Assembly: GCA_029553295.1 (NCBI GenBank)
Contig: JAKPCK010000002.1
Span: forward strand, 1-64,000
DNA from: Deltaproteobacteria bacterium
GTDB lineage: Bacteria > Desulfobacterota > Syntrophorhabdia > Syntrophorhabdales > Syntrophorhabdaceae
Length of the DNA: 64,000 bases
Direction: 5' to 3'
In this document: one piece after another, positions 1-64,000 of the stretch
Layout of the letters: each line of letters starts with the position of its first letter
How positions within the stretch are numbered: the stretch's first letter is position 1
Position numbers and translations under genes: made by a program
The notes under the pieces: generated by a model
Databases searched by the model: none
What the model saw: the letters and a program-made list of their open reading frames with translations, nothing else
Told to the model about the DNA's origin: nothing

Positions 1-186
1 GAGGAAGGGGTTAAAAGGGTATGGGAGGACTCCCACATATTTAAACAATTGAGGGATTTGAGGGCATACAAAGGCAAGTGCAGCAGGTGCAGATATTTAA
101 GTATATGCGGTGGATGCAGGGCAAGGGCATATGAGACAGCCGGCGATTTCCTCCATGAAGAACCCTATTGCTCCTATAAGACCTGA
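1..186 (+). CDS. Radical SAM protein with SPASM domain, C-terminal end only
   Basis: Only the last 61 codons lie in the window; the reading frame is open from base 1 to a TGA ending at 186. The visible part has the cysteine spacing CSRC-x5-CGGCRARAY followed by a late cysteine (EEPYCSYK). This is the auxiliary [4Fe-4S] (SPASM) region typical of the AhbC/AhbD/NirJ haem-biosynthesis radical SAM enzymes, where CGGCRARAY is a recurring string. The radical SAM core itself lies outside the window, so the substrate cannot be judged. Inference: a haem or haem d1 pathway enzyme, or a peptide-modifying relative with the same tail. There is no same-strand partner downstream; the next gene remnant is on the other strand. 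Confidence 0.75.
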   Translation, partial: EEGVKRVWEDSHIFKQLRDLRAYKGKCSRCRYLSICGGCRARAYETAGDFLHEEPYCSYKT

Positions 187-362
187 GAGAAAAAATACAA
201 GACCTTGGAGGCATATACTATATAGAGGAGGGGTCATATTCCTCTCGACGCATTACCGTATCATATCGGATTACGGCCCAGATAGTCCTGAAATGAGCCG
301 ACTGGCATAGAAGAAAAATAAAAGACACCAGGAAGGGCTTCACCCTGCCCCCATTGTCAGCC

Positions 363-850
363 TTATTTTATGTAATCAATGAATTCCTTAAGAAGCGCCT
401 GGACACCTGCATCCTTGAAGATGTCCGTATCCCTCAGCTTTGCTGCCATAGCAGCAAAAGATGCCCTGTCAGGTTCTCATCTATGACCATACCGGCTTTT
501 TTCAAATTTTCGAGAAACAGGGCCTCGTTTTTACGTTTCCATTCCTTTTCATATCTGGCTGCCTCATTCACGGCCTCTATAACGGTCTTTTGATCCTTTT
601 CAGGTAGCGACGAGAACCAACCGAGGTTGGCTACAACAATATCAGCACATATATTCTGGGCAGTGCCAGGGTCGGTAACTACAGCAACGGTGATAATGTT
701 AGAAGCAGGTAGATTTGTAGCGCAGAAAAGAAAGATAATAAGTGTGCAGGCAAACAAAATATTACCAGTTTTTATACAAAACCTCCATAAGGGTTTATTT
801 GGAACATTATAATATAGTCTTATGTGCTTTTCCTTCTTTATGTATTGCAA
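363..850 (-). pseudogene. Decayed TRAP transporter substrate-binding protein (DctP-like)
   Basis: The first frame runs from 850 and stops after ENLTGHLLLLWQQS. Shifting by one base near 475-482, at a short C run, restores a convincing DctP C-terminus (PDRASFAAMAAKLRDTD, then FKDAGVQALL) ending in TAA at 363-365. The middle (VVANLGWFSSLPEKDQK and the helix after it) is also DctP-like. The N-terminal 70 residues carry a hydrophobic segment but do not resemble a binding protein, and most of the ligand-binding domain is missing, so there is an internal deletion as well as the frameshift. DctP proteins are usually 320-340 residues; only about 160 remain. No DctQ or DctM gene is adjacent. Most likely non-functional. 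Confidence 0.7.
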
Positions 851-1096
851 ACAAGTGGAAAAATCTCAAATAGCCGGGCAAATCTTAATTACCGAGGCCA
901 AAAGCTTGTGCATTGCCGGGATAAATATACCTCCACCTGATAGAAATAATGAAACGATGGTCAAAATAATAATTTGTTTCAAGCTATACACTTTTGTCTC
1001 ATTTTCATTGATTTTTTCACTTATCCTTATTTGATGCCACGTCTGAACTCAGCCGTATGTAGTGGCCGCAGGCCGCAGTACGCAGGCATAAGCCTG

Positions 1097-1444
1097 TTAG
1101 GCGGCATACATTGGTTTGTTATCATTGAGACGTAACCAGCCCTTAACTATACGGTAAATAATCCAGATGCCATTTGCCATAAGGATTAACCAGCCAATTA
1201 CAAAGAAATAAGTGATTACACCAATTGCTCCCCAAAGTAACCCAAACCAGAACGTCCTTATTTGCCAGCGGAAATGGCTTTCCAGGAATGTCCCTGCAAC
1301 ATCTTCTTTTTTAACGTAGTTCATCACGATAGCTACGATGGCAGTGATGCCGATTAGAAAAGATGCGGCATAAAGGGCATAGATTACAGTGGTGAGAGTT
1401 TTTGCGGATTGTTCTTTCTCTGGTGCGATTATTGTGGCTTCCAT
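1097..1444 (-). CDS. Small multi-spanning membrane protein (DUF4870-like)
   Basis: 115 residues. After a polar N-terminus there are three hydrophobic stretches, about 20-44, 63-80 and 80-100. The motif HFRWQIRTFWFGLLW precedes the second, and the C-terminus (GIWIIYRIVKGWLRLND) is basic and amphipathic. This layout matches small proteins annotated as DUF4870 or 'transmembrane protein' in proteobacteria; the function is unknown. The start is supported by an AAAGGAGAG ribosome binding site, and a good sigma-70-type promoter lies about 70-100 bases upstream (1515-1543). It is probably an independent transcript because the next minus-strand gene ends 211 bases upstream. Confidence 0.65.
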   Translation of the reverse strand: MEATIIAPEKEQSAKTLTTVIYALYAASFLIGITAIVAIVMNYVKKEDVAGTFLESHFRWQIRTFWFGLLWGAIGVITYFFVIGWLILMANGIWIIYRIVKGWLRLNDNKPMYAA

Positions 1445-1514
1445 TTTTGTCTCTCCTTTCTAATGCAGTAACTCAAAGGGATTCTTGCAATGCTTAACAT
1501 TTTCTTTTATCTTA

Positions 1515-1543
1515 ACCATATTGAACCGGTATAATGTTGTCAA
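1515..1543 (-). promoter_or_regulatory. Predicted sigma-70 promoter for the 1444 gene
   Basis: On the minus strand TTGACA (1538-1543), a 17-base spacer, then TATGGT (1515-1520). The -35 region and its upstream flank are nearly identical to the promoter at 3818-3846: a 17-base identical stretch lies at 1534-1550 and 3837-3853. Confidence 0.6.
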
Positions 1544-1655
1544 TGAAATTTCTGTAGAATTAATATCCGTCCCTATTTCAACTTCTTCTGCTCTATGCTT
1601 AAGGTCTTGCATTTTCCAAATCCGACCAGATGGCCCTTTCCGTCAATAATGAACT

Positions 1656-2060
1656 CTAACTTTTTTCCATGCTGCCTTCCTCATTGCATAAAACTCTATC
1701 CATCCATCTTTTGTTTCCCAAAAATCCAAACGGGCTGAGAAGGGGAATAAGCCAAAGCAAATTCCACCAATTTAACCCGAAAACCTCCATATCACCTAAT
1801 GACAAGACTGCCCAGGCAAAGGCAATAAAAAATAAACCATAGGGTGCGAGCATGAGTTTCCAATAAGGGGTTGATGGATGTCGCCACGGAGCATAATACA
1901 AGACTGTGACAATAGCAGTTCCGATCAAGGCTGCCCCGATCACACCCTGCACAAATTTTTGCCTGTAAAAAAATAACACTACCAGAATAAGGATCCAGAT
2001 GAAACCCCCTGCCCAACCGCCAATCCATCCTGCCTTTTCACCTGTTCTTTTTTTGGTCAT
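1656..2060 (-). CDS. Hypothetical membrane protein
   Basis: About 134 residues with four predicted hydrophobic segments (roughly 18-34, 38-56, 68-86 and 92-115) separated by short basic loops such as RQKF and WRHPSTPYWK. No family is recognised. Three successive start codons (GTG, ATG, ATG) lie at 2066-2058; the third is chosen because a TAGG ribosome-binding element sits 5 bases before it. The C-terminus is a short charged tail (NEEGSMEKS). It sits between the two-gene operon at 2.1-3.7 kb and the small membrane protein at 1.1 kb. Arginine codons here and in its neighbours are more mixed (CGN as well as AGR) than in the rest of the window, which hints at a different origin. Confidence 0.5.
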   Translation of the reverse strand: MTKKRTGEKAGWIGGWAGGFIWILILVVLFFYRQKFVQGVIGAALIGTAIVTVLYYAPWRHPSTPYWKLMLAPYGLFFIAFAWAVLSLGDMEVFGLNWWNLLWLIPLLSPFGFLGNKRWMDRVLCNEEGSMEKS

Positions 2061-2124
2061 CATCACCTACCAGTAATGCTACAGCGTGCAGTTGTTGATT
2101 CACGATTTCATGTTTAACAAACCT

Positions 2125-3072
2125 TCAATAACCGCCTTCAAGGTGAACAGAAAACTGTATCCATTCTATTACTGGGCAACCATCCGGCATGGGCCTAAGC
2201 TTGAATTCTTCAATCGTCAGTCTCCCCCCACCGAAACGCCTTACCTCCTCCACTTCTTGAGTATCCACTGAACGGCCCATTGTGGATGCGTCAATTGTTT
2301 TCCCCACCTCAGGAGAAAAGATGAATTCTCTTGGGTTGTCAGGACCAGTATCGGCAAGGTACTCACGTGTTTGACATGCAGAAGGATTTTCTAACAAATG
2401 CCAGCACTGGATATATCTTGGGTTTGGGACAAAGTGAAAAGGCGGGGTCAAGCGTGCCAGGTTTTCATCTCGTCCATGCTCTTTGATGACAATCTCCCAT
2501 CCATCCACAATAGGTTCGAGGATGAATATAAACATCTCGCCAAATGGATGCTGAAATCGTTTACCCTGTGACACCCTCCCTTTGAATGTTGTATGAAAGT
2601 ACGGATATTGAATTTTACGTTTCAATTCACCTAGAGGCATCTGTTTTACCTGAGATTGTGTTCCATTGATGCTGCCAATAACTTTTTCTTTCTCCACCCG
2701 AAGCCAATACTCTCCACAATGAGAAAGGGCCCAACCATCACCGGGCTTTGAACCTGGTCCATTAATCGCCAGAATCCATTCACTGCCAGGTGCAAAACCT
2801 TCCAGTATGGGGCGGCATTGCATTCCATCGCCCATCTGAATAACCATTCCGGAATCAAGCAATGCTCCCTTTAATGTTTCCAAAACAAAAACACTCATAG
2901 TCGGAGATTGTCCGGGATGATGGCGAGTAATCCTGCCATGAAAAATCAGCGGTGCATCCTTTGCCACAACAAGAAACGGGCCTCTCCATGGGCAGGAACA
3001 GGCATGAGCGAAAACGGTAAACCATAAAAGACATAAGCAGATCAGCGTGATAGCACATGTATACTTTTTCAT
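2125..3072 (-). CDS. Secreted protein with a TIMP/NTR-like CxC N-terminus
   Basis: About 315 residues. A signal peptide (MKKYTCAITLICLCLLWFT then AHA) is followed at once by CSCP. Mature proteins that start with C-x-C and continue with a beta-rich domain resemble the netrin/TIMP-like fold. Downstream are single cysteines suited to disulfides (MQCRPI, SHCGEYW, IQCWHLLENPSACQ). The ATG at 3072 was chosen over one 45 bases upstream because the signal peptide starts there and it follows the upstream stop by 10 bases, suggesting translational coupling. It is probably periplasmic or exported. A role as a protease inhibitor would be speculation, and no metalloprotease target is encoded next to it. 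Confidence 0.55.
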   Translation of the reverse strand: MKKYTCAITLICLCLLWFTVFAHACSCPWRGPFLVVAKDAPLIFHGRITRHHPGQSPTMSVFVLETLKGALLDSGMVIQMGDGMQCRPILEGFAPGSEWILAINGPGSKPGDGWALSHCGEYWLRVEKEKVIGSINGTQSQVKQMPLGELKRKIQYPYFHTTFKGRVSQGKRFQHPFGEMFIFILEPIVDGWEIVIKEHGRDENLARLTPPFHFVPNPRYIQCWHLLENPSACQTREYLADTGPDNPREFIFSPEVGKTIDASTMGRSVDTQEVEEVRRFGGGRLTIEEFKLRPMPDGCPVIEWIQFSVHLEGGY

Positions 3073-3082
3073 CTTATGGCCT

Positions 3083-3739
3083 TTACTGACCTTCCAGATA
3101 AACAAAAGGCTGTGCATCCAAATCGTCAGCTATACAAGAAATAAGAGGGTTTGGTGATGATATGGCCATATTCAGAGCCTCTCGATAACGTCTTGAAAGG
3201 ACTGGCCACAGATTCTTCTCATTTCTAACCCGTGCGGCCTCATAGGCCGCTTTTAGCCGGTGGGCCTTTAAAAGGTAGAGAAAGGGGGCAATAGGCGTAC
3301 TTGGTCTTTCTCTCAACCAATCGTCTACAAAATCTGCCTCACCTAAGGGCCCCTCGCTCATGCCCTCCCACTCAGACATTAAAGGCATGATTTTAGCAAA
3401 GGTTTCTGCCTCGGCTCTTACATGCTGCCCCAGTATTATGAACATCTGTTCTGCTAATAAAGCCTTCCTGACAAATACTACCTTTTCAGGATTAGAAGGA
3501 GGTTCGAACGTCCAAAGAAAGGAGTCAGGCGCAATGGCTGCAAGATAATTTTGAAGGCAGGGCCTACGCTCCTTTGGATAGTGCGAGGGGTCTAATTCCT
3601 TTATCGACCCCATGCCACTGAAAATGATTTCTGAAAGTGAGGGAGTTTTTGGTGGTTTAGTTTCCTCTCCATGGCACCAACCGCTATTTAAAAAGATCGC
3701 ATATACAGCAACGCATATATAAAACAGCATAGTGTTCAT
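3083..3739 (-). CDS. Hypothetical exported protein, partner of the TIMP-like gene
   Basis: About 218 residues. The N-terminus is a signal peptide (MNTMLFYICVAVYAIFLNSG, then WCHG), and the rest is soluble, mostly helical and rich in Arg/Glu pairs (RLKAAYEAARVRNEKN). No family is recognised. The ATG at 3739 has an AGGA box 6 bases upstream; an ATG 18 bases further up has no ribosome binding site. It is the first gene of a two-gene unit with the TIMP-like gene, separated by 10 bases. The promoter at 3818-3846 lies about 80 bases upstream. Shared export signals and tight coupling suggest the two products act together in the envelope. Confidence 0.55.
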   Translation of the reverse strand: MNTMLFYICVAVYAIFLNSGWCHGEETKPPKTPSLSEIIFSGMGSIKELDPSHYPKERRPCLQNYLAAIAPDSFLWTFEPPSNPEKVVFVRKALLAEQMFIILGQHVRAEAETFAKIMPLMSEWEGMSEGPLGEADFVDDWLRERPSTPIAPFLYLLKAHRLKAAYEAARVRNEKNLWPVLSRRYREALNMAISSPNPLISCIADDLDAQPFVYLEGQ

Positions 3740-3817
3740 TGTTTTCCTGTCCAACATCCAATATGCTCATTATTATTTGCCCTATATTCGCTTTTATCTT
3801 TATTCATTATTATGAAA

Positions 3818-3846
3818 AACATAGCGAACAAAAACCATGTTGTCAA
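3818..3846 (-). promoter_or_regulatory. Predicted sigma-70 promoter for the 3739/3072 operon
   Basis: Minus strand: TTGACA (3841-3846), 17-base spacer, TATGTT (3818-3823). The 17 bases covering the -35 box (3837-3853) are repeated exactly at 1534-1550, and the bases further upstream are similar too. Confidence 0.6.
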
Positions 3847-4183
3847 TGAAATTGCTGGAGAGATTAATTAAAAATTCGGCGTTATCGCATGTGGTTATGT
3901 CAGAATCATTTAAGGAATTTCTTTCATCCAAAGAAAAGGCTAATTGAAATATCTTAGGTGTTATCTCGAGTGGGTTGCAGAGTGTGACCGTATTCTCTAT
4001 ATCCTGTTATCTCAATCTTTCTCAGATGACCGGGGGTCTCAAATTTTAAGTATTTATCTAAAAGCCATGAAGACCGGCAGGTAAATCAGACAGAGGAAAC
4101 CCTTAAAGACTCTACATCTATTTTCTCTCATCGCAATATTATTGAAACTATGTTCTCTAAAATGGAGAAGCCTAATACAACCC
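3847..4183 (+). other. Intergenic stretch with no intact gene; possible coding remnants
   Basis: No start-to-stop gene is convincing here. Two short plus-strand stretches look protein-like. The first reads LEWVAECDRILYILL and continues to KAMKTGR then stop at about 4083. The second overlaps it in another frame and reads NQTEETLKDSTSIFSH through to KEGQL then stop at about 4203. I cannot assign either to a family. They may be debris of the gene whose end survives at 4204-4497, or of a lost mobile element. Confidence 0.3.
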
Positions 4184-4220
4184 CTAAAGAGGGTCAGCTT
4201 TAAATGACTAAAGAGGGTCA
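4184..4220. repeat. Pair of 13-base direct repeats resembling an insertion-sequence end
   Basis: CTAAAGAGGGTCA occurs at 4184-4196 and again at 4208-4220. Read on the minus strand the unit is TGACCCTCTTTAG. Ends of IS21-family elements are known to carry closely spaced copies of TGACC-like repeats, so this may be a leftover terminus. No transposase gene is present nearby, so this is inference only. The start of the caspase fragment lies inside the second copy. Confidence 0.35.
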
Positions 4221-4497
4221 AATGTATTTTACGATTAATACACATGTTGTCGCTGCTTCAACTAAAGACCAGTTTGCCTCTGAGGTGAAGGATTTGGGAC
4301 ATGGTGTATTTACTTATACACTACTGGAAGGTTTGAAGGGCAAGGCCGCCGCCGGCAGCGATACTGTTACTGTTCGGAAGCTGATGGGCTATATAGAAGA
4401 ACAGCTACCTGAAATAACTAAGAAGCATAAACAGGAGGCGCAATTCCCGGTGATCGATTCCCGCGGCATGGATTTCCCGTTGGCGATTGTAAAATAG
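4204..4497 (+). pseudogene. C-terminal fragment of a caspase-like (peptidase C14) protein
   Basis: 97 codons. The stretch VVAASTKDQFASEVKDLG, then HGVFTYTLLEGLKGKA, then the helical region to FPVIDSRGMDFPLA matches the end of the bacterial C14 caspase domain, the part after the catalytic cysteine. The catalytic His and Cys motifs (HG and DxC) should lie upstream but are not encoded in any frame of the preceding 400 bases. Translation appears to begin inside a short repeat that may be an insertion-sequence end. It is therefore a truncated remnant and should lack protease activity. Confidence 0.65.
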
Positions 4498-4576
4498 GGG
4501 TTAAAAGCTTTGCAAAGATAATCCTTTTATTTTCGCTGCACCCTTAAAGTAAAAACCATGAAGAACATGGACTGTC

Positions 4577-5767
4577 TTATCTAAACTCTCTGACCGCCTT
4601 TTTTATCCTCTCTAAGCCTTTTTTTATGACATCCATAGATGTGGCAAAGGACAGTCTTATATAACCCTCCTTGCCGAATTCTGCACCTGGAACAACAGCA
4701 GTGTGAAAGTCTTCAAGGAGGATCTCTGTGAGTGTAGCAGATGACTCTATGGTCTTATCCTTGTATCTCTTGCCCAGAATAGCATTGAAGTTGGGGAAGG
4801 CATAGAATGCACCCTTTGGTTTGTAACAGGTGACCCCCTCTATTGACCTCAATTCACTGATAATAAAATCCCTTCTCTTTTTGAACTCATTTACCATAAT
4901 GGGTATAATGTCCTGGGGGCCGTTCAGCGCTGCTATAGCTGCCATCTGGGAGATAGATGTGGGGTTTGATGTGCTCTGACTCTGGATATTGGACATGGCC
5001 TTTATTACATGGGCAGGACCTGCTGCATAACCTATACGCCATCCTGTCATGGCATAGGTCTTTGAGACGCCATGGCAGATTATTGTCCTATCCTTGAATG
5101 ATTTATCCAGAGAGGCGATGCTTATATGTCTGTAGTCGTCATAGGTGAGCTTTTCGTATATCTCATCAGATATGATATAGAGATTGTTTTCTACAGCAAG
5201 CCTCCCTATCTTTTCGAGATTTTCTCTGTAGTATACAGAGCCTGCTGGATTTGACGGATAGTTGAGGATGATGCCCTTTGTCTTACTGTTTATGTATTTT
5301 TTCAGTAATGACCCTGTAACCTGGTAGTCTTCTTTTTCCTCGGTCTCTACCAGGACAGGCTTTGCGCCTGTAAGTTCTACCATTGGTGGATAGGATACCC
5401 AAAAGGGAACAGGTATGAGCACCTCATCGCCTTCCTGGAATATGGCCTCAAAGAGGTTAAAAAGGGCATGTTTTCCCCCACAGGATATTATTATCTCATC
5501 CCTTTTGTATGTAAGCCCATTATCCCTTTTGAATTTCTCTATTACAGCATCCTTTAATGGGTCAATCCCTGCTGCAGGGGTATATCTCGTAAAGTTATCG
5601 TTTATGGCCTTGATTGCCGCCTGTTTAATATGTTCAGGGGTATCGAAATCCGGCTCTCCTGCCCCGAACCCTGCTATGTCGAGGCCCTGCGCCTTTAATG
5701 CCTTTTCCTTGGCATTGATGGCAAGGGTTGGTGATGGTTTAAGTGCCTCTGCCCTTTTTGATAACAT
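4577..5767 (-). CDS. aspC: Aspartate/aromatic aminotransferase, class I fold
   Basis: 396 residues, full length for a subgroup Ib aspartate aminotransferase. It transfers the amino group between aspartate (or similar amino acids) and 2-oxoglutarate using PLP in the cytoplasm. Visible motifs are GAGEPDFDTP near residue 35, NYPSNPAG (PLP-ring Asn) near 169, SDEIYEKL (Asp201) and the Schiff-base lysine in SKTYAMTGWRIGY (Lys236). The substrate-carboxylate arginine is in YIRLSFA near the C-terminus. The start has a clear TAAGGAG box 8 bases upstream. It appears to be transcribed alone. Some Ib members also act on prephenate or aromatic amino acids, so the exact substrate is open. Confidence 0.88.
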   Translation of the reverse strand: MLSKRAEALKPSPTLAINAKEKALKAQGLDIAGFGAGEPDFDTPEHIKQAAIKAINDNFTRYTPAAGIDPLKDAVIEKFKRDNGLTYKRDEIIISCGGKHALFNLFEAIFQEGDEVLIPVPFWVSYPPMVELTGAKPVLVETEEKEDYQVTGSLLKKYINSKTKGIILNYPSNPAGSVYYRENLEKIGRLAVENNLYIISDEIYEKLTYDDYRHISIASLDKSFKDRTIICHGVSKTYAMTGWRIGYAAGPAHVIKAMSNIQSQSTSNPTSISQMAAIAALNGPQDIIPIMVNEFKKRRDFIISELRSIEGVTCYKPKGAFYAFPNFNAILGKRYKDKTIESSATLTEILLEDFHTAVVPGAEFGKEGYIRLSFATSMDVIKKGLERIKKAVREFR

Positions 5768-5929
5768 ATCTAAACTCCTTAAATTTTATTGTAAAATCCT
5801 TATCCTAAATCTGCAACAACGCCCCTTAGTTAATTATATTAATCATCAAATCCAGCCAAAGTGTCTTGTCAATATTTACTATACCTAATCTTCCATGAAA
5901 CATCATTAATCCGCCCTGTAAAAAGATTT

Positions 5930-6736
5930 TTATTGCCTAAATCTCGTGAGGATACTCAATACAATATCCCACATATTGTTGTCAATCAAAATGTTGAGGT
6001 GGTTAACAGGCAGGCAGTAAGAGTTTTCCCGGGGCGTAACAGGTGATACAGATGAACCGACGCTGACAAAGCCATCACCATAGCCCAGTCTCCACTCATG
6101 TGGTGTGTTTTTTCTTGATATCTTCTCCAGCGAGCCTATGATGTCGAGGGGTCCTTTTTTTATATAGGTCACATTGTTACCATAGATATCAAAATGGGGG
6201 ATGTGCTTTTCAAGTTGGGTATTTTCGCTACTATTTATCTCCCTTATAACATGGGAGTCTGTGCATAGCTCTACTATGGGGACGAGGAATCTCTTTATAG
6301 AGGGTATGGCAAGGCTGATAAACCTTGAATATCTCATCACGATATCTGCAAACCTGCTGCCGTAATGGGGCGTGGAAAGACATATAAGTGCCTTTGGCGC
6401 AAGATTATATAACTGTATTGCCCTCCTTGCCACAAGTCCGCCCCTCGAATGGGCAATAATGATAAAATCTTTTGAAGGCAGGGATGATATTATTTCTTTA
6501 AGCCCTCCTGCTGCCTCATCTATTGTGCTTTTATCATCTTGGGTCCAGCTTGCTATGTTGTATCTCCCCTTTATCCTTTCGGCAAAGGGTATTATCTCTT
6601 TCTCGTTTTTTAAAAGTGTCCTGAATGATATAAAAAGTACCTTTTCTTCCAGGGGTTCAAACCATACCTTCTCGCTTACACCAAGGCCATGTATGAGAAT
6701 TATCCAGGTTTTATTGTCTGATTCGTGGAGTATCAT
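5930..6736 (-). CDS. Alpha/beta hydrolase, lipase-like
   Basis: 268 residues. The strand-turn IILIHGLG near residue 12 gives the oxyanion-hole HG, and AHSRGGLVARRA near 95 is the nucleophile elbow (G/A-H-S-x-G-G). A likely catalytic Asp lies in the YGDGFVSVGSS region and the His in LPVNHLNIL near the C-terminus. The layout resembles triacylglycerol-lipase or PGAP1-like esterases. There is no signal peptide, so it is probably cytosolic. Its ATG directly abuts the tilS stop codon with no gap and no strong ribosome binding site, which implies translational coupling to tilS. The substrate is unknown. Confidence 0.7.
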   Translation of the reverse strand: MILHESDNKTWIILIHGLGVSEKVWFEPLEEKVLFISFRTLLKNEKEIIPFAERIKGRYNIASWTQDDKSTIDEAAGGLKEIISSLPSKDFIIIAHSRGGLVARRAIQLYNLAPKALICLSTPHYGSRFADIVMRYSRFISLAIPSIKRFLVPIVELCTDSHVIREINSSENTQLEKHIPHFDIYGNNVTYIKKGPLDIIGSLEKISRKNTPHEWRLGYGDGFVSVGSSVSPVTPRENSYCLPVNHLNILIDNNMWDIVLSILTRFRQ

Positions 6737-8158
6737 CTATTCGGACAGGTCATCCCTCTTACTTGGCAGGGCTGAGGCAGTGACCTTCATGATATTCTCT
6801 GTATCTTCTGTTACCTTGAATCTATTGTCTATCCTGTGACCTATTATCCAGATTATGTCATTATCTGAGAGGAGAAAGGGTATTTTTCTCCTGCTATCAA
6901 GGGGTATCTTTCTGGAGATAAAAAAGTCCTTGACCTTAACCATATCGTCCATGCCCAGGGGCATAAATCGGTCACCCTCCAAAAAGCATCTCACCGAGAG
7001 CCTGCCTATCCGGTCCCTGTCAAAGAATGCAATATTCTCAGAAAGCCTTGCCTCTATTGGTTTTGTAAAGGGCATTATCTCTTTTTTCAGATAGGTCTCC
7101 ACCTCCAGGACAAGCCCGAAAGGCTCAAGGATATTTATACCGTCGTGGATATCAATGACATCATCGAACCTCATGGAAGGTGGTTTTTTTGTAAAGACAA
7201 GTTTGTTGTAAATCTTTTTAATCTTGAGCCCCCCTGGGAGGCTCAATGTAAGGTTAGGCCTCCTGGAATGGATAATCTTATCAACAAGTTGCATATGCTG
7301 TCTCAATGGTATAAACCCTTGTTCCATGCTGTTTATGATTTCACTTAAGACCCTATATCTTGTCTCGCTATCCTGTGTCATAAAACTGTCTATGGCAACC
7401 CACATGTCATCCTTGTCTGAAAACAGATTTTCCTCTAAAAAAGAGGAGACTCTTTCGTGGAATACCCTATCTATCTCTGTTATATCATTTAGGAGCAGAT
7501 ATACCTTTTCTTTAAAGGCAGGGTTCAATCCCTCCATCAAAGGGATAATATTCTTTCTTATATAGTTTCTCTCATAGTATGTCTTTTCATTGGATGAATC
7601 CTCTACATGGGGGATGGAGTTTTTTTCTGCATATCCCTCTATCTCAGAGCGGTATGTGTATAAAAGGGGGCGGATAATCCTGTCCCTTGCCATGGGGATG
7701 GATGATAGGCCCCTAAGACCACTTCCCTTTATAAGCCTGAGGAGAAAGGTCTCTATCTGGTCATCGAGATTGTGGGCAATGGCTATCCTGTTGTATCCAT
7801 ATCTCTGTGCTGTCTCGTTAAAAAAGGCATATCTTATGTCTCTTGCCCCGTGTTGTATGGAGAGATTCTTTTCCCTTGAGTATGCCTGGACATCAAATCT
7901 ACCTGAATAGAAAGGGATATGCCATCTATCGGCCAATCCCTTTACAAATGTCTCATCTCTATCAGACTCACCGCCCCTCAACTGGTGGTTCACATGGGCT
8001 ATAGCAACATTAAAACCCTTTTTTTCAGATATTTTAAGGAGGATATGGAGCAAGACAACGGAGTCTATGCCCCCTGATACACCAACCAGGACATTATCCC
8101 CCTCATTGATGAGTCTATGCTCTTTAATGACCTTTTCAATCTTATAGAGCAGGTCCAT
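6737..8158 (-). CDS. tilS: tRNA(Ile)-lysidine synthase
   Basis: 473 residues, normal for the long form of TilS. The enzyme uses ATP and lysine to convert C34 of the CAU-anticodon isoleucine tRNA to lysidine, so that it reads AUA. The PP-loop SGGIDS is at residues 28-33, followed by HVNHQLRGGES and AHNLDDQIETFLLR, all characteristic. The C-terminal TilS domain (FLEGDRFMPLGM) binds the acceptor stem. The heavy use of ATA isoleucine codons throughout this window makes the enzyme's job plain. It is immediately upstream of the lipase-like gene. Confidence 0.93.
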   Translation of the reverse strand: MDLLYKIEKVIKEHRLINEGDNVLVGVSGGIDSVVLLHILLKISEKKGFNVAIAHVNHQLRGGESDRDETFVKGLADRWHIPFYSGRFDVQAYSREKNLSIQHGARDIRYAFFNETAQRYGYNRIAIAHNLDDQIETFLLRLIKGSGLRGLSSIPMARDRIIRPLLYTYRSEIEGYAEKNSIPHVEDSSNEKTYYERNYIRKNIIPLMEGLNPAFKEKVYLLLNDITEIDRVFHERVSSFLEENLFSDKDDMWVAIDSFMTQDSETRYRVLSEIINSMEQGFIPLRQHMQLVDKIIHSRRPNLTLSLPGGLKIKKIYNKLVFTKKPPSMRFDDVIDIHDGINILEPFGLVLEVETYLKKEIMPFTKPIEARLSENIAFFDRDRIGRLSVRCFLEGDRFMPLGMDDMVKVKDFFISRKIPLDSRRKIPFLLSDNDIIWIIGHRIDNRFKVTEDTENIMKVTASALPSKRDDLSE

Positions 8159-8234
8159 AATATATGCCTGCCTGGTGTTGCAGCGATGGGAGGGCAGTCA
8201 AAATCCCCATTAATCTCATGAGAACCATTTCATA

Positions 8235-8459
8235 TTAATGGGAACATGATGAGCAGCTTGAGGAGCCGCAGGTTGAGCAAGAGCCCCCTGCCCCTGAGGA
8301 GGAGGGCTTGAATTTATAGCCTATGGAGAAACCAAAGGAGGACATCTTCTTTGTAGGGTTGTCTGCACCACAGCGGGGGCAATTCTGTTTTTCATTCCTG
8401 AAGACAAGGGCCTCAAACTCATTCCCACACCTCTCGCACACATACTCATATATAGGCAT
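8235..8459 (-). CDS. FmdB-family zinc-ribbon protein
   Basis: 74 residues starting MPIYEYVCERCGNEFE, the diagnostic FmdB N-terminus. Zinc-ribbon cysteine pairs are CERC and CPRC. The tail is unusually cysteine/serine rich (CSTCGSSSCSSC) and could bind a metal, though such tails vary within the family. FmdB proteins are proposed to be regulators or ribosome-associated; no defined role is established. It lies just downstream of the 8477-9385 gene on the same strand and is likely co-transcribed. Confidence 0.8.
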   Translation of the reverse strand: MPIYEYVCERCGNEFEALVFRNEKQNCPRCGADNPTKKMSSFGFSIGYKFKPSSSGAGGSCSTCGSSSCSSCSH

Positions 8460-8476
8460 AAAATTGTCTCCTTTCT

Positions 8477-9385
8477 CTATTTTTTTCTCTTCAATTCCTT
8501 TGTTATGTCGGACATGAGGTTATTTAATCTCTCCCTGTAATGGGATACATCCTCGTCCATATCCTTTATATCTATAGATAATGCGTTTTTTGCAAAATTC
8601 AATGCCTTCATGAACCTATTTTTGAAAAAAAAGTGAAAGGCCGATGAATATAGATAGAAAAATTCTGCTTTTGTACTACCTTTGTTCATATACAGTATCT
8701 TTTTCAAGAGCTGCCTTGATATGTCATAGTATTCGCTTTCGAGGTAGCTTTTTGCAGCCTTCTGTATTAAGAGTTCCCTCCCGTCTTTATATAACTCGTT
8801 CAAAAGCCTTGCATACCCCTTCTTTCCATAGATAGTTATCGGGTCCTTTTGATTTTCTAATATAAAACGGGGCATGAGGTAGCTGTCTTTGTATAGCTTG
8901 ATGAGGTCTTTGAGCTGTGACACAAGCTCCCTTAGGAGTTTTTTTATCTCTTTTATACCTTCGTTTAGTCTCTTTTCTGCCTTTTTTGTAAGTAGATTTA
9001 TCTCCTGGAGTATCTTTTTCTCTGTGTCTGTAAATTCAGCCATCTCTCTGATATAATTAGGCCTGTAGTATTCAATCTGATAGAGGTTTTCTCTGAACTT
9101 CATGGCCTCGTGGAATATGTAGCCTACGGTCATGTCATAGAGTTTCTCCTTGTAGGTGGCCTCATCAGACCTCCTATACAGGGTATGACACATCTCCTTT
9201 AGCTTGTAAAGGCAACTCCTCCCCCTGTCATCAACAAAGTCCTCTATGTATGAAAAACACAGCTCACCCCTTCTGAAGAGTGTCTTGCACTCCATACACT
9301 TCTTATAGACGCAGATAGACTCCCTAATTAGGTCTATCTTGCTCTTCTCCTCGTTTATCCTCTTGGTCTCCACCTTTATCACCAT
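8477..9385 (-). CDS. Hypothetical helical protein with an N-terminal cysteine cluster
   Basis: 302 residues, no recognised family. The N-terminal part has CVYKKCMECKTLFRRGELC, suggesting a metal-binding knuckle. A long charged coiled-coil (about 115-170, rich in KKxEKRLNEGIKEIKK) follows. The C-terminal third looks like tandem TPR-type helices (AEFFYLYSSAFHFFFKN, then ALNFAKNAL). The first ATG lies 62 bases inside the end of ftsH, so translation of the two is probably coupled; no later in-frame ATG occurs before residue 31. Association with ftsH suggests envelope or proteolysis-related work, but this is only positional. Confidence 0.55.
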   Translation of the reverse strand: MVIKVETKRINEEKSKIDLIRESICVYKKCMECKTLFRRGELCFSYIEDFVDDRGRSCLYKLKEMCHTLYRRSDEATYKEKLYDMTVGYIFHEAMKFRENLYQIEYYRPNYIREMAEFTDTEKKILQEINLLTKKAEKRLNEGIKEIKKLLRELVSQLKDLIKLYKDSYLMPRFILENQKDPITIYGKKGYARLLNELYKDGRELLIQKAAKSYLESEYYDISRQLLKKILYMNKGSTKAEFFYLYSSAFHFFFKNRFMKALNFAKNALSIDIKDMDEDVSHYRERLNNLMSDITKELKRKK

Positions 9386-11255
9386 TGATTAACTGTCTCA
9401 ACTCCTCTCCGTCTATGGATTCCTTTTCCAGGAGTGTCTGGGCTACTTTTTCAAGGAGTTCCTTGTTGTCGCTCAATATCTTCTTCACCTTTTTGTATGA
9501 CTCGTCTATTATGGATTTTACCTCGTTATCTATCTCCCTTGCTGTCTCCTCACTGTAGTCCTTACCCCCAAAGGAAGGGGCGATGTCGAGAAATAGAGGT
9601 TTTCTGTCCTTTTCAAAGGTTACGTACCCCAGTTTTTCGCTCATCCCGTATTCCTTGACCATAGACTTGGCTATATCTGTGGCCCTGAACAGGTCATTGT
9701 GGGCGCCTGTGGATATCTCCCCGAATTTTATCTCCTCTGCCACCCTGCCTCCAAGGAGTACGCAGAGCCTGTCGAGGAGTTCCTTTTTTGTCATGAGATA
9801 GCGGTCTTCAGTGGGCAACTGCATGGTATAACCCAGTGCAGCTATACCCCTCGGGATTATGGAGATCTTGTGTACAGGGTCTGTTGTCTCGAGAAACTCG
9901 GCCATCAGTGCATGACCTGTCTCGTGATAGGCCACAATCTCCTTCTCTTTTCTGCTCATGACCCTCTTTTTCTTCTCAAGGCCTGCAACCACCCTGTCTA
10001 TTGCCTCCTCAAAATCCTCCATGGTTACAGACTGTTTATTCTTTCTCGCTGCGAGTAAGGCTGCCTCATTGACAAGGTTTGCCAGATCTGCGCCGACAAA
10101 CCCCGGAGTCCTGGCTGCCACAACCTTTAAATCCACATCCTTTGCCACCTTTACACCCTTTATATGGACCTGGAGTATCTCCTCCCTGCCCTTTATATCC
10201 GGCCTGTCTACGAGTATGTGCCTGTCAAACCTGCCTGGCCTGAGTAGTGCCGGGTCAAGTATCTCCGGCCTGTTGGTTGCGCCCATTATTATTACACCTG
10301 TCTTTGTATCAAAACCATCCATCTCTGAGAGGAGTTGATTTAGGGTCTGCTCTCTCTCGTCGTGGGATGATAGGGGATTCATGCCCCTTGCCTTTCCAAG
10401 GGCATCGAGTTCATCGATAAAAATAATGCACGGTGCCTTCTGCTGGGCCTGGCTAAAGAGGTCTCTCACCCTTGATGCACCTACACCCACGAACATCTCT
10501 ACAAAATCAGAGCCGCTCATGCTGAAAAATGGCACCTTTGCCTCGCCTGCCACTGCCTTTGCAAGGAGTGTCTTTCCTGTCCCAGGGGGGCCAACAAGGA
10601 GTATCCCCTTTGGTATCTTTCCACCTATGTTTAAGAATTTATTGGGATTTCTGAGGTATTCTATTATCTCTTTTAGCTCCTCCTTTGCCTCATCAACACC
10701 GGCCACATCATCAAAGGTAATGCTTATCTCATCCTCTCCGTAAATCTTCCCCCTGCTTTTCCCGAAATTCAATACACTGGATGGGGCACCACCCATCCTC
10801 CTCATAAGTAGATTCCATATGAGTATAATGATGGCAAAGGGCAGGACCCAGGATATAATTGCCTTTATAATCTTGTTTTCGTAGTAACCTGTGTATTTAA
10901 TCTTGTTCTCCTGGAGTTGTCTTACAAGGTCAGGGTCTTCAACCCTGCTGGTTAGAAACCTTGTCTTTTTCCCCCCTTCAAGGGCAAGGCTCCCCTGTAT
11001 AGTCTCTGTATCTATGACAAGGTCGCTTATCTTCCCTGTGGGTATCATCTCCTTAAATTCACTGTATGGGATGGTCTTGACCTCTGCCTTGAAGATATAG
11101 CTGTTGATAATGACTATGGCAATAAAGCCGAGGACAAAATAGAGGAATGTAAAACTCTTGGTCTTTTTATCTTTTAGCTTGTTTTTCTCTTTTAGCTCGA
11201 GGAAGACGCTCTTGGTCTTTTTTCTCTCATTTTTATTGGTCTTTTTTCTTGGCAT
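9324..11255 (-). CDS. ftsH: ATP-dependent zinc metalloprotease FtsH
   Basis: 643 residues. It is an inner-membrane AAA+ protease that extracts and degrades unneeded membrane and cytosolic proteins. In order: a strongly basic N-terminus (1-35), TM1 (about 36-54), a small periplasmic domain, TM2 (about 130-151), Walker A GPPGTGKT (222-229), Walker [11 protein letters not shown] (277-286), the second region of homology near 327-346, and the zinc site HETGH (444-448). The basic N-terminal extension before TM1 is longer than in E. coli, where the first TM is near the start. The end overlaps the next gene by 62 bases. Confidence 0.96.
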
Positions 11256-11320
11256 CTTCTAATTCTATCAGAAACTATCTGTTTTTTAAATATGATTTTA
11301 ATGATTTGTGTCAAAGCCTT

Positions 11321-14296
11321 TTATTTCAGGCTGAAATCTACCCTGCTGTCCTTGACCTTGTCCTTTTTTTCAGGGGTAAGGGTCTTTGGCTCTATTATGA
11401 ATACCCTGTCCACAGTTACCTTTCCTGTTTTGAGGAGCATCTCTTTGACATATGCTGCCCTCTGATTGGCGAGTGTCCTCAGATCCTCGTCCTTTATCTC
11501 TATATGGGTGTATATCAGTTTCTCCATCTCCGGAGAAGGTAGGGCCTTGGTAAGCCCTATGGCTGTTTTTGGTTTGGCAAATTTTTCTGCATCATATGCC
11601 ATCTTGAGATACCTGTCATATTCCTTTGGTTCTATCTTGACATCGTCCACAGGGACTGCCTTCTGTCCCTGTTTAATCATATCGTTGAGTTTCTGCACCT
11701 TCAGCTTTTTCATGAATGCAGCCTTTTTCAGGCCTTCCCTGTCCTTATCCATATCTACATGGCCCTGTATATCGAGTTTTAGAGATGGCCTCTCATATAA
11801 GGCCTTGGCGAGGTTTTCAATCTTTTTTATATTCTGTTCATTGACCTTGTAGTCGCCGTAGTCGAACTCTAAAGAGCTTATCTCTTCTCCCCCGCCAAAT
11901 AGTGAACCAAGGAGTGCAAACGGTGCAGTTGCTGCCTTGGTGAGGAGATTTACAATAACCTGGAGGACTATCCTCCATACGCTGAACTTGGGGTCATCGA
12001 GGCTGCCGGAGACAGGTATATCGAGCTTTATCTGGCCATTTCTGTCCTTGAGGAGGGCTATGGCGAGTCTCACGGGTAATTTTGTGGCCACAGGGCTATC
12101 AACAGGTTCACCGAGGGTTAATTGGTCTATAAATATTACATTCTGGGAATCAAGCTGCCTTTTTGCAATAAGATACTTAAGGTCTATGGATAGCTTGCCC
12201 TTCTCCACCTTGTAACCTATGTATTTCCCTGAATATGGTGTCATGGGGCTTAAATCAAGGCTGTTGAATCTTGCAAACAGGTCTACAAGGAGGTTTTCTT
12301 TGGCAGGGTTTATCTTCCCTGCTATCTCAAGGGGGACAAACTGGTTGATCTTGCCCCTTAGGTTTACCTCTGCAAGCTGATTTTTACTGAGGGCTATACC
12401 TGATACCTTGCCACCTATCTCTGTGAGGCTTGCTGTGTAGGTTGGTTTTATAGCCTTGTCTGTAAACTCTATTGTCCCTCCCTGGAGTGTTATATTACCT
12501 ATCTTTATATCCTTTTCAGGCTCTTTTGGCTTTTTCTCAGGGGGTGCAGGGGATTTTTGCTCTGCCTGTGCCTGTTTTTCCTTTGCCTTTTCCTCTTCCA
12601 CCATTATCTTCTGGAGATTCAATGTGCCATCGGGGTTCACCGTGACCCTTGCAAAAAAGTCAGCAAGGGAGATGCCGTCGATATGGATGAAGAAGGGGTC
12701 AGAGCCAAAGTTTAGATTGTTTATGGCAAAGGCCTTCCAATTAAGAAGAGGTTCGGCATGTGCCTTATCTATGGTGGCAAGATTAGCTACCAGTATCTTG
12801 CCGCTATACTTTACTGACATGCCCTTTTTCTCCGGTATGGCAAGATTGAACTTTCCAGAGGTGGAGAACGCACCATCTGTGATGTTGATATTAACCTTAT
12901 CTGTAAAATAGGGCTGAAGGGTGTTTATATGGATATTTTTTATGTCTACGGAAAGATCAGCAAATAAAGGGTTTATACCAAATGGGCCTTTTACGGTTAT
13001 GCCTCCGTTTTTATCAAAGAGAAAGGACAGGGAGAGTCTGGATAGATTATTTTTCTCAAGGGAGATATTCTCTGCCCTAAGACCCAGATTATTTATAATT
13101 ATATTAACAGGTTGTGATGTGGTGAGGTCATTGAAGGATAACTTCCCCTTTTCAACCATGACCTCATTCAGGCTTAATGCAAACTTTCTTTCCGCCTCTT
13201 TCTTCACCTCTTTTCTTTCTTCTTTTCTTTCTTCACCCTTCTTTTTCGCTGCTGCCTTTTTTTCTTCAATCAATTTCTGGAGATTCAGCACCCCTTCTCT
13301 ATCTCTCTCTAAAGATACCTCCGGTGAGCTGATCAATACCCTTGAGACCTCCAGGGTCTTTTGGATAGGCTCAAGGGATTTTATATCTATCTCTGTAGAA
13401 GGCAACCTGAATATGAGTCTTTTATGCAGGTCATCCCCAGCAAGTTTTCTTATTTTTATGGACCCGCTGATGACAATGGAGGGTGGTTTGTCTTTATAGT
13501 CAACGAAAGATACCTTGGAGGCAATATCCAGACTCCCGGAAAGGAGTTTAAAGTTCATCTTTGCAGGGATATAGGCCAGATACTTGGGTATGTCTAAATC
13601 CTGGATATCAATATTAATATACGCCTCACGGGGTTCAGCAAAGGGTTTTACATCACCCTGAATAACATACATATCATCGTTGATAGTGGCAGAGAAATAG
13701 GGCTGAATAAATGTCTTGGTGTAATGGGCGAGATTGGAGATAAATGGTATCTTTATGTTCATATCCCTTATGGTGTGCCTCGTATCAGCAGGGCCATCAA
13801 AGAAATCTATGCTGCCGTCCATAAGGGATATATTGTTCAATGAAAAATAGAAAGGCTTTTTCTCTGTCTTTTCAGGCTTCTTTTCTCCATCTGTCTTTTT
13901 GTCCCCCAATGCCATAAGGTCAGAGAAATTATATGTCCCATCCTTGTTTCGTATAATGTTTATATAGGGCTTTTTTAACCTTACCTCCTCCAGTATCAGT
14001 GCCCTTTTAAATATGGATGAGGCCCCAGCATCTACAAATAGTTCATCCAGGGAGAACATGGTATCGGTTTTTCCCATTTCTTTTATGTTGATGCCCGATA
14101 TCTTTATGGTAAGGGCAAAGGGGTTGACCTGAATTTTTGCTATGGATACATCTCTTTTTAGGGTCTTAAATATGTTTTTTATGAGAAGGTTTTTAAGTAT
14201 CGGTGGTGCAGCGAAAAAGCCGAACAATGTAAAGGCCAATACGAGGCAGCATAATATTAAGAAGATTTTTATAAAGAGCCTCTTTTTCTTAACCAT
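11321..14296 (-). CDS. Large DUF748/AsmA-like membrane-anchored protein
   Basis: About 991 residues. A single N-terminal membrane anchor (KIFLILCCLVLAFTLFGFF) is followed by a long periplasmic beta-rich region with repeated units of the type 'KKPYINIIRNKDGTYNF' and 'NPDGTLNLQKI'. These are typical of DUF748 and AsmA-like proteins. Two low-complexity Lys/Glu/Ala linkers (about 350 and 590) separate blocks. The C-terminal third (ISSLEFDYGDYKVNEQN onward) carries an OmpA-like segment seen in DUF748 proteins. The family is thought to bridge the periplasm and move lipid between membranes. The ATG at 14296 is preferred to one 51 bases upstream because GGGTGGGT lies just before it and the anchor follows directly. 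Confidence 0.75.
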   Translation of the reverse strand: MVKKKRLFIKIFLILCCLVLAFTLFGFFAAPPILKNLLIKNIFKTLKRDVSIAKIQVNPFALTIKISGINIKEMGKTDTMFSLDELFVDAGASSIFKRALILEEVRLKKPYINIIRNKDGTYNFSDLMALGDKKTDGEKKPEKTEKKPFYFSLNNISLMDGSIDFFDGPADTRHTIRDMNIKIPFISNLAHYTKTFIQPYFSATINDDMYVIQGDVKPFAEPREAYINIDIQDLDIPKYLAYIPAKMNFKLLSGSLDIASKVSFVDYKDKPPSIVISGSIKIRKLAGDDLHKRLIFRLPSTEIDIKSLEPIQKTLEVSRVLISSPEVSLERDREGVLNLQKLIEEKKAAAKKKGEERKEERKEVKKEAERKFALSLNEVMVEKGKLSFNDLTTSQPVNIIINNLGLRAENISLEKNNLSRLSLSFLFDKNGGITVKGPFGINPLFADLSVDIKNIHINTLQPYFTDKVNINITDGAFSTSGKFNLAIPEKKGMSVKYSGKILVANLATIDKAHAEPLLNWKAFAINNLNFGSDPFFIHIDGISLADFFARVTVNPDGTLNLQKIMVEEEKAKEKQAQAEQKSPAPPEKKPKEPEKDIKIGNITLQGGTIEFTDKAIKPTYTASLTEIGGKVSGIALSKNQLAEVNLRGKINQFVPLEIAGKINPAKENLLVDLFARFNSLDLSPMTPYSGKYIGYKVEKGKLSIDLKYLIAKRQLDSQNVIFIDQLTLGEPVDSPVATKLPVRLAIALLKDRNGQIKLDIPVSGSLDDPKFSVWRIVLQVIVNLLTKAATAPFALLGSLFGGGEEISSLEFDYGDYKVNEQNIKKIENLAKALYERPSLKLDIQGHVDMDKDREGLKKAAFMKKLKVQKLNDMIKQGQKAVPVDDVKIEPKEYDRYLKMAYDAEKFAKPKTAIGLTKALPSPEMEKLIYTHIEIKDEDLRTLANQRAAYVKEMLLKTGKVTVDRVFIIEPKTLTPEKKDKVKDSRVDFSLK

Positions 14297-14592
14297 AATA
14301 CCCACCCACTGGGTTATTTGAAACCCTATCTTAAAACCATTATGCAATATGGATTTTATTATGTCAAGATGAGACCTTGAAAAAAAGTCTCAGGTTATCA
14401 AAAATTGGTTGGGCTTATCGTTAAGATGAAACTCCACCCCCACCACCTTCATTTGTCTTTCCGCTTTTCCATCCTGTTCTTCCTTCAAATCTGCTAAGAT
14501 GTTATGCTAAATATTTTTTAGCAAGTTTAAGGGGGATAAAAACAAAAGATTGACATGGGCATAGTGTTTGTATTATAAAAAATAAAATAAGG

Positions 14593-14667
<75 letters not shown>

Positions 14668-14773
14668 TAAAAAGATCAGTGAAAAGTAATCAGTGAAAAG
14701 TAAAAAAATGGGGCTTAAAGACCTTTTTTCGCAATAATACTGTTCACTAAATATTTTATTATGGATTTCTGAT

Positions 14774-14848
14774 GGCGGCATAGCCAAGTGGTAAGGCAGC
14801 GGTCTGCAAAACCGTTATTCTCCGGTTCAAATCCGGATGCCGCCTCCA
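14774..14848 (+). tRNA. tRNA-Cys (anticodon GCA)
   Basis: 75 bases including an encoded CCA. Acceptor GGCGGCA pairs with TGCCGCC, the anticodon loop is GTCTGCAAAAC with GCA, and the T arm is CCGGTTCAAATCCGG. The next gene, on the opposite strand, ends one base after it. Confidence 0.95.
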
Positions 14849-14849
14849 T

Positions 14850-15317
14850 TTATTCTATAACAAAATCCCAGGCAGTATCGTTAATCCATAGGGAGAAATA
14901 GCCCCTGCTGAAAAGGCCCTTTGGTCTTACAGTGTAGAGGTTCTCAGTCTTTTGTTTCTTGACAATTATTTCAATATCTTTGCCAAAGACAAACCGAGGT
15001 TTTCCCAGCGCTGATGCCTGATAAAACAACATAGGGTTAAAGGTCAGGACGTCCATATCGTATTGTCCGTAGATTATAAAATACTGTATATCCTTAAGGG
15101 CAAAGGTCTGTGGATTATTGGATTCCACAAAGATTAGACCGCCTTCATCAAAGACAATATTAGGAATCAACCTCACAAGACTGCTTTTAGTTTTAATATA
15201 TACACCGTATTCCTTTGGTCTCTGCACCTTCTCATCCTTAGCATAGACCTCGTATCCTGTTATGGAGATGAACGAGACAAGTAATAAAAAAGCCAAAAAA
15301 ATTTTTATCCTAACCAT
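14850..15317 (-). CDS. Hypothetical exported protein
   Basis: 155 residues. It has an N-terminal signal peptide (MVRIKIFLAFLLLVSFISI, cleavage likely after EVYA), then a soluble domain rich in beta strands (YGVYIKTKSSLVRLIPN; IFVESNNPQTFALKDI). No cysteines and no recognised family. It is predicted to be periplasmic. It lies just downstream of the YjbQ and scaffold genes on the same strand with a 22-base gap, so it may be the last gene of that run. The stop codon nearly touches the end of the converging tRNA-Cys gene. Confidence 0.55.
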   Translation of the reverse strand: MVRIKIFLAFLLLVSFISITGYEVYAKDEKVQRPKEYGVYIKTKSSLVRLIPNIVFDEGGLIFVESNNPQTFALKDIQYFIIYGQYDMDVLTFNPMLFYQASALGKPRFVFGKDIEIIVKKQKTENLYTVRPKGLFSRGYFSLWINDTAWDFVIE

Positions 15318-15339
15318 ATGCCTCTCCCATAAATACTTT

Positions 15340-15729
15340 TTATTGGATAAGGGTTAAAAAAACCTTCCTTTCCCTTGGACCGTCAAATTCCATGAGAAAT
15401 ATACCCTGCCATTGTCCCAGCATGGGTTTGCCTTCAGAGAAGGGTATCATGAGGGAACACCCTGTAAGGGTGGATTTTATATGGGCATCAGAGTTGCCCT
15501 CCATATGTCTGTATGGATGGTTTCTGGGTGCCAGTCGTTCGAGCCCTTCTATTATATCCCTCATTACATTAGGGTCTGCATCCTCATTGATAACAAGCCC
15601 GCAGGTAGTGTGGGGTGTATATACATTTAGGATCCTCCCGTCTTTCCCTCTTACAGCCTTCAAGACCTCATCCGTTATATCCTTTGCCTCTACCTTACTT
15701 GTTGTTTTCACCTTTATGATATTAAACAT
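15340..15729 (-). CDS. YjbQ/UPF0047 family protein
   Basis: 129 residues from the ATG at 15729, which follows the upstream stop codon after a single base. Family hallmarks are HTTCGLVINEDADPNV near the middle and the conserved HPYRHMEGNSDAHIKSTL and GTWQ-like (LGQWQGIFLMEF) regions. The family has been named 'secondary thiamine-phosphate synthase' from weak complementation; the conserved His and Asp suggest metal binding. Its true role is unsettled. It is translated right after the IscU/NifU-type scaffold gene. Confidence 0.85.
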   Translation of the reverse strand: MFNIIKVKTTSKVEAKDITDEVLKAVRGKDGRILNVYTPHTTCGLVINEDADPNVMRDIIEGLERLAPRNHPYRHMEGNSDAHIKSTLTGCSLMIPFSEGKPMLGQWQGIFLMEFDGPRERKVFLTLIQ

Positions 15730-15730
15730 A

Positions 15731-16123
15731 TTAGCTGCCTTTCTGTTTATTTCTCTTTCTGTATTCCTCAATAGCTGCCCTCAATGCATCTTCGGCAAGG
15801 ACTGAGCAGTGCTGCTTTGCCGGTGGAAGCCCGCCTAATGCCTCTGAGACCTGCTGGTTTGTTATCTTAAGGGCCTCTTCTATGGTCTTGCCTTTCACCA
15901 GTTCAGTGGTCATGCTACTGGATGCTATTGCTGCACCACAGCCAAAGGTCTTGAATTTTACATCAACTATCCTGTTATCCTCTATCTTCAGATATATCTT
16001 CATGGTGTCGCCGCAGACATTGTTCCCCACCTCAGCCACTGCATCCGGGTTTTCTATCTCTCCCATGTTTCTTGGATTCATAAAATGGTCCATAACCGTC
16101 TCATTATAAGGACCCCTTGTCAT
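15731..16123 (-). CDS. Iron-sulfur cluster scaffold, IscU/NifU N-terminal type
   Basis: 130 residues. It assembles Fe-S clusters on three cysteines and passes them to apo-proteins. The three ligands are visible in NNVCGD, TFGCGAAIA and AKQHCSVLAEDA, with the conserved Asp after the first Cys (CGD). The start at 16123 was chosen because GGAGGT lies 5 bases upstream; another ATG 12 bases earlier lacks a site. No iscS, sufBC or nifS gene is adjacent, so the sulfur donor is encoded elsewhere. The many Fe-S proteins in this window (hydrogenases, NrdG, radical SAM) would be among its clients. Confidence 0.88.
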   Translation of the reverse strand: MTRGPYNETVMDHFMNPRNMGEIENPDAVAEVGNNVCGDTMKIYLKIEDNRIVDVKFKTFGCGAAIASSSMTTELVKGKTIEEALKITNQQVSEALGGLPPAKQHCSVLAEDALRAAIEEYRKRNKQKGS

Positions 16124-16175
16124 TATAACCTCCATGATTCATAGATTTTTAATCCCATAACCATATAAAATGTAT

Positions 16176-16649
16176 TTATGCAACAGAATCTATCTTTATA
16201 ACCTCATATGTCCTCTGGCCGCCAGGGGCTGAAAACACCACCTCATCACCCACTGATTTACCCATCAATGCCCTGCCAAGGGGAGATGTAATGGATATCT
16301 TTGCCTGCTCTATATCTGATTCATAAGGGCCAACCACTGTATAGACAACCTCTTCGTCTGTATCGAGGTTTAAAAGCGTTACAACGCAGCCAAACTCTAT
16401 GGTTGTGAAGCCAGACCTCTTTACATCGATAATCTCGGAGTTTTTTATCATCTCCTCTATCTCGGCAATCTTTTTTTGTAGAAACTGGTATTCCTCCTTT
16501 GCAGCATCATACTCTGCATTCTCAGATAGGTCACCATGGCCCCTTGCCTCTTCTATGGCCTTGATAATCTTGGGCCTTTTGATATTCAACAGATATTCCC
16601 TCTCTCTTTTCAGGCTTTCATAACCATCTCTTGTAATAGGTACCTTCAT
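16176..16649 (-). CDS. greA: Transcription elongation factor GreA
   Basis: 157 residues from ATG 16649. It rescues backtracked RNA polymerase by stimulating cleavage of the nascent RNA 3' end. The N-terminal coiled-coil carries the conserved tip HGDLSENAEYDAAKEEY, whose acidic residues reach the polymerase active site. The C-terminal FKBP-like domain ends with the typical SPLGRALMGKSVGDEV. A TTG codon 12 bases upstream could extend the frame, but the ATG has GGGGT 7 bases before it. Confidence 0.93.
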   Translation of the reverse strand: MKVPITRDGYESLKREREYLLNIKRPKIIKAIEEARGHGDLSENAEYDAAKEEYQFLQKKIAEIEEMIKNSEIIDVKRSGFTTIEFGCVVTLLNLDTDEEVVYTVVGPYESDIEQAKISITSPLGRALMGKSVGDEVVFSAPGGQRTYEVIKIDSVA

Positions 16650-16731
16650 CTTATACCCCAAAAATTTTATTGTGGTAAATTACAATGTCTGTCTTCTACA
16701 GGACATAGAATTATAATCCCATTAGATACAA

Positions 16732-17556
16732 CTAATCAAGGTTTACCCATTCCCCTATGCTGTTGAGGGGCATAATGGCCCTCATTATCTTTTTTCTCGA
16801 GCTCAGGAAACGGGCCTTCATACCTCTTAGCCAATCCCTGTGTAAAAACATATGCTCCGGGGGACCTATAACACCGCCTTCTTTTATTTTTATCCGCCTA
16901 CCATTTTCATCGATCCTGAATCTCCCATGACACAGTGTGCAGATTAAATAATCCTTTTTCATACGGACGATCTCGGAGCTACAGAATGGGCATCCGTATG
17001 TATTGATGGCTTTCTTTTCAGAAAATATAATATCTGCAAGCTGTTTTGCCTTTTTTCTGTAAACTTCACTAAAAAATACCTCCCCGGGCAAAGCAGCCTT
17101 TATGTTGACACTGGCCTTTATATCCAGCCCAAGGAATGTAGCTAAAACCATAAGGGCCTGGGGAGATACCCCAATCCTGTCTCTAATACCGTAGATATTT
17201 ATGAGTATACATGGTTTGCCGTATGTTTTCTCGAGGTATCTATAAAAGAGGAAGCCCCTGTCGAGGATACGTTTGAAGATGCTGTGGGCACCAAAATAAT
17301 ATACAGGTGTAGCAATAATTATGCCATCGGCCCTGACAATATGCTCTATCAGCCTCTCCAGGTGGTCTTTGTGTGGGCATGGGCTGTCCATTATGCAGCT
17401 ATAGCATGCATTGCAGGGCATGATATTTAATCCAGGGAGCCTTATCAGCTCCAGCCTGTGTTCAAACTCCATATATGTGGTTATCTCTTTTATGTAGACC
17501 TCACAGTTGCCGTATCTCCTTGGCGAGCCTACCAGGCCCAGTATGAGCTTTGACAT
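16732..17556 (-). CDS. NAD(P)H-dependent FMN reductase-like flavoprotein with C-terminal zinc ribbon
   Basis: 274 residues. The flavodoxin-like domain has the FMN phosphate loop GSPRRYGNCEVYIKE near residue 10, a cysteine pair in PCNACYSC near 47, and ATPVYYFGAHSIFKR near 83, all typical of the iron-sulfur flavoprotein/NADPH-FMN reductase group. An added C-terminal zinc ribbon (YGCPFCSSEI, LICTLCHGRF) is present. This combination is common in strict anaerobes, often for handling O2 or quinones, but the substrate is unknown. It faces the MFS gene divergently across 91 bases. Confidence 0.75.
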   Translation of the reverse strand: MSKLILGLVGSPRRYGNCEVYIKEITTYMEFEHRLELIRLPGLNIMPCNACYSCIMDSPCPHKDHLERLIEHIVRADGIIIATPVYYFGAHSIFKRILDRGFLFYRYLEKTYGKPCILINIYGIRDRIGVSPQALMVLATFLGLDIKASVNIKAALPGEVFFSEVYRKKAKQLADIIFSEKKAINTYGCPFCSSEIVRMKKDYLICTLCHGRFRIDENGRRIKIKEGGVIGPPEHMFLHRDWLRGMKARFLSSRKKIMRAIMPLNSIGEWVNLD

Positions 17557-17647
17557 GGGCTTATTATAACAGATTTAATGATTTGAAACAGCTTAAAAAG
17601 ATTCCATTGCAATAAAAGGCAAAATTAGGTTAAAAAAGCCATAACAC

Positions 17648-18865
17648 ATGGATAAGAAGATATTTTCATGGTGTCTATTTGATTTTGCCAACTCAAGCTA
17701 CTCTGCTGTTATTGCTGCCACAATCTTCCCTGTCTACTATGCAAACTATGTTGTCGGTAATCTCAAAGGAGAGGGAGACCTGTGGTGGGGTAGGGCAATA
17801 GCTGTGAGCATGGCCCTGGTAGCCCTGACCTCCCCTTTTCTCGGGGGTATGGCAGACTATGGGGGGATGAGAAAGAGGATGATGTTTTTGTTTACCTTGG
17901 TCTCTGTAGCCTCTATAGCATCCTTTGCCCTCCTTGAAAAAGGTATGGTCATACCAGGTTTTATCATGATTATCCTGGCTAATACAGGCATGGAGGGAGG
18001 GCTTGTATTCTATAATGCCTTTTTGCCTGAGATAGCTGAGAAAGACCGTCAGGGCAGGGTATCTGCATGGGGCTTTGGGATTGGCTATGGTGGTTCTATC
18101 CTGTCCCTTATCCTTGCCATTATTTTATTAAAAAATGCCTCTATAGAGTTTGTATGGATAATGGTGGCCCTATTTTTCGGGGTCTTTTCTGTCCCTGCCT
18201 TTTTGTATCTCCCTGAAGAAAGGATAAGGCAAAAATCTCTGACAGATGCGGCAAGGTCAGGTTTTATAGCCACCTTCAGACATCTTAGCTCCATTTGTAG
18301 CGAAAGAAACATGAGGAGATTTCTCATAGCTTATCTAATCTATGAAGACGGTGTAAACACAGTGATAGTCTTCTCGAGTATCTTTGCCGCTACAACCCTG
18401 GGGTTTAAACCGGATGAGCTTATATATATGTATCTTATAGTCCAGGCAACGGCACTGGTTGGTGCATTCATAATGGCCTCAAGGATTGATTTATGGGGCC
18501 CGAAAAAGGTGGTTATCATTACCCTCTGCCTATGGATTGCAGTAACCATAACAGCCTATTTCATAAATTCAAAGCCTCTTTTTATAGTGCTGGCATCCTT
18601 TGCAGGTCTTGGTCTTGGCACACTCCAGGCAGCCACCAGGGCACTATATGCCGGTTTTATACCAAAAAGGGAGGAGGCCAGGTATTTTGGTGTATTTAAC
18701 CTCGTGGGGAAGTCATCGGCCATCTTAGGCCCCCTTATGTTTGGATGGCTCTCCTTTTTGTTCAAAAGCCAGAGGCCTGCTATAATATCTGTTGCCCTGT
18801 TTTTTATCACAGGCCTTGCCATTGTCTCTACAGTTAAGGACACCAGGGTTAAGCAAAATCCTTGA
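17648..18865 (+). CDS. MFS transporter, UMF1 (Atg22-like) family
   Basis: 405 residues, 11-12 hydrophobic segments. The N-terminus WCLFDFANSSYSAVI is the signature of the UMF1 family, and GGMADYGGMRKRMM is the loop 2-3 motif of major-facilitator proteins. Members are related to the yeast vacuolar amino-acid effluxer Atg22, and bacterial substrates are unknown. It is the first gene of a three-gene plus-strand run with the coiled-coil protein and the BtuF-like protein, but the 64-base gap to the next gene leaves co-transcription open. Confidence 0.82.
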   Translation: MDKKIFSWCLFDFANSSYSAVIAATIFPVYYANYVVGNLKGEGDLWWGRAIAVSMALVALTSPFLGGMADYGGMRKRMMFLFTLVSVASIASFALLEKGMVIPGFIMIILANTGMEGGLVFYNAFLPEIAEKDRQGRVSAWGFGIGYGGSILSLILAIILLKNASIEFVWIMVALFFGVFSVPAFLYLPEERIRQKSLTDAARSGFIATFRHLSSICSERNMRRFLIAYLIYEDGVNTVIVFSSIFAATTLGFKPDELIYMYLIVQATALVGAFIMASRIDLWGPKKVVIITLCLWIAVTITAYFINSKPLFIVLASFAGLGLGTLQAATRALYAGFIPKREEARYFGVFNLVGKSSAILGPLMFGWLSFLFKSQRPAIISVALFFITGLAIVSTVKDTRVKQNP

Positions 18866-18929
18866 AAAACACCTTTTTATTTCATATATTGAGATAGCAA
18901 GTACAAGGAAAAACAAAGGGGGTTTTCGT

Positions 18930-19271
18930 ATGGCCATAATGGATGATATAAAGAAGAGGACAGAAGAGGGGCTCAAGACCCTGAAGGAGACTGCCCAGGA
19001 TCTTGCCTTTAATGTGGAAAAACAGGCAAAGATAGGAAAGAGAAAGTATCTGGATATAACAAAGTTACAGAGGAATATACAGAGGTTATATACAGAGATA
19101 GGCGAATATGTCTACGACCAATTCACATCAGGGAGGACCCCGACAATAGATAGCCCCTTTCTCAAGGAGAGGGTAAGTGCAATTACAAGATTGTCTATAG
19201 AGATAAAAGAGATAGAAGAAGAGATTGAGGAGATTAAAAAGACAAATCCCCCAAAACATACAGAGGATTAA
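18930..19271 (+). CDS. Small coiled-coil protein
   Basis: 113 residues from ATG 18930, which has AAGGGGG 8 bases upstream. The sequence is almost entirely charged helix: KKRTEEGLKTLKETAQDLAF, then IKEIEEEIEEIKKT at the C-terminus. There is no signal peptide or membrane segment. No family assigned; similar short coiled-coil proteins are common and uncharacterised. Its end overlaps the start of the BtuF-like gene by 47 bases if the TTG start is used. Confidence 0.6.
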   Translation: MAIMDDIKKRTEEGLKTLKETAQDLAFNVEKQAKIGKRKYLDITKLQRNIQRLYTEIGEYVYDQFTSGRTPTIDSPFLKERVSAITRLSIEIKEIEEEIEEIKKTNPPKHTED

Positions 19272-20082
19272 GGGCATACCCTTTTTTCTCGGTATAGTTT
19301 TTTTTATTTTTATCCTGCCCCCACCATCTTTTGGTTATGAGAGGGTTATATCCCTCTCGCCACAGATTACAGAGTCTATCTTTCTTTTAGGGGCAGATGG
19401 ATACCTCATAGCAGATACTATATTCTGCAAAAGGCCTGCCGGAGCTCATAGAAAGATAAAGATAGGAACACCTCTAAGGCCCGACATAGAAAAGATTGTC
19501 TCTCTGATGCCTGATATGGTTCTGGGCTCGAAGGAGGGAAATCCATTCTGGCTCATGGAGAGGCTCAAGAGACTGGGCATTAATACCCATTATTTTAAAA
19601 GACCCAGGGATTTTAAAGAGCTGTCAGACAATTTCCTTGTCCTCGGGAGGATGCTCCAGAGGGGAGATAAGGCCATGGAGATAATAAAAAAGGCTGGGAG
19701 AGGTCTTGAAAGGCAAAATAGTCATCCACCATTCAAGGTCCTATGGCAGGTCGGTTCAGATCCTTTTATAGCAGCTACAAATACGAGTTTTGTCAATGAT
19801 ATAATCAGATATGGAGGGGGTATAAACATAATAGAGACAGGGGTACCCTATTCAAGGATAAACATAGAGGAGGTTGTAAAGAAAAGACCTGATGTTATAG
19901 TGCTCATGGATAAGGGATATAACATCGAAGGGGAGATAAACAGGTGGAGGGCTCTTCTTGGAGACCCTGAGTTTCTCATAATCGACCCATATGTAGCATC
20001 AAGCCCAACACCTTTAACATTTGTTGAGGCAGTAGAGAAGCTCAGGGTAAAGGGCGCATCCTTAGGTAAAAGAAGAAAATAG
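19225..20082 (+). CDS. BtuF-like periplasmic substrate-binding protein
   Basis: About 285 residues. A signal peptide (FFLGIVFFIFILPPPSFG) is followed by ERVISLSPQITESIFLLGA, the classic start of the BtuF/FhuD cluster of ABC binding proteins. Later KKRPDVIVLMD is also typical. The first in-frame start is a TTG at 19225 inside the upstream gene; there is no ATG before the signal peptide, so the start is uncertain. It should capture cobalamin, a corrinoid or an iron complex. The matching permease and ATPase are probably those at 45.8-47.5 kb. There is no riboswitch upstream. Confidence 0.75.
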   Translation: MRRLKRQIPQNIQRIKGIPFFLGIVFFIFILPPPSFGYERVISLSPQITESIFLLGADGYLIADTIFCKRPAGAHRKIKIGTPLRPDIEKIVSLMPDMVLGSKEGNPFWLMERLKRLGINTHYFKRPRDFKELSDNFLVLGRMLQRGDKAMEIIKKAGRGLERQNSHPPFKVLWQVGSDPFIAATNTSFVNDIIRYGGGINIIETGVPYSRINIEEVVKKRPDVIVLMDKGYNIEGEINRWRALLGDPEFLIIDPYVASSPTPLTFVEAVEKLRVKGASLGKRRK

Positions 20083-20127
20083 GCCATAATAGAGGCAAAT
20101 ACAGGCATTGAAAATTATGGAGATTTC

Positions 20128-21297
20128 TCAGACATATTCAATATCCACGAGCTTTCCCATCTTCTGCAGTTTATCGGAAAACAGCCTGACTATAACCTCC
20201 CTGGGGAATATGCCCATCTGCCTGAATACAAGGCTTTTGTGGGCACGGTTGGTTGCAGTACCTACTATGAAGTTTATTATATCAGATTCATGGAATAGTC
20301 TGGCCAGGTCAGAGACAGAATTGCCTGTGCCGAGTTTATTAATATCCACATCGAGGATGTTGTAAACCTGATTGAGGGTTATTGCCCCCTCTGTTGCATA
20401 GTCGATACCTTCCAGCTCATAAGACGGCGGTCTGTGATAACCCTCAGATATGTCCTTGGCCTTTACAGGGGTTTTAAGGACCCTTGAGACCATCTCGACA
20501 GTGGTAGAGCCACATACGACCTTTGTCCCCTTCATCTCCATAAACCTCCTCACCACCTTCTCGTCGTCGGTCTTTTTTAATGGGGGACCCGTGAGGATAT
20601 TTAGGACATTGGATTCCCTGCATAGAAGAAGAAGGCATGTGGTATCATCGCCGTAATTGGACCATGATATATCCTTTACCTTTTCCAGGATCTTATTGGG
20701 TATATCAACTATACTTACACCCTGGGCAAGGAGTCCGTCTATGTAGTATGAGGCATTCTGGACACCCCATCCCATGCGATACTGGGAGCCCATCCCTGCC
20801 TGGCTTACCCCATCTGATATGAGGATTATGCCGTCGCCGTATTCAAGGGTGCAGTTAACCTCTGCGATAATCTCAAGACCCATGGGTGTAAATCTCTGCT
20901 GGGGCAGATACGTTGCAAAGTGTTTGCTCATTAGTATTGGAGATGGCATCTCATAAGATATGATTGTTGCCTGGCCATTGTTTAAGACCCTGCATACAGT
21001 AAATGCGGCAAAGGGGATGTTTGATGTCCTTGCCTCATGGAGGGTATCTACAACCCTGTTACACGCCTCTCTCAGGGTAAACCCCAGGCGTATAAGCTCC
21101 ATAAGCCTTGATGCATTCATTACAGCAGCTACATGGGCCTTTACACCTGTTCCCATACCGTCTGCCACTATTACTGTTGTTGCCTCTGGCGTCCTGTCAA
21201 TAACTATGTAATCCCCGCAGACCCCCCCTATCTTCTTTGGGGCCTGTGCAGAGACTAACTCAATATATTTCCTTGTCTCATTTAGCTGGGGTTTCAT
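20128..21297 (-). CDS. SpoIIE-type PP2C serine phosphatase linked to the sensory hydrogenase
   Basis: 389 residues. The N-terminal 240 residues form a SpoIIE/PP2C domain: TTVIVADGMGTGVKAH gives the first metal-binding Asp, IILISDGVSQAGM the second, and NYGDDTTCLLL the third. The C-terminal ~140 residues (GTKVVCGSTTVEMVSRVL onward) are a domain seen only with such hydrogenase-linked phosphatases; its role is unknown. It starts 20 bases inside the end of the PAS-containing hydrogenase, so the two are translated together. Known context: group C [FeFe] hydrogenases are often paired with PP2C phosphatases. Inference: the output of an H2/redox sensor acting on a phosphoserine protein. Confidence 0.85.
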   Translation of the reverse strand: MKPQLNETRKYIELVSAQAPKKIGGVCGDYIVIDRTPEATTVIVADGMGTGVKAHVAAVMNASRLMELIRLGFTLREACNRVVDTLHEARTSNIPFAAFTVCRVLNNGQATIISYEMPSPILMSKHFATYLPQQRFTPMGLEIIAEVNCTLEYGDGIILISDGVSQAGMGSQYRMGWGVQNASYYIDGLLAQGVSIVDIPNKILEKVKDISWSNYGDDTTCLLLLCRESNVLNILTGPPLKKTDDEKVVRRFMEMKGTKVVCGSTTVEMVSRVLKTPVKAKDISEGYHRPPSYELEGIDYATEGAITLNQVYNILDVDINKLGTGNSVSDLARLFHESDIINFIVGTATNRAHKSLVFRQMGIFPREVIVRLFSDKLQKMGKLVDIEYV

Positions 21298-23008
21298 CGC
21301 CTTCGGTGAGACTCATCAATTTTCGCACCAGTTCCTCTCCCCTGGCTGTGCTTTCACCGAGAAACTGGGCAATGGTCTGTGCCATTTTTATCTGGTGCTC
21401 CAATAGTTCACTGGCCTGTTCAATGGTCTGTGATTTGATCTCTTTAAGTTTATTCTCGTTTTCCTGCTGGCTTGTTATGTTTATAAATATACCCACAATC
21501 TGTTGATCCTGTTTGAGTATATAGAGAAGTTCCTTGCACATGAGGTTATAGTGCTTGTGTGTCCTTACTATGTCAAGACTATCTGCAGCCCCGGTAATGA
21601 GTTTTTCAAAAGGGGCGGGGTCCATAAGATAGGATATGTGTCTACCCAGGACAGCGTCGGAGCAGAAGAAAAACTTCTTGAAGGCAGGGTTTACAGCGAG
21701 GATATTTAGCTCCTTGTCCAGTATTATAACCCCATTTGGTGTTGTGTTGAATATCTGGTCGGTTCTCCGTTCCGCAAGCCTTCTCATATAAGGTATACAC
21801 ATCTCTGGTTCCGCCATATTCTGCACTACGGCAATGGCTTTTTCACGACAGCTATCATATCCACATGCACCACAGTTTAACTGCTGTTGAGGGTCAGACT
21901 TACCGGTCTTTTCAAAGACCTGTTCTATCTCCTCTTCGGTAACCTCCTTTATTATGCCCTCTTCTCTTCTGTACTCGCCGCAGAAGAGGTTGCCATCTTC
22001 AGGTTGGGGGACAATATGTATATCCTTTGTGTCCTGGTCATATCTTAAAATATCTATCCTTCTGTCAAAGAGGTTTTTTTCTGTCCCCATGCCTGGGCCG
22101 TTGATACAGCCCTGATTGCAAAAAAGGGGTTCTATCAGCGTGTAAGATGACTCCCCTGGGAGACTATCCAGTAACGCCCTTATATTGGCCATGCCATCCA
22201 CCCTGATAAGCTGAGGGTTAAATCCATCGTCATTGAGCCCGGCTGTCTTTATCATTCCCCCAGGAAGAGGGTAGAGCTGTGCCATGTGTGCTGGCTTTTC
22301 ATCAAAATTGCTCTCCTCGCAGTTGGCAAGGCTTATTCCCTTCTGGTTCAACCACATCATAAGTTCCTTGAATGTAAGGACACAGTCAACAGTGCCTTTG
22401 TTTTGAGGCCGGAGGAGCTCTGTCTTCTTTGCCACACAGGGGCCTATAAATATTACCCTTACATCTGGGCCGAGTTTTTCTTTTAGCATCCTTGCATGGG
22501 CTACCATGGGTGAGACAATAGGGATAAGTAGGTCTACAAGCTCTGGTCTGTATTTCTCTATATAATTTACAATGGCAGGGCATGCTGTGCCTATATAGGG
22601 CCTGCTGCCGTCCCTTTTTAGTACCTCCATGGTATGGTAAGAGACCTGATATGCACCGTGGGATGTCTGTCCGATATAACGGAAACCCAGCGCCCTAAGT
22701 GCAGAGGCAAGTCTATCCCTCTGCCATTTACTTAATACCGCTGCAAAAGATGGGGCTATGCTTGCTACTACCTGTTTTCCTGTTTCTATGAGCCTCTGGG
22801 CTACATCGATATCGTGGCGGAATGATTTGGCCTGTTGTGGACACTCCCTTATGCATGTCCCACAGGCGATGCAACGTCTTTCATCTACATATGCCTGTCC
22901 CCTCTCCATCCTTATGGCCTTAACAGGGCAGGCCCTTAGGCACCTGTAACAGTCCCTGCATCGAGCGGTCAGGGTAAATACAATCTGCCTTGTCACAGAA
23001 TCATACAT
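21278..23008 (-). CDS. hydS: Sensory-type (group C) [FeFe]-hydrogenase with PAS domain
   Basis: 576 residues. It begins with two [4Fe-4S] ferredoxin motifs (CRDCYRCLRACP, CIACGTCIRECP). The H-cluster domain follows with altered signatures: TACPAIVNYIEKY (TSCCP in catalytic enzymes), GPCVAKKTE (L2) and FCNQGCINGPG (L3). Next comes an extra cysteine motif (NCGACGYDSCREKA), a PAS domain (about 410-520) and a coiled C-terminus. The proton-transfer cysteine of L1 is alanine, as reported for HydS-type proteins, so fast turnover is not expected. It overlaps hydA by 8 bases (GGAGGT before its ATG) and the phosphatase by 20. Likely a cytosolic H2 or redox sensor. Confidence 0.88.
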   Translation of the reverse strand: MYDSVTRQIVFTLTARCRDCYRCLRACPVKAIRMERGQAYVDERRCIACGTCIRECPQQAKSFRHDIDVAQRLIETGKQVVASIAPSFAAVLSKWQRDRLASALRALGFRYIGQTSHGAYQVSYHTMEVLKRDGSRPYIGTACPAIVNYIEKYRPELVDLLIPIVSPMVAHARMLKEKLGPDVRVIFIGPCVAKKTELLRPQNKGTVDCVLTFKELMMWLNQKGISLANCEESNFDEKPAHMAQLYPLPGGMIKTAGLNDDGFNPQLIRVDGMANIRALLDSLPGESSYTLIEPLFCNQGCINGPGMGTEKNLFDRRIDILRYDQDTKDIHIVPQPEDGNLFCGEYRREEGIIKEVTEEEIEQVFEKTGKSDPQQQLNCGACGYDSCREKAIAVVQNMAEPEMCIPYMRRLAERRTDQIFNTTPNGVIILDKELNILAVNPAFKKFFFCSDAVLGRHISYLMDPAPFEKLITGAADSLDIVRTHKHYNLMCKELLYILKQDQQIVGIFINITSQQENENKLKEIKSQTIEQASELLEHQIKMAQTIAQFLGESTARGEELVRKLMSLTEGDETPAK

Positions 23009-25010
23009 ATACCTCCACCTCTTTCTCTATGGCCTCTGTAGCCTTTTCTATTGTGCACTGTTCTATCACCCTGTCCCCAACCCTTATAACAGGACCCCTG
23101 TCACAGGCCTCAAAACAGAACGAGGCACTCACATTTACCCTATTTTTTAAACCATTTCTGCTTATATAATCAAGGACACCCCTCAAGATTTTTTGAGAAC
23201 CCTTTATAAAACATCCTGTCCCGAAACATACATTTATCTCCAGGCCTTCAGCCTTATCAGAGTAACTGAGATACATATCTTCATCAGTGATCCTCTTCCT
23301 GGATTTATAGTGGGTATGGAGTAGCTCGTGGGCCTTGGGGCTACCCACATCACCGAGAAAGCTATTGTATAGCTCTGAGATATAAGGATTGTCCTGAGAC
23401 TTATGGAGCTCAAGCATCCTGTCGTTTTCATAGAGGCCCTTTGTCCTCTTCTGATGTATAGAGATGTCCGTATATACAGGCTGGCCTGCACCACCAATAC
23501 AACCCCCCGGACATGCCATGACCTCTATGAAATCATATTGACCGTTTCCAGATTTTATATCCTCAAGGACCTTGCGGGCATTTCCGAGACCGCTCACGAT
23601 GGCCATGGAGAACTCTCTACCTGCGAGGGAGAATTTAATCTCCCTTATACCGTTGTCTCCTCGGACACCCTTGAATTCATAGTTCTCCCGCCTTTCTCCT
23701 GTAAGTTTTTCCGTCACATATCTCAATACAGCCTCGCTCACACCACCGGAATTACCGAATATAACACCTGCGCCTGTTTTAAAGCCAAAGGGGAGATTGA
23801 ATGACTCAGGCCCAAGCTCGTTAAAATGGAGCCCTGTCTCCTCAATCATCCTCCCCAGTTCCTGGGTAGTAAGGACATAATCTACATCCCTTATACCATC
23901 TCGGGAGAACTCGGGCCTTCTTGCCTCAAATTTCTTTGCAGTGCAAGGCATAATGGATACAACCACTATATCCTCTATCTTTACACCGAGTTGGACCGAT
24001 AGGATCTCCTTTGCCAGGGCACCAAACATCTGCTGTGGTGAGCGACAGGTGGACAGATTATGGACGAATTCAGGGTAATACTGTTCAATAAATTTGACCC
24101 AGGCAGGACAGCAGGATGTAAACTGGGGGATATTTTCTTTGTTCTGGATACGCCGTATGAACTCATTGCTCTCCTCGATAACAGTGAGGTCAGCAGTAAA
24201 AGACGTATCAAAGACCTTACTAAACCCTATTGCCCTTAAGGCTGCTGCAATCTGACCTGTTGTTATCTTACCGGGTTCAAGGCCAAATATCTCGCCTATG
24301 GCAACCCTTACTGCCGGCGCAATCTGGGCAATAACCACCTTATCTGGATTGTGGATTGCCCTCCATACATCATCCACCTCTGATTTAGGGGTCAATGCCC
24401 CGGTAGGGCATATTCGGGCGCACTGCCCGCAGTTGACGCACTCTACCTTGTCCAGGTCTTTTCCAAAGCTGGGTATCACCACTGTCTGGGCACCCCTGTA
24501 GGCAAAATCAATGGCACCAACGGTCTGAACCTCTGAACATATCCGGACACAGTCACCGCAGAGCACACATTTATTCGGGTCACGAACCAGGGAAGGGGAT
24601 GATTCATCGATAGGGAGGTCTCTGCTCTGATTTTTGAAGCGGATTTTGGTTATACCCAGCCTCCTGGCAAGGGCCTGGAGCTGGCATGTGGCGCTCTTCT
24701 GGCATGTAGGGCAGTTCTGGCTGTGATTGGCAAGGAGCAGTTCCACGATGATCTTCCTCATCTTCCTTATCTCCTCTGTGTTGGTCTTGACCTTCATATT
24801 GGGAGAAGGGGGTGTCGAACATGCAGGGACAAGCCCCATGCCCTCTACATCGACCATACAGAGTCTGCATGCACCGTAGACACTCAGCTCAGAGTGATAA
24901 CAGAATGTGGGCAGGTCCACACCAGCCTTTCTTATAAGCTCCAGGAGGTTTTGCTCCCTTTCAATAGGTATGTCTTTGTTGTCTATTGTGATGAAGGTAT
25001 CTTCGTTCAT
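23001..25010 (-). CDS. hydA: [FeFe]-hydrogenase catalytic subunit (HydA/HndD type)
   Basis: 669 residues. It makes or consumes H2 at the H-cluster in a complex with HydB and HydC. In order: an N-terminal [2Fe-2S] domain (Cys37, 48, 51, 64), the His-ligated cluster (HSQNCPTCQKSATC), two [4Fe-4S] motifs (CVLCGDCVRICSE, CVNCGQCARICP), and the H-cluster motifs TSCCPAWVKF, MPCTAKKFEA and MACPGGCIGGAG. The small-subunit tail follows. The last ~85 residues add a thioredoxin-like [2Fe-2S] domain (CFGTGCFIKGSQ, CFEACDRGP). Maturases HydE, HydF and HydG are not in the window. The start overlaps the hydB stop (ATGA) and has GGAGAG before it. Confidence 0.95.
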   Translation of the reverse strand: MNEDTFITIDNKDIPIEREQNLLELIRKAGVDLPTFCYHSELSVYGACRLCMVDVEGMGLVPACSTPPSPNMKVKTNTEEIRKMRKIIVELLLANHSQNCPTCQKSATCQLQALARRLGITKIRFKNQSRDLPIDESSPSLVRDPNKCVLCGDCVRICSEVQTVGAIDFAYRGAQTVVIPSFGKDLDKVECVNCGQCARICPTGALTPKSEVDDVWRAIHNPDKVVIAQIAPAVRVAIGEIFGLEPGKITTGQIAAALRAIGFSKVFDTSFTADLTVIEESNEFIRRIQNKENIPQFTSCCPAWVKFIEQYYPEFVHNLSTCRSPQQMFGALAKEILSVQLGVKIEDIVVVSIMPCTAKKFEARRPEFSRDGIRDVDYVLTTQELGRMIEETGLHFNELGPESFNLPFGFKTGAGVIFGNSGGVSEAVLRYVTEKLTGERRENYEFKGVRGDNGIREIKFSLAGREFSMAIVSGLGNARKVLEDIKSGNGQYDFIEVMACPGGCIGGAGQPVYTDISIHQKRTKGLYENDRMLELHKSQDNPYISELYNSFLGDVGSPKAHELLHTHYKSRKRITDEDMYLSYSDKAEGLEINVCFGTGCFIKGSQKILRGVLDYISRNGLKNRVNVSASFCFEACDRGPVIRVGDRVIEQCTIEKATEAIEKEVEVYV

Positions 25011-26905
25011 ATCTTCTCTCCTTTTATGGCTTCAAATGCACAACTCTCAATACATGCACCGCATCTAATACAGAGAAGGGGATCTATCCTGTGGGGTTTT
25101 TTCCTCTGGCCTGTTATGGCACCTACAGGACACTTGTTGGCACAGAGGGTGCACCCCTTACACAGTTCCTGGTCGATGGTGAATTTTGTAAGGGCCTTGC
25201 ACTTTCCAGTGGGACAATACTTATACTTCACATGGGCCTCATATTCTTCTCGGAAATTCTTTAGTGTAGACAGCACAGGATTTGGTGCTGTCTTGCCAAG
25301 ACCGCATAGGGAACCCTTCTGCACTGCCACTGCAAGGTCCTCAAGGAGTTCAAGGGTATCCTCCGTTGCCCTTCCCTCCATTATATCGTCGAGGATTGCG
25401 AGCATCTGTTTTGTGCCCTCCCTGCACAGGACGCATTTTCCACATGATTCACTCTGGGTAAACTGCATAAAGAAACGGGCTACACTGACCATACAGGTAT
25501 TCTTGTTCATAATGACAAGACCACCTGACCCTACCATGGCACCCACTTTTTTGAGCGAATCAAAATCAATGGGGAGGTCAAGGTGCTCTGTGGTAAGACA
25601 ACCACCTGAGGGTCCACCGATCTGGGCTGCCTTGAACCCGTCTGACATGGCCTTGCCGTCATCCCCGGTTATCCCGCCTGCAACACCATAGATAATCTCA
25701 CGCAATGTAACACCAAGGGGCATCTCAATGAGCCCTGTATTCAATACATGGCCTGTTATGGCAAATGTCTTTGTCCCCGGTGACGTATCCGTCCCCATCT
25801 GGCGGAATCTCTCTACACCTTCACCTATGATAAGGGGGATTGTGGAAAGGGTCTCTACATTATTGATGATGGTCGGCCTCCCCCATAGTCCGCTTTCAGC
25901 AGGGAAGGGTGGTTTTGGGGATGGCATACCCCTTTTCCCTTCAATGGATGCGATGAGTGCTGTCTCTTCTCCGCATACAAATGCCCCTGCGCCCTCCATA
26001 ACCTGGAGGTTGAATGTATGCTCTGACCCGAGTATGCGTTTTCCAAGGATTCCAAGGTCATAGGCATCCTTTATAGCCTTTCTGATCCTCTTTACTGCCA
26101 GGGGATACTCGGCACGGACATAGACATAGCCTTCATCGGCACCTATGGCCCAGGAGGCAATAATCATCCCCTCTATAACACTATGGGGGTTGCCCTCCAT
26201 AACACCCATGTCCATAAACGCACCGGGGTCACCCTCATCGCCGTTACATATTACGTATTTCTTTTCATTTATCTGTAGCCTTGCAGTATCCCATTTTTTA
26301 CCGGTAGGGAAGCCCCCGCCTCCCCTCCCCCGGATACCTGATTCTGTAATAACCCTGCAGACCTCTTCCGGAGTCATCTCAGAGCAAGCTTTCGCTGCTG
26401 CAAGGTATCCACCTCGGGATATATACTCTCGGATATCCTCCGGGTCTATAAGCCCACAGGTGTTGAGGACGAATCTACACTGTTTCTGATAAAAAGGTAT
26501 GTCTTCCTGTCCTTTGCATACCTTTTGCATATTTGGCTCTATATAGAGGAGTCTGTGGAGTATCTCACCCCTTTTGAGGGTTGTCTCTACAATGTCCTGG
26601 ACATCCCCGGGTTTCACCTTTGTGTATAGAATATTTTCCGGAAGTATTGTCACAAGTGGCCCAATCTGACAGAAACCCTGGCACCCGCTCTTGGATATAA
26701 ATATCCCTTCCTCCTCCTTTTTTAATTCAACAATGGCATTGAGTCCCGAGTCCTGGACAACCCTTATAAATTCATCATAGACCTTCATAGAGCCGTTTAC
26801 CAGACACCCTGTCCCTGCACATACAAGAACCCTGTGGGTCACAGAACCCTCCCATGTATTGAAATCCTTTTTTATCTTTTTAAGCCCCATGAGTGTCCAA
26901 TTCAT
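25007..26905 (-). CDS. hydB: NAD- and FMN-binding hydrogenase subunit (HydB, NuoF-like)
   Basis: 632 residues. It carries the flavin site where NADH or NADPH is oxidised or formed. Domains: an N-terminal thioredoxin-like [2Fe-2S] unit (CAGTGCLVNGSMK, CQGFCQIGP), the NuoF core with GRGGGGFPTGKKW (FMN/NAD) and NGDEGDPGAFMD, the [4Fe-4S] site ESCGKCVLCREGT, and two C-terminal ferredoxin clusters (CKGCTLCANKCP, CIRCGACIESC). ATG 26905 is chosen because AAGGAGG lies 6 bases upstream; this gives a 26-base overlap with hydC. The domain set matches trimeric electron-bifurcating or -confurcating hydrogenases. Confidence 0.94.
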   Translation of the reverse strand: MNWTLMGLKKIKKDFNTWEGSVTHRVLVCAGTGCLVNGSMKVYDEFIRVVQDSGLNAIVELKKEEEGIFISKSGCQGFCQIGPLVTILPENILYTKVKPGDVQDIVETTLKRGEILHRLLYIEPNMQKVCKGQEDIPFYQKQCRFVLNTCGLIDPEDIREYISRGGYLAAAKACSEMTPEEVCRVITESGIRGRGGGGFPTGKKWDTARLQINEKKYVICNGDEGDPGAFMDMGVMEGNPHSVIEGMIIASWAIGADEGYVYVRAEYPLAVKRIRKAIKDAYDLGILGKRILGSEHTFNLQVMEGAGAFVCGEETALIASIEGKRGMPSPKPPFPAESGLWGRPTIINNVETLSTIPLIIGEGVERFRQMGTDTSPGTKTFAITGHVLNTGLIEMPLGVTLREIIYGVAGGITGDDGKAMSDGFKAAQIGGPSGGCLTTEHLDLPIDFDSLKKVGAMVGSGGLVIMNKNTCMVSVARFFMQFTQSESCGKCVLCREGTKQMLAILDDIMEGRATEDTLELLEDLAVAVQKGSLCGLGKTAPNPVLSTLKNFREEYEAHVKYKYCPTGKCKALTKFTIDQELCKGCTLCANKCPVGAITGQRKKPHRIDPLLCIRCGACIESCAFEAIKGEKI

Positions 26906-27389
26906 GATTTTCCTCCTTGCGAATAATATCTTCAATAATCTCCGTTGCCCTCTCCGGGGTAAGCTGTCCGTAGACCTCTTCGTTTATGACCATAGCAGGT
27001 GCAAGGCCGCATGCGCCAAGACAGTTTACTGTCTCGACTGTAAACAGCATATCCTCTGTCGTATCTTTTCCTGGTTGGAGATTGAGTTTTTTATGTATGG
27101 CATTATAGATGTCCATAGAGCGTTTTACATGACAGGCAGTGCCATTGCATACCCTTATGTGATACCTGCCCTTTGGTTTTAATGTAAACAGGGAATAGAA
27201 TGTGGCAACGCCGAATACCCTGGCCGGTGATATGCCCAGGGAGGTGGCTATAAATGTCAGGATCTCTTCAGGCAGATAGCGGTATTCTGCCTGCACAGCC
27301 TGTAGAATGGGTATAAGGCGGGAGGCCTGTCTGTTATTCTGGTCGACAATCTCCAAAACCCTTTCAAATTTCCGCAACTTCTCCATCAT
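26880..27389 (-). CDS. hydC: NuoE-like hydrogenase subunit (HydC/HndA type)
   Basis: 169 residues, a thioredoxin-fold [2Fe-2S] protein. The cluster ligands are in CNGTACHV and CLGACGLAP with the family's usual spacing, and VFGVATFYSLFTLKPKG is a strongly conserved NuoE string. It relays electrons next to HydB. Two adjacent ATG codons are present at the start; GGAGGAG directly precedes the first, so the second (27386) may be preferred. It begins 7 bases after rex ends and overlaps hydB by 26 bases. Confidence 0.93.
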   Translation of the reverse strand: MMEKLRKFERVLEIVDQNNRQASRLIPILQAVQAEYRYLPEEILTFIATSLGISPARVFGVATFYSLFTLKPKGRYHIRVCNGTACHVKRSMDIYNAIHKKLNLQPGKDTTEDMLFTVETVNCLGACGLAPAMVINEEVYGQLTPERATEIIEDIIRKEENHELDTHGA

Positions 27390-27395
27390 CTCCTC

Positions 27396-28067
27396 CTAAT
27401 TTTCAGCCTGTAGCATTATTTTTAATTTCTTTGAAAGCACGACAAGGGATGCAGCAAGGTTCTCATGCTGGATGATAACATCAGGGGGGGTGCTTATCTT
27501 TACATGGGTAAAATTCCATATTGCCCTTATACCTGCATCTGCCATGAGGTCTGCTGTCTCCTGGGCATAAGCTGCAGGGACTGTAAGTATCCCTATCTTG
27601 ATGCCCATTCTTTTCACCATGTCCGGTAGTTTATCCACGTGGAGTATCTTCTTTCCTGCTATCTCGGTGCCCACCTTTTTCTCGTCATTATCAAAGGCAG
27701 CAATAATATTCACACCGTACTCCCGGAAACCATTGTAACCGAGGAGGGCTGAACCGAGGTTGCCTGCACCAACGAGAAATGCATCGGTTATGTTGTTCCA
27801 ACCGAGAAAATCCTCTATCCCCTTAATGAGTTCTGTTACACTATAGCCGAGTTTTGGTCTCCCGGGTATCTCGGTTATCTCGAGGTCCTTTCGCACCTGT
27901 ATGGGTATGATATTCAGATCAGTTCCTATCTGGGTGGCTGAGATAAAATCTATCTTGCCTTCTTTATTGATTTTTTTCAGATATTGATAGTAGACAGGAA
28001 GCCTCCTTAAGGTTGGCTCTGGAATAGGTTTTATTGACTGTGCATTCTTTTTTCCATCATCTGCCAT
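27396..28067 (-). CDS. rex: Redox-sensing transcriptional repressor Rex
   Basis: 223 residues. Rex binds DNA when NAD+ is high and leaves it when NADH binds, de-repressing fermentative and hydrogen genes. The N-terminal winged helix (ISATQIGTDLNIIPIQVRKD) is followed by a Rossmann domain with VGAGNLGSALLGY and the C-terminal domain-swapped helix. It is about 15 residues longer at the N-terminus than typical. ATG 28067 has AGGAGG 8 bases upstream; an earlier in-frame start 18 bases up lacks one. It is the first gene of the hydrogenase operon and has a large palindrome over its own promoter, so autoregulation is likely. Confidence 0.93.
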   Translation of the reverse strand: MADDGKKNAQSIKPIPEPTLRRLPVYYQYLKKINKEGKIDFISATQIGTDLNIIPIQVRKDLEITEIPGRPKLGYSVTELIKGIEDFLGWNNITDAFLVGAGNLGSALLGYNGFREYGVNIIAAFDNDEKKVGTEIAGKKILHVDKLPDMVKRMGIKIGILTVPAAYAQETADLMADAGIRAIWNFTHVKISTPPDVIIQHENLAASLVVLSKKLKIMLQAEN

Positions 28068-28089
28068 GTATTCGCCTCCTGTCATTAAA

Positions 28090-28129
28090 ATATATTTTTA
28101 TCGATAATCGGTTATCGATAAAAATATAT
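28090..28129. promoter_or_regulatory. Perfect palindrome, probable Rex operator
   Basis: Two exact 18-base arms (28090-28107 and 28112-28129) around TCGG. The inner part TCGATAA-N4-TTATCGA has the 7-4-7 geometry of Rex sites, although the usual half-site is TTGTGAA/TTGTTAA. It overlaps the predicted -10 box of the rex-hyd operon and lies 23 bases before the rex ATG. There is no U tract and it is upstream of the gene, so it is not a terminator. Confidence 0.6.
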
Positions 28130-28152
28130 CTAATTACCTCCCTCCCTGTCAA
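28123..28152 (-). promoter_or_regulatory. Predicted promoter of the rex-hydrogenase operon
   Basis: Minus strand TTGACA (28147-28152), 18-base spacer, TATATT (28123-28128). The -10 box lies inside the right arm of the palindrome, so a bound repressor would block polymerase. Confidence 0.6.
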
Positions 28153-28212
28153 GAAAAAAAATCAAATAACCCGTAGCCCCTCAGTTGAATGGAGGTTTGA
28201 AAAAGGTCTTGA

Positions 28213-28241
28213 TTGACAAATATTACATTGTATTCTATCAT
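28213..28241 (+). promoter_or_regulatory. Predicted promoter of the galT-like gene
   Basis: TTGACA (28213-28218), 17-base spacer, TATCAT (28236-28241). The expected transcription start, about 7 bases after the -10 box, falls on or next to the ATG at 28249, so the message may have no leader. Confidence 0.6.
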
Positions 28242-28248
28242 AGATAAA

Positions 28249-29226
28249 ATGGCTGAATTGAGAAAAGACCCTGTTTCCGGCAACTGGTGTGTTGTAGGGT
28301 ATACTATCCTGAAAAGCACTTCTGTTGGAATCTGCCCATTTTGCCCCGGTAATGAGAATCTCACACCGCCAACCATAAAAGACATAAAAAATGAGGACGG
28401 CACATGGGCTGTAAGGTGTTTTCCTGCCTCAAACCCCATATTTATTATAGAGGCAGGGGAAGGCAAAAGGGCAGAGGGGATATATGACAAGATGGGGAAT
28501 GTGGGTGCCCACGAGATTGTTGTGGAGAACCCTGTTCACAGCAAGACCATGTCAAGTTTTACAGAGAACGACTACAGCCTCCTCATAGAACTCTATAAGG
28601 ACAGGATTGCAGACTTAAAAAAGGATAAGCGGTTCAAATACATACTTATATTCAAAAACCACGGTGAGCTTGCCGGTTCATATATCTTTCACCCCCACTC
28701 CCATGTCCTTGCAACACCCATCATACCCCAGAGGATAGAGCTTGAGTTATATCATTCAATGATACATTATCAAAAAAAGGAGCGGTGTCTGTTTTGCGAC
28801 ATTGTATCCCAGGAGATGAGACAGAATAAAAGGATAGTCAGTGTCAATAACAATTTTATAGCCTTCTGTCCTTTTGCATCGAGGTTCCCCTTTGAGGTAT
28901 GGATTATGCCGAGGTCCCACAGTGCCCACTTTGAGAAACTAAGCGGAGAAGATGTAAAGACAGAGTTTATATCAATAATGTCAGGTATTATGAAGAGGAT
29001 CGAGAGATTGACCAATGCCTATTCTATCGTGATACATACCTCCCCTAATGTGCTGACATTTCAAGGTCACTCTGATGACCTGTTGATTGATGATTATTTC
29101 CACTGGCACATAGAGATACTACCAAGATATCTGCGCTCATCAAAATATAAAAGAGAGGATGAATTTTATGTTGTCCCCACCACACCTGAGGAGTCTGCAG
29201 GGATGTTGAGGTCAGAAAGGGTTTAA
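28249..29226 (+). CDS. Galactose-1-phosphate uridylyltransferase-like protein (HIT superfamily)
   Basis: 325 residues. GalT-type enzymes swap UMP or AMP between sugar phosphates through a histidine-linked intermediate. Zinc ligands appear in CPFCPGNE (Cys29, Cys32), the nucleophile region is FHPHSHVLATP, and the second domain carries CLFCDIV and YFHWHIEILPR. The group is often annotated as GalT but may prefer other sugar nucleotides (ADP- or UDP-glucose phosphorylase). ATG 28249 has no ribosome binding site; an earlier TTG at 28213 overlaps the -35 box and is rejected as a start. No other Leloir gene is nearby. Confidence 0.82.
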   Translation: MAELRKDPVSGNWCVVGYTILKSTSVGICPFCPGNENLTPPTIKDIKNEDGTWAVRCFPASNPIFIIEAGEGKRAEGIYDKMGNVGAHEIVVENPVHSKTMSSFTENDYSLLIELYKDRIADLKKDKRFKYILIFKNHGELAGSYIFHPHSHVLATPIIPQRIELELYHSMIHYQKKERCLFCDIVSQEMRQNKRIVSVNNNFIAFCPFASRFPFEVWIMPRSHSAHFEKLSGEDVKTEFISIMSGIMKRIERLTNAYSIVIHTSPNVLTFQGHSDDLLIDDYFHWHIEILPRYLRSSKYKREDEFYVVPTTPEESAGMLRSERV

Positions 29227-29231
29227 AGAAA

Positions 29232-29414
29232 ATGAACAGGATGTTTTTCTGGTTTATCTTTGGTGTATTTTTTTCCCTCTCCATTACAATGATTGTATTC
29301 GGGATTATAACCATAAGTGATGTATATTACCACCGTGAAGATGCATTTTTTGGTTCACTCATATTTGGTATACTTCTTATCCTCGCCGGGGTGGTATCCT
29401 CTCGTCAACCATAG
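29232..29414 (+). CDS. Small two-span membrane protein
   Basis: 60 residues with two hydrophobic stretches (about 4-27 and 38-55) joined by a polar loop (DVYYHREDAFFG). It begins 6 bases after galT ends, so it probably rides on that transcript. No family or function is recognised. The ribosome binding site is weak (AAAGAAA). Confidence 0.45.
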   Translation: MNRMFFWFIFGVFFSLSITMIVFGIITISDVYYHREDAFFGSLIFGILLILAGVVSSRQP

Positions 29415-29478
29415 CAGAAACCATCTACAAGCTCAGAAATAAGTAATTTTTTTTAGGCTTACCCGGCTTAAAAAATCC

Positions 29479-29507
29479 TTGACATATTAATCCACTAAAT
29501 ATAGTAT
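29479..29507 (+). promoter_or_regulatory. Predicted nrdD promoter
   Basis: TTGACA (29479-29484), 17-base spacer, TAGTAT (29502-29507). The -10 box is inside NrdR box 1. nrdD starts 55 bases further on. Confidence 0.6.
29492..29507 (+). promoter_or_regulatory. NrdR box 1
   Basis: CCACTAAATATAGTAT; the core CTAAATATAG differs from the CWATATATWG centre of the known NrdR consensus by one base. It overlaps the -10 box. Confidence 0.7.
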
Positions 29508-29522
29508 ATATATTTAGTTAAT

Positions 29523-29538
29523 CCACTAAATATAGGGG
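29523..29538 (+). promoter_or_regulatory. NrdR box 2
   Basis: CCACTAAATATAGGGG, the same core repeated 31 bases (three helical turns) after box 1, the paired spacing typical of NrdR operators. The two boxes sit in an 18-base exact direct repeat (29487-29504 and 29518-29535). Confidence 0.7.
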
Positions 29539-29561
29539 TATAAATTAAAGGGGGATAATAA

Positions 29562-31646
29562 ATGGAGACAACAGATTTAAACCTTTTTGTTAGGACATCT
29601 GAGGAGACATTATCAGACTGGAGCAGGGACAGGATAGTCCATGCCCTCCAGAAAGAGACCCTTATCGATGAAGAGACAGCAAAAGATATAAGCATAGAGG
29701 TTGAACAGACCATAAGAAAATCAGGGGTCAAGATGGTTACAGCACCATTGATAAGGGAGCTGGTCAATGCAAAACTCATAGAAAAAGGCCTTGAGACCGC
29801 AAGAAAGATGCATACGAGGCTCGGTATGCCTATATACGATGTGGATAGTCTTATACTCCACCCAAACAAGGAGAATGCCAATGTCCCCCACGGGCCAGAG
29901 GCAACCAACCTCACCCTCGCCGAAAGGATTAAGAAGGAGTATGCCCTTTTGTCAGTCTTTTCCCAGGACGTTGCCGATGCACACATGAACGGAGACATAC
30001 ACCTCCATGATCTGGGTTTTATAGACAGACCTTATTGCAGCGGTCAGTCCCTGGAATACATTAAGAGATTTGGCCTTAATCTCCCCCACTCCCTATCCAT
30101 GGCAAAGCCTGCAAAGCACCCGGAGGTATTGCTTGCCCACCTGATAAAGTTCGCTGCAGCACTCCAGAGTAATTTTGCCGGGGCAATAGGGTGGGATGCT
30201 ATAAATATATTCTTTGCGCCGTATCTTGAGGGGATGAGCGATAATGATGTAAAACAGCTTGCCCAGATGCTTATATTCGAGTTCTCTCAACAGGCAGTTG
30301 CAAGGGGCGGGCAGGCAATATTCTCTGACATAAACCTCTACTGGGAGGTGCCCAAACACTTTGAGAATACACCTGCCATAGGCCCTGGTGGCACCTATAC
30401 AGGGAGGACATACGGTGAATACGAAAAAGAGGCCCAGAGGTTTGTATGGAAGCTCTTTGAGGTATATAAGGAAGGAGACGGTGCAGGTAGGCCCTTCTTC
30501 TTCCCCAAGCCCATAGTCCATATCACTGAAAAATTCTTCAGGACAGAGGGTTGGCAGGATTTTCTGTATCATATATGCGATGTGGCATCTGATAAAGGCA
30601 ATACATATTTTGTTTTTGATAGGGGCGAGACAGCCAAGATATCTGAATGCTGTAGATTAAGCTTTAAGCTCGAGGAGAGGGACCTGAAGGATGCAAAAGA
30701 ACCATGGAGGATGAGATACTGCGCCCTGCAGAATGTGTCTCTTAACCTACCAAGGATTGCATACATGGCAAAAGGCGATGATACAAGGTTATTTGACCTC
30801 TTGACAGATAGATTTGTCCTTGCTGTTAAGGCCCACAAAGAGAAGAGGTCATTTCTTGAAAAGCTCCTTGCCCTTGGTGAGGATGGCCCGTTATCACTTT
30901 TGACCATGAAACAGGATGACATGCCCTATCTCAGATTCGACCTTGCATCACACCTCATAGGTATGGTGGGTTTAAACGAGATGGTCCAGATACATACCGG
31001 GGAAGAACTCCATTCATCTACACAGGCATTAAAATTTGGGCTTAAGATAATCTCCCATATGAATCTCCTGACAGAAAAGATAAAGAGGAATGAGAAGATA
31101 AAGGTTGTCCTTGAACAGACACCTGCTGAAAGCACGAGCTACAGGTTTGCAAGGCTTGACCTCAGGTATTTTTCACCGTTATCAGGCAGGGTTGTCAAGG
31201 GAGATATAGCCTCTGGGGAGATATACTATACCAATTCAACCCACCTCAATGTCCATGCACCCATGAACCCCATTGAGAGGGTAACGAACGAGGGTAAGTT
31301 TCACCCCCTTATAGAGGCAGGCTCTATATCCCATATCTGGCTCGGTGAGGCACAGCCCACAAAAGAGGCCATTGCCGACTTTGTGATAAAGACATTCCGC
31401 AACACAAGGAACGACCAGATTGCATTCTCCCCTGAATTTACCACATGTAATAGGTGCCACAGGACATCAAGGGGTCTTATGGATACCTGTCCATACTGCC
31501 ATTCAAAGGATGTGGACGGCATCACGAGGATTACCGGATATTTCACAAAGGTATCGAGCTGGAACAAAGGTAAGCTCGGGGAATTAAAAGACAGATACAG
31601 AAATGAGGAATACTTCGGCCATATGTCGTATGCAATAAATGAATAG
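29562..31646 (+). CDS. nrdD: Anaerobic (class III) ribonucleoside-triphosphate reductase
   Basis: 694 residues. It makes deoxyribonucleotides without oxygen using a glycyl radical installed by NrdG. An N-terminal ATP-cone-like region is followed by the glycyl-radical barrel. The C-terminal zinc site is CNRCH and CPYCHS, and the radical loop is RITGYFTKVSSWNKGKLGEL with the Gly in the usual place near the end. Active-site cysteines lie in KISECCRLSF. GGGGG sits before the ATG. With the next two genes it forms an operon under two NrdR boxes, so expression should fall when dATP is plentiful. Confidence 0.95.
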   Translation: METTDLNLFVRTSEETLSDWSRDRIVHALQKETLIDEETAKDISIEVEQTIRKSGVKMVTAPLIRELVNAKLIEKGLETARKMHTRLGMPIYDVDSLILHPNKENANVPHGPEATNLTLAERIKKEYALLSVFSQDVADAHMNGDIHLHDLGFIDRPYCSGQSLEYIKRFGLNLPHSLSMAKPAKHPEVLLAHLIKFAAALQSNFAGAIGWDAINIFFAPYLEGMSDNDVKQLAQMLIFEFSQQAVARGGQAIFSDINLYWEVPKHFENTPAIGPGGTYTGRTYGEYEKEAQRFVWKLFEVYKEGDGAGRPFFFPKPIVHITEKFFRTEGWQDFLYHICDVASDKGNTYFVFDRGETAKISECCRLSFKLEERDLKDAKEPWRMRYCALQNVSLNLPRIAYMAKGDDTRLFDLLTDRFVLAVKAHKEKRSFLEKLLALGEDGPLSLLTMKQDDMPYLRFDLASHLIGMVGLNEMVQIHTGEELHSSTQALKFGLKIISHMNLLTEKIKRNEKIKVVLEQTPAESTSYRFARLDLRYFSPLSGRVVKGDIASGEIYYTNSTHLNVHAPMNPIERVTNEGKFHPLIEAGSISHIWLGEAQPTKEAIADFVIKTFRNTRNDQIAFSPEFTTCNRCHRTSRGLMDTCPYCHSKDVDGITRITGYFTKVSSWNKGKLGELKDRYRNEEYFGHMSYAINE

Positions 31647-31660
31647 AGAGGGGGTATTGT

Positions 31661-31924
31661 ATGAATGTTGTAAAGATCTTCTATAAGGATGACTGCCCTA
31701 TGTGTCCTATGGCAAAGAGGCTAAAGGACAGTCTCCTGAAACAAAAGGTTATGGTCTCAGAATACAATGTAGAGACTGCAGAGGGATTGGCAGAGGCAAC
31801 CTTTCACGGTGTGATGGCCCTACCTACAATTATCATTGAAGACGACAATGAAAACGAGCTCAGCGGATGGAGGGGCACTGTGCCCAGGGTGGAAGAGGTA
31901 ATCAATGCGGTCCGAGGGTCATAG
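31661..31924 (+). CDS. Glutaredoxin/thioredoxin-like small redox protein
   Basis: 87 residues with the active-site motif CPMC after an N-terminal strand (MNVVKIFYKDD) and the cis-proline motif ALPTIII, as in NrdH/glutaredoxin-like proteins. Its place between nrdD and nrdG makes it the likely electron donor to the reductase, as found for some class III enzymes. It has a strong GAGGGGG site 7 bases upstream. nrdG overlaps its end by 20 bases. Confidence 0.8.
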   Translation: MNVVKIFYKDDCPMCPMAKRLKDSLLKQKVMVSEYNVETAEGLAEATFHGVMALPTIIIEDDNENELSGWRGTVPRVEEVINAVRGS

Positions 31925-32624
31925 GGTTCCCATAAAAGGGTTTATAGAGACCAGCTTTATTGACTGGAAGGGGCATCTGTCATCTGTGATATTCACTGGT
32001 GGTTGCAACTTTAGATGCCCTTACTGTCATAATTCTGACCTTGTCTTGAGATGCAGGGAGATGGAGGATATACCTCTGAGACATATATCTTCAAGGCTAA
32101 AAAAATTCAGGCATTGGATAGACCACATAGTAATAACAGGTGGCGAACCCACTATACACAAGGGGCTTTACAGACTTATAGAGGGGTTAAAAAAACAGGA
32201 TATGTCTGTAAAGCTTGATACAAATGGCTCCAACCCTGAAATACTGAAAAAGCTCGTGGCAGATGGTATGATAGACTATGTGGCCATGGATGTAAAAGGC
32301 CCTCTAAATGGATACCCAAGGTGGTGTGGTGTAGAGGTAGATATAGAAAAGATAGAGAAGAGCATAAGGTTTATAATGGAGGGTCATATAGACTACGAGT
32401 TCAGGATGACCATAGTCCCCTTTTTACATAAAGAAAAGGATATATACGATGTGGCGCGCTATATGGCCGGGGCAAAGAGGTTTTTTGTCCAGGAGTTCAG
32501 GCCGAAAAATACCTTAGACCCGTCATACATGACCATTGAGCCCTTTTCACCGGATAAGCTCAAGGAGATAAGGGATAATGTGGCAAGAATCATAGCAGAA
32601 AAGGATGATGCCACAGCCCTCTAA
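31905..32624 (+). CDS. nrdG: Anaerobic ribonucleotide reductase activating protein
   Basis: 239 residues. This radical SAM enzyme installs the glycyl radical on NrdD. The cluster motif CNFRCPYCHNSD near residue 34 is the CxxxCxxC triad, followed by ITGGEPTIH (SAM-binding GGE). It is longer than the E. coli enzyme (154 residues) and resembles the form found with NrdD in many anaerobes. ATG 31905 overlaps the glutaredoxin-like gene by 20 bases. Its stop overlaps the converging symporter gene by 4 bases, with no terminator hairpin between them. Confidence 0.92.
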   Translation: MRSEGHRVPIKGFIETSFIDWKGHLSSVIFTGGCNFRCPYCHNSDLVLRCREMEDIPLRHISSRLKKFRHWIDHIVITGGEPTIHKGLYRLIEGLKKQDMSVKLDTNGSNPEILKKLVADGMIDYVAMDVKGPLNGYPRWCGVEVDIEKIEKSIRFIMEGHIDYEFRMTIVPFLHKEKDIYDVARYMAGAKRFFVQEFRPKNTLDPSYMTIEPFSPDKLKEIRDNVARIIAEKDDATAL

Positions 32625-33982
32625 GTCCCCTGCCTTTTTAGACAAACCCCAAGAAGCATAAGAAGATATATATAGATAGTAACAGGCCATATGGGATGGA
32701 TTATCCTGTAAAACCCGAAGATAAACGAGAAAAACAGGATTAAAACTGTCCCGGCAAGGGACAAGAAGGCATAGATGCTTTTTATGCCCTTGAATACCCA
32801 TCCTGAAAAGACTATATAGACTATGGCACTCAGAAGTACAGCTATCCAGGTAACCTCTCTCAGTATCTCTTTTACAAAAAAACCAAGCCCTAAGGAGATG
32901 GCGCCTATCATGAGGGTTGTAACCCTTGAGGCAAGAAGGAGCCTTCTATCATTGTCTATCTTAAGAAACGGCGCTATGTATCCCTTTACAGCAAGGGTGG
33001 TGGCACCCATTAAAAAAGGCGAACCTGAACTCATAAGGGGCGCCCACATACTCAAAAGAAACAGTACAGCAATATAAGGCGGGACAATATTGAGCAGGAT
33101 GGGCAAGGCAGATATAGATGGGATTTCAGGGAATATATTTTTGGCAGCTATTCCGCACAGGGCGGCCATGACAACAACGGGTATGGCAATAATATTCCCT
33201 ATTATTATGCCTTTTTTACCCTCCTTGAGGGTCTTGGCAGAGGATGCTGTATTTATTACAGGCTGGGCAAGGACACCAAGGGTAAAATTTATGTATGCCC
33301 AACCCAGTGCCTGTGTAACCCCCAGGTCACCAAATGGCTGAAAATAATGGGACTTGCTTACCATCTGGGATAGGGCATCTGTATTTATGACAACATAGAG
33401 CCCTCCCAGAAATATACCCAGGACAATGGCACAGATATGTATGAGATTTGTATAGGCTGTGGCCACAAAACCGCCAAGGACATTATACAGTGTAAAGACA
33501 ACCGTAGTCATGAACATGCCCATCTGAAAAGATACCTTGCCCTTGAGTATTACTGAGAGTATTGCACCTCCCCCTACTATCTGCATGGTTACAACCCAAA
33601 TGGAAAATATAAGCTGGAGGATACCTGCAAATCTTGTTGTCTTTTTATCATACAGACTCCCTACAACATCGAGGATAGAATAGGTCTTTTTGTCTGCCAT
33701 TATCCTCCCCAGGAGAATGGATGTGACAAACATGGCTATCCATATCCCTACCTGAAACCAAAGGGCACTGATGCCATGTATGTATGCCCCCTGGGCCATC
33801 CCTACAATAGAGACACCGCCAATCCATGTCCCTGCTATAAGGACAGATATAAAGGGCACAGATAGCCCCCTTGATGCCACAAGGTATGCCTCTGAAGACC
33901 TTGATCTCCTTGTTACATAGACACCTGTCAACCAGAGAAGGCATATATAGCCAAAAATGGAAAACAGATATATCCCTTGCAT
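32621..33982 (-). CDS. Sodium:solute symporter family protein
   Basis: 453 residues and about 12-13 hydrophobic segments; the first 60 residues carry the SSS start (RRSRSSEAYLVASRGLS, then AGTWIGGVSIVGMAQGAY). Members use the Na+ gradient to import proline, sugars, organic acids and others; nothing in the sequence fixes the substrate. It directly follows the enoyl-CoA hydratase gene (adjacent codons), suggesting co-transcription and possibly uptake of an organic acid that is broken down as a CoA ester. Confidence 0.85.
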   Translation of the reverse strand: MQGIYLFSIFGYICLLWLTGVYVTRRSRSSEAYLVASRGLSVPFISVLIAGTWIGGVSIVGMAQGAYIHGISALWFQVGIWIAMFVTSILLGRIMADKKTYSILDVVGSLYDKKTTRFAGILQLIFSIWVVTMQIVGGGAILSVILKGKVSFQMGMFMTTVVFTLYNVLGGFVATAYTNLIHICAIVLGIFLGGLYVVINTDALSQMVSKSHYFQPFGDLGVTQALGWAYINFTLGVLAQPVINTASSAKTLKEGKKGIIIGNIIAIPVVVMAALCGIAAKNIFPEIPSISALPILLNIVPPYIAVLFLLSMWAPLMSSGSPFLMGATTLAVKGYIAPFLKIDNDRRLLLASRVTTLMIGAISLGLGFFVKEILREVTWIAVLLSAIVYIVFSGWVFKGIKSIYAFLSLAGTVLILFFSFIFGFYRIIHPIWPVTIYIYLLMLLGVCLKRQGT

Positions 33983-34738
33983 CTATCTCTTCCTGAAAAA
34001 TGCATCCAGTCTCTCTTTGAACAATGGGTCTGCAGCAAGCTCTGACACGTATTGTTTTTCCTTATCAAGGTGGGCATCAAGACCAAAAAAACAGGAATGA
34101 TTTACCAGGTCCTTGAATCTCTTTATGGTCTCCATGGGCAGCGCCCTTAGCTCCTTGATTATTGACTGGAGTCTTTCTTCAAGCTCTCCCCTTTCGCAGA
34201 CAAGGTTTACAAGCCCGAGCTCTTTTGCCTCTTTCATATCCATATTACGGGAGAGGAGATACAATTCATTAAACCTCTTTGCCCCAATGAGCCTGGGCAG
34301 GAATATACTTCCCCCACCGTCAGGGGTAAGCCCTATCCTTCTGTAACCCATGTTCATAATAGAATCTGATGTTGCCAGTGTTATATCACAGGCAAGGGCA
34401 AGCCCTATCCCGGCACCTACTGCAACACCCTCTACAACAGAGATGACTATTGCATCTATCTCCCTTATCATCTTAATACTCTTATGGAGTGTATCTGCCA
34501 TAGCATCGATCCTTGCGCCAGGGTCAGAACTCTCCCTGAACTCAACAAGGTCACCCCCAGCACAGAAGGCCTTACCAGAACCTCTGATTACAACTATACC
34601 TGCCCTTTCATCCCGGGCACTCTCAAGGGCCTTCAATAGGCCTACAAGCAACCCTGTATCCATAGCATTTTTTCTGTCAGGTCTGTTAAGGGTTAAGGTA
34701 AATACACCATCCTTAATCGATACCAATACCTCGTCCAT
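33983..34738 (-). CDS. Enoyl-CoA hydratase/isomerase family protein
   Basis: 251 residues, full length for the crotonase fold. The oxyanion-hole segment is GKAFCAGGDLVEF near residue 55-67, and the second is VVEGVAVGAGIGLALACD. The region with the usual catalytic Glu reads YRRIGLTPDGGGS, carrying Asp where many hydratases have Glu; this pattern is common in isomerase-like or divergent members. The reaction therefore remains open: hydration, isomerisation or another acyl-CoA rearrangement. It is translated immediately ahead of the symporter gene. Confidence 0.85.
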   Translation of the reverse strand: MDEVLVSIKDGVFTLTLNRPDRKNAMDTGLLVGLLKALESARDERAGIVVIRGSGKAFCAGGDLVEFRESSDPGARIDAMADTLHKSIKMIREIDAIVISVVEGVAVGAGIGLALACDITLATSDSIMNMGYRRIGLTPDGGGSIFLPRLIGAKRFNELYLLSRNMDMKEAKELGLVNLVCERGELEERLQSIIKELRALPMETIKRFKDLVNHSCFFGLDAHLDKEKQYVSELAADPLFKERLDAFFRKR

Positions 34739-34790
34739 AAATCCTCCTGAAATCTCTTAAGACTATTATAGGCCTTTCTCAGAGGCCCTG

Positions 34791-35645
34791 TTATTTAATC
34801 TCAAGGCTGCTCCCTACAGAGGCATAAAAGCTTGCATCCCCAAATTCTCTGTTGAGGATACAGGCTGTGCTAACCCCTGTGCAGTGGGAAAAGCCTATCT
34901 TTGCTATGGAAAAAGACCTCAATGCCTCTATAGACCTCTCAAGCTGTCTACCGCCTACCATCCCCAGGTGTGTCCCACCAATAACTGCATAGATATTATC
35001 TGTATTAAGGGTCTTTATAATATGTTCGAGTATGTTTATAACCCCGGCGTGGGCGCAACCGAGGAGCACTATCAGACCTTTTTTCGTAGATAATATAAGG
35101 GATTGATCATCAGGGACAGTATCCCTCTCCAGTTTACCATCCCTTTCCACATGGAGCTTTGCATCGCCTTCTTCAAAGTCATTTAGTCTCGGGACCTCCC
35201 CTGTTAGATATACACCCCTGTCTATCTCCTCAAAATCCTTTGATAATCTAAATATAGCCCCTTTTGCCTCTAAAAGCTCCTTTCTCTGCGGTATCCCTAT
35301 AAACCTCTTTTCTGCCTTGAATGTCTCTTTTGATACTGCATATTTTTTATCGAATATGGATGGGTGACCGTGGACAGGGATACTGCCTGTGACATCAAGG
35401 ACCTGGGCAAGCCCACCGGTATGGTCATAATGGCCGTGGCTTAAAAAAATCTTCTCGACCCTTTTCAAGTCTTTTTTAAAGACCTGTAAGTTGTGCATTA
35501 TCCCTATACCGGAGCCTGTATCAAATAGATATATTCTGTCATCTGCCTCTATATAAACAGCAAAACCGTGCTCACCTATACCGGCAAGGTTGGCAACTAC
35601 ATTTTCACAGATTACTGTAATCCTTAAAGAGTCTATTTTATCCAT
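34791..35645 (-). CDS. MBL-fold metallohydrolase
   Basis: 284 residues from ATG 35645 (GGTGG about 8 bases upstream). The zinc motif SHGHYDHTGGL near residue 75 and the later LLGCAHAGVINI and GGTHLGM histidines are those of the MBL group annotated as dihydropterin ribofuranosyl-aminobenzene 5'-phosphate synthase. That name comes from archaeal methanopterin synthesis; in bacteria the substrate is generally unknown. There is no signal peptide. It is separated from the enoyl-CoA hydratase by 52 bases on the same strand. Confidence 0.8.
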   Translation of the reverse strand: MDKIDSLRITVICENVVANLAGIGEHGFAVYIEADDRIYLFDTGSGIGIMHNLQVFKKDLKRVEKIFLSHGHYDHTGGLAQVLDVTGSIPVHGHPSIFDKKYAVSKETFKAEKRFIGIPQRKELLEAKGAIFRLSKDFEEIDRGVYLTGEVPRLNDFEEGDAKLHVERDGKLERDTVPDDQSLILSTKKGLIVLLGCAHAGVINILEHIIKTLNTDNIYAVIGGTHLGMVGGRQLERSIEALRSFSIAKIGFSHCTGVSTACILNREFGDASFYASVGSSLEIK

Positions 35646-35761
35646 TATATCATCCACCCCCCTAAGCACTTATCCCACCAAAGCGGTAAGATATATCTTT
35701 AAATAAGACTATAGACATTTTTAAAACAAAGACCCCAAGGGTCTGGGGCATCCCCCAGTAT

Positions 35762-35784
35762 AAGACCTTTTGGTCTCTTTTGCC
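35762..35784. repeat. Short hairpin copy of the dispersed AGAGACC element
   Basis: AAGACC-TTTT-GGTCTCTTTTGCC. It forms a hairpin and on the minus strand reads GGCAAAAGAGACC, close to the GCAAGAGACC core found at 36177, 41399 and 48084. No clear U-tract role can be assigned. Confidence 0.4.
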
Positions 35785-36078
35785 TTAATTAAAAAAAAGC
35801 ATGGCAGTTATAACCAGTTGGAGTTTAAATTAAATCAAATAATGGGATGAAGACACCATGCATAAGAATAATATCAGACAGGTGGAAAAACGTCAATGTT
35901 ATAGTAATGCACAGGAGTATAATAAGTTATATCCTTTGGTCTAAACCTATCCTCTAATATAGGCAAAAACTCCAAAAATTTTATAAGATTTTCTAAAGTT
36001 CTTGTATATGCTGTTTTTTTTGGTTACAATTTCGTATATGGTATTTTAAATAATCAAAACCATTGCAGACCTTACAGG

Positions 36079-36193
36079 GGTCTTGAAATCCATGGGAGAT
36101 GAATTTCTATATCTAAATCTAATTAATACAGCTTTTTATCAATCCCGTTAAAGCGGGAGGTATATTGCTAAATAGAGCAAGAGACCTTTTTCA
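36079..36193 (+). repeat. Dispersed intergenic repeat, copy A
   Basis: Three blocks in order match copy B at 41383-41694 read on the minus strand. 36079-36106 is 24/28 identical to 41667-41694; 36138-36153 is 15/16 identical to 41471-41486; 36177-36193 (GCAAGAGACCTTTTTCA) is 17/17 identical to 41383-41399. A small hairpin (CCCG-TTAAAG-CGGG) lies in the middle block. Confidence 0.6.
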
Positions 36194-36233
36194 GATATCT
36201 CTTATTGAATGACAGGGCGTTAAGGGGCTTTTT

Positions 36234-37310
36234 GTGGCAGGAAGACAGGGATTTTTTTTAAAATTTGTGGCGGCATTGCTTATAGTCGTAGTTTGCCTTT
36301 TTATACTGGAGGCTGCAGGCCAGGTGATATTCAGGGTAAAGAACGGATACTGGCTCTTCACGCATGAGGACGACCAGTACAGGGTCTTATTCAGAAAACA
36401 CCCTTTCCTTGTTGTGGAACCCAGGCCTAATGCATTCTATATAACAAAAAACAATATCAGATTCAGTCACAACAGCAGTAATTTCAGAGGCAAGGAGATA
36501 GAGGTATCAAAAAAACAGTACGTAAAACGTATAGCTGTCCTAGGGGGCTCAAGTACATACTGTATAGGTTTATCAGATAACGAGACATGGCCTTTTTATC
36601 TTGAAAAGGAATTAGGTAGTGGGTATGAGGTCATAAATTTTGGTGTCCCGGGATATACAACCGTGGAGCATATAATCCAGTCAGCCCTTAATCTCTCTGA
36701 TTTCTCCCCTGATATCTGTATCTATTATATAGGATGGAATGACATGAGGAATGTGCATGTACATGGTCTAAGGTCAGATTACTCAGATTTTCACGGCAGG
36801 TCACAGTATAATCATTTTTTGCTCGGCTCATTGAGATTTGGCAATCACTCTATGCTCCTTGTAACAGCCTCTAATATATTAAGGAAGGTCTTTGTCCGTG
36901 ACCCTGATGGTGTTTTTTCAATTAAGGGGACATCTGACCAGTTCACTGATAGGATAGATGAGAGGGCGCTGGGCCTATATAAGAGGAATATAAAGCTCCT
37001 TATATCATTATGCAGGGCCCAAAATATCAAGCCCATGTTTATCCCACAGGTATTAAACTACGAAAAACTTACAGGAGACAGGCCCTATGGATGGCTGCCC
37101 TATGTAAAAGACAGAGATTTAAAAAAGATTACTGAGGCATATAATAGGGCGCTTAAGGAGGTATGTATTGAAGAAAAGGCAGATTTTATAGAGGAGGTCC
37201 TAAATATCAATTATACACAACAATATTTTGTAGATAATCTGGGTCATTTTTCACCTTACGGTAATCAGGAGTTTGCCCGGGTCATTGCCGGCTATCTCAC
37301 TAAAAAATAG
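36234..37310 (+). CDS. Membrane-anchored SGNH/GDSL hydrolase
   Basis: 358 residues. An N-terminal membrane anchor (FVAALLIVVVCLFILEAAG) is followed by an SGNH esterase domain: the nucleophile block is VLGGSSTYCIGL, the Gly block is INFGVPGYTT, the Asn block is YYIGWNDMRN, and the catalytic Asp/His pair is DNLGHFSPYGN. It is predicted to act in the periplasm, for example on acetylated polysaccharide, but no target is evident. The start is GTG with AAGGGG 6 bases upstream. Its 3' end overlaps the converging SAM hydrolase gene by 11 bases. Confidence 0.75.
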   Translation: MAGRQGFFLKFVAALLIVVVCLFILEAAGQVIFRVKNGYWLFTHEDDQYRVLFRKHPFLVVEPRPNAFYITKNNIRFSHNSSNFRGKEIEVSKKQYVKRIAVLGGSSTYCIGLSDNETWPFYLEKELGSGYEVINFGVPGYTTVEHIIQSALNLSDFSPDICIYYIGWNDMRNVHVHGLRSDYSDFHGRSQYNHFLLGSLRFGNHSMLLVTASNILRKVFVRDPDGVFSIKGTSDQFTDRIDERALGLYKRNIKLLISLCRAQNIKPMFIPQVLNYEKLTGDRPYGWLPYVKDRDLKKITEAYNRALKEVCIEEKADFIEEVLNINYTQQYFVDNLGHFSPYGNQEFARVIAGYLTKK

Positions 37311-38082
37311 TCCTTACTGTCACTTTTTCACCCTTTTTTACGCCTGTCCGCTCCCTGAAGCTGTCTTTGTAATAACCGAATTCGAGATAGCCAGAACTGC
37401 CTACAAGGCATACCATAACCCCTTCAAAATAACTACTGCATAGAGAATCAAAGTGTATTTCGCCTACCTCTATCCTGAAACGCCTTTCACCTGTAAAGTC
37501 CTTGAATGTGGAGGCATCTATGTTTGTTATGGCATTGCCAAACCTGTCAAAACGGACTATCTCTCCATAAAGGGTCTCCTGTTCCACCCTGGGGTAGATG
37601 TTTTGGAGAAGGATAGGGTCTTCAATCATCCTGCCCAACAAAGAGATATCAAGCCCCCTTGATATATAGGCTGCAACAGGGGCAAAGATATCCCTGCCGT
37701 GAAATGTATTGCTTATGTTTTTTAATGTAAAACCCCTGTTTTCAATGGTGAATATCTCAAGGTTGTCTTTCAGTATCATGGTGAAGATACCATTGTCAGG
37801 TCCCACAAAAAAATGTCCATCCTTTTTCACCAACAAGGGTCTTCTATGGCTACCCACATCAGGGTCTACAACAGCCACATGGATAGTGCCTTCAGGGAAA
37901 AATGGATAGTATTCCCTGATGAGGAATGCAGCCTCCCTGATGTCCTGGGGCTCTATCTCGTGGGTTATATCAATTATCAAGGCATGGGGGTTTATGGAGA
38001 TTATTACACCCTTCATCTGACCTACATATGTATCCTTTGTGCCAAAGTCAGTAATGAGTGTTATTACCTTTGATGATCCCAT
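37300..38082 (-). CDS. S-adenosylmethionine hydrolase (DUF62 family)
   Basis: 260 residues. Family members split SAM to adenosine and methionine by adding hydroxide. The characteristic strings are ITLITDFGTKDTYVGQMKGVI, HEIEPQDIREAAFLI, VVDPDVGSHRRPL and VGPDNGIFT, with the active-site Asp in TDFG and the Asp/Arg/His triad recognisable. The fluorinase-specific loop is absent. It starts 5 bases after mtnA ends, so both are on one transcript. SAM turnover next to methionine salvage is a sensible pairing. Confidence 0.88.
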   Translation of the reverse strand: MGSSKVITLITDFGTKDTYVGQMKGVIISINPHALIIDITHEIEPQDIREAAFLIREYYPFFPEGTIHVAVVDPDVGSHRRPLLVKKDGHFFVGPDNGIFTMILKDNLEIFTIENRGFTLKNISNTFHGRDIFAPVAAYISRGLDISLLGRMIEDPILLQNIYPRVEQETLYGEIVRFDRFGNAITNIDASTFKDFTGERRFRIEVGEIHFDSLCSSYFEGVMVCLVGSSGYLEFGYYKDSFRERTGVKKGEKVTVRTIF

Positions 38083-38087
38083 ATTAT

Positions 38088-39113
38088 TTAGAAGAGTCGG
38101 TGTATGTATCTTTTGAACGGTTTTTTAATTATGCCCTTTTCTGTTATGATATTTGTTATGTATTTGTGGGGTGTTACATCAAAGGAATAGTATCTTGCCT
38201 TTATATCTCTATGGGTGATCGGGACACCCATGATGTATTTTACCTCTTTTCCCGGTCTTTCTTCTATCTTTATATAAGACCCGTCCTCTATATCTCTATC
38301 AAATGTGGATATGGGTGCTGCTACAAAGAAAGGTATTTTGTGCCTGTGGGCACACAGTGCCAGCATATATGTCCCCACCTTATTGGCTGTGTCGCCATTT
38401 AATGCTATCCTGTCAGCGCCGACTATTATCTTGTCTATTGCCCCTTTGTAACATAATATCCCTACATGATTGTCAGGGACAACCTCCACATCTATATTCT
38501 CCTGATATAGCTCCCATGCAGTAAGCCTTGCACCCTGGAGATAAGGTCTTGTCTCCGTGGCTATGACCTTTATCTTTTTTCCAGATTCATGGGCTGCCCT
38601 TATAACACCCAGGGCTGTCCCGTATCCTCCCATGGCAAGGGCCCCGGCATTGCAGTGGGTGAGTATTGTATCACCATCTTCTATGAGCTCTGCACCGAAA
38701 AGGGATAGCATCCTGTTGTTCTCTATATCCTCAACGTGTATGGATACTGCCTCTTTAAGCATAAGCCCTTCAAGGTAAGGGTCATCTCTAAATTTAAGAT
38801 ATGCCCTTTGCATCCTTTTTAAAGCCCATGAAAGATTTACAGCAGTAGGCCTTGTCTTAATAAGGGTGTTGCTTATCCTATTAAAGTCTTTTTCTGTTAC
38901 CCTACCCTTTGACTTGATAGCCTCCTTTATGCCCAGGACAACACCGTATGCAGCCACAATACCTATAAGGGGTGCGCCCCTTATGGTCATATTCTTTATT
39001 GCCTCTGCCACATCCTTTAGTGTCCTGCATTTAACATACAGCCTTTTAAAAGGTAAGAGCCTCTGATCCAGAAGATAAAGTATGTTGTCCTGCCAGTATA
39101 TATGGTCTGTCAT
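38088..39113 (-). CDS. mtnA: S-methyl-5-thioribose-1-phosphate isomerase
   Basis: 341 residues, standard length. It converts methylthioribose-1-phosphate to the ribulose form in the methionine salvage pathway. Visible hallmarks are [12 protein letters not shown] near residue 42, THCNAGALA (catalytic Cys) near 153, [16 protein letters not shown] and the active-site Asp in [11 protein letters not shown]. Some relatives act on 5-deoxyribose-1-phosphate in SAM by-product salvage. The start overlaps the gatB stop by 4 bases. Confidence 0.93.
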
Positions 39114-40558
39114 GCCTTTAACCTCTTTAACAAAAGCTCATTAAGGAGTTTTGGATTTGCCTTGCCTTTTGTCTCTTTCATGACCTGACCCACAAAGAAA
39201 CCAAGGAGCTTGTCTTTTCCTGCCTTAAACTCTGCTACCTCCTTGGGGAACCTTGCCAAAATTTGCTCTATTGTCTGGGCTATGGCAGATTCATCGGATA
39301 TCTGGATGAGGCCTTTATCCTGAACGAGCCTCTTAGGGCTTGCACCAGTTGAGCAGAGCTCCGGGAATATCTCCTTTCCTATCTTTATGCTTATTGTCCC
39401 GTCCTTTATCAGTGTCAAGAGTTCTGCCAGGTTAGCAGGTGATATGGGTGCATCCTTTGCCTCCAGATTTCTCGCCTTTAATTCCCTTAAGAGTTCCGTC
39501 ATTATCCAATTGCTCACTGTCTTTGGTTCAGGGAATAGCATGACCGTATCCTCAAAATAAGAGGCAAGGGACCTATCCGATACAAGTATCTCCACATCGT
39601 ATCTCGGCAGGTTATACTCCTTTAAAAACCTCTCTATCTTCTCAAAGGGTAGTTCCGGCAGACCTTTCCTTATATCCTCTATCCATTTATCATCTATTAT
39701 TAAGGGCAGAAGGTCAGGTTCAGGGAAATACCTGTAGTCGTGGGCCTCCTCCTTCCCCCTCATGGAGTATGTTACACCCTCATCCACATTGTATAACCTT
39801 GTCTCCTGGACAACCTCCCCGCCTTTTTTTATGAGCTCTATCTGCCTTTTAATCTCATAATCAAGGGATTTTTCTATGTATTTGAAGGAATTGAGATTTT
39901 TTAGCTCTGTCCTTGTCCCGAATTCTGTATCGCCTATCTTTCGGACAGAGACATTGGCGTCACACCTGAAACTCCCTTCTTCCATGTTGCCGTCACATAT
40001 CTCAAGATAGATGAGGCAATCCCTCAACATCTTAAGATACTCCACTGCCTCCTCAGGGGTCCTTATGTCCGGTTCGCTGACAATCTCCAAAAGTGGCACG
40101 CTTGACCTGTTGTAGTCCACAAGGCTGTAAGTGCTTGTCTCTATTGTATCTTCATGGACAAGTTTCCCTGCGTCCTCCTCCATGTGTATCCTTTTAATCC
40201 TTATCCTCTTTTTCTCTTCGTTTATATAGATGTCAAGATAGCCGTTTTCACAGATGGGCTCCTCATACTGGCTTATCTGATAACCCTTTGGCAGATCAGG
40301 ATAATAGTAGTTTTTTCTGGCAAATATACTTCTCCTGTTTATAGTGCAGTTAAGGGCGAGCCCCAGTCTTATGGCAAAGTCTACAACCTTTTTGTTGAGG
40401 ACAGGGAGGGCACCTGGGAGCCCCATGCATGTAGGGCATGTATGGCTGTTGGGCTCAGCGCCAAATTTCGTTGAACATCCGCAGAAAAGCTTGCTCTCTG
40501 TTAAAAGATGGGCATGGACCTCAAGCCCTATTACACCTTCAAAACCTCTGTAATCCAC
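39110..40558 (-). CDS. gatB: Aspartyl/glutamyl-tRNA amidotransferase subunit B
   Basis: 482 residues, full length. As part of GatCAB it phosphorylates and amidates misacylated Glu-tRNA(Gln) and Asp-tRNA(Asn). Diagnostic strings are [18 protein letters not shown] near the N-terminus, [19 protein letters not shown] and [16 protein letters not shown]. The C-terminal YqeY-like helices bind the tRNA D-loop. The start is GTG with AGGGGTG 5 bases upstream. gatA and gatC are not in the window. Confidence 0.95.
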
Positions 40559-40922
40559 TTTTCACCCCTAAATGAGCTTAATATAAAAATGACAACTTGA
40601 AATATACAATAGATTTTTGACATTTTCAAAGGATTAGATATTCATCCGTGATAATTATATGCAACCCTGTAGTAGAACCCCCAACCCGCCTTTTGTTCTT
40701 TACTATTTCACTATATTGGATGGGGCTCACATCCTCCAAGTGTTCGAGGGGCCTCTCCTTAAAAGGCGGTGTCTTGTAAAATCAACTAACAAAAAAGGTT
40801 TTCCTTTAGCATCCTCAGGCCTATACCATTCACTGAACATAGGTGATTTCTAGCCAGGGAGGTGGCGGTTATGGCCGGCAATCCTATATCTTTTTGTTTG
40901 TCTCGGATTCCATAGGAGATTT
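40559..40922. other. 364-base gap between gatB and ssb
   Basis: No coding frame is convincing. The central part can fold into a rod (see the ncRNA entry). A TTGACA at 40617-40622 with a weak TATTCA 16 bases on could be a plus-strand promoter. No T-box or other standard riboswitch motif was seen ahead of gatB. Confidence 0.5.
40733..40862 (+). ncRNA. Candidate structured RNA, possibly 6S-like
   Basis: Nested complementary pairs build a rod: CCTCC/GGAGG (40733-40737 with 40858-40862), GTGTTC/GAACAT (40740-40745 with 40835-40840), GGCCT/AGGCC (40750-40754 with 40817-40821), and an apical AAAGG-TTTT-CCTTT hairpin (40794-40807). The loops on the 3' side are larger, as in 6S RNA, and AAGTGTTCG recalls the 6S UGUUCG string. 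The strand is uncertain because pairing alone cannot decide it, and the ends may extend further (about 40720-40885). Confidence 0.3.
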
Positions 40923-41351
40923 CTACATAGGGAGATCATCTTCCTCTATCTCAGGGACAAAGACATCATCAACCTGGGGTTTATCCTGGGTCTGTGGCCT
41001 TCTGTCATCTGATATGGGTGTCATTGACTTTGGAAATAGCTTTAAATCCACGGCTATTATCTCAGTAACCCTTCTTTTCGTATTGTCTCTCCCCTCATAT
41101 TCACGGGACTGAATCCTGCCCTCTATATATACGAGCATCCCCTTTTTCAGATAATCCTTTGCTATCTCCCCGAGCCTCCTCCAGGCAACTATGCTGTGCC
41201 ACTCTGTCCGCTCCTGTTTATTATTGTTTCTATCCTTCCATACCTCTGTGGTGGCAATGCGAAAATTGGCAATAGCTGTCCCATCTGCTGTATATCTGAC
41301 ATCAGGGTCTGCCCCGAGCCTTCCGATTAAGAAAACTTTATTTAAATTCAT
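40923..41351 (-). CDS. ssb: Single-stranded DNA-binding protein
   Basis: 142 residues. The OB-fold domain (MNLNKVFLIGRLGADPDVRY, then EWHSIVAWRRLGEIA and GRIQSREYEGRD) covers residues 1-108. A short linker is followed by the acidic tail. The tail ends EEDDLPM; the family's protein-docking tip normally ends in Phe (DDIPF or similar), so the terminal Met is unusual. It is transcribed alone, or with whatever RNA lies in the gap downstream. A dispersed repeat copy starts 32 bases upstream of its ATG. Confidence 0.93.
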   Translation of the reverse strand: MNLNKVFLIGRLGADPDVRYTADGTAIANFRIATTEVWKDRNNNKQERTEWHSIVAWRRLGEIAKDYLKKGMLVYIEGRIQSREYEGRDNTKRRVTEIIAVDLKLFPKSMTPISDDRRPQTQDKPQVDDVFVPEIEEDDLPM

Positions 41352-41814
41352 CTGTTAACCTCCTATCTCTTTTTAGTACCCATGAAAAAGGTCTCTTGCC
41401 TTGGGCACATACATCTCGCTAAAGCAGGATTTATAGCAAGTTGCAACTCCAATAATTATAAAAATCCATTCTTTAGCGGGATTGATTTCACCTAATATAT
41501 TTCATAACCTTTTCAGGATAATTTGACAATATTAATTATAAAAACATAAATAGTCAGGATAATCTGTAAAAAGTCTATGGCCTAATAAGACCCTGAGGCC
41601 TTTGAAAAAGACCTCAAACTCTGGGCTCATCCGTAAGACCCTTTCTATAAATGGTTATATTCATATAAATTAATCTTCCATGCATTTCAGGACCTTGCAG
41701 GGTTTTGCAGAGGTCTTGACTTAATATTTTTTTAATGACACCTATATTGTTTTATGTTAAACAAAACTTGTAGTTACGTTCTCATGTATAAAATATTGAA
41801 AGAGTGGCCAGATT
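41352..41814. other. 463-base intergenic region with repeat copy B
   Basis: A+T-rich and non-coding by eye, between the divergent ssb and membrane methyltransferase genes. It is mostly occupied by the repeat described at 41383-41694. Internally it has several near-palindromes such as CTCGCTAAAGCAGG against CTTTAGCGGG. Confidence 0.55.
41383..41694 (-). repeat. Dispersed intergenic repeat, copy B
   Basis: Inverted relative to copy A at 36.1 kb and longer, with extra sequence between the three shared blocks (41383-41399, 41471-41486, 41667-41694). The stretch GCTAAAG (41418-41424) can pair with CTTTAGC (41471-41477) to close a hairpin. Length differences suggest internal expansion or deletion of a once common unit. 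Confidence 0.55.
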
Positions 41815-42510
41815 ATGACAGAGCGTTCAATAATAAGCAGAAGTAACCTCCGTGACCTTATAATAGTCCTTTCAGTTGTCTCGTCCTTTTTCTATGATAC
41901 GAGTATCTACGGGATAGTAGTAGCTGCCTTGATGATATCCCTTGGCTGTTTCCTCCATTTTGTAACAAAGGGTGTTCTTATCAGAAATACTGTCCTGTGC
42001 AGGACAGGTATTTATAGCATAGTAAGGCACCCATATTACCTATCCAATTATCTTATTGACAACAGCCTCTGCCTTGTAAGCGGTAATCCCTATCTCCTTG
42101 TTATATATCCCTTTTTGTTCTTCTGGGCATATGGGCTTACACTGAGAAAGGAGGAGAGGCTTCTGGGCTCCATATATAATAATACATATTTCGATTACTC
42201 AGTAGAGATACCACAGGTATTTCCTGACCCAAAATCCCTTAAGAATGCCAGTAGTATCTTTAATGGCTTTTCAACAAAGAGGATAACTGTAAAAGAATGT
42301 TCCAGGATAATAAGGTTCTGTGCAGTCTTTATATTTATCATTTTAGTCCATCACCTGAAGGATAAGTTTATATTCTCCACAAGATTCTTAAAAGAGATAG
42401 AGGGTATTGATAAAATACTTGCACTTATCATAATTATCCTGTATATACTCAGTGTTTTGCTTCTAAAAAAACAGAAAAACAACAGGAAGAAGGACTCTAT
42501 TTTTTCCTGA
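41815..42510 (+). CDS. Membrane methyltransferase, isoprenylcysteine/PEMT-like
   Basis: 231 residues and about six hydrophobic segments. The motif TGIYSIVRHPYYLSNYL near residue 65 followed by RKEERLLGS near 103 is the cofactor-binding region of the ICMT/PEMT-like family, which methylates carboxyl or amine groups on lipid-like substrates using SAM. The C-terminal third adds two further membrane spans (RIIRFCAVFIFIILVHH; LALIIIILYILSVLLL) beyond the family core. The substrate is unknown. Its end overlaps the converging DHA2 transporter gene by 14 bases. Confidence 0.65.
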   Translation: MTERSIISRSNLRDLIIVLSVVSSFFYDTSIYGIVVAALMISLGCFLHFVTKGVLIRNTVLCRTGIYSIVRHPYYLSNYLIDNSLCLVSGNPYLLVIYPFLFFWAYGLTLRKEERLLGSIYNNTYFDYSVEIPQVFPDPKSLKNASSIFNGFSTKRITVKECSRIIRFCAVFIFIILVHHLKDKFIFSTRFLKEIEGIDKILALIIIILYILSVLLLKKQKNNRKKDSIFS

Positions 42511-43882
42511 GGTCGCCCCTTGTAAGGGATATAAAAACCCCTCCTGTGCATAGCATGCCGAATACTATAAATGCGGTCTTTATGCTTTCCATAAGGGATG
42601 TATAGTGGGCTGGTGAGACCTTGACCTCTCCCATATACAGGGCAAATATGAGTATGGCAACCCCCATGCTGAATAACTGCCCCAAAAGCCTCATGGTAGC
42701 AAGCATGGATGATGCCACTCCATAGTATCTGTTTTCCACAGAGCTCATGATGGCATTCGTGTTTGGCGATGAAAACAGGGCAAAGCCCGCACCGAGGACT
42801 ACAAGGCAGGCAATTATATAGACAAGGCCTGATGTCTTGGTTAAAAAGGCAAGGAGAAAGAGCCCAAAAGCAGTAATGGCCATACCTGTGGATGCCACTA
42901 TCCTCGGTTCGATTCTATCTGAAGCCCTTCCTGCAATGGGTGAGAGTATTGCCTGCACAACAGGTTGTGATACAAGTATTATCCCGGCCTCTTGTGGCTT
43001 GAGGCCTTTTATGAGCTGGAGATAAAAACTCAGCAAGAAACCTACTGCAAAGGTGGCGCTGTAATTTAAAAGTGCTGCCAGGTTTGATAAGGTAAATACC
43101 CTGTTTGTCATAAAAAGGGATATATCTAAAATAGGGTTTTTTGTCCTCTTTTCCCAGAACACAAAGGCTGACATAACTACAATACCCCCTATGATAAGGA
43201 TGGTCCCGACAAAAGAAGGCAGCCTTGAAAAACCATACATTATGGACAGGAGCATGATACTATAGATAATGGAACCGATAATATCAAAGTATTCGCCTTT
43301 TGCCTCTGCCCAGTCAGCCTTGAGTCTCTTTGTGGTTAGAATCATAATGAATACCCCGGCAGGGCAGTTGAAGAGGAATATGCTCCTCCACCCTAAATGC
43401 TGCGTTAATACACCACCTAAAAAGGGGCCAGTAGCAAGGCCTATATATACTGCGGCAACATTTATGCCCAGAACCCTTCCCCTTTCCCCGGGAGGGTATA
43501 CTGAGCTGAGAATGGCTATGCCTGTCCCGAATATCATTGCCCCACCTATCCCCTGGATGACCCTGAAGATAATAAGCATATTAGGGTTAATGGAGATACC
43601 GAGGAGAAAAGAGGAAAAGGTAAATATTACTATCCCCAATAAAAATATCTTTTTCCTCCCGTACATGTCTGCTATCTTGCCGAGAGGAACGAGGAATATG
43701 GCAGCACTTAAGATATAGGCTGTGGCTATCCAGCTTAAGGTTATAACATCTATAGAGAATGCCCTTCCTATTGAGGGGAGGGCAACATTTACCGTTGCCA
43801 GGGCAAGGGGTGTTAGAAAGGATGAGATTGTTGTGACTATTAATGCTGATCTCTTTGTGTCTGCCACATCTTGCTGAATCAA
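42497..43882 (-). CDS. MFS drug transporter, DHA2 family
   Basis: 461 residues with about 14 hydrophobic segments. The A-motif GKIADMYGRKKIFLLG sits in loop 2-3, and VTLSWIATAYILSAAIF and LGWRSIFLFNCPAGVF are typical of EmrB/QacA-like 14-span exporters. These expel lipophilic compounds with proton influx. No EmrA-type adaptor or regulator gene is adjacent. Its start overlaps the end of the Nudix gene by 4 bases, which itself overlaps the methyltransferase gene, making a three-gene coupled unit. Confidence 0.85.
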   Translation of the reverse strand: MIQQDVADTKRSALIVTTISSFLTPLALATVNVALPSIGRAFSIDVITLSWIATAYILSAAIFLVPLGKIADMYGRKKIFLLGIVIFTFSSFLLGISINPNMLIIFRVIQGIGGAMIFGTGIAILSSVYPPGERGRVLGINVAAVYIGLATGPFLGGVLTQHLGWRSIFLFNCPAGVFIMILTTKRLKADWAEAKGEYFDIIGSIIYSIMLLSIMYGFSRLPSFVGTILIIGGIVVMSAFVFWEKRTKNPILDISLFMTNRVFTLSNLAALLNYSATFAVGFLLSFYLQLIKGLKPQEAGIILVSQPVVQAILSPIAGRASDRIEPRIVASTGMAITAFGLFLLAFLTKTSGLVYIIACLVVLGAGFALFSSPNTNAIMSSVENRYYGVASSMLATMRLLGQLFSMGVAILIFALYMGEVKVSPAHYTSLMESIKTAFIVFGMLCTGGVFISLTRGDLRKK

Positions 43883-44892
43883 CTCTTTTCCTGCTGATTG
43901 TATCCTATAATCAGATAGTATACTGCCTTGTCAAAAAAATAGACAAGCCTCTCGCCAAGCTCAAACATCCTGTATATATCCAGTATCTTTTCCCATACAC
44001 CATAGGAGTACATAAACATCCATATATGCTTCTTCAAGAGACTAACAGAGCTTATGAGTTCCTCAATGGGTATCATGTCTTTTTTTCTTGTCTTGCCCAG
44101 GTTAAAGTAAAAAGACCTAAATTCTGCCTCCCCTCTTATACCCTTTAGCCATGCATTTATCTGACCAATAATGAAGTCCCCCCTGTTGTAAAGCTCTTTT
44201 TTATCAAAGTTGTGGTAGGATTTTGTAGAGGGGTTTGTGGATATATCGTTTAGCCAGAGTTCTATTATCTTTTTTGAGTTATTCTGGATGGCATTAATAA
44301 GGTCATCCGAGAGCAGATGCTCTTTATAGCCTATCCTGTCCTCTCTTGTCCCTGCGAAGAAAGTATCCAATGAGTCCTGTATCTTCCAGAGGTCTTTTTT
44401 AAGTTCTCTGTATGTCTTTACAGCCTTTTCCTGGGAATCAAAGGCGAGGTCTGGCAGATTCATAACAGGGAAGTATCTGCAGTCTGATGCATCGTCACCT
44501 GGTGTCTCAATCCCCCCAATCTTTTCTGCCTCAAATGTAACTATCAATAATTCGCCATATAAGGGGTTTATATGGGAGCTTACATCCACAAGCTGGACAA
44601 TCCTTCCCTCGACGCCTGCCTCTTCTTTTAACTCCCTGAGGGCAGCATCCTCTATGCTCTCCCCTACCTCAGCAAAACCTATGGGGAAACACCACATATC
44701 CTTGTAAGGCTCATGGGCCCTCTTTACAAGAAGGACCTCTCTGTTGTGATTCGGGAGTATTACAGATGCTACAGGGAGCGGGTTTTCATAGTGTATCTTT
44801 TTACAGACACTGCAAACCTGCCTCTGTCTGCCTTCAAGGAAGTCTACAATTAATTCTGAACCACAGTAATAACAATAGGTCTTTTGCCTCAT
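43879..44892 (-). CDS. Nudix hydrolase fused to an RsbRD-like helical domain
   Basis: 337 residues. A zinc ribbon (Cys7, Cys10, Cys27, Cys30) leads into a Nudix domain whose box starts at GFAEVGES (residue 72) and ends RELKEEAGV, as in the NADH-pyrophosphatase-like group. From about residue 190 a helical region follows (KKIIELWLNDISTNPSTKSY, then ELISSVSLLKKHIWMFMY) resembling the RsbRD N-terminal, globin-like domain found in stress-response and kinase proteins. I know of no standard enzyme with this pairing. It may be a sensor or a regulated nucleotide hydrolase. It overlaps neighbours by 4 bases on both sides. Confidence 0.6.
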   Translation of the reverse strand: MRQKTYCYYCGSELIVDFLEGRQRQVCSVCKKIHYENPLPVASVILPNHNREVLLVKRAHEPYKDMWCFPIGFAEVGESIEDAALRELKEEAGVEGRIVQLVDVSSHINPLYGELLIVTFEAEKIGGIETPGDDASDCRYFPVMNLPDLAFDSQEKAVKTYRELKKDLWKIQDSLDTFFAGTREDRIGYKEHLLSDDLINAIQNNSKKIIELWLNDISTNPSTKSYHNFDKKELYNRGDFIIGQINAWLKGIRGEAEFRSFYFNLGKTRKKDMIPIEELISSVSLLKKHIWMFMYSYGVWEKILDIYRMFELGERLVYFFDKAVYYLIIGYNQQEKS

Positions 44893-45641
44893 GGCCTTGC
44901 TAAAAATATCCTGTCATTTTTGTTAAAGGTCAATATCTTTTTTACTTTAAGCTCTTCAAGCATCTTTTCCTTAACTGTCTCCGGGTCAACATCCTTTTCA
45001 ATGAATGCCTTTTTAAACTCTATATACTGGACAAGGGCAGTGCTATCCTCTTCCTTGAATACAAGTTCATTGGGGAAGTCAGTATATGTAATCCTGCTGA
45101 AATAGTTTTTTAAGATACCATAACCATTTTCAGCAGAGAAGCTCTCTATGACCTTCCTTAAGTTATCGAAATTAAAAAATTTTTCACCTTCCTCAAGCAT
45201 GGACCTACTGTGTGTGATGACAATAAATAATCCATCAGGGTTGAGCAGCCTTTTTATCTCAGATAAGGCATCAGGGAAAAAATAGAGAGAATAGGCAGAT
45301 GAAATAAGGTCGAAATACCCTGATGGCATGTCTATATGCGCTGGGAGCATGAGCCTCTTAAATACAGTTTCTTTTGCCTTTTTTTCACATATCTTGATAA
45401 ATTCATGCTCATTTTCATTATTGCAGTCTATCCCCATGATAAGGTCAAACCCCACCGGGAGTAGCTCTATAAACCATCCATAGCCGCATCCTATGTCAAG
45501 GAGCCTGCGGTATTTGTCAAATTCAACTAATCTGTTTACCTCTTCCCTTATGTCCTTCTGATTCTTTGAGTATCTTTTTATAAGTCTGCCTATTTCCTTG
45601 TGAAACCCCTGGTCTGCATAGCTCTTTATAATCTTGTCCAT
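44889..45641 (-). CDS. Class I SAM-dependent methyltransferase
   Basis: 250 residues from ATG 45641 (a TTG 39 bases earlier could extend it; neither has a strong ribosome binding site). Motif I LLDIGCGYGWFIELLP near residue 47, the acidic end of strand 2 (MGIDCNN) and motif IV-like YFDLISSAYSLYFFPDAL are visible. The target is unknown. The last 4 bases overlap the Nudix gene start, so the two are coupled. No oxygen-labile cofactor motif is seen. Confidence 0.7.
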   Translation of the reverse strand: MDKIIKSYADQGFHKEIGRLIKRYSKNQKDIREEVNRLVEFDKYRRLLDIGCGYGWFIELLPVGFDLIMGIDCNNENEHEFIKICEKKAKETVFKRLMLPAHIDMPSGYFDLISSAYSLYFFPDALSEIKRLLNPDGLFIVITHSRSMLEEGEKFFNFDNLRKVIESFSAENGYGILKNYFSRITYTDFPNELVFKEEDSTALVQYIEFKKAFIEKDVDPETVKEKMLEELKVKKILTFNKNDRIFLARP

Positions 45642-45760
45642 ACTGCTTTTATATATCAACCATGCCTGTTTGTAAACCAAAATCTAATTAGAGCTTTTTT
45701 TAAGTGTCTCTCGTTTTAGGTATTTCAGGTCTTTAATGTAAATCCATTTAAAATTTAAAT

Positions 45761-46555
45761 CTACAGGTATTTCTGCGATATGGGTATTATATATGGCTTA
45801 CCTGATATGGGATTCTCCTTTACAATAACCACTGTCTTGTATATCTCCTCTATATTCTGAAAGGTAAGGACATGGTTAGGCGGCCCTTCTTTGAAGATTT
45901 TCCCTTCTGACATCAATACAACCCTTGTGCAGAACTCAGAGGCGAGATTCAGGTCGTGTAATACTATTACTATAGTCATGCCGTCCCTGTTTAGGTTCTC
46001 CAGTATCTCCAATGTCTTTATCTGATACCTTATATCAAAGTGGCTTACAGGTTCATCGAGTAGCAAGAGGATTGGGTCCTGGGCAATGCACTGGGCAAGA
46101 AAAACCCTCTGTCTTTCTCCCTCAGACAGGTCTGTTATCCTCCTGCCCGTCATATAAGCAATATCCATAGTCTCCATTACATCCTTTACAAGCCCCATAT
46201 CTCTATCCTGTTTAAATAAACTGTGCCTAAGATGCGGGTATCTGCCCATGGCTATAAAGTCTTCCACACAATGGGGAAAGAACACCTCCATGGACTGAGG
46301 TAGGGTAGCTATATTCTTTGCCAGAGTCTTTATGTCATATTTTCTTATATCCTTTCCTGAAAAGATGATGTCACCCTTATAAGGCCTTAAAAAGCCTGTG
46401 GATATCCTTAAAAGGGTGCTTTTACCTGAGCCGTTGGGACCTATGATACCGACAAATTCACCTTCTTCTATATGGAGGCATATATTGTGGATAATCTCTT
46501 TTTTTGCATATGAAAAGGAGACATTCTGGATGGAAAGTAGAATCTGTCTGCTCAT
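45761..46555 (-). CDS. ABC transporter ATPase, BtuD/FecE type
   Basis: 264 residues. Walker A GPNGSGKST, the Q-loop in ATLPQSMEVF, signature LSEGERQRV, Walker B ILLLLDEPVS and the H-loop VLHDLNLA are all present. It belongs to the group that powers vitamin B12 and iron-siderophore import. Its start overlaps the permease stop by 4 bases. The binding protein is probably the BtuF-like protein at 19.2 kb, since none is adjacent. Confidence 0.9.
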   Translation of the reverse strand: MSRQILLSIQNVSFSYAKKEIIHNICLHIEEGEFVGIIGPNGSGKSTLLRISTGFLRPYKGDIIFSGKDIRKYDIKTLAKNIATLPQSMEVFFPHCVEDFIAMGRYPHLRHSLFKQDRDMGLVKDVMETMDIAYMTGRRITDLSEGERQRVFLAQCIAQDPILLLLDEPVSHFDIRYQIKTLEILENLNRDGMTIVIVLHDLNLASEFCTRVVLMSEGKIFKEGPPNHVLTFQNIEEIYKTVVIVKENPISGKPYIIPISQKYL

Positions 46556-47538
46556 GGCCTTTCGATAAGTAAAACCAATAATATTACGCCCCCGATAATG
46601 CCGGTTACAACCCCAACAGGTAATTCCACAGGATAGAGTATGTATCGTGAGAACACATCAGAAAAAACAAGAAAAGCAGCACCCCCTATATAGGATGCAT
46701 ACAATAGATACCTGTTCCCTGTATTAAGGACCATCCTTAATATATGGGGGACTATAAGTCCCACAAAACCTATTATACCGGCAGCGCTGACGCACAGCCC
46801 TGTAAGTATTGAGGTTAGTATAAAAAAAACCTTGTATGCCCTCTGTGATTTAACGCCGAGATATTGGGCCTTTTCATGGCCCAGCGACAATATATCGAGC
46901 TCCCTGGAGAAACAAAAAAGGATGAAGGCAGGTATGAGAAAGGCAGGGATATAGAAAAATATAAGCTCATTCTCCAGGCTTGATAGGTCGCCCATAAGCC
47001 ATAGTATTACACCATGCATCCTGTCAGGGTCCAATAAAGAGAAAAGTAAAAAAACCAGGGAGGAGAAGACAAGGCTCACAACAATACCAAATAGGACCAT
47101 TGCCCCGGGGTCAAATAGTTTTTTTCTTGAGAGGATATATACCATAGATGTAGAGCCCATGGCCCCCATAAAACCCATGAAAGGGTTAGCAAAAACACCC
47201 AATTGATTATTAAGCCCCAGGATAACCGATATGGTAATCCCCAGTGATGCACCAGCCGAGATACCCAGGGTATATGGTTCTGCAAGGCTGTTTCTCAGAA
47301 TAGACTGTAGCGATGCCCCGCATATGCTTAAAGACCCACCGATGAGAAGGGCCAATATAGTCCTGGGTATCCTTATCTTTCTCAAGACAAAACCAAACCC
47401 CTCTTTTTCTGTAAGGCCTCTTATTATCTCATTGATACCCTTGCCATAACCTATGGACAAAACAACTGCACATACAAGTAGAAGTATGAGGATGATGAAT
47501 ATAAACCTGATCCTCCATATGGCGTATCTTTCCTTCAT
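46552..47538 (-). CDS. ABC transporter permease, BtuC/FecD type
   Basis: 328 residues with about ten hydrophobic segments. RKIRIPRTILALLIGGSLSI near residue 48, LAEPYTLGISAGASLG and FVGLIVPHILRMV are standard for FecCD-type permeases. As a homodimer it would move a cobalamin-like or iron-chelate ligand. It is the first gene of the two-gene unit; I found no cobalamin riboswitch in the 40 bases between it and the CoA-binding gene. Confidence 0.9.
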   Translation of the reverse strand: MKERYAIWRIRFIFIILILLLVCAVVLSIGYGKGINEIIRGLTEKEGFGFVLRKIRIPRTILALLIGGSLSICGASLQSILRNSLAEPYTLGISAGASLGITISVILGLNNQLGVFANPFMGFMGAMGSTSMVYILSRKKLFDPGAMVLFGIVVSLVFSSLVFLLFSLLDPDRMHGVILWLMGDLSSLENELIFFYIPAFLIPAFILFCFSRELDILSLGHEKAQYLGVKSQRAYKVFFILTSILTGLCVSAAGIIGFVGLIVPHILRMVLNTGNRYLLYASYIGGAAFLVFSDVFSRYILYPVELPVGVVTGIIGGVILLVLLIERP

Positions 47539-47580
47539 TATTTTCTAAAAATTAGTTCGTAAGATAGAGATATAAAGCCT

Positions 47581-47997
47581 CTACCGATATCCCCTTATAA
47601 GCCTTGTATGCTCTATCTTGATGCAGTAATCCATGACAAATTTTATATTATTCTGCTCGGCGAGCCTTTTGGCATCGTCGTTTCTTATACCGAGCTGGAG
47701 CCATATACATACAGGCCTTATCATGACAGCCTCTTCTACAACAGGCATGAGGTTCTCTGACCTCATAAATATATCTACTATGTCAATGTGTCCCTCAACA
47801 TCTGATAGAGTCTTATAGCACCTCAGCCCGAGCACCTCGTTATAGTTAGGATTGACAGGTATAATAGTATAGCCTGCATCCTTGAGGTATCGCGCCACAA
47901 TATTACTTGGTTTTTCAGGGCTATCAGATATACCAACCACTGCTATTGTCCTTGCCTTTTCTAATAGCTCTTTTTTTTCTTTATCTGTCATCTCCAT
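47581..47997 (-). CDS. CoA-binding domain protein
   Basis: 138 residues, a lone Rossmann domain of the CoA_binding family: TIAVVGISDSPEKPSNIVARY near the N-terminus, YTIIPVNPNYNEVLG, and VCIWLQLGIRNDDAKRLAE. Such stand-alone proteins share the fold of the succinyl-CoA synthetase alpha subunit without its catalytic part and bind CoA; their physiological role is unclear. It lies 42 bases upstream of the BtuC-like gene on the same strand, so co-transcription is possible but not obvious functionally. Confidence 0.85.
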   Translation of the reverse strand: MEMTDKEKKELLEKARTIAVVGISDSPEKPSNIVARYLKDAGYTIIPVNPNYNEVLGLRCYKTLSDVEGHIDIVDIFMRSENLMPVVEEAVMIRPVCIWLQLGIRNDDAKRLAEQNNIKFVMDYCIKIEHTRLIRGYR

Positions 47998-48062
47998 GGC
48001 TACCCCTTGATATTTTTAGTATATTCAGGGATTAAATCAGATTGTATGGGTATTGTCAATAT

Positions 48063-48087
48063 AGAGACCTAAAAGGTCTCTTGCTCT
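48063..48087. repeat. Short copy of the dispersed AGAGACC element
   Basis: Inverted repeat AGAGACCT-AAA-AGGTCTCT (48063-48081). The segment 48071-48087 is a perfect 17-base match, inverted, to 36174-36190 in copy A. It lies in the 257-base gap between the CoA-binding gene and the OmpA gene. Confidence 0.5.
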
Positions 48088-48196
48088 GGGATACGCCCCC
48101 TTTAAATGTAAATCAAAAATCGTAAATGACAATGGATTTACTCTGTTTTAGGAATATGGATTTTATTATAAAGAGGTTGTAATGGTTATTGGCATA

Positions 48197-48228
48197 ATAA
48201 AAGGCTGCACTTTTAAAAAGTGCAGCCT
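48197..48228 (-). terminator. Rho-independent terminator after the OmpA-like gene
   Basis: Two exact 13-base arms, AGGCTGCACTTTT (48202-48214) and its complement (48216-48228), followed on the minus strand by TTTTATT. It lies 27 bases after the OmpA stop codon. Confidence 0.85.
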
Positions 48229-48254
48229 CTATTATAGTACAACACTGAGCCTAT

Positions 48255-49430
48255 CTATTTTTTAATGGGATACTCCGCTACTGCCTCTACACGTCTATTT
48301 TCCTGTCTGCCTTTGGCAGTCTTATTGCTTGCCACTGGTTTTGTCAGGCCATATCCCTTTGCAGTGAGACGTTCAGGCTCGATTTTGAATTTATCAATCA
48401 GGTATTTTCTGATGCTGTCTGCCCTTCTCTGGGAGAGCCTCATATTGAATGCAGCACCGCCCACGCTGTCTGTGTGACCCTCTATTATTACCTTTAACTC
48501 AGGGTGTTTTTGCATTACCTCTGCAAACTCCTTAAGTTCATTATGATATTTGGGCTTTATATTCCATTTGTTGGTATCGAAGAGGACATTTAGCTTTACC
48601 TTACCCTTTTCAATTATCTCTTTTTCTTTAGCCGTCATTGCCGCAGCTGCCTTGGGCACAACAACAATTGGACAACCTTCCTTGTCTACCTCTACACCCT
48701 TTGGTGTGTCAGGGCATTTATCAAGACAATCGCGGACCCCATCACCGTCTGAATCAAGACAACACCCATCTTTATCTACCTTGAATCCCTTTGGGGTATC
48801 AGGGCATTTGTCAAGGTCATCAGGGACACCATCACCGTCTGTATCCACAACAACCTTTGGTGGTGGAGGAGGTGGAGGTGGTGCAGCTGCCACAACAGGC
48901 TCTTTGCCGCCAAAATAGAAGGTCAGGCCAAAGGTATACTCAAGGTTGTTATAAACACTACCTGTTGTTAAGACATGTCTTACATCACCTCTTAAGGCCA
49001 GTTGTTTTAAAATAAAATATTTGAGACCCAAACCATAATCAAATACACCCCTTGTCTTTCTCCCTTCATCTCCAGGATAATTCAATGTTGTGCCACCTAA
49101 GCCTACCGCTGCAAAAGGAACAAATTTTTTATCAGGTAAAAAATGATAAAGGCCCTCTAACCTGTAATTGTGGACATTTGTCCTTCTGTCATTCGATTTT
49201 AACTCACCTTTGACATAGCTATAATATAGTTCTGCACCGATGTTTTTAGTAAAATCGAACCCTGCCCTTAAGCCATATAAAGGGCTGGTCTTTAAATCCT
49301 GATTACCCTCGAATGTATAGCCACCAAATATGGGTGTGATGCCTATTGCGCCGGGCCTTATCTGGGCATATGCTGTTGCTGATAAGGCAAGAAATAAGAT
49401 TAAGAATAAAAACACATAAAATCGTTTCAT
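48255..49430 (-). CDS. OmpA-family outer-membrane protein with TSP3 calcium repeats
   Basis: 391 residues. Signal peptide (MKRFYVFLFLILFLAL, cut after AYA), an eight-stranded beta-barrel-like region (about 25-175, ending GLTFYFG), a polyproline linker, then two thrombospondin type-3 repeats (DTDGDGVPDDLDKCPDTP and a sister copy with extra cysteines). The C-terminal OmpA domain (VIIEGHTDSVGGAAFNMRLS) binds peptidoglycan. It anchors the outer membrane to the wall. It has an excellent AAAGGAGG site and a strong terminator downstream; a TTGACA at 49501-49506 may be its -35 box. Confidence 0.9.
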   Translation of the reverse strand: MKRFYVFLFLILFLALSATAYAQIRPGAIGITPIFGGYTFEGNQDLKTSPLYGLRAGFDFTKNIGAELYYSYVKGELKSNDRRTNVHNYRLEGLYHFLPDKKFVPFAAVGLGGTTLNYPGDEGRKTRGVFDYGLGLKYFILKQLALRGDVRHVLTTGSVYNNLEYTFGLTFYFGGKEPVVAAAPPPPPPPPKVVVDTDGDGVPDDLDKCPDTPKGFKVDKDGCCLDSDGDGVRDCLDKCPDTPKGVEVDKEGCPIVVVPKAAAAMTAKEKEIIEKGKVKLNVLFDTNKWNIKPKYHNELKEFAEVMQKHPELKVIIEGHTDSVGGAAFNMRLSQRRADSIRKYLIDKFKIEPERLTAKGYGLTKPVASNKTAKGRQENRRVEAVAEYPIKK

Positions 49431-49521
49431 AAAAACCTCCTTTCTTTTAGCTATTTAAAAAAATAGTCATTCTTTTAGACTACATATAAATCAGCATTTT
49501 TGTCAAGGGTATGCAAAGAAA

Positions 49522-51981
49522 TTATATAGATTTTTCCCCTTTGCTTTCGCCTCCATTAAGGGCATATGCAGTCAGTGCTAATATAGGGACAGGTCTTATA
49601 TTATTCTCCCTTTCCCATGCCCGGATTAAAGAAGTGGCTGTATATCCATCCATTACAGGCATCTGCATATCCATAAGGATTAAATCGAACATCTCATGTC
49701 CTTCCTTGTATTTATCCAGGGCAATCTTGCCATTCTCTGCCAGGAATATTTTATGGGGTGTATTTTTAAAATATGACCAGATAAGGAGGCGGTTATCTTC
49801 ATTGTCTTCGGCTACCAGTATATTTAGAGGTTTTTTGCGTCGTTTCTCTGTTTTTCCTTGAATCTTTTGGGTCTCCTCCTCTTTCTGGGGTCTATATCCC
49901 AGTGTTGTCTTGATTGCCTCTAAAAGGTCTGCCCTTTTTATGGGTTTATTGAGGATGGATGTTATACCAATGCCCCGGGCCTTTTCTGTTTCGTCCTTTA
50001 TGTAACCCGATGTAAGCATGATTATATGACTCTTCTCTGCAAGCCCCATATCCTTTATTTTGCTGGCTATCTGTATGCCATCCATGTCAGGCATATGGTA
50101 GTCCAGCAGTATTAGACTGTAGGGTGATGATTCCTGGATACTCTTCTGTAGTATATCAATGACCTGTCTACCGTTTTCTGCGTCGGTGACTGATGCGCCG
50201 AGGTTGCTTATCATCTCCCTTAGAATCATCCTGTTGGTGCTGTTATCATCTATTACAAGGACCTTCATACCTTTTATATCAACCATTACCGGTCTTTCCC
50301 TTACCCTGTCCTGGTCTCTCTGGAGTCCAAAGCATGCTGTAAATGACATCTTTGTCCCCTGGCCCAATCTACTCTCTACCCATATCTCGCCGTCCATCAT
50401 CTCTACAATCTTTTTTGATATGGCCAGACCAAGACCAGTGCCGCCGTATTTCCTTGTTGTAGATGCATCTGCCTGGGTAAACTTCTCAAATATAAGACCC
50501 AGCTTATCCTCAGGTATACCTATGCCTGTATCCTTGACAGAGAATAATAGAACAACATATTCTGGGGTTGAGTATCCTTTTTTAACACTGTCTGAGACCC
50601 TCTTGTTCCTGACCTCTATCCCCTTTTTCCTTGACCCCTTTGACACAGATACATTGAGCATCACCTCACCTCTTTCTGTGAATTTGATGGCATTTCCTAT
50701 GAGGTTTACCAGGACCTGTCTCAGCCTTGTTGGGTCACCAATAAGGTATAAGGGTACATCAGGTTCTATCATATATAATAGTTCTATATTTTTCTCATGT
50801 GCCTTTAGAGAGAGGACATCGAGCATTCTTTCTATGTGATCAAGGAGGTCAAACTCTGCATACTCCAATTCTATCTGTCCTGATTCTATCTTGGATAAAT
50901 CCAGTATATCGTTTATAAGATTTAAGAGGCTTTCCCCGGCATCATGGAGGACCTTGACATATCTAAACTGCTCTGGTGTGAGATGGGTATCCAGGAGCAG
51001 TTCTGCCATGCCTATTATGGCATTCATGGGTGTTCTTATCTCGTGACTCATACTGGCAAGGAATTCACTCTTTGCATTATTTGCAAGTTCTGCCTCTTCC
51101 TTGGCCTTGATGAGGTCTTCCTCGACCTTTTTCAGATCTGTTATATCGAGTATTACACCTACTATGCCTGCAACCTCGTTGTTTCTGTTGAGGTATGTTG
51201 CCTTATTGAACACTACAAAGTGCTTTGAGCCGTCAGGGTATCTGACCTGTGTCTCATAGATCTGTTTACCAGGGTTTTTGAATAGTTCTTCATCCATGGT
51301 GTGATATTTTTCAGCAATCTCTTTTTCAGCAATCTCAAAAACAGAGCGTCTCAGTATCTCCCCCTTGGGCCGTCCGAGATAAGCCTCAAATGCCTTATTG
51401 CAGCCCAGATATAGCCCATTTTTATCCTTATAGAATATGGGGGCAGGTATAGTATCTATAAGCACCTGGAGGAAGTTTATCTGCTCCAATAGGTTTTCTT
51501 CTGCCTCTTTTAGCTCGGATATATCTGTGACTACATGGATGCTCCCCAGTATCTTGCCATCACCGTCATATAGGGGGGTAGTGGATATCTGAAAAGTCCC
51601 ATGGAGTATCTTATCGAATACCTCAACGCTGTGCTTACACGCCTCCCTTAATGTCTTTACATGGGGGCAGAAAAGAGGTGGCTTATCTGTCTTATGGAAT
51701 ACCTCATAGCATTTTTTACCTATTACCTCCTGTGGTCTATATCCCATGCTATTTGCTGCCTTCTTATTTACCCTGACAATCCTGTGCTCCGTATCTATAA
51801 CCCCTATCATGTCTGTGAGAGAGTCGAATATATCCTCCCACTCTTTCTTTGCCCTTGTAATAATCTTGTTTAATTCTATATTCTTCTGGAGTGTCTCTGT
51901 AAGTTCTCTGTTCTCTTTGCGGAGAAGCTCCAATTCTTCTGTGCTATTGATTGTGGGATTGTTTTTCTTTTTTTTGTTCAT
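49522..51981 (-). CDS. Cytosolic hybrid histidine kinase, second receiver truncated
   Basis: 819 residues, no membrane segment. Order: coiled N-terminus, PAS1 (about 50-158, with cysteines at 91 and 105), PAS2 (about 170-285), HisKA with His313 in SMSHEIRTPMN, HATPase (DTGIGIPEDK; GGTGLGLAIS), receiver 1 (VIDDNSTN, LLDYHMPDMDG, NKPIKR), receiver 2 (VAEDNEDN, LMDMQMPVMDG). Receiver 2 ends soon after strand 4 (ALTAYALNGGESKGEKSI) and lacks the strand-5 lysine and final helix that its paralogue at 59.1 kb keeps. The output partner is unknown. Confidence 0.85.
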   Translation of the reverse strand: MNKKKKNNPTINSTEELELLRKENRELTETLQKNIELNKIITRAKKEWEDIFDSLTDMIGVIDTEHRIVRVNKKAANSMGYRPQEVIGKKCYEVFHKTDKPPLFCPHVKTLREACKHSVEVFDKILHGTFQISTTPLYDGDGKILGSIHVVTDISELKEAEENLLEQINFLQVLIDTIPAPIFYKDKNGLYLGCNKAFEAYLGRPKGEILRRSVFEIAEKEIAEKYHTMDEELFKNPGKQIYETQVRYPDGSKHFVVFNKATYLNRNNEVAGIVGVILDITDLKKVEEDLIKAKEEAELANNAKSEFLASMSHEIRTPMNAIIGMAELLLDTHLTPEQFRYVKVLHDAGESLLNLINDILDLSKIESGQIELEYAEFDLLDHIERMLDVLSLKAHEKNIELLYMIEPDVPLYLIGDPTRLRQVLVNLIGNAIKFTERGEVMLNVSVSKGSRKKGIEVRNKRVSDSVKKGYSTPEYVVLLFSVKDTGIGIPEDKLGLIFEKFTQADASTTRKYGGTGLGLAISKKIVEMMDGEIWVESRLGQGTKMSFTACFGLQRDQDRVRERPVMVDIKGMKVLVIDDNSTNRMILREMISNLGASVTDAENGRQVIDILQKSIQESSPYSLILLDYHMPDMDGIQIASKIKDMGLAEKSHIIMLTSGYIKDETEKARGIGITSILNKPIKRADLLEAIKTTLGYRPQKEEETQKIQGKTEKRRKKPLNILVAEDNEDNRLLIWSYFKNTPHKIFLAENGKIALDKYKEGHEMFDLILMDMQMPVMDGYTATSLIRAWERENNIRPVPILALTAYALNGGESKGEKSI

Positions 51982-52078
51982 AATGGCATCTATCTAAATC
52001 AAATAAAACTTCAAAAAAAGAAAATGCCCCTGAAGAATCCCAAGACAACAGAGGCACTTTCAAAAATTCTATACTATT

Positions 52079-52660
52079 CTATTTGATAGCCTTAAATTCC
52101 TTTTCATCCAGGGAACCATCATTATTTTTATCGAATTTCTTGAAATCCTCTGGTGTTATATTAACAAATACTATTGTAAGCTCTTCGATGGTAATCTTCC
52201 CGTCATTGTTGGTGTCTATGTCCTTAAAGCCCTTTTTTGCCTTTTTTACAGGTGCTGGCTTTGCCCCTGCAATCTTTGTCACGGTCATTGCACCTTTTAT
52301 GTATCTAACCGATACCTTATCCCCAACCTTTATATCCTCTGCACCCTTATAGCCTTTGAATTTTGCATTGGTGACATCAAAGGTGATAACACCTTTTTTG
52401 TATTTCAGTGTGAGGAGACCGGATTCTATCTTCTCTACTGTCCCTTCAAAACCAGGCACTGGTTTGGGTTTTGGTTTCTCTGCCTCTTTTGCTGCCTCGG
52501 GCTTAGCCGGTTTTTCAGGTGCTGCAGGCTCTGCCTTAGCCGGTGCTGCCTTCTCAGGTGCTGGTTTTTCAGGTGCTGCAGGCTTTGTCTGGGCAAAACC
52601 AGGTGAGGTGAAGGCAATACCAATTAACAATGCAAGGGTAATAATTAAAAATCTCTTCAT
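52079..52660 (-). CDS. Exported EF-hand protein with Ala/Pro/Lys-rich linker
   Basis: 193 residues. Signal peptide (MKRFLIITLALLIGIAFTSP, cut near GFA), a low-complexity stretch of AAPEKPAPEK-type repeats (about 25-68), a small beta domain (GFEGTVEKIESGLLTLKYKK) and two C-terminal EF-hands with full calcium loops, DTNNDGKITIEE and DKNNDGSLDEKE. It is presumably periplasmic and calcium-binding; the function is not known. The only nearby partner is the kinase gene downstream, 97 bases away on the same strand. Confidence 0.75.
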   Translation of the reverse strand: MKRFLIITLALLIGIAFTSPGFAQTKPAAPEKPAPEKAAPAKAEPAAPEKPAKPEAAKEAEKPKPKPVPGFEGTVEKIESGLLTLKYKKGVITFDVTNAKFKGYKGAEDIKVGDKVSVRYIKGAMTVTKIAGAKPAPVKKAKKGFKDIDTNNDGKITIEELTIVFVNITPEDFKKFDKNNDGSLDEKEFKAIK

Positions 52661-52820
52661 AACAAAACCTCCTTAATTTGTTTTATATGGTTTTATGTTC
52701 TAATATTTTATGCCAAGTGTCAAGTTAATTTATCAATCAATAGTAGGGTTAATAGACCTTAATCCACTATTGATTTATCATTTATAGCCCTTAAATGGGT
52801 ATATCCAGGAGTGAGAGACA

Positions 52821-53765
52821 TCACAGGTCTTTTACTCTTTTTTTCAGTTCAGAAGGCAAAACAAGCTCAAGTCTTTTTGATGAAAATTCAGGGTGTTCAT
52901 TGAGAAGCTGTTTTTTTTCATTGAATACCCTTATAAGGTTATGGTCTGGGGTCACAAAAAACCCTATATCATTACATATGCAGTGGAATATGTGCCTTAA
53001 TCCACGGTCTTGCTGTGTTTGATAATACTTCTTAATCACCATATCTATAATAAAATCCCTGTGTCCATTATCCATAGGCGGTTTTTTGTAGCTTTTTTTA
53101 CTCAGACCTATAAACCTGTTTAATAGCCCAAAGAGCCTTCTGTTCCTTTCCCCTTCATCACCAGAAAGGGTAGGCTCTATTTTGAGGTTTTTTAATGCAA
53201 GCTCAAATACCCTCCAGTTGAGGGAGTAGTCAATGTGTCTTAGATCCTGCCAGTTCTGCTCAGGGAATATATCTGCAAATATGCCTGCACACTCTCTCAG
53301 GATTTTTCTTGTATCTTGTTCATTATAAGATAAATCTATATGGAATTTTGGTGTTACCAAACTAAAAGAAAATGTAGATTGCAGGTCTTCAAAAAGCCCT
53401 TCTGTATCTTCAAAGACACGGGACAAAAGCTCTGTCTGCTCGAAATAAAAGAAAACCCTGCGCCAGTATCTGATGAGGTCACTATCGGACCTATCCCATC
53501 TTGCAAATTCCTCTATTGACTCAAGGGGGGTTAGGACATCTGTGACACAGCACCCTTGGTTATTGAGCCACATTATAATATCCATCTCCGTGTCTTCACC
53601 GGATGTTACAAGCCTTATTCTCCCTTCCTGGTATGCCCTCCAGATAGTCTTTAATGCCATCCATTCATTATAAAGAGGGTCACTATCTTTTACATGTTCT
53701 TTTGCCAGGAGGTTAAGGACATTAAAATCAAGATAGATATCTATCTTATCCTTGTCCTTATCCAT
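52821..53765 (-). CDS. Hypothetical protein, possible PIN-like nuclease fold
   Basis: 314 residues, no family recognised with confidence. It opens with a strand plus acidic residue typical of PIN domains (KIDIYLDFNVLNLLAKEH). Near the end it has FFVTPDHNLIRVF, reminiscent of the last PIN motif (T-x-D-x-x-L). Between them are long helices with scattered acidic residues (GEDTEMDIIMWL; DNGHRDFIIDMVI). If real it would be a PIN-like RNase with a large helical insert. There is no adjacent small antitoxin-like gene. It lies 3 bases before the phage-holin-like gene's stop, so the two are co-transcribed. Confidence 0.45.
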   Translation of the reverse strand: MDKDKDKIDIYLDFNVLNLLAKEHVKDSDPLYNEWMALKTIWRAYQEGRIRLVTSGEDTEMDIIMWLNNQGCCVTDVLTPLESIEEFARWDRSDSDLIRYWRRVFFYFEQTELLSRVFEDTEGLFEDLQSTFSFSLVTPKFHIDLSYNEQDTRKILRECAGIFADIFPEQNWQDLRHIDYSLNWRVFELALKNLKIEPTLSGDEGERNRRLFGLLNRFIGLSKKSYKKPPMDNGHRDFIIDMVIKKYYQTQQDRGLRHIFHCICNDIGFFVTPDHNLIRVFNEKKQLLNEHPEFSSKRLELVLPSELKKRVKDL

Positions 53766-53768
53766 AGC

Positions 53769-54107
53769 CTATCTTGCCTTGAAAAGAAGATTTAATAAAA
53801 AATTTATTATGGACAGGATTACACTAAAGAGCACAGCATAGAGAAAACCCTGAACCTGGAAGCCCTTAATCACAGAAGAGGCAAGCATAACCAGGGATGC
53901 GTTGATTACAAAGGTAAAAAGGCCGAGGGTTAGTATATTTATGGGAAGGGTTATGAAAACCAGTACAGGCTTTATTATGGTATTAACAATCCCGAGGAAA
54001 AGGGCAACCCATAGGGCAGACCAGAAACCATTTATGGTTATCCCCGGCAGGTAGTATCCCAGTATCATTATTGATAATGCCATCAAAAACCAGCGGATTA
54101 TTATCAT
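53769..54107 (-). CDS. Phage holin family 4 (DUF360-like) membrane protein
   Basis: 112 residues from ATG 54107 with four hydrophobic spans. The strings GYYLPGITINGFWSALWVAL and GIVNTIIKPVLVFITLPI are the standard signature of this widespread bacterial family, which is named after phage holins but is usually chromosomal and of unknown role. An ATG 60 bases upstream would add a polar, cysteine-bearing leader unlike the family, so the shorter start is preferred. It is upstream of the PIN-like gene on the same transcript and divergent from the NlpC/P60 gene. Confidence 0.8.
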   Translation of the reverse strand: MIIIRWFLMALSIMILGYYLPGITINGFWSALWVALFLGIVNTIIKPVLVFITLPINILTLGLFTFVINASLVMLASSVIKGFQVQGFLYAVLFSVILSIINFLLNLLFKAR

Positions 54108-54256
54108 TATAAATAGATTATGGCACAAAATTTTATATTTGCAAATATAATCTTGATAGACCCTCAAAAAAAACTTGACATCTCTATACCTATTTTGTTA
54201 AAAATTGACCCATATCACATATTAAATCGCTATACTCTACTTAAAGGGGTTGGTTA

Positions 54257-55198
54257 GTGAAAAAATCTATACTGGCAATTTTTTTATCCTTTTTTCTATT
54301 TTTTATCTGGAATAACAATGTCTTTTCAAAAGAGGTAAGACAGGGTGTAAAACCTGATGGAAAACCCCAGAGTGCCTCTAAAAAATCCAGTAAAACAATA
54401 AAAAATACCAAAAAAAGCAAGGACAGGACCACCATAGCAAAACAGGAAAGCCAGAAGTCCAAGGTAAAAAGAAAAAAGAGCTCAAAAACAAGATACATCC
54501 GTGAAGAGGCCCCTGCAGGGGAAGATGACGGTGAGTTTATTGAATATCGTGCACAAAAAGGCGATACCATTGAAAAGATAGCTGCCAGGTTCAATGTAGA
54601 GAAAGATGATATCCTTGAATCTAATAACCTTAAAGAAGGCGTAAGATTAACACCGAACACTATAGTGCTTATACCAAAGACACAATCAGAAGAAAAGCAA
54701 GAGGAGTTCATAAACCTTACAACCAAGAACCTGAAACCCTGGAAGAGCCATGACGAGAAATACATGCTCGTAAAGGTGGCAAAGAGTTTTATGGGTGCCC
54801 CATATAAATACGGTGGCAATACAGTTAGGGGCCTTGACTGCTCTGCATATGTAAAAAAGATATACGAAATATTCGATGTCCAGTTGCCCAGGAGTGCAAG
54901 GGAGCAGTTCCATATAGGGACAAAGATAAACAAAGAGGACCTTGCCATAGGAGACCTTGTCTTCTTCAGGACAAAAAGATATATCAAGTATCCCACCCAT
55001 GTGGGCATATATATAGGTGACGGTAACTTTATCCATTCATCCTCAGGTCATGGCAGGATAGGTGTAAAGATAGACTCCCTTTCATCGGATTTCTACAAAA
55101 GGACTTATGTGGGTGCAACAAGGATTAAAAAATCCATGGATGACAGTGCAGATGCCACAACGTCAAAGAAATCTGAGGCTGATTCTGGTAATTCATAA
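54257..55198 (+). CDS. Secreted LysM-NlpC/P60 peptidoglycan endopeptidase
   Basis: 313 residues. GTG start with AAAGGGG 9 bases upstream. Signal peptide (KKSILAIFLSFFLFFIW), a lysine/serine-rich linker (about 30-85), one LysM domain (YRAQKGDTIEKIAARFNVE), then an NlpC/P60 domain: Cys in GLDCSAYVKK, His in THVGIYIGDG and a third polar residue in NFIHSSSGHG. It cuts stem peptides in the cell wall, most likely between D-Glu and the diamino acid. The 3-base gap to the next gene implies one transcript with the membrane protein at 55.2 kb. Confidence 0.88.
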   Translation: MKKSILAIFLSFFLFFIWNNNVFSKEVRQGVKPDGKPQSASKKSSKTIKNTKKSKDRTTIAKQESQKSKVKRKKSSKTRYIREEAPAGEDDGEFIEYRAQKGDTIEKIAARFNVEKDDILESNNLKEGVRLTPNTIVLIPKTQSEEKQEEFINLTTKNLKPWKSHDEKYMLVKVAKSFMGAPYKYGGNTVRGLDCSAYVKKIYEIFDVQLPRSAREQFHIGTKINKEDLAIGDLVFFRTKRYIKYPTHVGIYIGDGNFIHSSSGHGRIGVKIDSLSSDFYKRTYVGATRIKKSMDDSADATTSKKSEADSGNS

Positions 55199-55201
55199 TA
55201 T

Positions 55202-56395
55202 GTGACAAGATATTTAGTAATATTTTTCACTGCCCTTTTCTTTCATGTTTTAAGCTATATTATCCTGTTAAAAAGAATAGAGCCCCTTTATTTTCATTTC
55301 TATACCTTTGTATGGTGGTCTTTTATTGTCCTTATGGATGTAATCTATGCCATAAGGAAAGGTCGTTTTTTGATATTAAAAAGGACACTACCTGCCATGA
55401 TAGTTATATCTGCCAGTTTCTGGTGTATATTTGAATTGATAAACCTGAGAATACAGAACTGGTACTACATAAATCTCCCTATGGAATATTATCATAGGTA
55501 TACAGGATACCTGTTGGCTTACGGCACAGTGGTCCCTGGTATATATATCACAAAGGAGATAATCCAGGACCTGATAGGGGATATAGAGATAAAAAAGATA
55601 CATCTCAATAGATACCCTTTTTATGCAATAATAACAGGTTTTGCATTGCTTTTTTTAACCCTTGCGGTGCCTAAATATTTTTTCAGCCTTGCATGGGTAT
55701 CTGCTGGCCTTATATTCGACGGATACAACTATTATAGAGGCTATAGCTCCTTTGCCAGGGATCTAGAGGCCGGCCAAATAAGAGGTATCATAGCTACAAT
55801 GCTTTCTGGTCTTTTATGCGGCATCCTTTGGGAATTCTGGAATTTCTGGGCTGTAACCAAATGGATTTATACTGTCCCGTTTTTTGAAGGGATGAAGATC
55901 TTTGAGATGCCTGTCCCGGGGTATATAGGTTTTGTTGTCTTTGCACTTGAGACCATTGCCTTTGTAAACCTCATAAAAGGTATATGGTCAACCAAGACAA
56001 GGGCCTTAACTGTAACCTTTATTATGGCATGTTTCTGTGCTATTTCCTTCGTATTAATCGATAGATACACTGTATTTTCCCATATAGCCAGGATAGAAGA
56101 ACTCTACTTTATATCCCAGGATAAAAGAGAGGCATTAAAACAAGAGGGTATAAGGACGAGCTACAGGATTGATATAAAAACCCTTGACAGCAAAGAAAGG
56201 GATTTTATGGAGTTATTACACCTCAAGGGCATGGGTCTTATTAACCTAAAAAAGCTTGCACAATACGGGATAGATAATATAGATGCCCTGTCTAAAATGG
56301 ATGACAAGACCCTATCAATCATACTGGAGGAGAATAATATGAGGAGGGTCAGGGTCTATATTTCAGCAGCAAAGGAGGGTTTATCTAAAAAATAA
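55202..56395 (+). CDS. Polytopic membrane protein with C-terminal helix-hairpin-helix (DUF4332-like)
   Basis: 397 residues. About nine hydrophobic segments cover residues 1-295, including WEFWNFWAVTKWIY and several Trp/Tyr-rich strings. The last ~75 residues are soluble and read LLHLKGMGLINLKKLAQYG then IDALSKMDD, a double helix-hairpin-helix of the DUF4332 sort, normally a nucleic-acid-binding or protein-contact module. GTG start 3 bases after the upstream stop. No function is assigned. Ends at a strong bidirectional terminator. Confidence 0.6.
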   Translation: MTRYLVIFFTALFFHVLSYIILLKRIEPLYFHFYTFVWWSFIVLMDVIYAIRKGRFLILKRTLPAMIVISASFWCIFELINLRIQNWYYINLPMEYYHRYTGYLLAYGTVVPGIYITKEIIQDLIGDIEIKKIHLNRYPFYAIITGFALLFLTLAVPKYFFSLAWVSAGLIFDGYNYYRGYSSFARDLEAGQIRGIIATMLSGLLCGILWEFWNFWAVTKWIYTVPFFEGMKIFEMPVPGYIGFVVFALETIAFVNLIKGIWSTKTRALTVTFIMACFCAISFVLIDRYTVFSHIARIEELYFISQDKREALKQEGIRTSYRIDIKTLDSKERDFMELLHLKGMGLINLKKLAQYGIDNIDALSKMDDKTLSIILEENNMRRVRVYISAAKEGLSKK

Positions 56396-56423
56396 AAACG
56401 CCCCTTGAAAAAGGGGCGTTTTT
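56394..56423. terminator. Bidirectional rho-independent terminator
   Basis: Arms AAAAACGCCCCTT (56394-56406) and AAGGGGCGTTTTT (56411-56423) around GAAA. U tracts on both strands serve the 55.2 kb gene (plus) and hppA (minus). Confidence 0.92.
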
Positions 56424-56442
56424 ATTTCATCAGAGATATTTT

Positions 56443-58887
56443 CTAATCCAGTTTCTCCTGACCTACCCTCATACCGTAGAATGAACGGTATACAAAGATG
56501 AGCGCCACGATAAAGAATATGATACCTATTGTTGTCTTCATTGTCTGAGACTGCATGGTAACGGCGATCTCAGTGGCAAGGAGTCCGAAGAGGGTAGTGA
56601 ACTTAATGACAGGGTTCATGGAGACAGAGGATGTATCCTTGAACGGGTCGCCAACAGTGTCTCCAACAACTGTTGCTGCATGGAGCTCTGTGCCCTTTTC
56701 CTTGAGGTCTACCTCTACTATCTTTTTGGCATTATCCCATGCACCACCGGCATTTGCCATAAATATGGCCTGGAAGAGCCCGAAGAATGCTATTGCCACA
56801 AGGTAGCCTATGAAGAAATACGGGTTGAAGAATGAAAGTGCCAGGGCAAGGAAGAAGATAACTATGAAGATGTTTATCATGCCCTTCTGTGCATACTGGG
56901 TACATATCTTCACGACCTCTTTGCTATCCTCTATGGATGCCTCTTCCTTATCGAGGTTGATGTTCTTTTTGATAAAGACAACAGCACGGTATGCACCGGT
57001 TGTAACTGCCTGGGTGGCTGCGCCGGTAAACCAGTAGATAACAGCGCCGCCCATTAAAAGGCCGAGGATAATCTCAGGCTGCACAAGACTCAGCTTAGCC
57101 ACAACGTTCTTGAACATATTTTCCAGGAGTATTATGATACCGAAGACCATGGTTGTTGCACCAACAACTGCTGTCCCTATAAGCACAGGCTTGGCTGTAG
57201 CCTTAAAGGTATTTCCTGCGCCGTCTGCCTCTTCAAGGTAATCCTTACCATTATCAAAATCAGGGTCAAAGCCGAACTCTTTCTTTATCTCTTCCTTGAT
57301 GTTGGGGCGGCTTTCAATCCTGGAGAGCTCATAGACTGACTGGGCATTATCAGAGACAGGGCCATACGAGTCAACAGCAATGGTCACAGGCCCCATGCCG
57401 AGGAACCCAAATGCCACAAGACCAAAGGCAAAGACAGGGGCAGCAAAGGCAAACTGAGGTGGCATAATAGCTACTATGGAATGGTGCTGTGATACAGCAT
57501 AGGCTATAAACATGAGGAAGAGTATTACAAGGCCTTCCCAGAATGCAGAGAAGTTACCGGCAACAAAACCTGAGAGTATATCAAGTGATGCACCGCCGTG
57601 ACGGGCAGCACCGACAACCTCCTGGACGTGCCTTGACTTTGTGCTGGTGAATATCTTTGTGAACTCAGGTATCAATGCACCGGCCACAGTCCCGCAGGAG
57701 ATGATAATCGCCAGTGCCCACCAGAGCCCGGGGTATTTGTCATTGAGGTCGCCGAGGAGCATATAGCTTGCCCAGAAGGTTACTATAATGGATATAGCTG
57801 AGGTTATCCATACGAGGTTGGTAAGGGGCTGTTCAAAGTTGAATTTCTTCTTTGACCCGTATAGAGATGTTGTTATCCCGTGGTTAACAAAATATGAGAC
57901 AAGGGATGTGAGGATCATGAGGATACGCATTGCAAATATCCAGATGATGAGTGTCCCTGACATGAATGGGTTTGCAGCCAAGGCAAGGGCAAGAAATGCA
58001 ATGAGTGCCACACCTGTAACACCGTAGGTCTCAAAGCCGTCTGCTGTAGGACCCACGCTATCACCGGCATTGTCACCCGTGCAGTCTGCTATAACGCCAG
58101 GGTTTTTGGGGTCGTCTTCAGGGAGCTTGAAGACTATCTTCATCAGGTCTGAACCTATATCAGCGATCTTTGTAAAGACACCACCTGCAATCCTGAGTGC
58201 GCTGGCACCGAGGGATTCACCAATGGCAAAACCTATAAAGCTCGGACCTACCAGATTTTTTGGCAGGAACACAAGGATACATATCATGAAGAACAGCTCA
58301 ACACTAACAAGTAGGAGGCCAACGCTCATACCAGATGTGAGAGGGATATTTACAACATCCACTGGTTTGCCTGTCAGTGATGCAAAGGCAGTCCTTGAAT
58401 TTGCCCTTGTGTTGATCCTCATACCGAACCATGCAACACCATAGGAACCGAGGATACCGAGGATAGAGCATACAAGGATAACAAACATGGGTCCAATGGA
58501 CAGGTGTGAAAGGCCCATAAAGTAATAGACCATACATATGGCCACGAGTATCCAGAGTATTATTAGGAATTTACCCTGCTGTGCCAGATAAGACTTACAG
58601 GTCTCCCATATAATCTCTGATACCTCAAGCATGGATTTGTGGGCAGGCCTATTTTTGGTCTGGTTATACTGGACTACAGCAAAGATAAGACCCACAATGC
58701 AGACAAAGAGACCAAAATACATAATGGACAGACCGCTTGTCCCCCCAAAGATACCGAATTTTACCTGAGATAGATCAGGGAGGATAATGTCTGCCTCACC
58801 GGCCATGGCCACAGATGCCGCAGAGAAAATCATAAAGGCAAGTGCGAGGAGAATGAAGCATATGCTTCGTTTGTTTGATAAGCTCAT
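56443..58887 (-). CDS. hppA: Membrane-bound proton-pumping pyrophosphatase, divergent subgroup
   Basis: 814 residues, about 16 spans, plus a signal-like N-terminus. It couples pyrophosphate hydrolysis to ion export. DCTGDNAGDSVGPTADGFE is the substrate loop, and GDTVGDPFKDTSSVSMN the second acidic site. GNTFKATAKP carries Lys where potassium-dependent types have Ala, so it should be potassium-independent. The segment DIGSDLMKIVFKLPEDDP lacks the usual DVGADLVGKVE form (Glu not conserved), a trait of the evolutionarily divergent subgroup reported as Na+-regulated H+ pumps. It has GGAGG before the ATG and a clear promoter upstream. Confidence 0.9.
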   Translation of the reverse strand: MSLSNKRSICFILLALAFMIFSAASVAMAGEADIILPDLSQVKFGIFGGTSGLSIMYFGLFVCIVGLIFAVVQYNQTKNRPAHKSMLEVSEIIWETCKSYLAQQGKFLIILWILVAICMVYYFMGLSHLSIGPMFVILVCSILGILGSYGVAWFGMRINTRANSRTAFASLTGKPVDVVNIPLTSGMSVGLLLVSVELFFMICILVFLPKNLVGPSFIGFAIGESLGASALRIAGGVFTKIADIGSDLMKIVFKLPEDDPKNPGVIADCTGDNAGDSVGPTADGFETYGVTGVALIAFLALALAANPFMSGTLIIWIFAMRILMILTSLVSYFVNHGITTSLYGSKKKFNFEQPLTNLVWITSAISIIVTFWASYMLLGDLNDKYPGLWWALAIIISCGTVAGALIPEFTKIFTSTKSRHVQEVVGAARHGGASLDILSGFVAGNFSAFWEGLVILFLMFIAYAVSQHHSIVAIMPPQFAFAAPVFAFGLVAFGFLGMGPVTIAVDSYGPVSDNAQSVYELSRIESRPNIKEEIKKEFGFDPDFDNGKDYLEEADGAGNTFKATAKPVLIGTAVVGATTMVFGIIILLENMFKNVVAKLSLVQPEIILGLLMGGAVIYWFTGAATQAVTTGAYRAVVFIKKNINLDKEEASIEDSKEVVKICTQYAQKGMINIFIVIFFLALALSFFNPYFFIGYLVAIAFFGLFQAIFMANAGGAWDNAKKIVEVDLKEKGTELHAATVVGDTVGDPFKDTSSVSMNPVIKFTTLFGLLATEIAVTMQSQTMKTTIGIIFFIVALIFVYRSFYGMRVGQEKLD

Positions 58888-58957
58888 TTATAACCTCCTT
58901 ACAAAAAAATTTATTGCTTAGACACCAGCTAACGCTTCCTGTTGACAGGTTGATTTT

Positions 58958-58987
58958 ATTCTAAAACTTTTTTTTAGATAATGTCAA
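58958..58987 (-). promoter_or_regulatory. Predicted hppA promoter
   Basis: Minus strand TTGACA (58982-58987), 18-base spacer rich in A, TAGAAT (58958-58963), 70 bases before the hppA start. Confidence 0.6.
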
Positions 58988-59103
58988 TTAACTTATGAAA
59001 AAATTCACATAATATTTTTTTGGCTTTAAATCCTTTTTTGAGTCTTAATTTAACTTTTAAAGCCCTTATATTTATTGTATATTTAAGATAAAGGGGTAGA
59101 TTA

Positions 59104-62100
59104 ATGAGAAGGCTAAACCTTACAGCAAAGATGGCTATAGCATTTTCTGTGCTCTTCTTTGTCATCTTCACGGGCTGTGCCATATCCCTCTTTTATTATT
59201 TTGAAGGTCATTATAAAGAACTTGTTGCAAATCAGCAGTATGAGCTCATCTCTGAGGTGGCAAGAGGTCTTGACAGAAAGATAAACGAGGCCCAGAAGCT
59301 CATTGGCCTGGCAATAGGCAATCCCCCACAGGATATCATCAATAACACCCAAAGGTTAAAATCTTTTTTTATAGATAAAATCAAGAATAAACCTTTTTTG
59401 AGTCATTATTTTGACCACGGCATTATCCTGTTCTCTAAAGATGGTGACATTATAGGGGAATATCCTGAAGAAAATAAAAGGGATATAAAAAATTTTGCAG
59501 ACAGGGAATATCTCCAGGAGACAATAAAGACAAAAAAACCTTATATCTCCAAGCCTTATCTATCATCAAAACCACCATACGAGCCTGTTATTATGTTCAC
59601 GCACCCCCTGTTTAATCAAGACGGGGAATTGGTGGCTGTAATAGGTGGTGGTCTAAGGTTGACCAAAGAGAATTTTTTAGGGGACTTGACACGGGTAAAG
59701 ATAGGCAAGACAGGCTATGTATATCTTTTTGATAAGGATAGGAGGATAATAATTCATCCTGATAGATCCAGGATAATGAAGCAGGATGTGCCTGTTGGCG
59801 TAAATAAGCTATTCGATATGGCAATAGAGGGTTTTGAAGGGACAGATGAGACTGTTACATCAAGGGGCCTCCATGCCATTACAAGCTTTAAACGCCTCAC
59901 AAATAAGGACTGGATCCTCGGGGCAAATTATCCTGTAAAAGAGGCCTATTCTTCCATTAGAAAGGCCCAATGGTATCTTGGTTGGTTCACAGGTATAGGT
60001 ATAGCTGTATCCATAATTATTATAATATTCCTGATGAGGGGCTTTCTCAACCCCTTGAGTATCCTGACAAGACAGATACAGGAGATAGGTGAAGGGACTT
60101 ACGAAACAAGATCAGTAAAGGTAAATGGAGCAGGTGAGATAGGGGAACTGGCATCATCTTTCAACGAGATGTTAAAAAAACTCTCTGAGAGGGAGGATGC
60201 TTTAAAGACCACCCTTAAATCCCTTAAGGAGCGCGAGGCAAGGATAAGGGCTATCCTGGATAATACAGTAGAGGGGATCATCACCATAAACGAAGAGGGG
60301 ATAATAGAGGATTTTAACCCTGCTGCAGAACATATCTTTGGATATTCGGCACAGGAGGTGATAGGTAGAGATGTGAACATACTTATGCCTGAGCCTTATA
60401 ATAGAGAGCATAAAGAATATATAAAAAGATACCTCGCCACAGGAGAAACAAAGGTCATAGGCGCCAGGATAGAGATAGTAGGCAGAAGAAAGGATGGGGG
60501 CATATTCCCCATGGAGATATCTGTGAGCGAGGTAAAGATAGGGGATAGAAGGATATTCACAGGCCTTCTGCGTGATATTACGGAGCGTAAACAGACAGAG
60601 GAGGAGCTTATTAAGGCCAGAGACTTAGCAGAGGCAGCCAATAAGGCAAAAAGCAACTTCCTTGCCAGCATGAGTCATGAGATTAGGACCCCCATGAATG
60701 CCATAATAGGCATGGCTGATTTACTCATGGATACCAAACTAAGTGATGACCAGTTAAGATATATCCAGGTCTTCAAAAATGCAGGGGAAAATCTTTTGAA
60801 TATTATCAATGATATCCTTGATATATCCAAGATAGAGGCAGGCCATCTTGAGATTGAATCTACAGGTTTTGATATTATTGAGCTCATTGAGAAGACCTGT
60901 GAGTTTATGTCCAGTAAAGGGCACGAAAAGGGGTTGGAGGTGGCGTGTCGTATCCAAAAAGACGTACCCCAGTATCTTATAGGAGACCCTGTGAGGATAA
61001 GACAGGTCTTAACCAATCTCATGGGAAACGCCATAAAGTTTACAGAAAAGGGCGAGGTTGTTGTTGAGGTATCACTGGTAGAGAAGGGGTTTAGGGCTAA
61101 GGATTCGGTGATTAAACATATGGCTGAAGGCAGTCCTCCATTACATGGGGATGTAACCCTTATGTTTTCTGTTAGGGATACAGGTATAGGCATACCTGAA
61201 GATAAGATAAACACCATATTTGATAAGTTTACACAGGTCGATGCATCCATTACAAGGAAATACGGTGGGACAGGTCTTGGCCTTACCATCTCCAAGAGCC
61301 TTGTGAGGCTCATGGGTGGTGATTTATGGGTAGAGAGCGAGGTAGGTAAGGGAAGCACATTTTCTTTTACAATCCCCTTTAGTATCCAGGAGAGTTGCCC
61401 TGAAAGACCCTATGATAGAAGAAAAGAGATAAAGAATCTAAAGGTCCTCATCATTGACGACAATGCAACAAACAGGATGATATTAACAGAGACAATCTCT
61501 AACTGGTGCCGGGAGGTCCAGGAGGCAGAAGACGGGCTCCAGGGCATCAAAAAGCTCAAAGATGCAAAACAAAAGGGTATCCCTTTTGGGCTACTCCTTC
61601 TTGATTATCATATGCCGGGGATGGATGGCCTTGAGGTAGTAGAGATGATAAGAAAAGACCCATCCATATCTGAGACACCTATTATTATGCTTACCTCAGA
61701 TTATGCAAGACAACATTCGTCAAGATTAAAGGATTTAAATATACCATCTTTTATCACAAAGCCCATAAAGAGGTCAGAACTTTTAACTGCTATCTATAAT
61801 TTAGCCGGGGAAAGCACAGAGACAGAGGGCAATTTTTGCAGACCAAAAGAGAAAAAAGAGGGCCTTGTAGATCTGAGGAGGCTCAAGATACTCATCTCAG
61901 AGGATAATGAGGACAACAGGCTTTTGATAAAAGCATATCTAAAAAATACCCCCTATGAGTTACATTTTGCAGAGAACGGCGAGGAGGCTGTAAGGCTATA
62001 CAAAGAGGGGAGATACAACCTTGTCCTTATGGATATACAGATGCCTGTTATGGATGGATATGAGGCAACAAGACAGATAAGGATGTGGGAGACAGAATCA

Positions 62101-62253
62101 AGGGCAGAGAAGACGCCTGTGGTTGCCCTTACTGCCTTTGCCCTAAAAGAGGAGATCCAGAAGAGTATAGATGCAGGCTGTGATGCCCATATCCCAAAAC
62201 CCATTAAAAAAACTACCTTGATAGAGGTCATAGAGAGATATGCAAGGCCATAA
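59104..62253 (+). CDS. Membrane hybrid histidine kinase: Cache-HAMP-PAS-HisKA-HATPase-REC-REC
   Basis: 1049 residues. TM1 (8-32), periplasmic dCache sensor (33-290; GKTGYVYLFDKDRRIIIHPD), TM2 (293-312), HAMP (312-365), PAS (about 380-495), HisKA with His525, HATPase (DTGIGIPEDK; GGTGLGLTIS), receiver 1 (LIIDDNATN, LLDYHMPGMDG, TKPIKR) and receiver 2 (ISEDNEDN, LMDIQMPVMDG, PKPIKK). The PAS is strongly FixL-like (LMPEPYNREHKEYIKRYLAT), and His436 aligns with the FixL haem ligand. AAAGGGG precedes the ATG. The HPt-like and pilin genes follow, hinting that the cascade controls pili. Confidence 0.9.
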   Translation: MRRLNLTAKMAIAFSVLFFVIFTGCAISLFYYFEGHYKELVANQQYELISEVARGLDRKINEAQKLIGLAIGNPPQDIINNTQRLKSFFIDKIKNKPFLSHYFDHGIILFSKDGDIIGEYPEENKRDIKNFADREYLQETIKTKKPYISKPYLSSKPPYEPVIMFTHPLFNQDGELVAVIGGGLRLTKENFLGDLTRVKIGKTGYVYLFDKDRRIIIHPDRSRIMKQDVPVGVNKLFDMAIEGFEGTDETVTSRGLHAITSFKRLTNKDWILGANYPVKEAYSSIRKAQWYLGWFTGIGIAVSIIIIIFLMRGFLNPLSILTRQIQEIGEGTYETRSVKVNGAGEIGELASSFNEMLKKLSEREDALKTTLKSLKEREARIRAILDNTVEGIITINEEGIIEDFNPAAEHIFGYSAQEVIGRDVNILMPEPYNREHKEYIKRYLATGETKVIGARIEIVGRRKDGGIFPMEISVSEVKIGDRRIFTGLLRDITERKQTEEELIKARDLAEAANKAKSNFLASMSHEIRTPMNAIIGMADLLMDTKLSDDQLRYIQVFKNAGENLLNIINDILDISKIEAGHLEIESTGFDIIELIEKTCEFMSSKGHEKGLEVACRIQKDVPQYLIGDPVRIRQVLTNLMGNAIKFTEKGEVVVEVSLVEKGFRAKDSVIKHMAEGSPPLHGDVTLMFSVRDTGIGIPEDKINTIFDKFTQVDASITRKYGGTGLGLTISKSLVRLMGGDLWVESEVGKGSTFSFTIPFSIQESCPERPYDRRKEIKNLKVLIIDDNATNRMILTETISNWCREVQEAEDGLQGIKKLKDAKQKGIPFGLLLLDYHMPGMDGLEVVEMIRKDPSISETPIIMLTSDYARQHSSRLKDLNIPSFITKPIKRSELLTAIYNLAGESTETEGNFCRPKEKKEGLVDLRRLKILISEDNEDNRLLIKAYLKNTPYELHFAENGEEAVRLYKEGRYNLVLMDIQMPVMDGYEATRQIRMWETESRAEKTPVVALTAFALKEEIQKSIDAGCDAHIPKPIKKTTLIEVIERYARP

Positions 62254-62309
62254 AAAAGGAGGCATTGACAACACAGGGGACTAAAACTAATATCTTAGAG
62301 GTATATATC

Positions 62310-63131
62310 ATGGCTGATAGAGAAGGTTTTGACGAGGACAAAAAGAGAAAGAGGATAGATGTATATGTGGATAAGGAAATCATGCCCCTTATACCGGAGT
62401 TCCTTGAAAACCGACAGAAAGACCTGAATAATCTGAGGATTGCTTTAGAAAAGGGAGACCACGAAACAATAAGGACCATAGCCACCAATCTAAAAGGTAG
62501 CGGTGGGACCTATGGGTTTGAGGCCATAACAGAGTTTGGCAATGCCATAAGAAATGCCTTAGATGAGAACAATGTGGGGGCTGTAAATACCCTTATAAAG
62601 AATCTCGAGAGCTATCTAAACCACATAGATATAAAGGAATCAAGCCTGAAAAAGGTATGTCAGAACTGTGGCAATATCTTCGAATCAAAGGATGAGGATA
62701 TAAAACTCTGCCCCCAGTGTATCGTGGAGAAACAGGAAAAGATTATAGAGAGAACAGAGGAGAAAAAAGAGAAAAAAAAGTCACATTTAAAGACAGTTAT
62801 GGCTACTGTTACATCTGTCCTTGTGGCGGCAGCCATTGTCGTCCTTATAATCCAGTTACCAAAGATTTTAGAGGAGACAAAATCTGGAAAACCCATAAGG
62901 ATTGGGACATATGCCACCGATGAAAAAACAGATATTTGCATAAAAAATCTGTGGGAGATATCAAGGCTCCTCCAGGAGAATAAAAAACCTGACAATTCTT
63001 TAACCTGTCCGGTAACAGGTAGCCCATATAAAATAGAGGATAACATGGTGTCATGTCCGAATCCAGAGAGGCATGGATTAAAGGCCCTCTATGTAAGCAA
63101 AGAAAGAAAGATACCGGAGGCTGTAAAATGA
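62310..63131 (+). CDS. Membrane protein with degenerate HPt-like domain and zinc ribbon
   Basis: 273 residues from ATG 62310 (AGAGGT 8 bases upstream). Residues 20-105 form an HPt-like helical bundle, but the motif reads IATNLKGSGGTYGF, with Thr59 where the phospho-accepting His belongs. Then come a zinc ribbon (Cys117, 120, 134, 137), a charged helix, one membrane span (164-183) and an extracytoplasmic part with C-x-V-T-G-S-P-Y and CPNPERHGLKALY, like the C-termini of pilin-like proteins. It overlaps the prepilin gene by 4 bases (ATGA). Probably links the kinase to the pilus machinery without classical phosphotransfer. Confidence 0.6.
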   Translation: MADREGFDEDKKRKRIDVYVDKEIMPLIPEFLENRQKDLNNLRIALEKGDHETIRTIATNLKGSGGTYGFEAITEFGNAIRNALDENNVGAVNTLIKNLESYLNHIDIKESSLKKVCQNCGNIFESKDEDIKLCPQCIVEKQEKIIERTEEKKEKKKSHLKTVMATVTSVLVAAAIVVLIIQLPKILEETKSGKPIRIGTYATDEKTDICIKNLWEISRLLQENKKPDNSLTCPVTGSPYKIEDNMVSCPNPERHGLKALYVSKERKIPEAVK

Positions 63132-64000
63132 TAAGTTATAAAGTTTTTTCTAACAGAGGCTTCAGCATCATGGAACTCCTTATAGTCCTTGCCATAATAG
63201 GGATATTGGCAAGCATTGGGTTACCCCATCTCCTCCATGCATTAAAGGCAAGACAGACAGTAACCTGTGCCATGACAAGGATAGATGTTCAGAATTCAGA
63301 GAGACAGTTTGTAGTGGATAATCAGAGACCCTCTAACAGTATAGATGAGCTTATACAATCAGGGTATCTCAAGGCTGTCCCAAGTTGTCCATCTGGCGGC
63401 ACATACCTGTGGATAAACGACCCATCCCCCAATAACCCCTTTAGAAACCTCGGTTGTTCTATCCATTATTTCCCTGTATCTGCCTCTTCCACCCCCACTG
63501 TTAATCCTCTCTTTACAAGCGAATTTACCAGTATGAGTGGACTTACACCACTTGTAGGTGCATGGAATATCCAGAATGGGACGCTTGTCCCCACAGGCCC
63601 AGGTGAGAATAGGCTTGCCTTTGGTGCTAAGACATGGAAGGACTATACAGTTACCGTAAATGCCACACTTACAAGCGGTAAGGGCTATGGTGTCTACTAT
63701 AGGGCTGATGGCAACCCCAATATTACAGGCTATGTATTCCAATATGACCCTGGATTGGGTGATAAGTTTGTTGTAAGAAGGGTGGTAAATGGCGTTGAGC
63801 AGGCTGTTTTTCAGACTGTCAAGATCCCAAATGGTTTCCCTATCTATAACCAATCCCATGAGATATCCATCACTGTCCAGGGTGACCAGCATATAATAAA
63901 GGTAGACGGTCAGACAATGCTTAGTTTTAAAGACTCTACATTTTCATCTGGTATGGCAGGCTTAAGGAGCTGGGGCAGTTCCAAGGTAAGCTTTGATAAT
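63128..64000 (+). CDS. Type IV prepilin-like protein fused to a lectin-like (LamG/DUF1080-type) domain, 3' end missing
   Basis: 291 codons visible, still open at the window edge. The short leader ends in a prepilin peptidase site, NRGFSIMELLIVLAIIGILA, with the conserved Glu at +5 of the mature chain. After a pilin-like globular part (CPSGGTYLWINDP) a second domain begins near GAWNIQNGTLVPTGPGENRL and continues with YTVTVNATLTSGKGYGVYYR and ITVQGDQHIIKVDGQ. That pattern is of the concanavalin/LamG-like jelly rolls of the DUF1080 kind, which bind or cut sugars. Likely a minor pilin carrying a carbohydrate-binding head. Confidence 0.75.
   Translation, partial: MISYKVFSNRGFSIMELLIVLAIIGILASIGLPHLLHALKARQTVTCAMTRIDVQNSERQFVVDNQRPSNSIDELIQSGYLKAVPSCPSGGTYLWINDPSPNNPFRNLGCSIHYFPVSASSTPTVNPLFTSEFTSMSGLTPLVGAWNIQNGTLVPTGPGENRLAFGAKTWKDYTVTVNATLTSGKGYGVYYRADGNPNITGYVFQYDPGLGDKFVVRRVVNGVEQAVFQTVKIPNGFPIYNQSHEISITVQGDQHIIKVDGQTMLSFKDSTFSSGMAGLRSWGSSKVSFDN

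Follow-up and report, generated by a model that had tools for sequence, protein, structure and literature searches.

A row of overlapping operators covers the -10 box and the probable start site of the rex-hydrogenase operon. Based on its sequence, we consider it very probable that this row is a tandem operator array for Rex1, a Rex paralogue of shifted specificity that autoregulates the rex-hydrogenase operon. Binding by Rex1, its response to NADH, the occupancy of more than one operator and the direction of control are what we infer from the arrangement. In the window, by which we mean the whole stretch of 64,000 nucleotides analysed, the elements of the promoter are as follows.

28147..28152, minus strand: -35 box TTGACA of the rex-hydrogenase promoter (consensus scan, 11/12 together with the -10 box)
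28123..28128, minus strand: -10 box TATATT, within operator O1 (consensus scan, spacer of 18 to the -35 box)
28115..28132, minus strand: operator O1, TAGATATATTTTTATCGA (one mismatch to TCGATA-N6-TATCGA; conserved in orthologues)
28101..28118, minus strand: operator O2, TCGATAACCGATTATCGA, centre of the palindrome (exact TCGATA-N6-TATCGA)
28087..28104, minus strand: operator O3, TCGATAAAAATATATTTT, right half degenerate (7/8 core positions)

Read along the rex strand, TTGACA is followed by 18 bases and TATATT, and the operator rhythm starts over the -10 box with the sequence TAGATA-TATTTT-TATCGATA-ACCGAT-TATCGATA-AAAATA-TATT. Each GATA-N6-TATC is an 18-bp operator of Rex geometry (TCGATAA-N4-TTATCGA). 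Three of them stand in the window, one every 14 bp, and neighbours share the self-complementary word TCGA. Transcription of the operon would be expected to start near 28116.

The inverted repeat at the rex promoter

Positions 28090 to 28129 form a 40-base inverted repeat whose arms (28090-28107 and 28112-28129, 18 bases each) are 100% complementary. The initial annotation described it as a perfect 40-base palindrome with exactly matching 18-base arms. This is right for the arms, but the four-base loop TCGG leaves 38/40 positions of the repeat self-complementary. The annotation was also correct that the repeat overlaps the -10 box of the rex operon (TATATT, minus strand, 28128-28123) and that the inner TCGATAA-N4-TTATCGA has Rex geometry, with two half-sites around N4 in an 18-bp palindrome. 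The usual half-site TTGTGAA or TTGTTAA is missing from the row as it had stated, the half-site of O2 being TCGATAA. Arms of 18 bases are far beyond chance: the longest perfect arm was 11 in dinucleotide shuffles of the whole window (n = 40; loop up to 10) and 13, reached once, in shuffles of the local 500 bp (n = 1000). A second long perfect inverted repeat in the window, at 56390-56427 (arms 17, loop 4), has a GC-rich core with A and T runs on its flanks, lies between converging genes and is an ordinary intrinsic terminator.

The unit TTATCGATAA is present twice, 14 bp apart, and flanking half-units keep the 14-bp rhythm. The palindrome arises because this unit is self-complementary; it is the middle of the overlapping operator row and not one oversized site. 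The suggestion that a second regulator reads the outer arms is not supported, as these repeat the same operator in register. A genome of the same genus, G002, has arms identical to those of the window and a different loop, which points to selection on the arms.

The rex-hydrogenase operon

The operon reads away from the array on the minus strand, and one gene diverges on the other side.

27396..28067, minus strand: rex (Rex1), 223 aa (NCBIfam NF003994 Rex, 291.7 bits, cut-off 130; Pfam PF06971 and PF02629 above cut-off)
26880..27389, minus strand: NuoE-like 2Fe-2S hydrogenase subunit, HydC type (PF01257)
25007..26935, minus strand: NuoF-like flavoprotein subunit, HydB type (PF01512, PF10589)
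23001..25010, minus strand: [FeFe] hydrogenase catalytic subunit, HydA type, group A6 NADH-dependent (NF040763, 781.6 bits, cut-off 765)
28252..29226, plus strand: divergent GalT/HIT-like nucleotidyltransferase gene (PF01087 and PF02744 for 28213-29226)

The start codon of rex is probably the ATG at 28067 and not that at 28085, because AGGAGG (28080-28075) stands seven bases before the former, whereas the in-frame upstream ATG has no such site. We found no evidence that the array controls the divergent gene at 28252..29226. Just downstream of the catalytic subunit, 21278-23008 encodes a 576-aa [FeFe]-hydrogenase-like protein that scores below the group A and B cut-offs and is probably a sensor-type hydrogenase homologue. 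At three other rex loci (L095, L102, L104) the gene between rex and nuoE matches this protein better than hydA.

Conservation among family genomes

Close orthologues of rex1 (64-80% identity) were found in 20 of the 60 relatives searched; in the remaining 40 the best match is a Rex of no more than 45% identity, or there is none. The operator row stands upstream of rex1 in 21/21 cases, that is, in the window and in all 20 relatives that bear the orthologue. When 39 family genomes were searched with a two-operator pattern, a place with 0 mismatch was found at the rex1 promoter in 21/21 rex1 genomes and in G061, which is counted separately and whose rex1 was seen directly. Among the other 17 genomes, 16 of which (all but G060) had been searched for rex1 and gave a Rex2-level match only, 0-mismatch places occur only in G010 and G025. 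The first is an isolated intergenic palindrome and the second lies inside a coding frame; both are unrelated. The G010 element (G010:C63:4912-4939, L162) is a perfect palindrome, GATACTCGATTATCGATAATCGAGTATC, in a genome without rex1, and the genus of G010 has many single-operator-like matches.

Then, does the array have further targets in its own genome? The sole exact copy of TCGATAA-N4-TTATCGA in the 2.25-Mb draft genome is the one inside the repeat, and with up to 2 mismatches the motif occurs at 7 places genome-wide, equal to the count of a reversed-pattern control. Near matches in the same genome (L002, L003, L004) all lie within open frames. In the single-operator search of the 39 family genomes with one mismatch, counts among the matches listed are close to the control in many genomes and exceed it in some, e.g. 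40 versus 16 in G019. Neither the single-operator search nor the near-match search supports other targets of the array in the window's genome. The initial annotation had named a core found nowhere else near redox genes as one of two joint grounds, with failure of Rex to bind in vitro, for rejecting its reading. Within this genome the core is indeed absent near other redox genes, but a shifted Rex is not thereby refuted, since the array acts like a local operator with one target. The latter is suggested by a stricter pattern run on 19 distant genomes: 9/19 match, every match falls, judged by its sequence, at a rex promoter, and the reversed-pattern control gave 0 in all 19.

Conservation at distant rex loci

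One scan of genome contigs, with an orthologue alignment, kept 80 of 153 loci: 56 of Rex1 type, 23 of Bacteroidales and one of Lentisphaerae (L116). The Rex1-type loci come from Syntrophorhabdales and other Deltaproteobacteria-labelled MAGs, Omnitrophota, Firestonebacteria, FCPU426, Hydrogenedentota, Nitrospirota, Elusimicrobiota, Riflebacteria, Bacillota-labelled MAGs, Desulfobulbus, a Spirochaetaceae MAG, Hinthialibacteria, Ignavibacteria and Kapaibacteria. The family genomes include the assemblies of about 17 of these 56 loci, so that the two counts overlap. An array score of at least 13/16 was reached upstream of rex at 51/56 Rex1-type loci and in the window (52/57, about ten phyla), with a degenerate pattern derived from the same loci that it later scored and in related lineages, whose counts are not independent events. 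For 46/57 Rex1 loci, 0/200 shuffles of the 400 bp upstream reach the array score. The rumen Elusimicrobia have one clear operator with scores of 13-14, near chance (up to 3/200 shuffles reach them), and L116, which scores 13 far from rex, was not counted as an array.

The array also goes with the hydrogenase. A gene for a NuoE-type hydrogenase subunit lies downstream of rex at 51/56 loci, and the array is present at 50 of them. Of the five loci without the NuoE gene, four (L094, L099, L103, L109) have a Pro-Lys wing in Rex, described below, and neither array nor hydrogenase genes. The fifth, L083, has the array. The one other Rex1 locus below the array score, L078, combines a Pro-Lys wing and a hydrogenase with a score of only 11, and a weak two-unit row is visible there by eye. 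At L083:4001-7302, in a Bacillota-labelled MAG, the array and rex stand directly upstream of adhE, with no hydrogenase genes; adhE is a classical Rex target.

Period, frame and size of the array

The 14-bp period is sharply defined. With L110 and the other Bacteroidales set aside, 43/62 upstream regions reach 15/16 at this period; the other periods between 8 and 23 give 0, apart from period 12 with 1. The gap spectrum of the single operator (TCGAKA against TMTCGA) in the same set has exact matches at gap 6 in 30/62 regions and otherwise none at gaps 0 to 15. A gap of 6 here corresponds to N4 between the 7-base half-sites. A Fur-type site is GATA-N5-TATC, and sites of this type were rejected on the same spectrum, which has no exact match at gap 5. 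Most arrays end in half-units. This agrees with TCGATA-N6-TATCGA as the frame, an arrangement with the geometry of a site for one Rex dimer, and it was the ground for rejecting a dimer with TTATCGATAA itself at its centre. The ends continue with T[AC] in 11/52 arrays on the left and 21/52 on the right. Among the 52 arrays, 12 have one operator (L100, from Desulfobulbus elongatus, being counted as one only), 13 have two, 24 have three and 3 have four. Other species keep the 14-bp rhythm although their arrays do not form one large palindrome. In 39/57 arrays listed the -10 hexamer starts two bases after the start of an operator GATA core, usually with a spacer of 17 bases to the -35 box; this register is descriptive, since the promoters were chosen by score within the same region. 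TCGAGA largely replaces TCGATA as the half-site at the loci of Nitrospirota, Hydrogenedentota, Spirochaetaceae and Desulfobulbus.

Rex1 residues and operator bases

Rex1 is a member of the Rex family. Besides the NF003994 score, its sequence matched eight distinct PDB sequences, all Rex (best E 2.7e-44), and it has the winged-helix N-terminal domain (PF06971) and the Rossmann domain (PF02629) with the GxGxxG motif as GAGNLG at 106-111. The 39 best PDB matches of a model predicted from a 21-row alignment (mean pLDDT 71.9, pTM 0.55) are all Rex chains; confidence of the model is low at the wing, with residues 65-76 below 50. In a tree rooted at the midpoint only, the Rex1 clade (79 rows including Bacteroidales) and 16 canonical Rex fall on opposite sides of a branch with support 100/100.

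In the T. maritima Rex complex, as given in PMC8836258, Arg48 reads G5 and Lys49 reads G7/A8 in the major groove, Arg60 and Gly61 touch T4 and T3 in the minor groove, and Arg60 is among the contact residues that are not highly conserved. The four positions align with R65, K66, P77 and K78 of Rex1. K66 is invariant and R65 is present in 20/21 family orthologues, so the readers of G5 and G7/A8 are kept. The wing Arg-Gly is replaced by P77-K78 in 21/21 family orthologues; as Arg60 is not highly conserved, this marks a variant and does not exclude Rex1 from the family. Across the wider set, 55/57 Rex1 rows have the Pro-Lys wing (54 by alignment and L071 by hand, with Arg65 kept), and the arrays without the full Pro-Lys are those of L083 (Ser-Lys) and L111 (Ala-Lys).

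The operator follows the same division: G5 and A8 are kept and T4 is lost. Position 4 of the outermost half-sites is left free by the search pattern; it is T in 1/52 on the left and 6/52 on the right, against a background T of 0.29. Base 7 goes with residue 62 of Rex1. With Ile62 (40 loci) it is T in 189/190 half-sites and G in 1; with Thr62 (8 loci) it is G in 21/34 and T in 13; with Pro62 (4 loci) it is G in 6/20 and T in 14. The proposal that the specificity of Rex has shifted is well supported, as the non-canonical half-site is kept at orthologous rex promoters of about ten phyla and goes with replacement of the wing residues that correspond to Arg60 and Gly61 of T. maritima Rex. The sensing side may have changed as well. 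According to PMC8836258, the sensing Tyr of helix 5 in T. maritima Rex pairs with an Asp in the last helix (helix 9). This Tyr is kept as Tyr117 in the window's Rex1 and is Phe in one family genus, and Asp191 aligns with Asn209; the NADH response of Rex1 may for these reasons differ from that of T. maritima Rex.

Comparison with canonical Rex, Rex2 and Bacteroidales Rex

The consensus of the canonical Rex operator, as quoted in PMC6391272, is TTGTGAA-N4-TTCACAA. The row shares with it the 18-bp palindrome, 7-base half-sites four bases apart, the overlap with the promoter, G5 and A8. It differs in having C or A for T4, A at position 6 and mostly T at position 7, and in its tandem overlap with a 14-bp period and shared TCGA.

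The window's genome has a second rex, Rex2 (G000:C156:77227-77802), which is canonical and a Rex by homology. Like Rex1 it belongs to the Rex family, has the Arg/Lys of the recognition helix and has N4 spacing in its presumed site; unlike Rex1 it has an Arg-Gly wing and a TTG(T/A)(T/G)AA site without an array. Upstream regions of Rex2 carry a TTG(A/T)(T/G)AA-N4-TT-type site in 19/19 that were long enough to test (L040 was dropped, its upstream being too short). Position 4 is T in 19/19; this is consistent with the Arg-Gly wing, but the search pattern demands a T there. The array is absent in all 19 tested (4 or more of 200 shuffles reach each score). The Rex2 promoters (L035-L054) have a strongly conserved element patterned as TTGTTAAATTTTTCTCTTGC, of which L035 and L036 each have two copies. 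Its right half differs from the half-site of canonical Rex.

Bacteroidales Rex lies in the same clade as Rex1 against canonical Rex in the tree, but no array stands out at its 23 loci (41 or more of 200 shuffles reach the scores). It differs from Rex1 (L110, L112-L115, L117-L134) in having Ala, Val or Thr for the Arg that reads G5 and a wing that is mostly Thr-Arg. Since both this Arg and the array are lacking, the operator of Bacteroidales Rex must differ again.

Alternative explanations

Rex1 could bind and yet never fill neighbouring operators together, so that either O2 or the pair of O1 and O3 is occupied and the sites are mutually exclusive; we give this a substantial chance, somewhat short of even. 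Neighbours overlap by four base pairs and, judged by the T. maritima contacts, would both need the central CG step; O1 and O3 are clear of each other, and a single operator is enough in some species. Alternative sites, however, need no fixed spacing, whereas the 14-bp spacing is strict over about ten phyla, and the arrays of three or four operators (27/52) suggest that neighbours matter to each other.

That a regulator other than Rex1 reads the array, with Rex1 merely the adjacent gene, is unlikely. The half-site is unlike every canonical Rex site compared here and it is sequence that links Rex1 to the array; but the array accompanies rex1 across about ten phyla and occurs neither at the second rex nor at Bacteroidales rex, the spacing and the kept G5 and A8 fit Rex contacts, and residue 62 goes with base 7. 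Still less probable is binding of the palindrome by canonical Rex2, a Rex family member by homology that this genome also encodes: its own upstream regions carry the other type of site and none has an array, arrays follow Rex1, and the 16 family genomes with Rex2 only yield just two 0-mismatch places, both unrelated. We give almost no credence to an RNA hairpin, a terminator, a cruciform or a chance palindrome. The repeat is long, AT-rich and intergenic, but it holds no terminator-like site, its transcript would not hold both arms since the expected start site lies inside the repeat, other species keep the 14-bp rhythm without one large palindrome, and shuffles exclude chance.

Proposed mechanism

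Under the favoured reading of a tandem array for Rex1, the half-site would have changed from TTGTGAA to T(C/A)GATA(A). Because its outer word TCGA is self-complementary, it would serve two neighbouring operators, and 18-bp operators would tile every 14 bp; the canonical TTGT lacks this self-complementarity, so such sharing would be closed to canonical operators. Within a shared TCGA, one G would be read by one dimer and the other G by its neighbour. A step of 14 bp is 1.33 turns of B-DNA, and by this geometry successive dimers would be turned by about 120 degrees. The sharing of TCGA may be simultaneous, in a filament, or alternate; two dimers on one TCGA could be sterically impossible, with alternate occupancy instead. 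Operators of DtxR/IdeR and Zur hold two overlapping dimers. They resemble the row in that several winged-helix repressor dimers sit on overlapping operators at different angles around the DNA, but the proteins and signals are unrelated, and the row here has up to four operators at a fixed 14-bp step.

At a low NADH/NAD+ ratio, NAD+-bound Rex1 dimers would occupy the row over the -10 box and the start site and repress both rex and, downstream of it, the NADH-dependent [FeFe] hydrogenase. A rise in NADH would free the row of Rex1 and permit synthesis of the hydrogenase, and surplus NADH would be oxidised as H2 is given off. With several operators, the autoregulated switch may be steeper or tighter. 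We propose only tentatively, and with rather more doubt than belief, that a branch of Rex swapped the wing residues facing bases 3 and 4 and took TCGA as its outer word, and that Rex1 dimers, placed next to each other on interlocking operators, form a short filament over the hydrogenase promoter, its length of one to four operators setting how steep the NADH switch is.

Significance

In the literature searched, mostly outside subscription journals, we found no description of overlapping Rex operators or of a TCGATA site. The system offers a testable case of a repressor family changing its DNA word, with two residues, two bases and a canonical paralogue in the same cell as control. The main control site of NADH-dependent [FeFe] hydrogenases would escape motif searches with the matrix of canonical Rex in Syntrophorhabdales, Omnitrophota, Elusimicrobiota, Ignavibacteriota and other groups, H2-producing anaerobes in which redox control decides the output of fermentation.

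Follow-up and report, generated by a model that had tools for sequence, protein, structure and literature searches.

A histidine-less HPt domain on a membrane protein encoded with a hybrid kinase, a prepilin, an intact HPt protein and a receiver-fused PilB/GspE-class ATPase

The ChpA protein of P. aeruginosa includes Xpt domains in which Ser or Thr replaces the phosphorylatable His and which have not been seen to be phosphorylated (PMC5812489). These Ser/Thr domains were suggested to act as scaffolds (PMC12632253), and FimL, a homologue of the ChpA N-terminal region, brings PilG to the pole (PMC10519157). In cyanobacteria, PATAN-CheY regulators such as PixE bind PilB1 (PMC7690835), and the Arabidopsis pseudo-HPt protein AHP6 is a repressor of cytokinin signalling (PMC12785465). 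A 2024 review of PilB cofactors does not contain the word "receiver" in a text search, and the only REC domain that it describes is that of FimX (PMC11656802). Even for Pseudomonas it is not settled how signalling proteins act on type IV pilus motors: the Ser/Thr domains of ChpA have no established role, and direct contacts with PilB are missing (PMC12632253, PMC10519157).

The stretch of DNA analysed here (64,000 nucleotides; the window), from an uncultured bacterium of Syntrophorhabdaceae type, ends within a run of five genes that specify a hybrid kinase, a membrane protein with Thr in place of the HPt His, a prepilin, a His-bearing HPt protein and an ATPase with receiver domains at both ends. 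The run extends beyond the edge of the window, and its last two genes were absent from an earlier sequence-only reading because the window stops at 64000, inside the prepilin gene. The features, all on the forward strand, are as follows.

59104..62253, forward strand: hybrid sensor kinase of 1049 aa, dCache-HAMP-PAS-HisKA-HATPase-REC-REC, without an HPt domain of its own
62310..63131, forward strand: pseudo-HPt, zinc-ribbon, membrane span and periplasmic domain protein of 273 aa, 79% identical to its orthologue in genome G001
62397..62615, forward strand: HPt domain of this protein, residues 30-102, predicted four-helix bundle (Pfam, AF2, Foldseek)
62484..62486, forward strand: codon ACC for Thr59 where the phosphorylatable His would stand; the G001 orthologue has Ser
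62658..62720, forward strand: zinc-ribbon-like Cys117-x2-Cys120 ... Cys134-x2-Cys137 (alignments; weak Zn-ribbon profile matches under the cut-off)
62796..62852, forward strand: predicted transmembrane helix, residues 163-181 (hydropathy; long helix 135-189 in the model)
62865..63128, forward strand: putative periplasmic domain, residues 186-273, with a C..CP..PY..CP..H pattern; dN/dS 0.08
63128..64000, continuing on the contig to 64021, forward strand: prepilin of 297 aa, whose start overlaps the preceding stop by 4 bases (ATGA)
63557..64000, continuing on the contig to about 64003, forward strand: concanavalin-like PF06439 domain of the prepilin (39.3 bits against a cut-off of 26.8)
contig 64058-64369, forward strand: HPt protein of 103 aa with intact His, two genes downstream of the pseudo-HPt gene
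contig 64362-66956, forward strand: REC-T2SSE-REC ATPase of 864 aa, with a receiver, an MshEN-like stretch, T2SSE and a second receiver

The locus resembles the Pil-Chp system, in which a phosphorelay controls the type IV pilus extension ATPase and Ser/Thr HPt-type domains are present. However, a CheA-like kinase bears the altered domains in Pil-Chp, whereas here the kinase is a HisKA hybrid and the altered HPt is located on a separate membrane protein; moreover, PilG affects PilB localisation via other proteins, whereas the receivers of the present locus are fused to the ATPase. No CheA-type kinase, MCP or CheW partner was found in the gene run, which therefore was not assigned to Pil-Chp. 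In the FimL-PilG-FimV system, FimL recruits the receiver protein PilG to the pilus pole by contact, a likeness to the pseudo-HPt that is functional only. FimL is not known to be a membrane protein with a zinc ribbon, nor to be encoded together with a prepilin and an ATPase in such an operon. As with PATAN-CheY proteins such as PixE, the receivers would act directly on a pilus extension ATPase, but those are separate regulators that bind PilB1 whereas here the receivers are built into the ATPase and accompanied by a dedicated HPt protein. AHP6 also is a His-less HPt fold in a phosphorelay, but one from plant cytokinin repression without a link to pili. RcsD of E. coli similarly is a membrane protein with an HPt fold, and one of the nearest solved structures is that of its HPt domain (1sr2); unlike the protein described here, RcsD is a working phosphotransfer protein, which passes phosphate to RcsB. 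A literature search of an open-access library found no description of a receiver-fused PilB/GspE protein, nor of a layout with a dead HPt on a bitopic membrane protein, a live HPt and a receiver-fused motor in one operon. By analogy, the working principle of a His-less HPt has precedents in Pil-Chp, and it is the layout that differs. The sequence-only reading had stated that it knew of no described system with this layout, which is too strong in view of the Ser/Thr Xpt domains of ChpA (PMC5812489) and the recruitment of PilG by FimL (PMC10519157).

The gene for the membrane protein starts with an ATG at 62310, 56 bases past the kinase stop codon, with an AGAGG ribosome site; the order of kinase and Thr-bearing membrane protein proposed by the sequence-only reading, the ACC codon for Thr59 and the 4-base overlap with the prepilin gene at 63128 all were confirmed. 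PF01627 matched the HPt domain with 31.7 bits against the Pfam cut-off of 24.6 and with 34.2 bits in the genome search. A single-sequence AlphaFold model already yielded a four-helix bundle, and the model built from a 26-sequence alignment had a mean pLDDT of 87.6 with most of the bundle >90. The bundle helices in the AF2 model span residues 25-48, 51-62, 71-85 and 89-104. In Foldseek comparisons with the PDB the best matches were HPt domains (rmsd 1.2-2.0), led by RcsD/YojN for the first model (rmsd 1.2 over 80 columns) and by HptB for the second (1.8 over 83). Judged from profile matches and models, the Thr-bearing domain is a genuine HPt fold. The phosphorylatable His of the HxxKG motif is absent (IATNLKGSGG around Thr59), and the protein is classed as an HPt by predicted fold and not as a phosphotransfer protein. 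The Lys at +3, the Gly-Ser-Gly-Gly loop and a Tyr-Gly-Phe motif match the consensus of His-type HPts, from which the domain departs in His to Thr/Ser, Gly-1 to Ala, Ser+1 to Asn, Met+2 to Leu and Gly+8 to Thr. All other aligned HPt homologues keep the His (25/25 in the first set, plus the later f13, f52 and f68 loci). Both pseudo-HPts also have a His at residue 51 (62460-62462), eight residues before the lost His, where other HPts have F, L or Y at the helix start.

A CxxC...CxxC arrangement missed by the sequence-only reading, the zinc-ribbon-like segment, separates the HPt domain from the membrane span. The HPt side should be cytoplasmic since the N-terminal flank of the span is rich in Lys (positive-inside rule). 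The outer part had been said to resemble pilin C-termini, a likeness that found no support: hhalign against the system's own prepilins gave a probability of 2%, and when the outer part alone was compared with prepilins 27 of 200 column shuffles scored equally high. Only a short C...CP...PY...CP...H pattern is common to both, no pilin model of Pfam or NCBIfam matched the outer part above cut-off, and the hypothesis of pilin homology was rejected on the hhalign comparison with its shuffled controls. The model of the periplasmic domain comprises one helix and four short strands, a composition that does not in itself speak against a pilin. Foldseek with the whole protein produced HPt and other helical-bundle matches with no pilin among the matches listed, and a PDB sequence search gave weak matches only.

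The prepilin possesses the GFxxxE N-methylation/cleavage motif (PF07963, 25.6 against 21.2 bits; TIGR02532, 30.6 against 16.3). The description of this protein as lectin-tipped stands for the N-methyl motif and for a C-terminal PF06439 domain, but as we take the fold class of PF06439 to be concanavalin-like, that term appears to fit better than lectin. The T2SSE domain of the 864-aa ATPase scored 352.7 bits with PF00437 and includes the Walker A and B motifs (GPTGAGKT and DPDILFIGEVRD); the receivers retain their Asp. Scores were below the equivalog cut-offs for both PilB (TIGR02538, 366.8 against 675.65) and GspE (TIGR02533, 386.2 against 630.25), and the protein is assigned by these profiles as a relative of PilB/GspE and not as a standard PilB or GspE. 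No T2SSF platform protein is encoded in the operon, and the only two in the genome are at C22 and C138. The source genome also specifies two further PilB/GspE-class ATPases, together with a standard type IV pilus cluster (C22) and a PilY1/minor-pilin cluster (C32). As neither platform protein is near the operon, the gene counts suggest that the receiver-fused motor probably relies on a platform that the other ATPases use as well. Genes on the opposite strand start after the ATPase gene on contig C100.

The H-box and ATPase motifs of the kinase are intact and its two receivers were recognised from sequence and Pfam profiles. The kinase orthologue in G001 occupies the same place in the run, and in many members of the family the orthologous kinase ends in a fused HPt domain. 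A second hybrid kinase in the window (49522-51981, reverse strand) has a last receiver that ends in mid-domain (...ALTAYALNGGESKGEKSI*), with no continuation in other frames just downstream.

One full orthologue of the pseudo-HPt protein was found, in the Syntrophorhabdaceae MAG SKW74 of the same genus (G001, JAOAHW010000076.1), which carries the same five genes in identical order. The sequence-only reading had tied its proposal to conserved gene order, to loss of the His at residue 59 in orthologues and to a four-helix HPt bundle: the order is conserved in this orthologue, its residue is Ser, and the AlphaFold models form the bundle. No other full-length pseudo-HPt protein was detected among 46 genomes of the class or among 395 genomes sampled from the phylum; the protein was found in two species only, both represented by metagenome-type assemblies. 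An additional relative from a contig search proved to be G001's own contig (22972 bases) and was not counted as an independent case. The genome of a third species in the genus, 93% complete, encodes neither the pseudo-HPt protein nor the receiver-fused ATPase, and the module therefore is accessory. The combination of kinase, HPt and receiver-fused ATPase appears from sequence comparison to be conserved across several families of Desulfobacterota, and is absent from the 2024 review of PilB cofactors (PMC11656802). In G004 (L043) and G016 (L045) the His-HPt gene is beside that for the receiver-fused ATPase without membrane protein or prepilin genes. In G400 (L138 4358-9238) the f52 versions of the kinase and the receiver-fused ATPase are each split in two frames, due either to assembly errors or to decay, and both are whole in the f52 copy of G382.

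The counterpart of residues 110-273 is a separate protein of 163-183 aa without an HPt domain in seven genomes of three families (G011, G053, G092, G127, G184, G233 and G197), and can be followed in G296 as far as a scaffold gap. Neither Pfam nor NCBIfam has a model that matched this family above cut-off, and a search of a plasmid collection with the membrane part gave no match. The gene order in G053, G127, G092 and G233 is His-HPt, receiver-ATPase-receiver, membrane protein and prepilin, with genes that overlap or are close. Among 395 genomes, nine were strong carriers of the membrane protein and 11 carried the receiver-fused ATPase, with seven in common (P = 4e-11), and in all seven shared carriers the two genes stand in one run. 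The protein in the window therefore is most readily understood as a pseudo-HPt fused to an established partner of the motor, and the membrane part, as judged from its separate homologues, predates the fusion to HPt. An apparent fusion of the membrane part with the ATPase in G296 (a 987-aa frame) was rejected; it gives no support for contact between the two because the frame spans an 86-N scaffold gap. The module of family f13 (G053, G127, G184, G233 and G296; L038, L103-L105 and L107) adjoins the same four-gene block, which encodes a 448-aa protein, a 275-aa membrane protein, a 423-aa glutamyl-tRNA reductase-like protein and a 468-aa protein and whose order is best kept in G053, G127 and G296.

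The proposed course of events is that the membrane kinase would phosphorylate its own receivers, and that the small soluble His-HPt would carry the phosphoryl group to the receivers at both ends of the PilB/GspE-class ATPase. Phosphorylation of these receivers would switch the motor, which in turn would act on the prepilin of the operon. The His-HPt gene adjoins that for the receiver-fused ATPase in 12 of the 12 loci examined (G000, G001, G004, G016, G053, G092, G127, G197, G233, G296, G382 and G400), and from this linkage the route from kinase through His-HPt to the ATPase receivers is very probably the main signal path. The sequence-only reading had proposed that the dead HPt could act by contact instead of by phosphate transfer. 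The idea of contact survives the examination of the orthologue and of the fold, but its replacement of phosphate transfer is incomplete because the intact HPt two genes downstream adjoins the receiver-fused ATPase; phosphate transfer probably is the main path, with contact as an added layer.

The His-less HPt would have joined a zinc-ribbon/membrane/periplasmic protein that was a component of the module beforehand, and would form a side branch that retains a receiver by contact at the inner membrane, next to the prepilin, without uptake of phosphate. The docked receiver most likely would be one of the two of the ATPase or, alternatively, one of the kinase's. Docking is the most economical role for the pseudo-HPt because the receiver-binding surface is kept, known chemistry would not let the domain take up phosphate and the membrane tether is beside the prepilin, and we give it an even chance. 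The broader description of the locus as a phosphorelay that drives a specialised pilus or secretion motor, with the pseudo-HPt as a non-catalytic receiver dock, may equally well hold as fail. Docking is opposed by the restriction of the full protein to two species, by the third species of the genus with neither this protein nor the receiver-fused ATPase, and by G011, in which the membrane part and a concanavalin-tailed prepilin are present (L039 1864-3230) and no receiver-fused ATPase is encoded in the genome; perhaps this pair can work with an ordinary motor. The zinc-ribbon Cys residues are lost from the G011 membrane protein. If docking is correct, the locus would couple signalling to pilus assembly in a manner that is new. 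As the receivers are in the motor, the live HPt is adjacent and the dead HPt is small and separable, the question whether a dead HPt acts as a scaffold is testable with a few purified domains. A more tentative extension of docking is that the pseudo-HPt acts as a clutch that senses phosphorylation state: it would bind the unphosphorylated ATPase receiver and hold it either at the pilus base or away from it, and its grip would alter once the intact HPt has phosphorylated the receiver. Were this so, a pair of live and dead HPts would gate a pilus motor through receivers built into the motor itself.

The main rival to docking is that the pseudo-HPt is a decoy which competes with the intact HPt for receivers and damps the relay, the membrane serving only to place it near the kinase. 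Its fold is the same and its receiver-facing motif near-identical to that of the intact HPt of the same operon, and the plant pseudo-HPt AHP6 is a repressor (PMC12785465). However, a decoy has no need of fusion to a zinc-ribbon/membrane/periplasmic protein that elsewhere is tied to the ATPase and prepilin, and we regard this role as unlikely. Somewhat more doubtful still is that the bundle was repurposed, with the HPt fold kept only for oligomerisation or linking and receiver binding lost. In trees the pseudo-HPts form a deep, long branch separate from the intact HPts, so that function may have shifted, but the strongest conservation is in the surface around the lost His (K, GSGG and YGF) and not just in the core. 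That Thr/Ser or the conserved His51 is itself phosphorylated, making the protein an active phosphotransfer or phospho-switch protein, is highly improbable: although the two species share a hydroxyl residue at the lost-His position, and His51 takes in each the place of the F/L/Y of other HPts, phosphorylation of the Ser and Thr Xpt domains of ChpA was not observed (PMC5812489) and His51 in the model is at the helix start, more than two turns from the active position.

Ratios of dN/dS determined by the Nei-Gojobori method for the single pair G000 and G001, with dS of 0.6-1.0, were 0.131 for the pseudo-HPt domain and 0.133 for the intact HPt, compared to 0.080 for the periplasmic domain, 0.082 for the ATPase and 0.117 for the kinase. 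The pseudo-HPt domain is as constrained as the working HPt and is under purifying selection. Thus, although its distribution is narrow (two species), a neutral relic, in which a decaying HPt copy is still translated, to no use, at the N-terminus of the membrane protein, is barely credible and was rejected on a dN/dS equal to that of the intact HPt at a dS of about 1, together with an undamaged frame and a high-confidence fold. An origin by recent tandem duplication of the neighbouring HPt also was rejected because of the deep separate branch in the trees. The nearest His-bearing relative of the pseudo-HPt, subject to a long-branch warning, is a stand-alone His-HPt in an unrelated redox neighbourhood of G004 (C56, L040 9269-9595).
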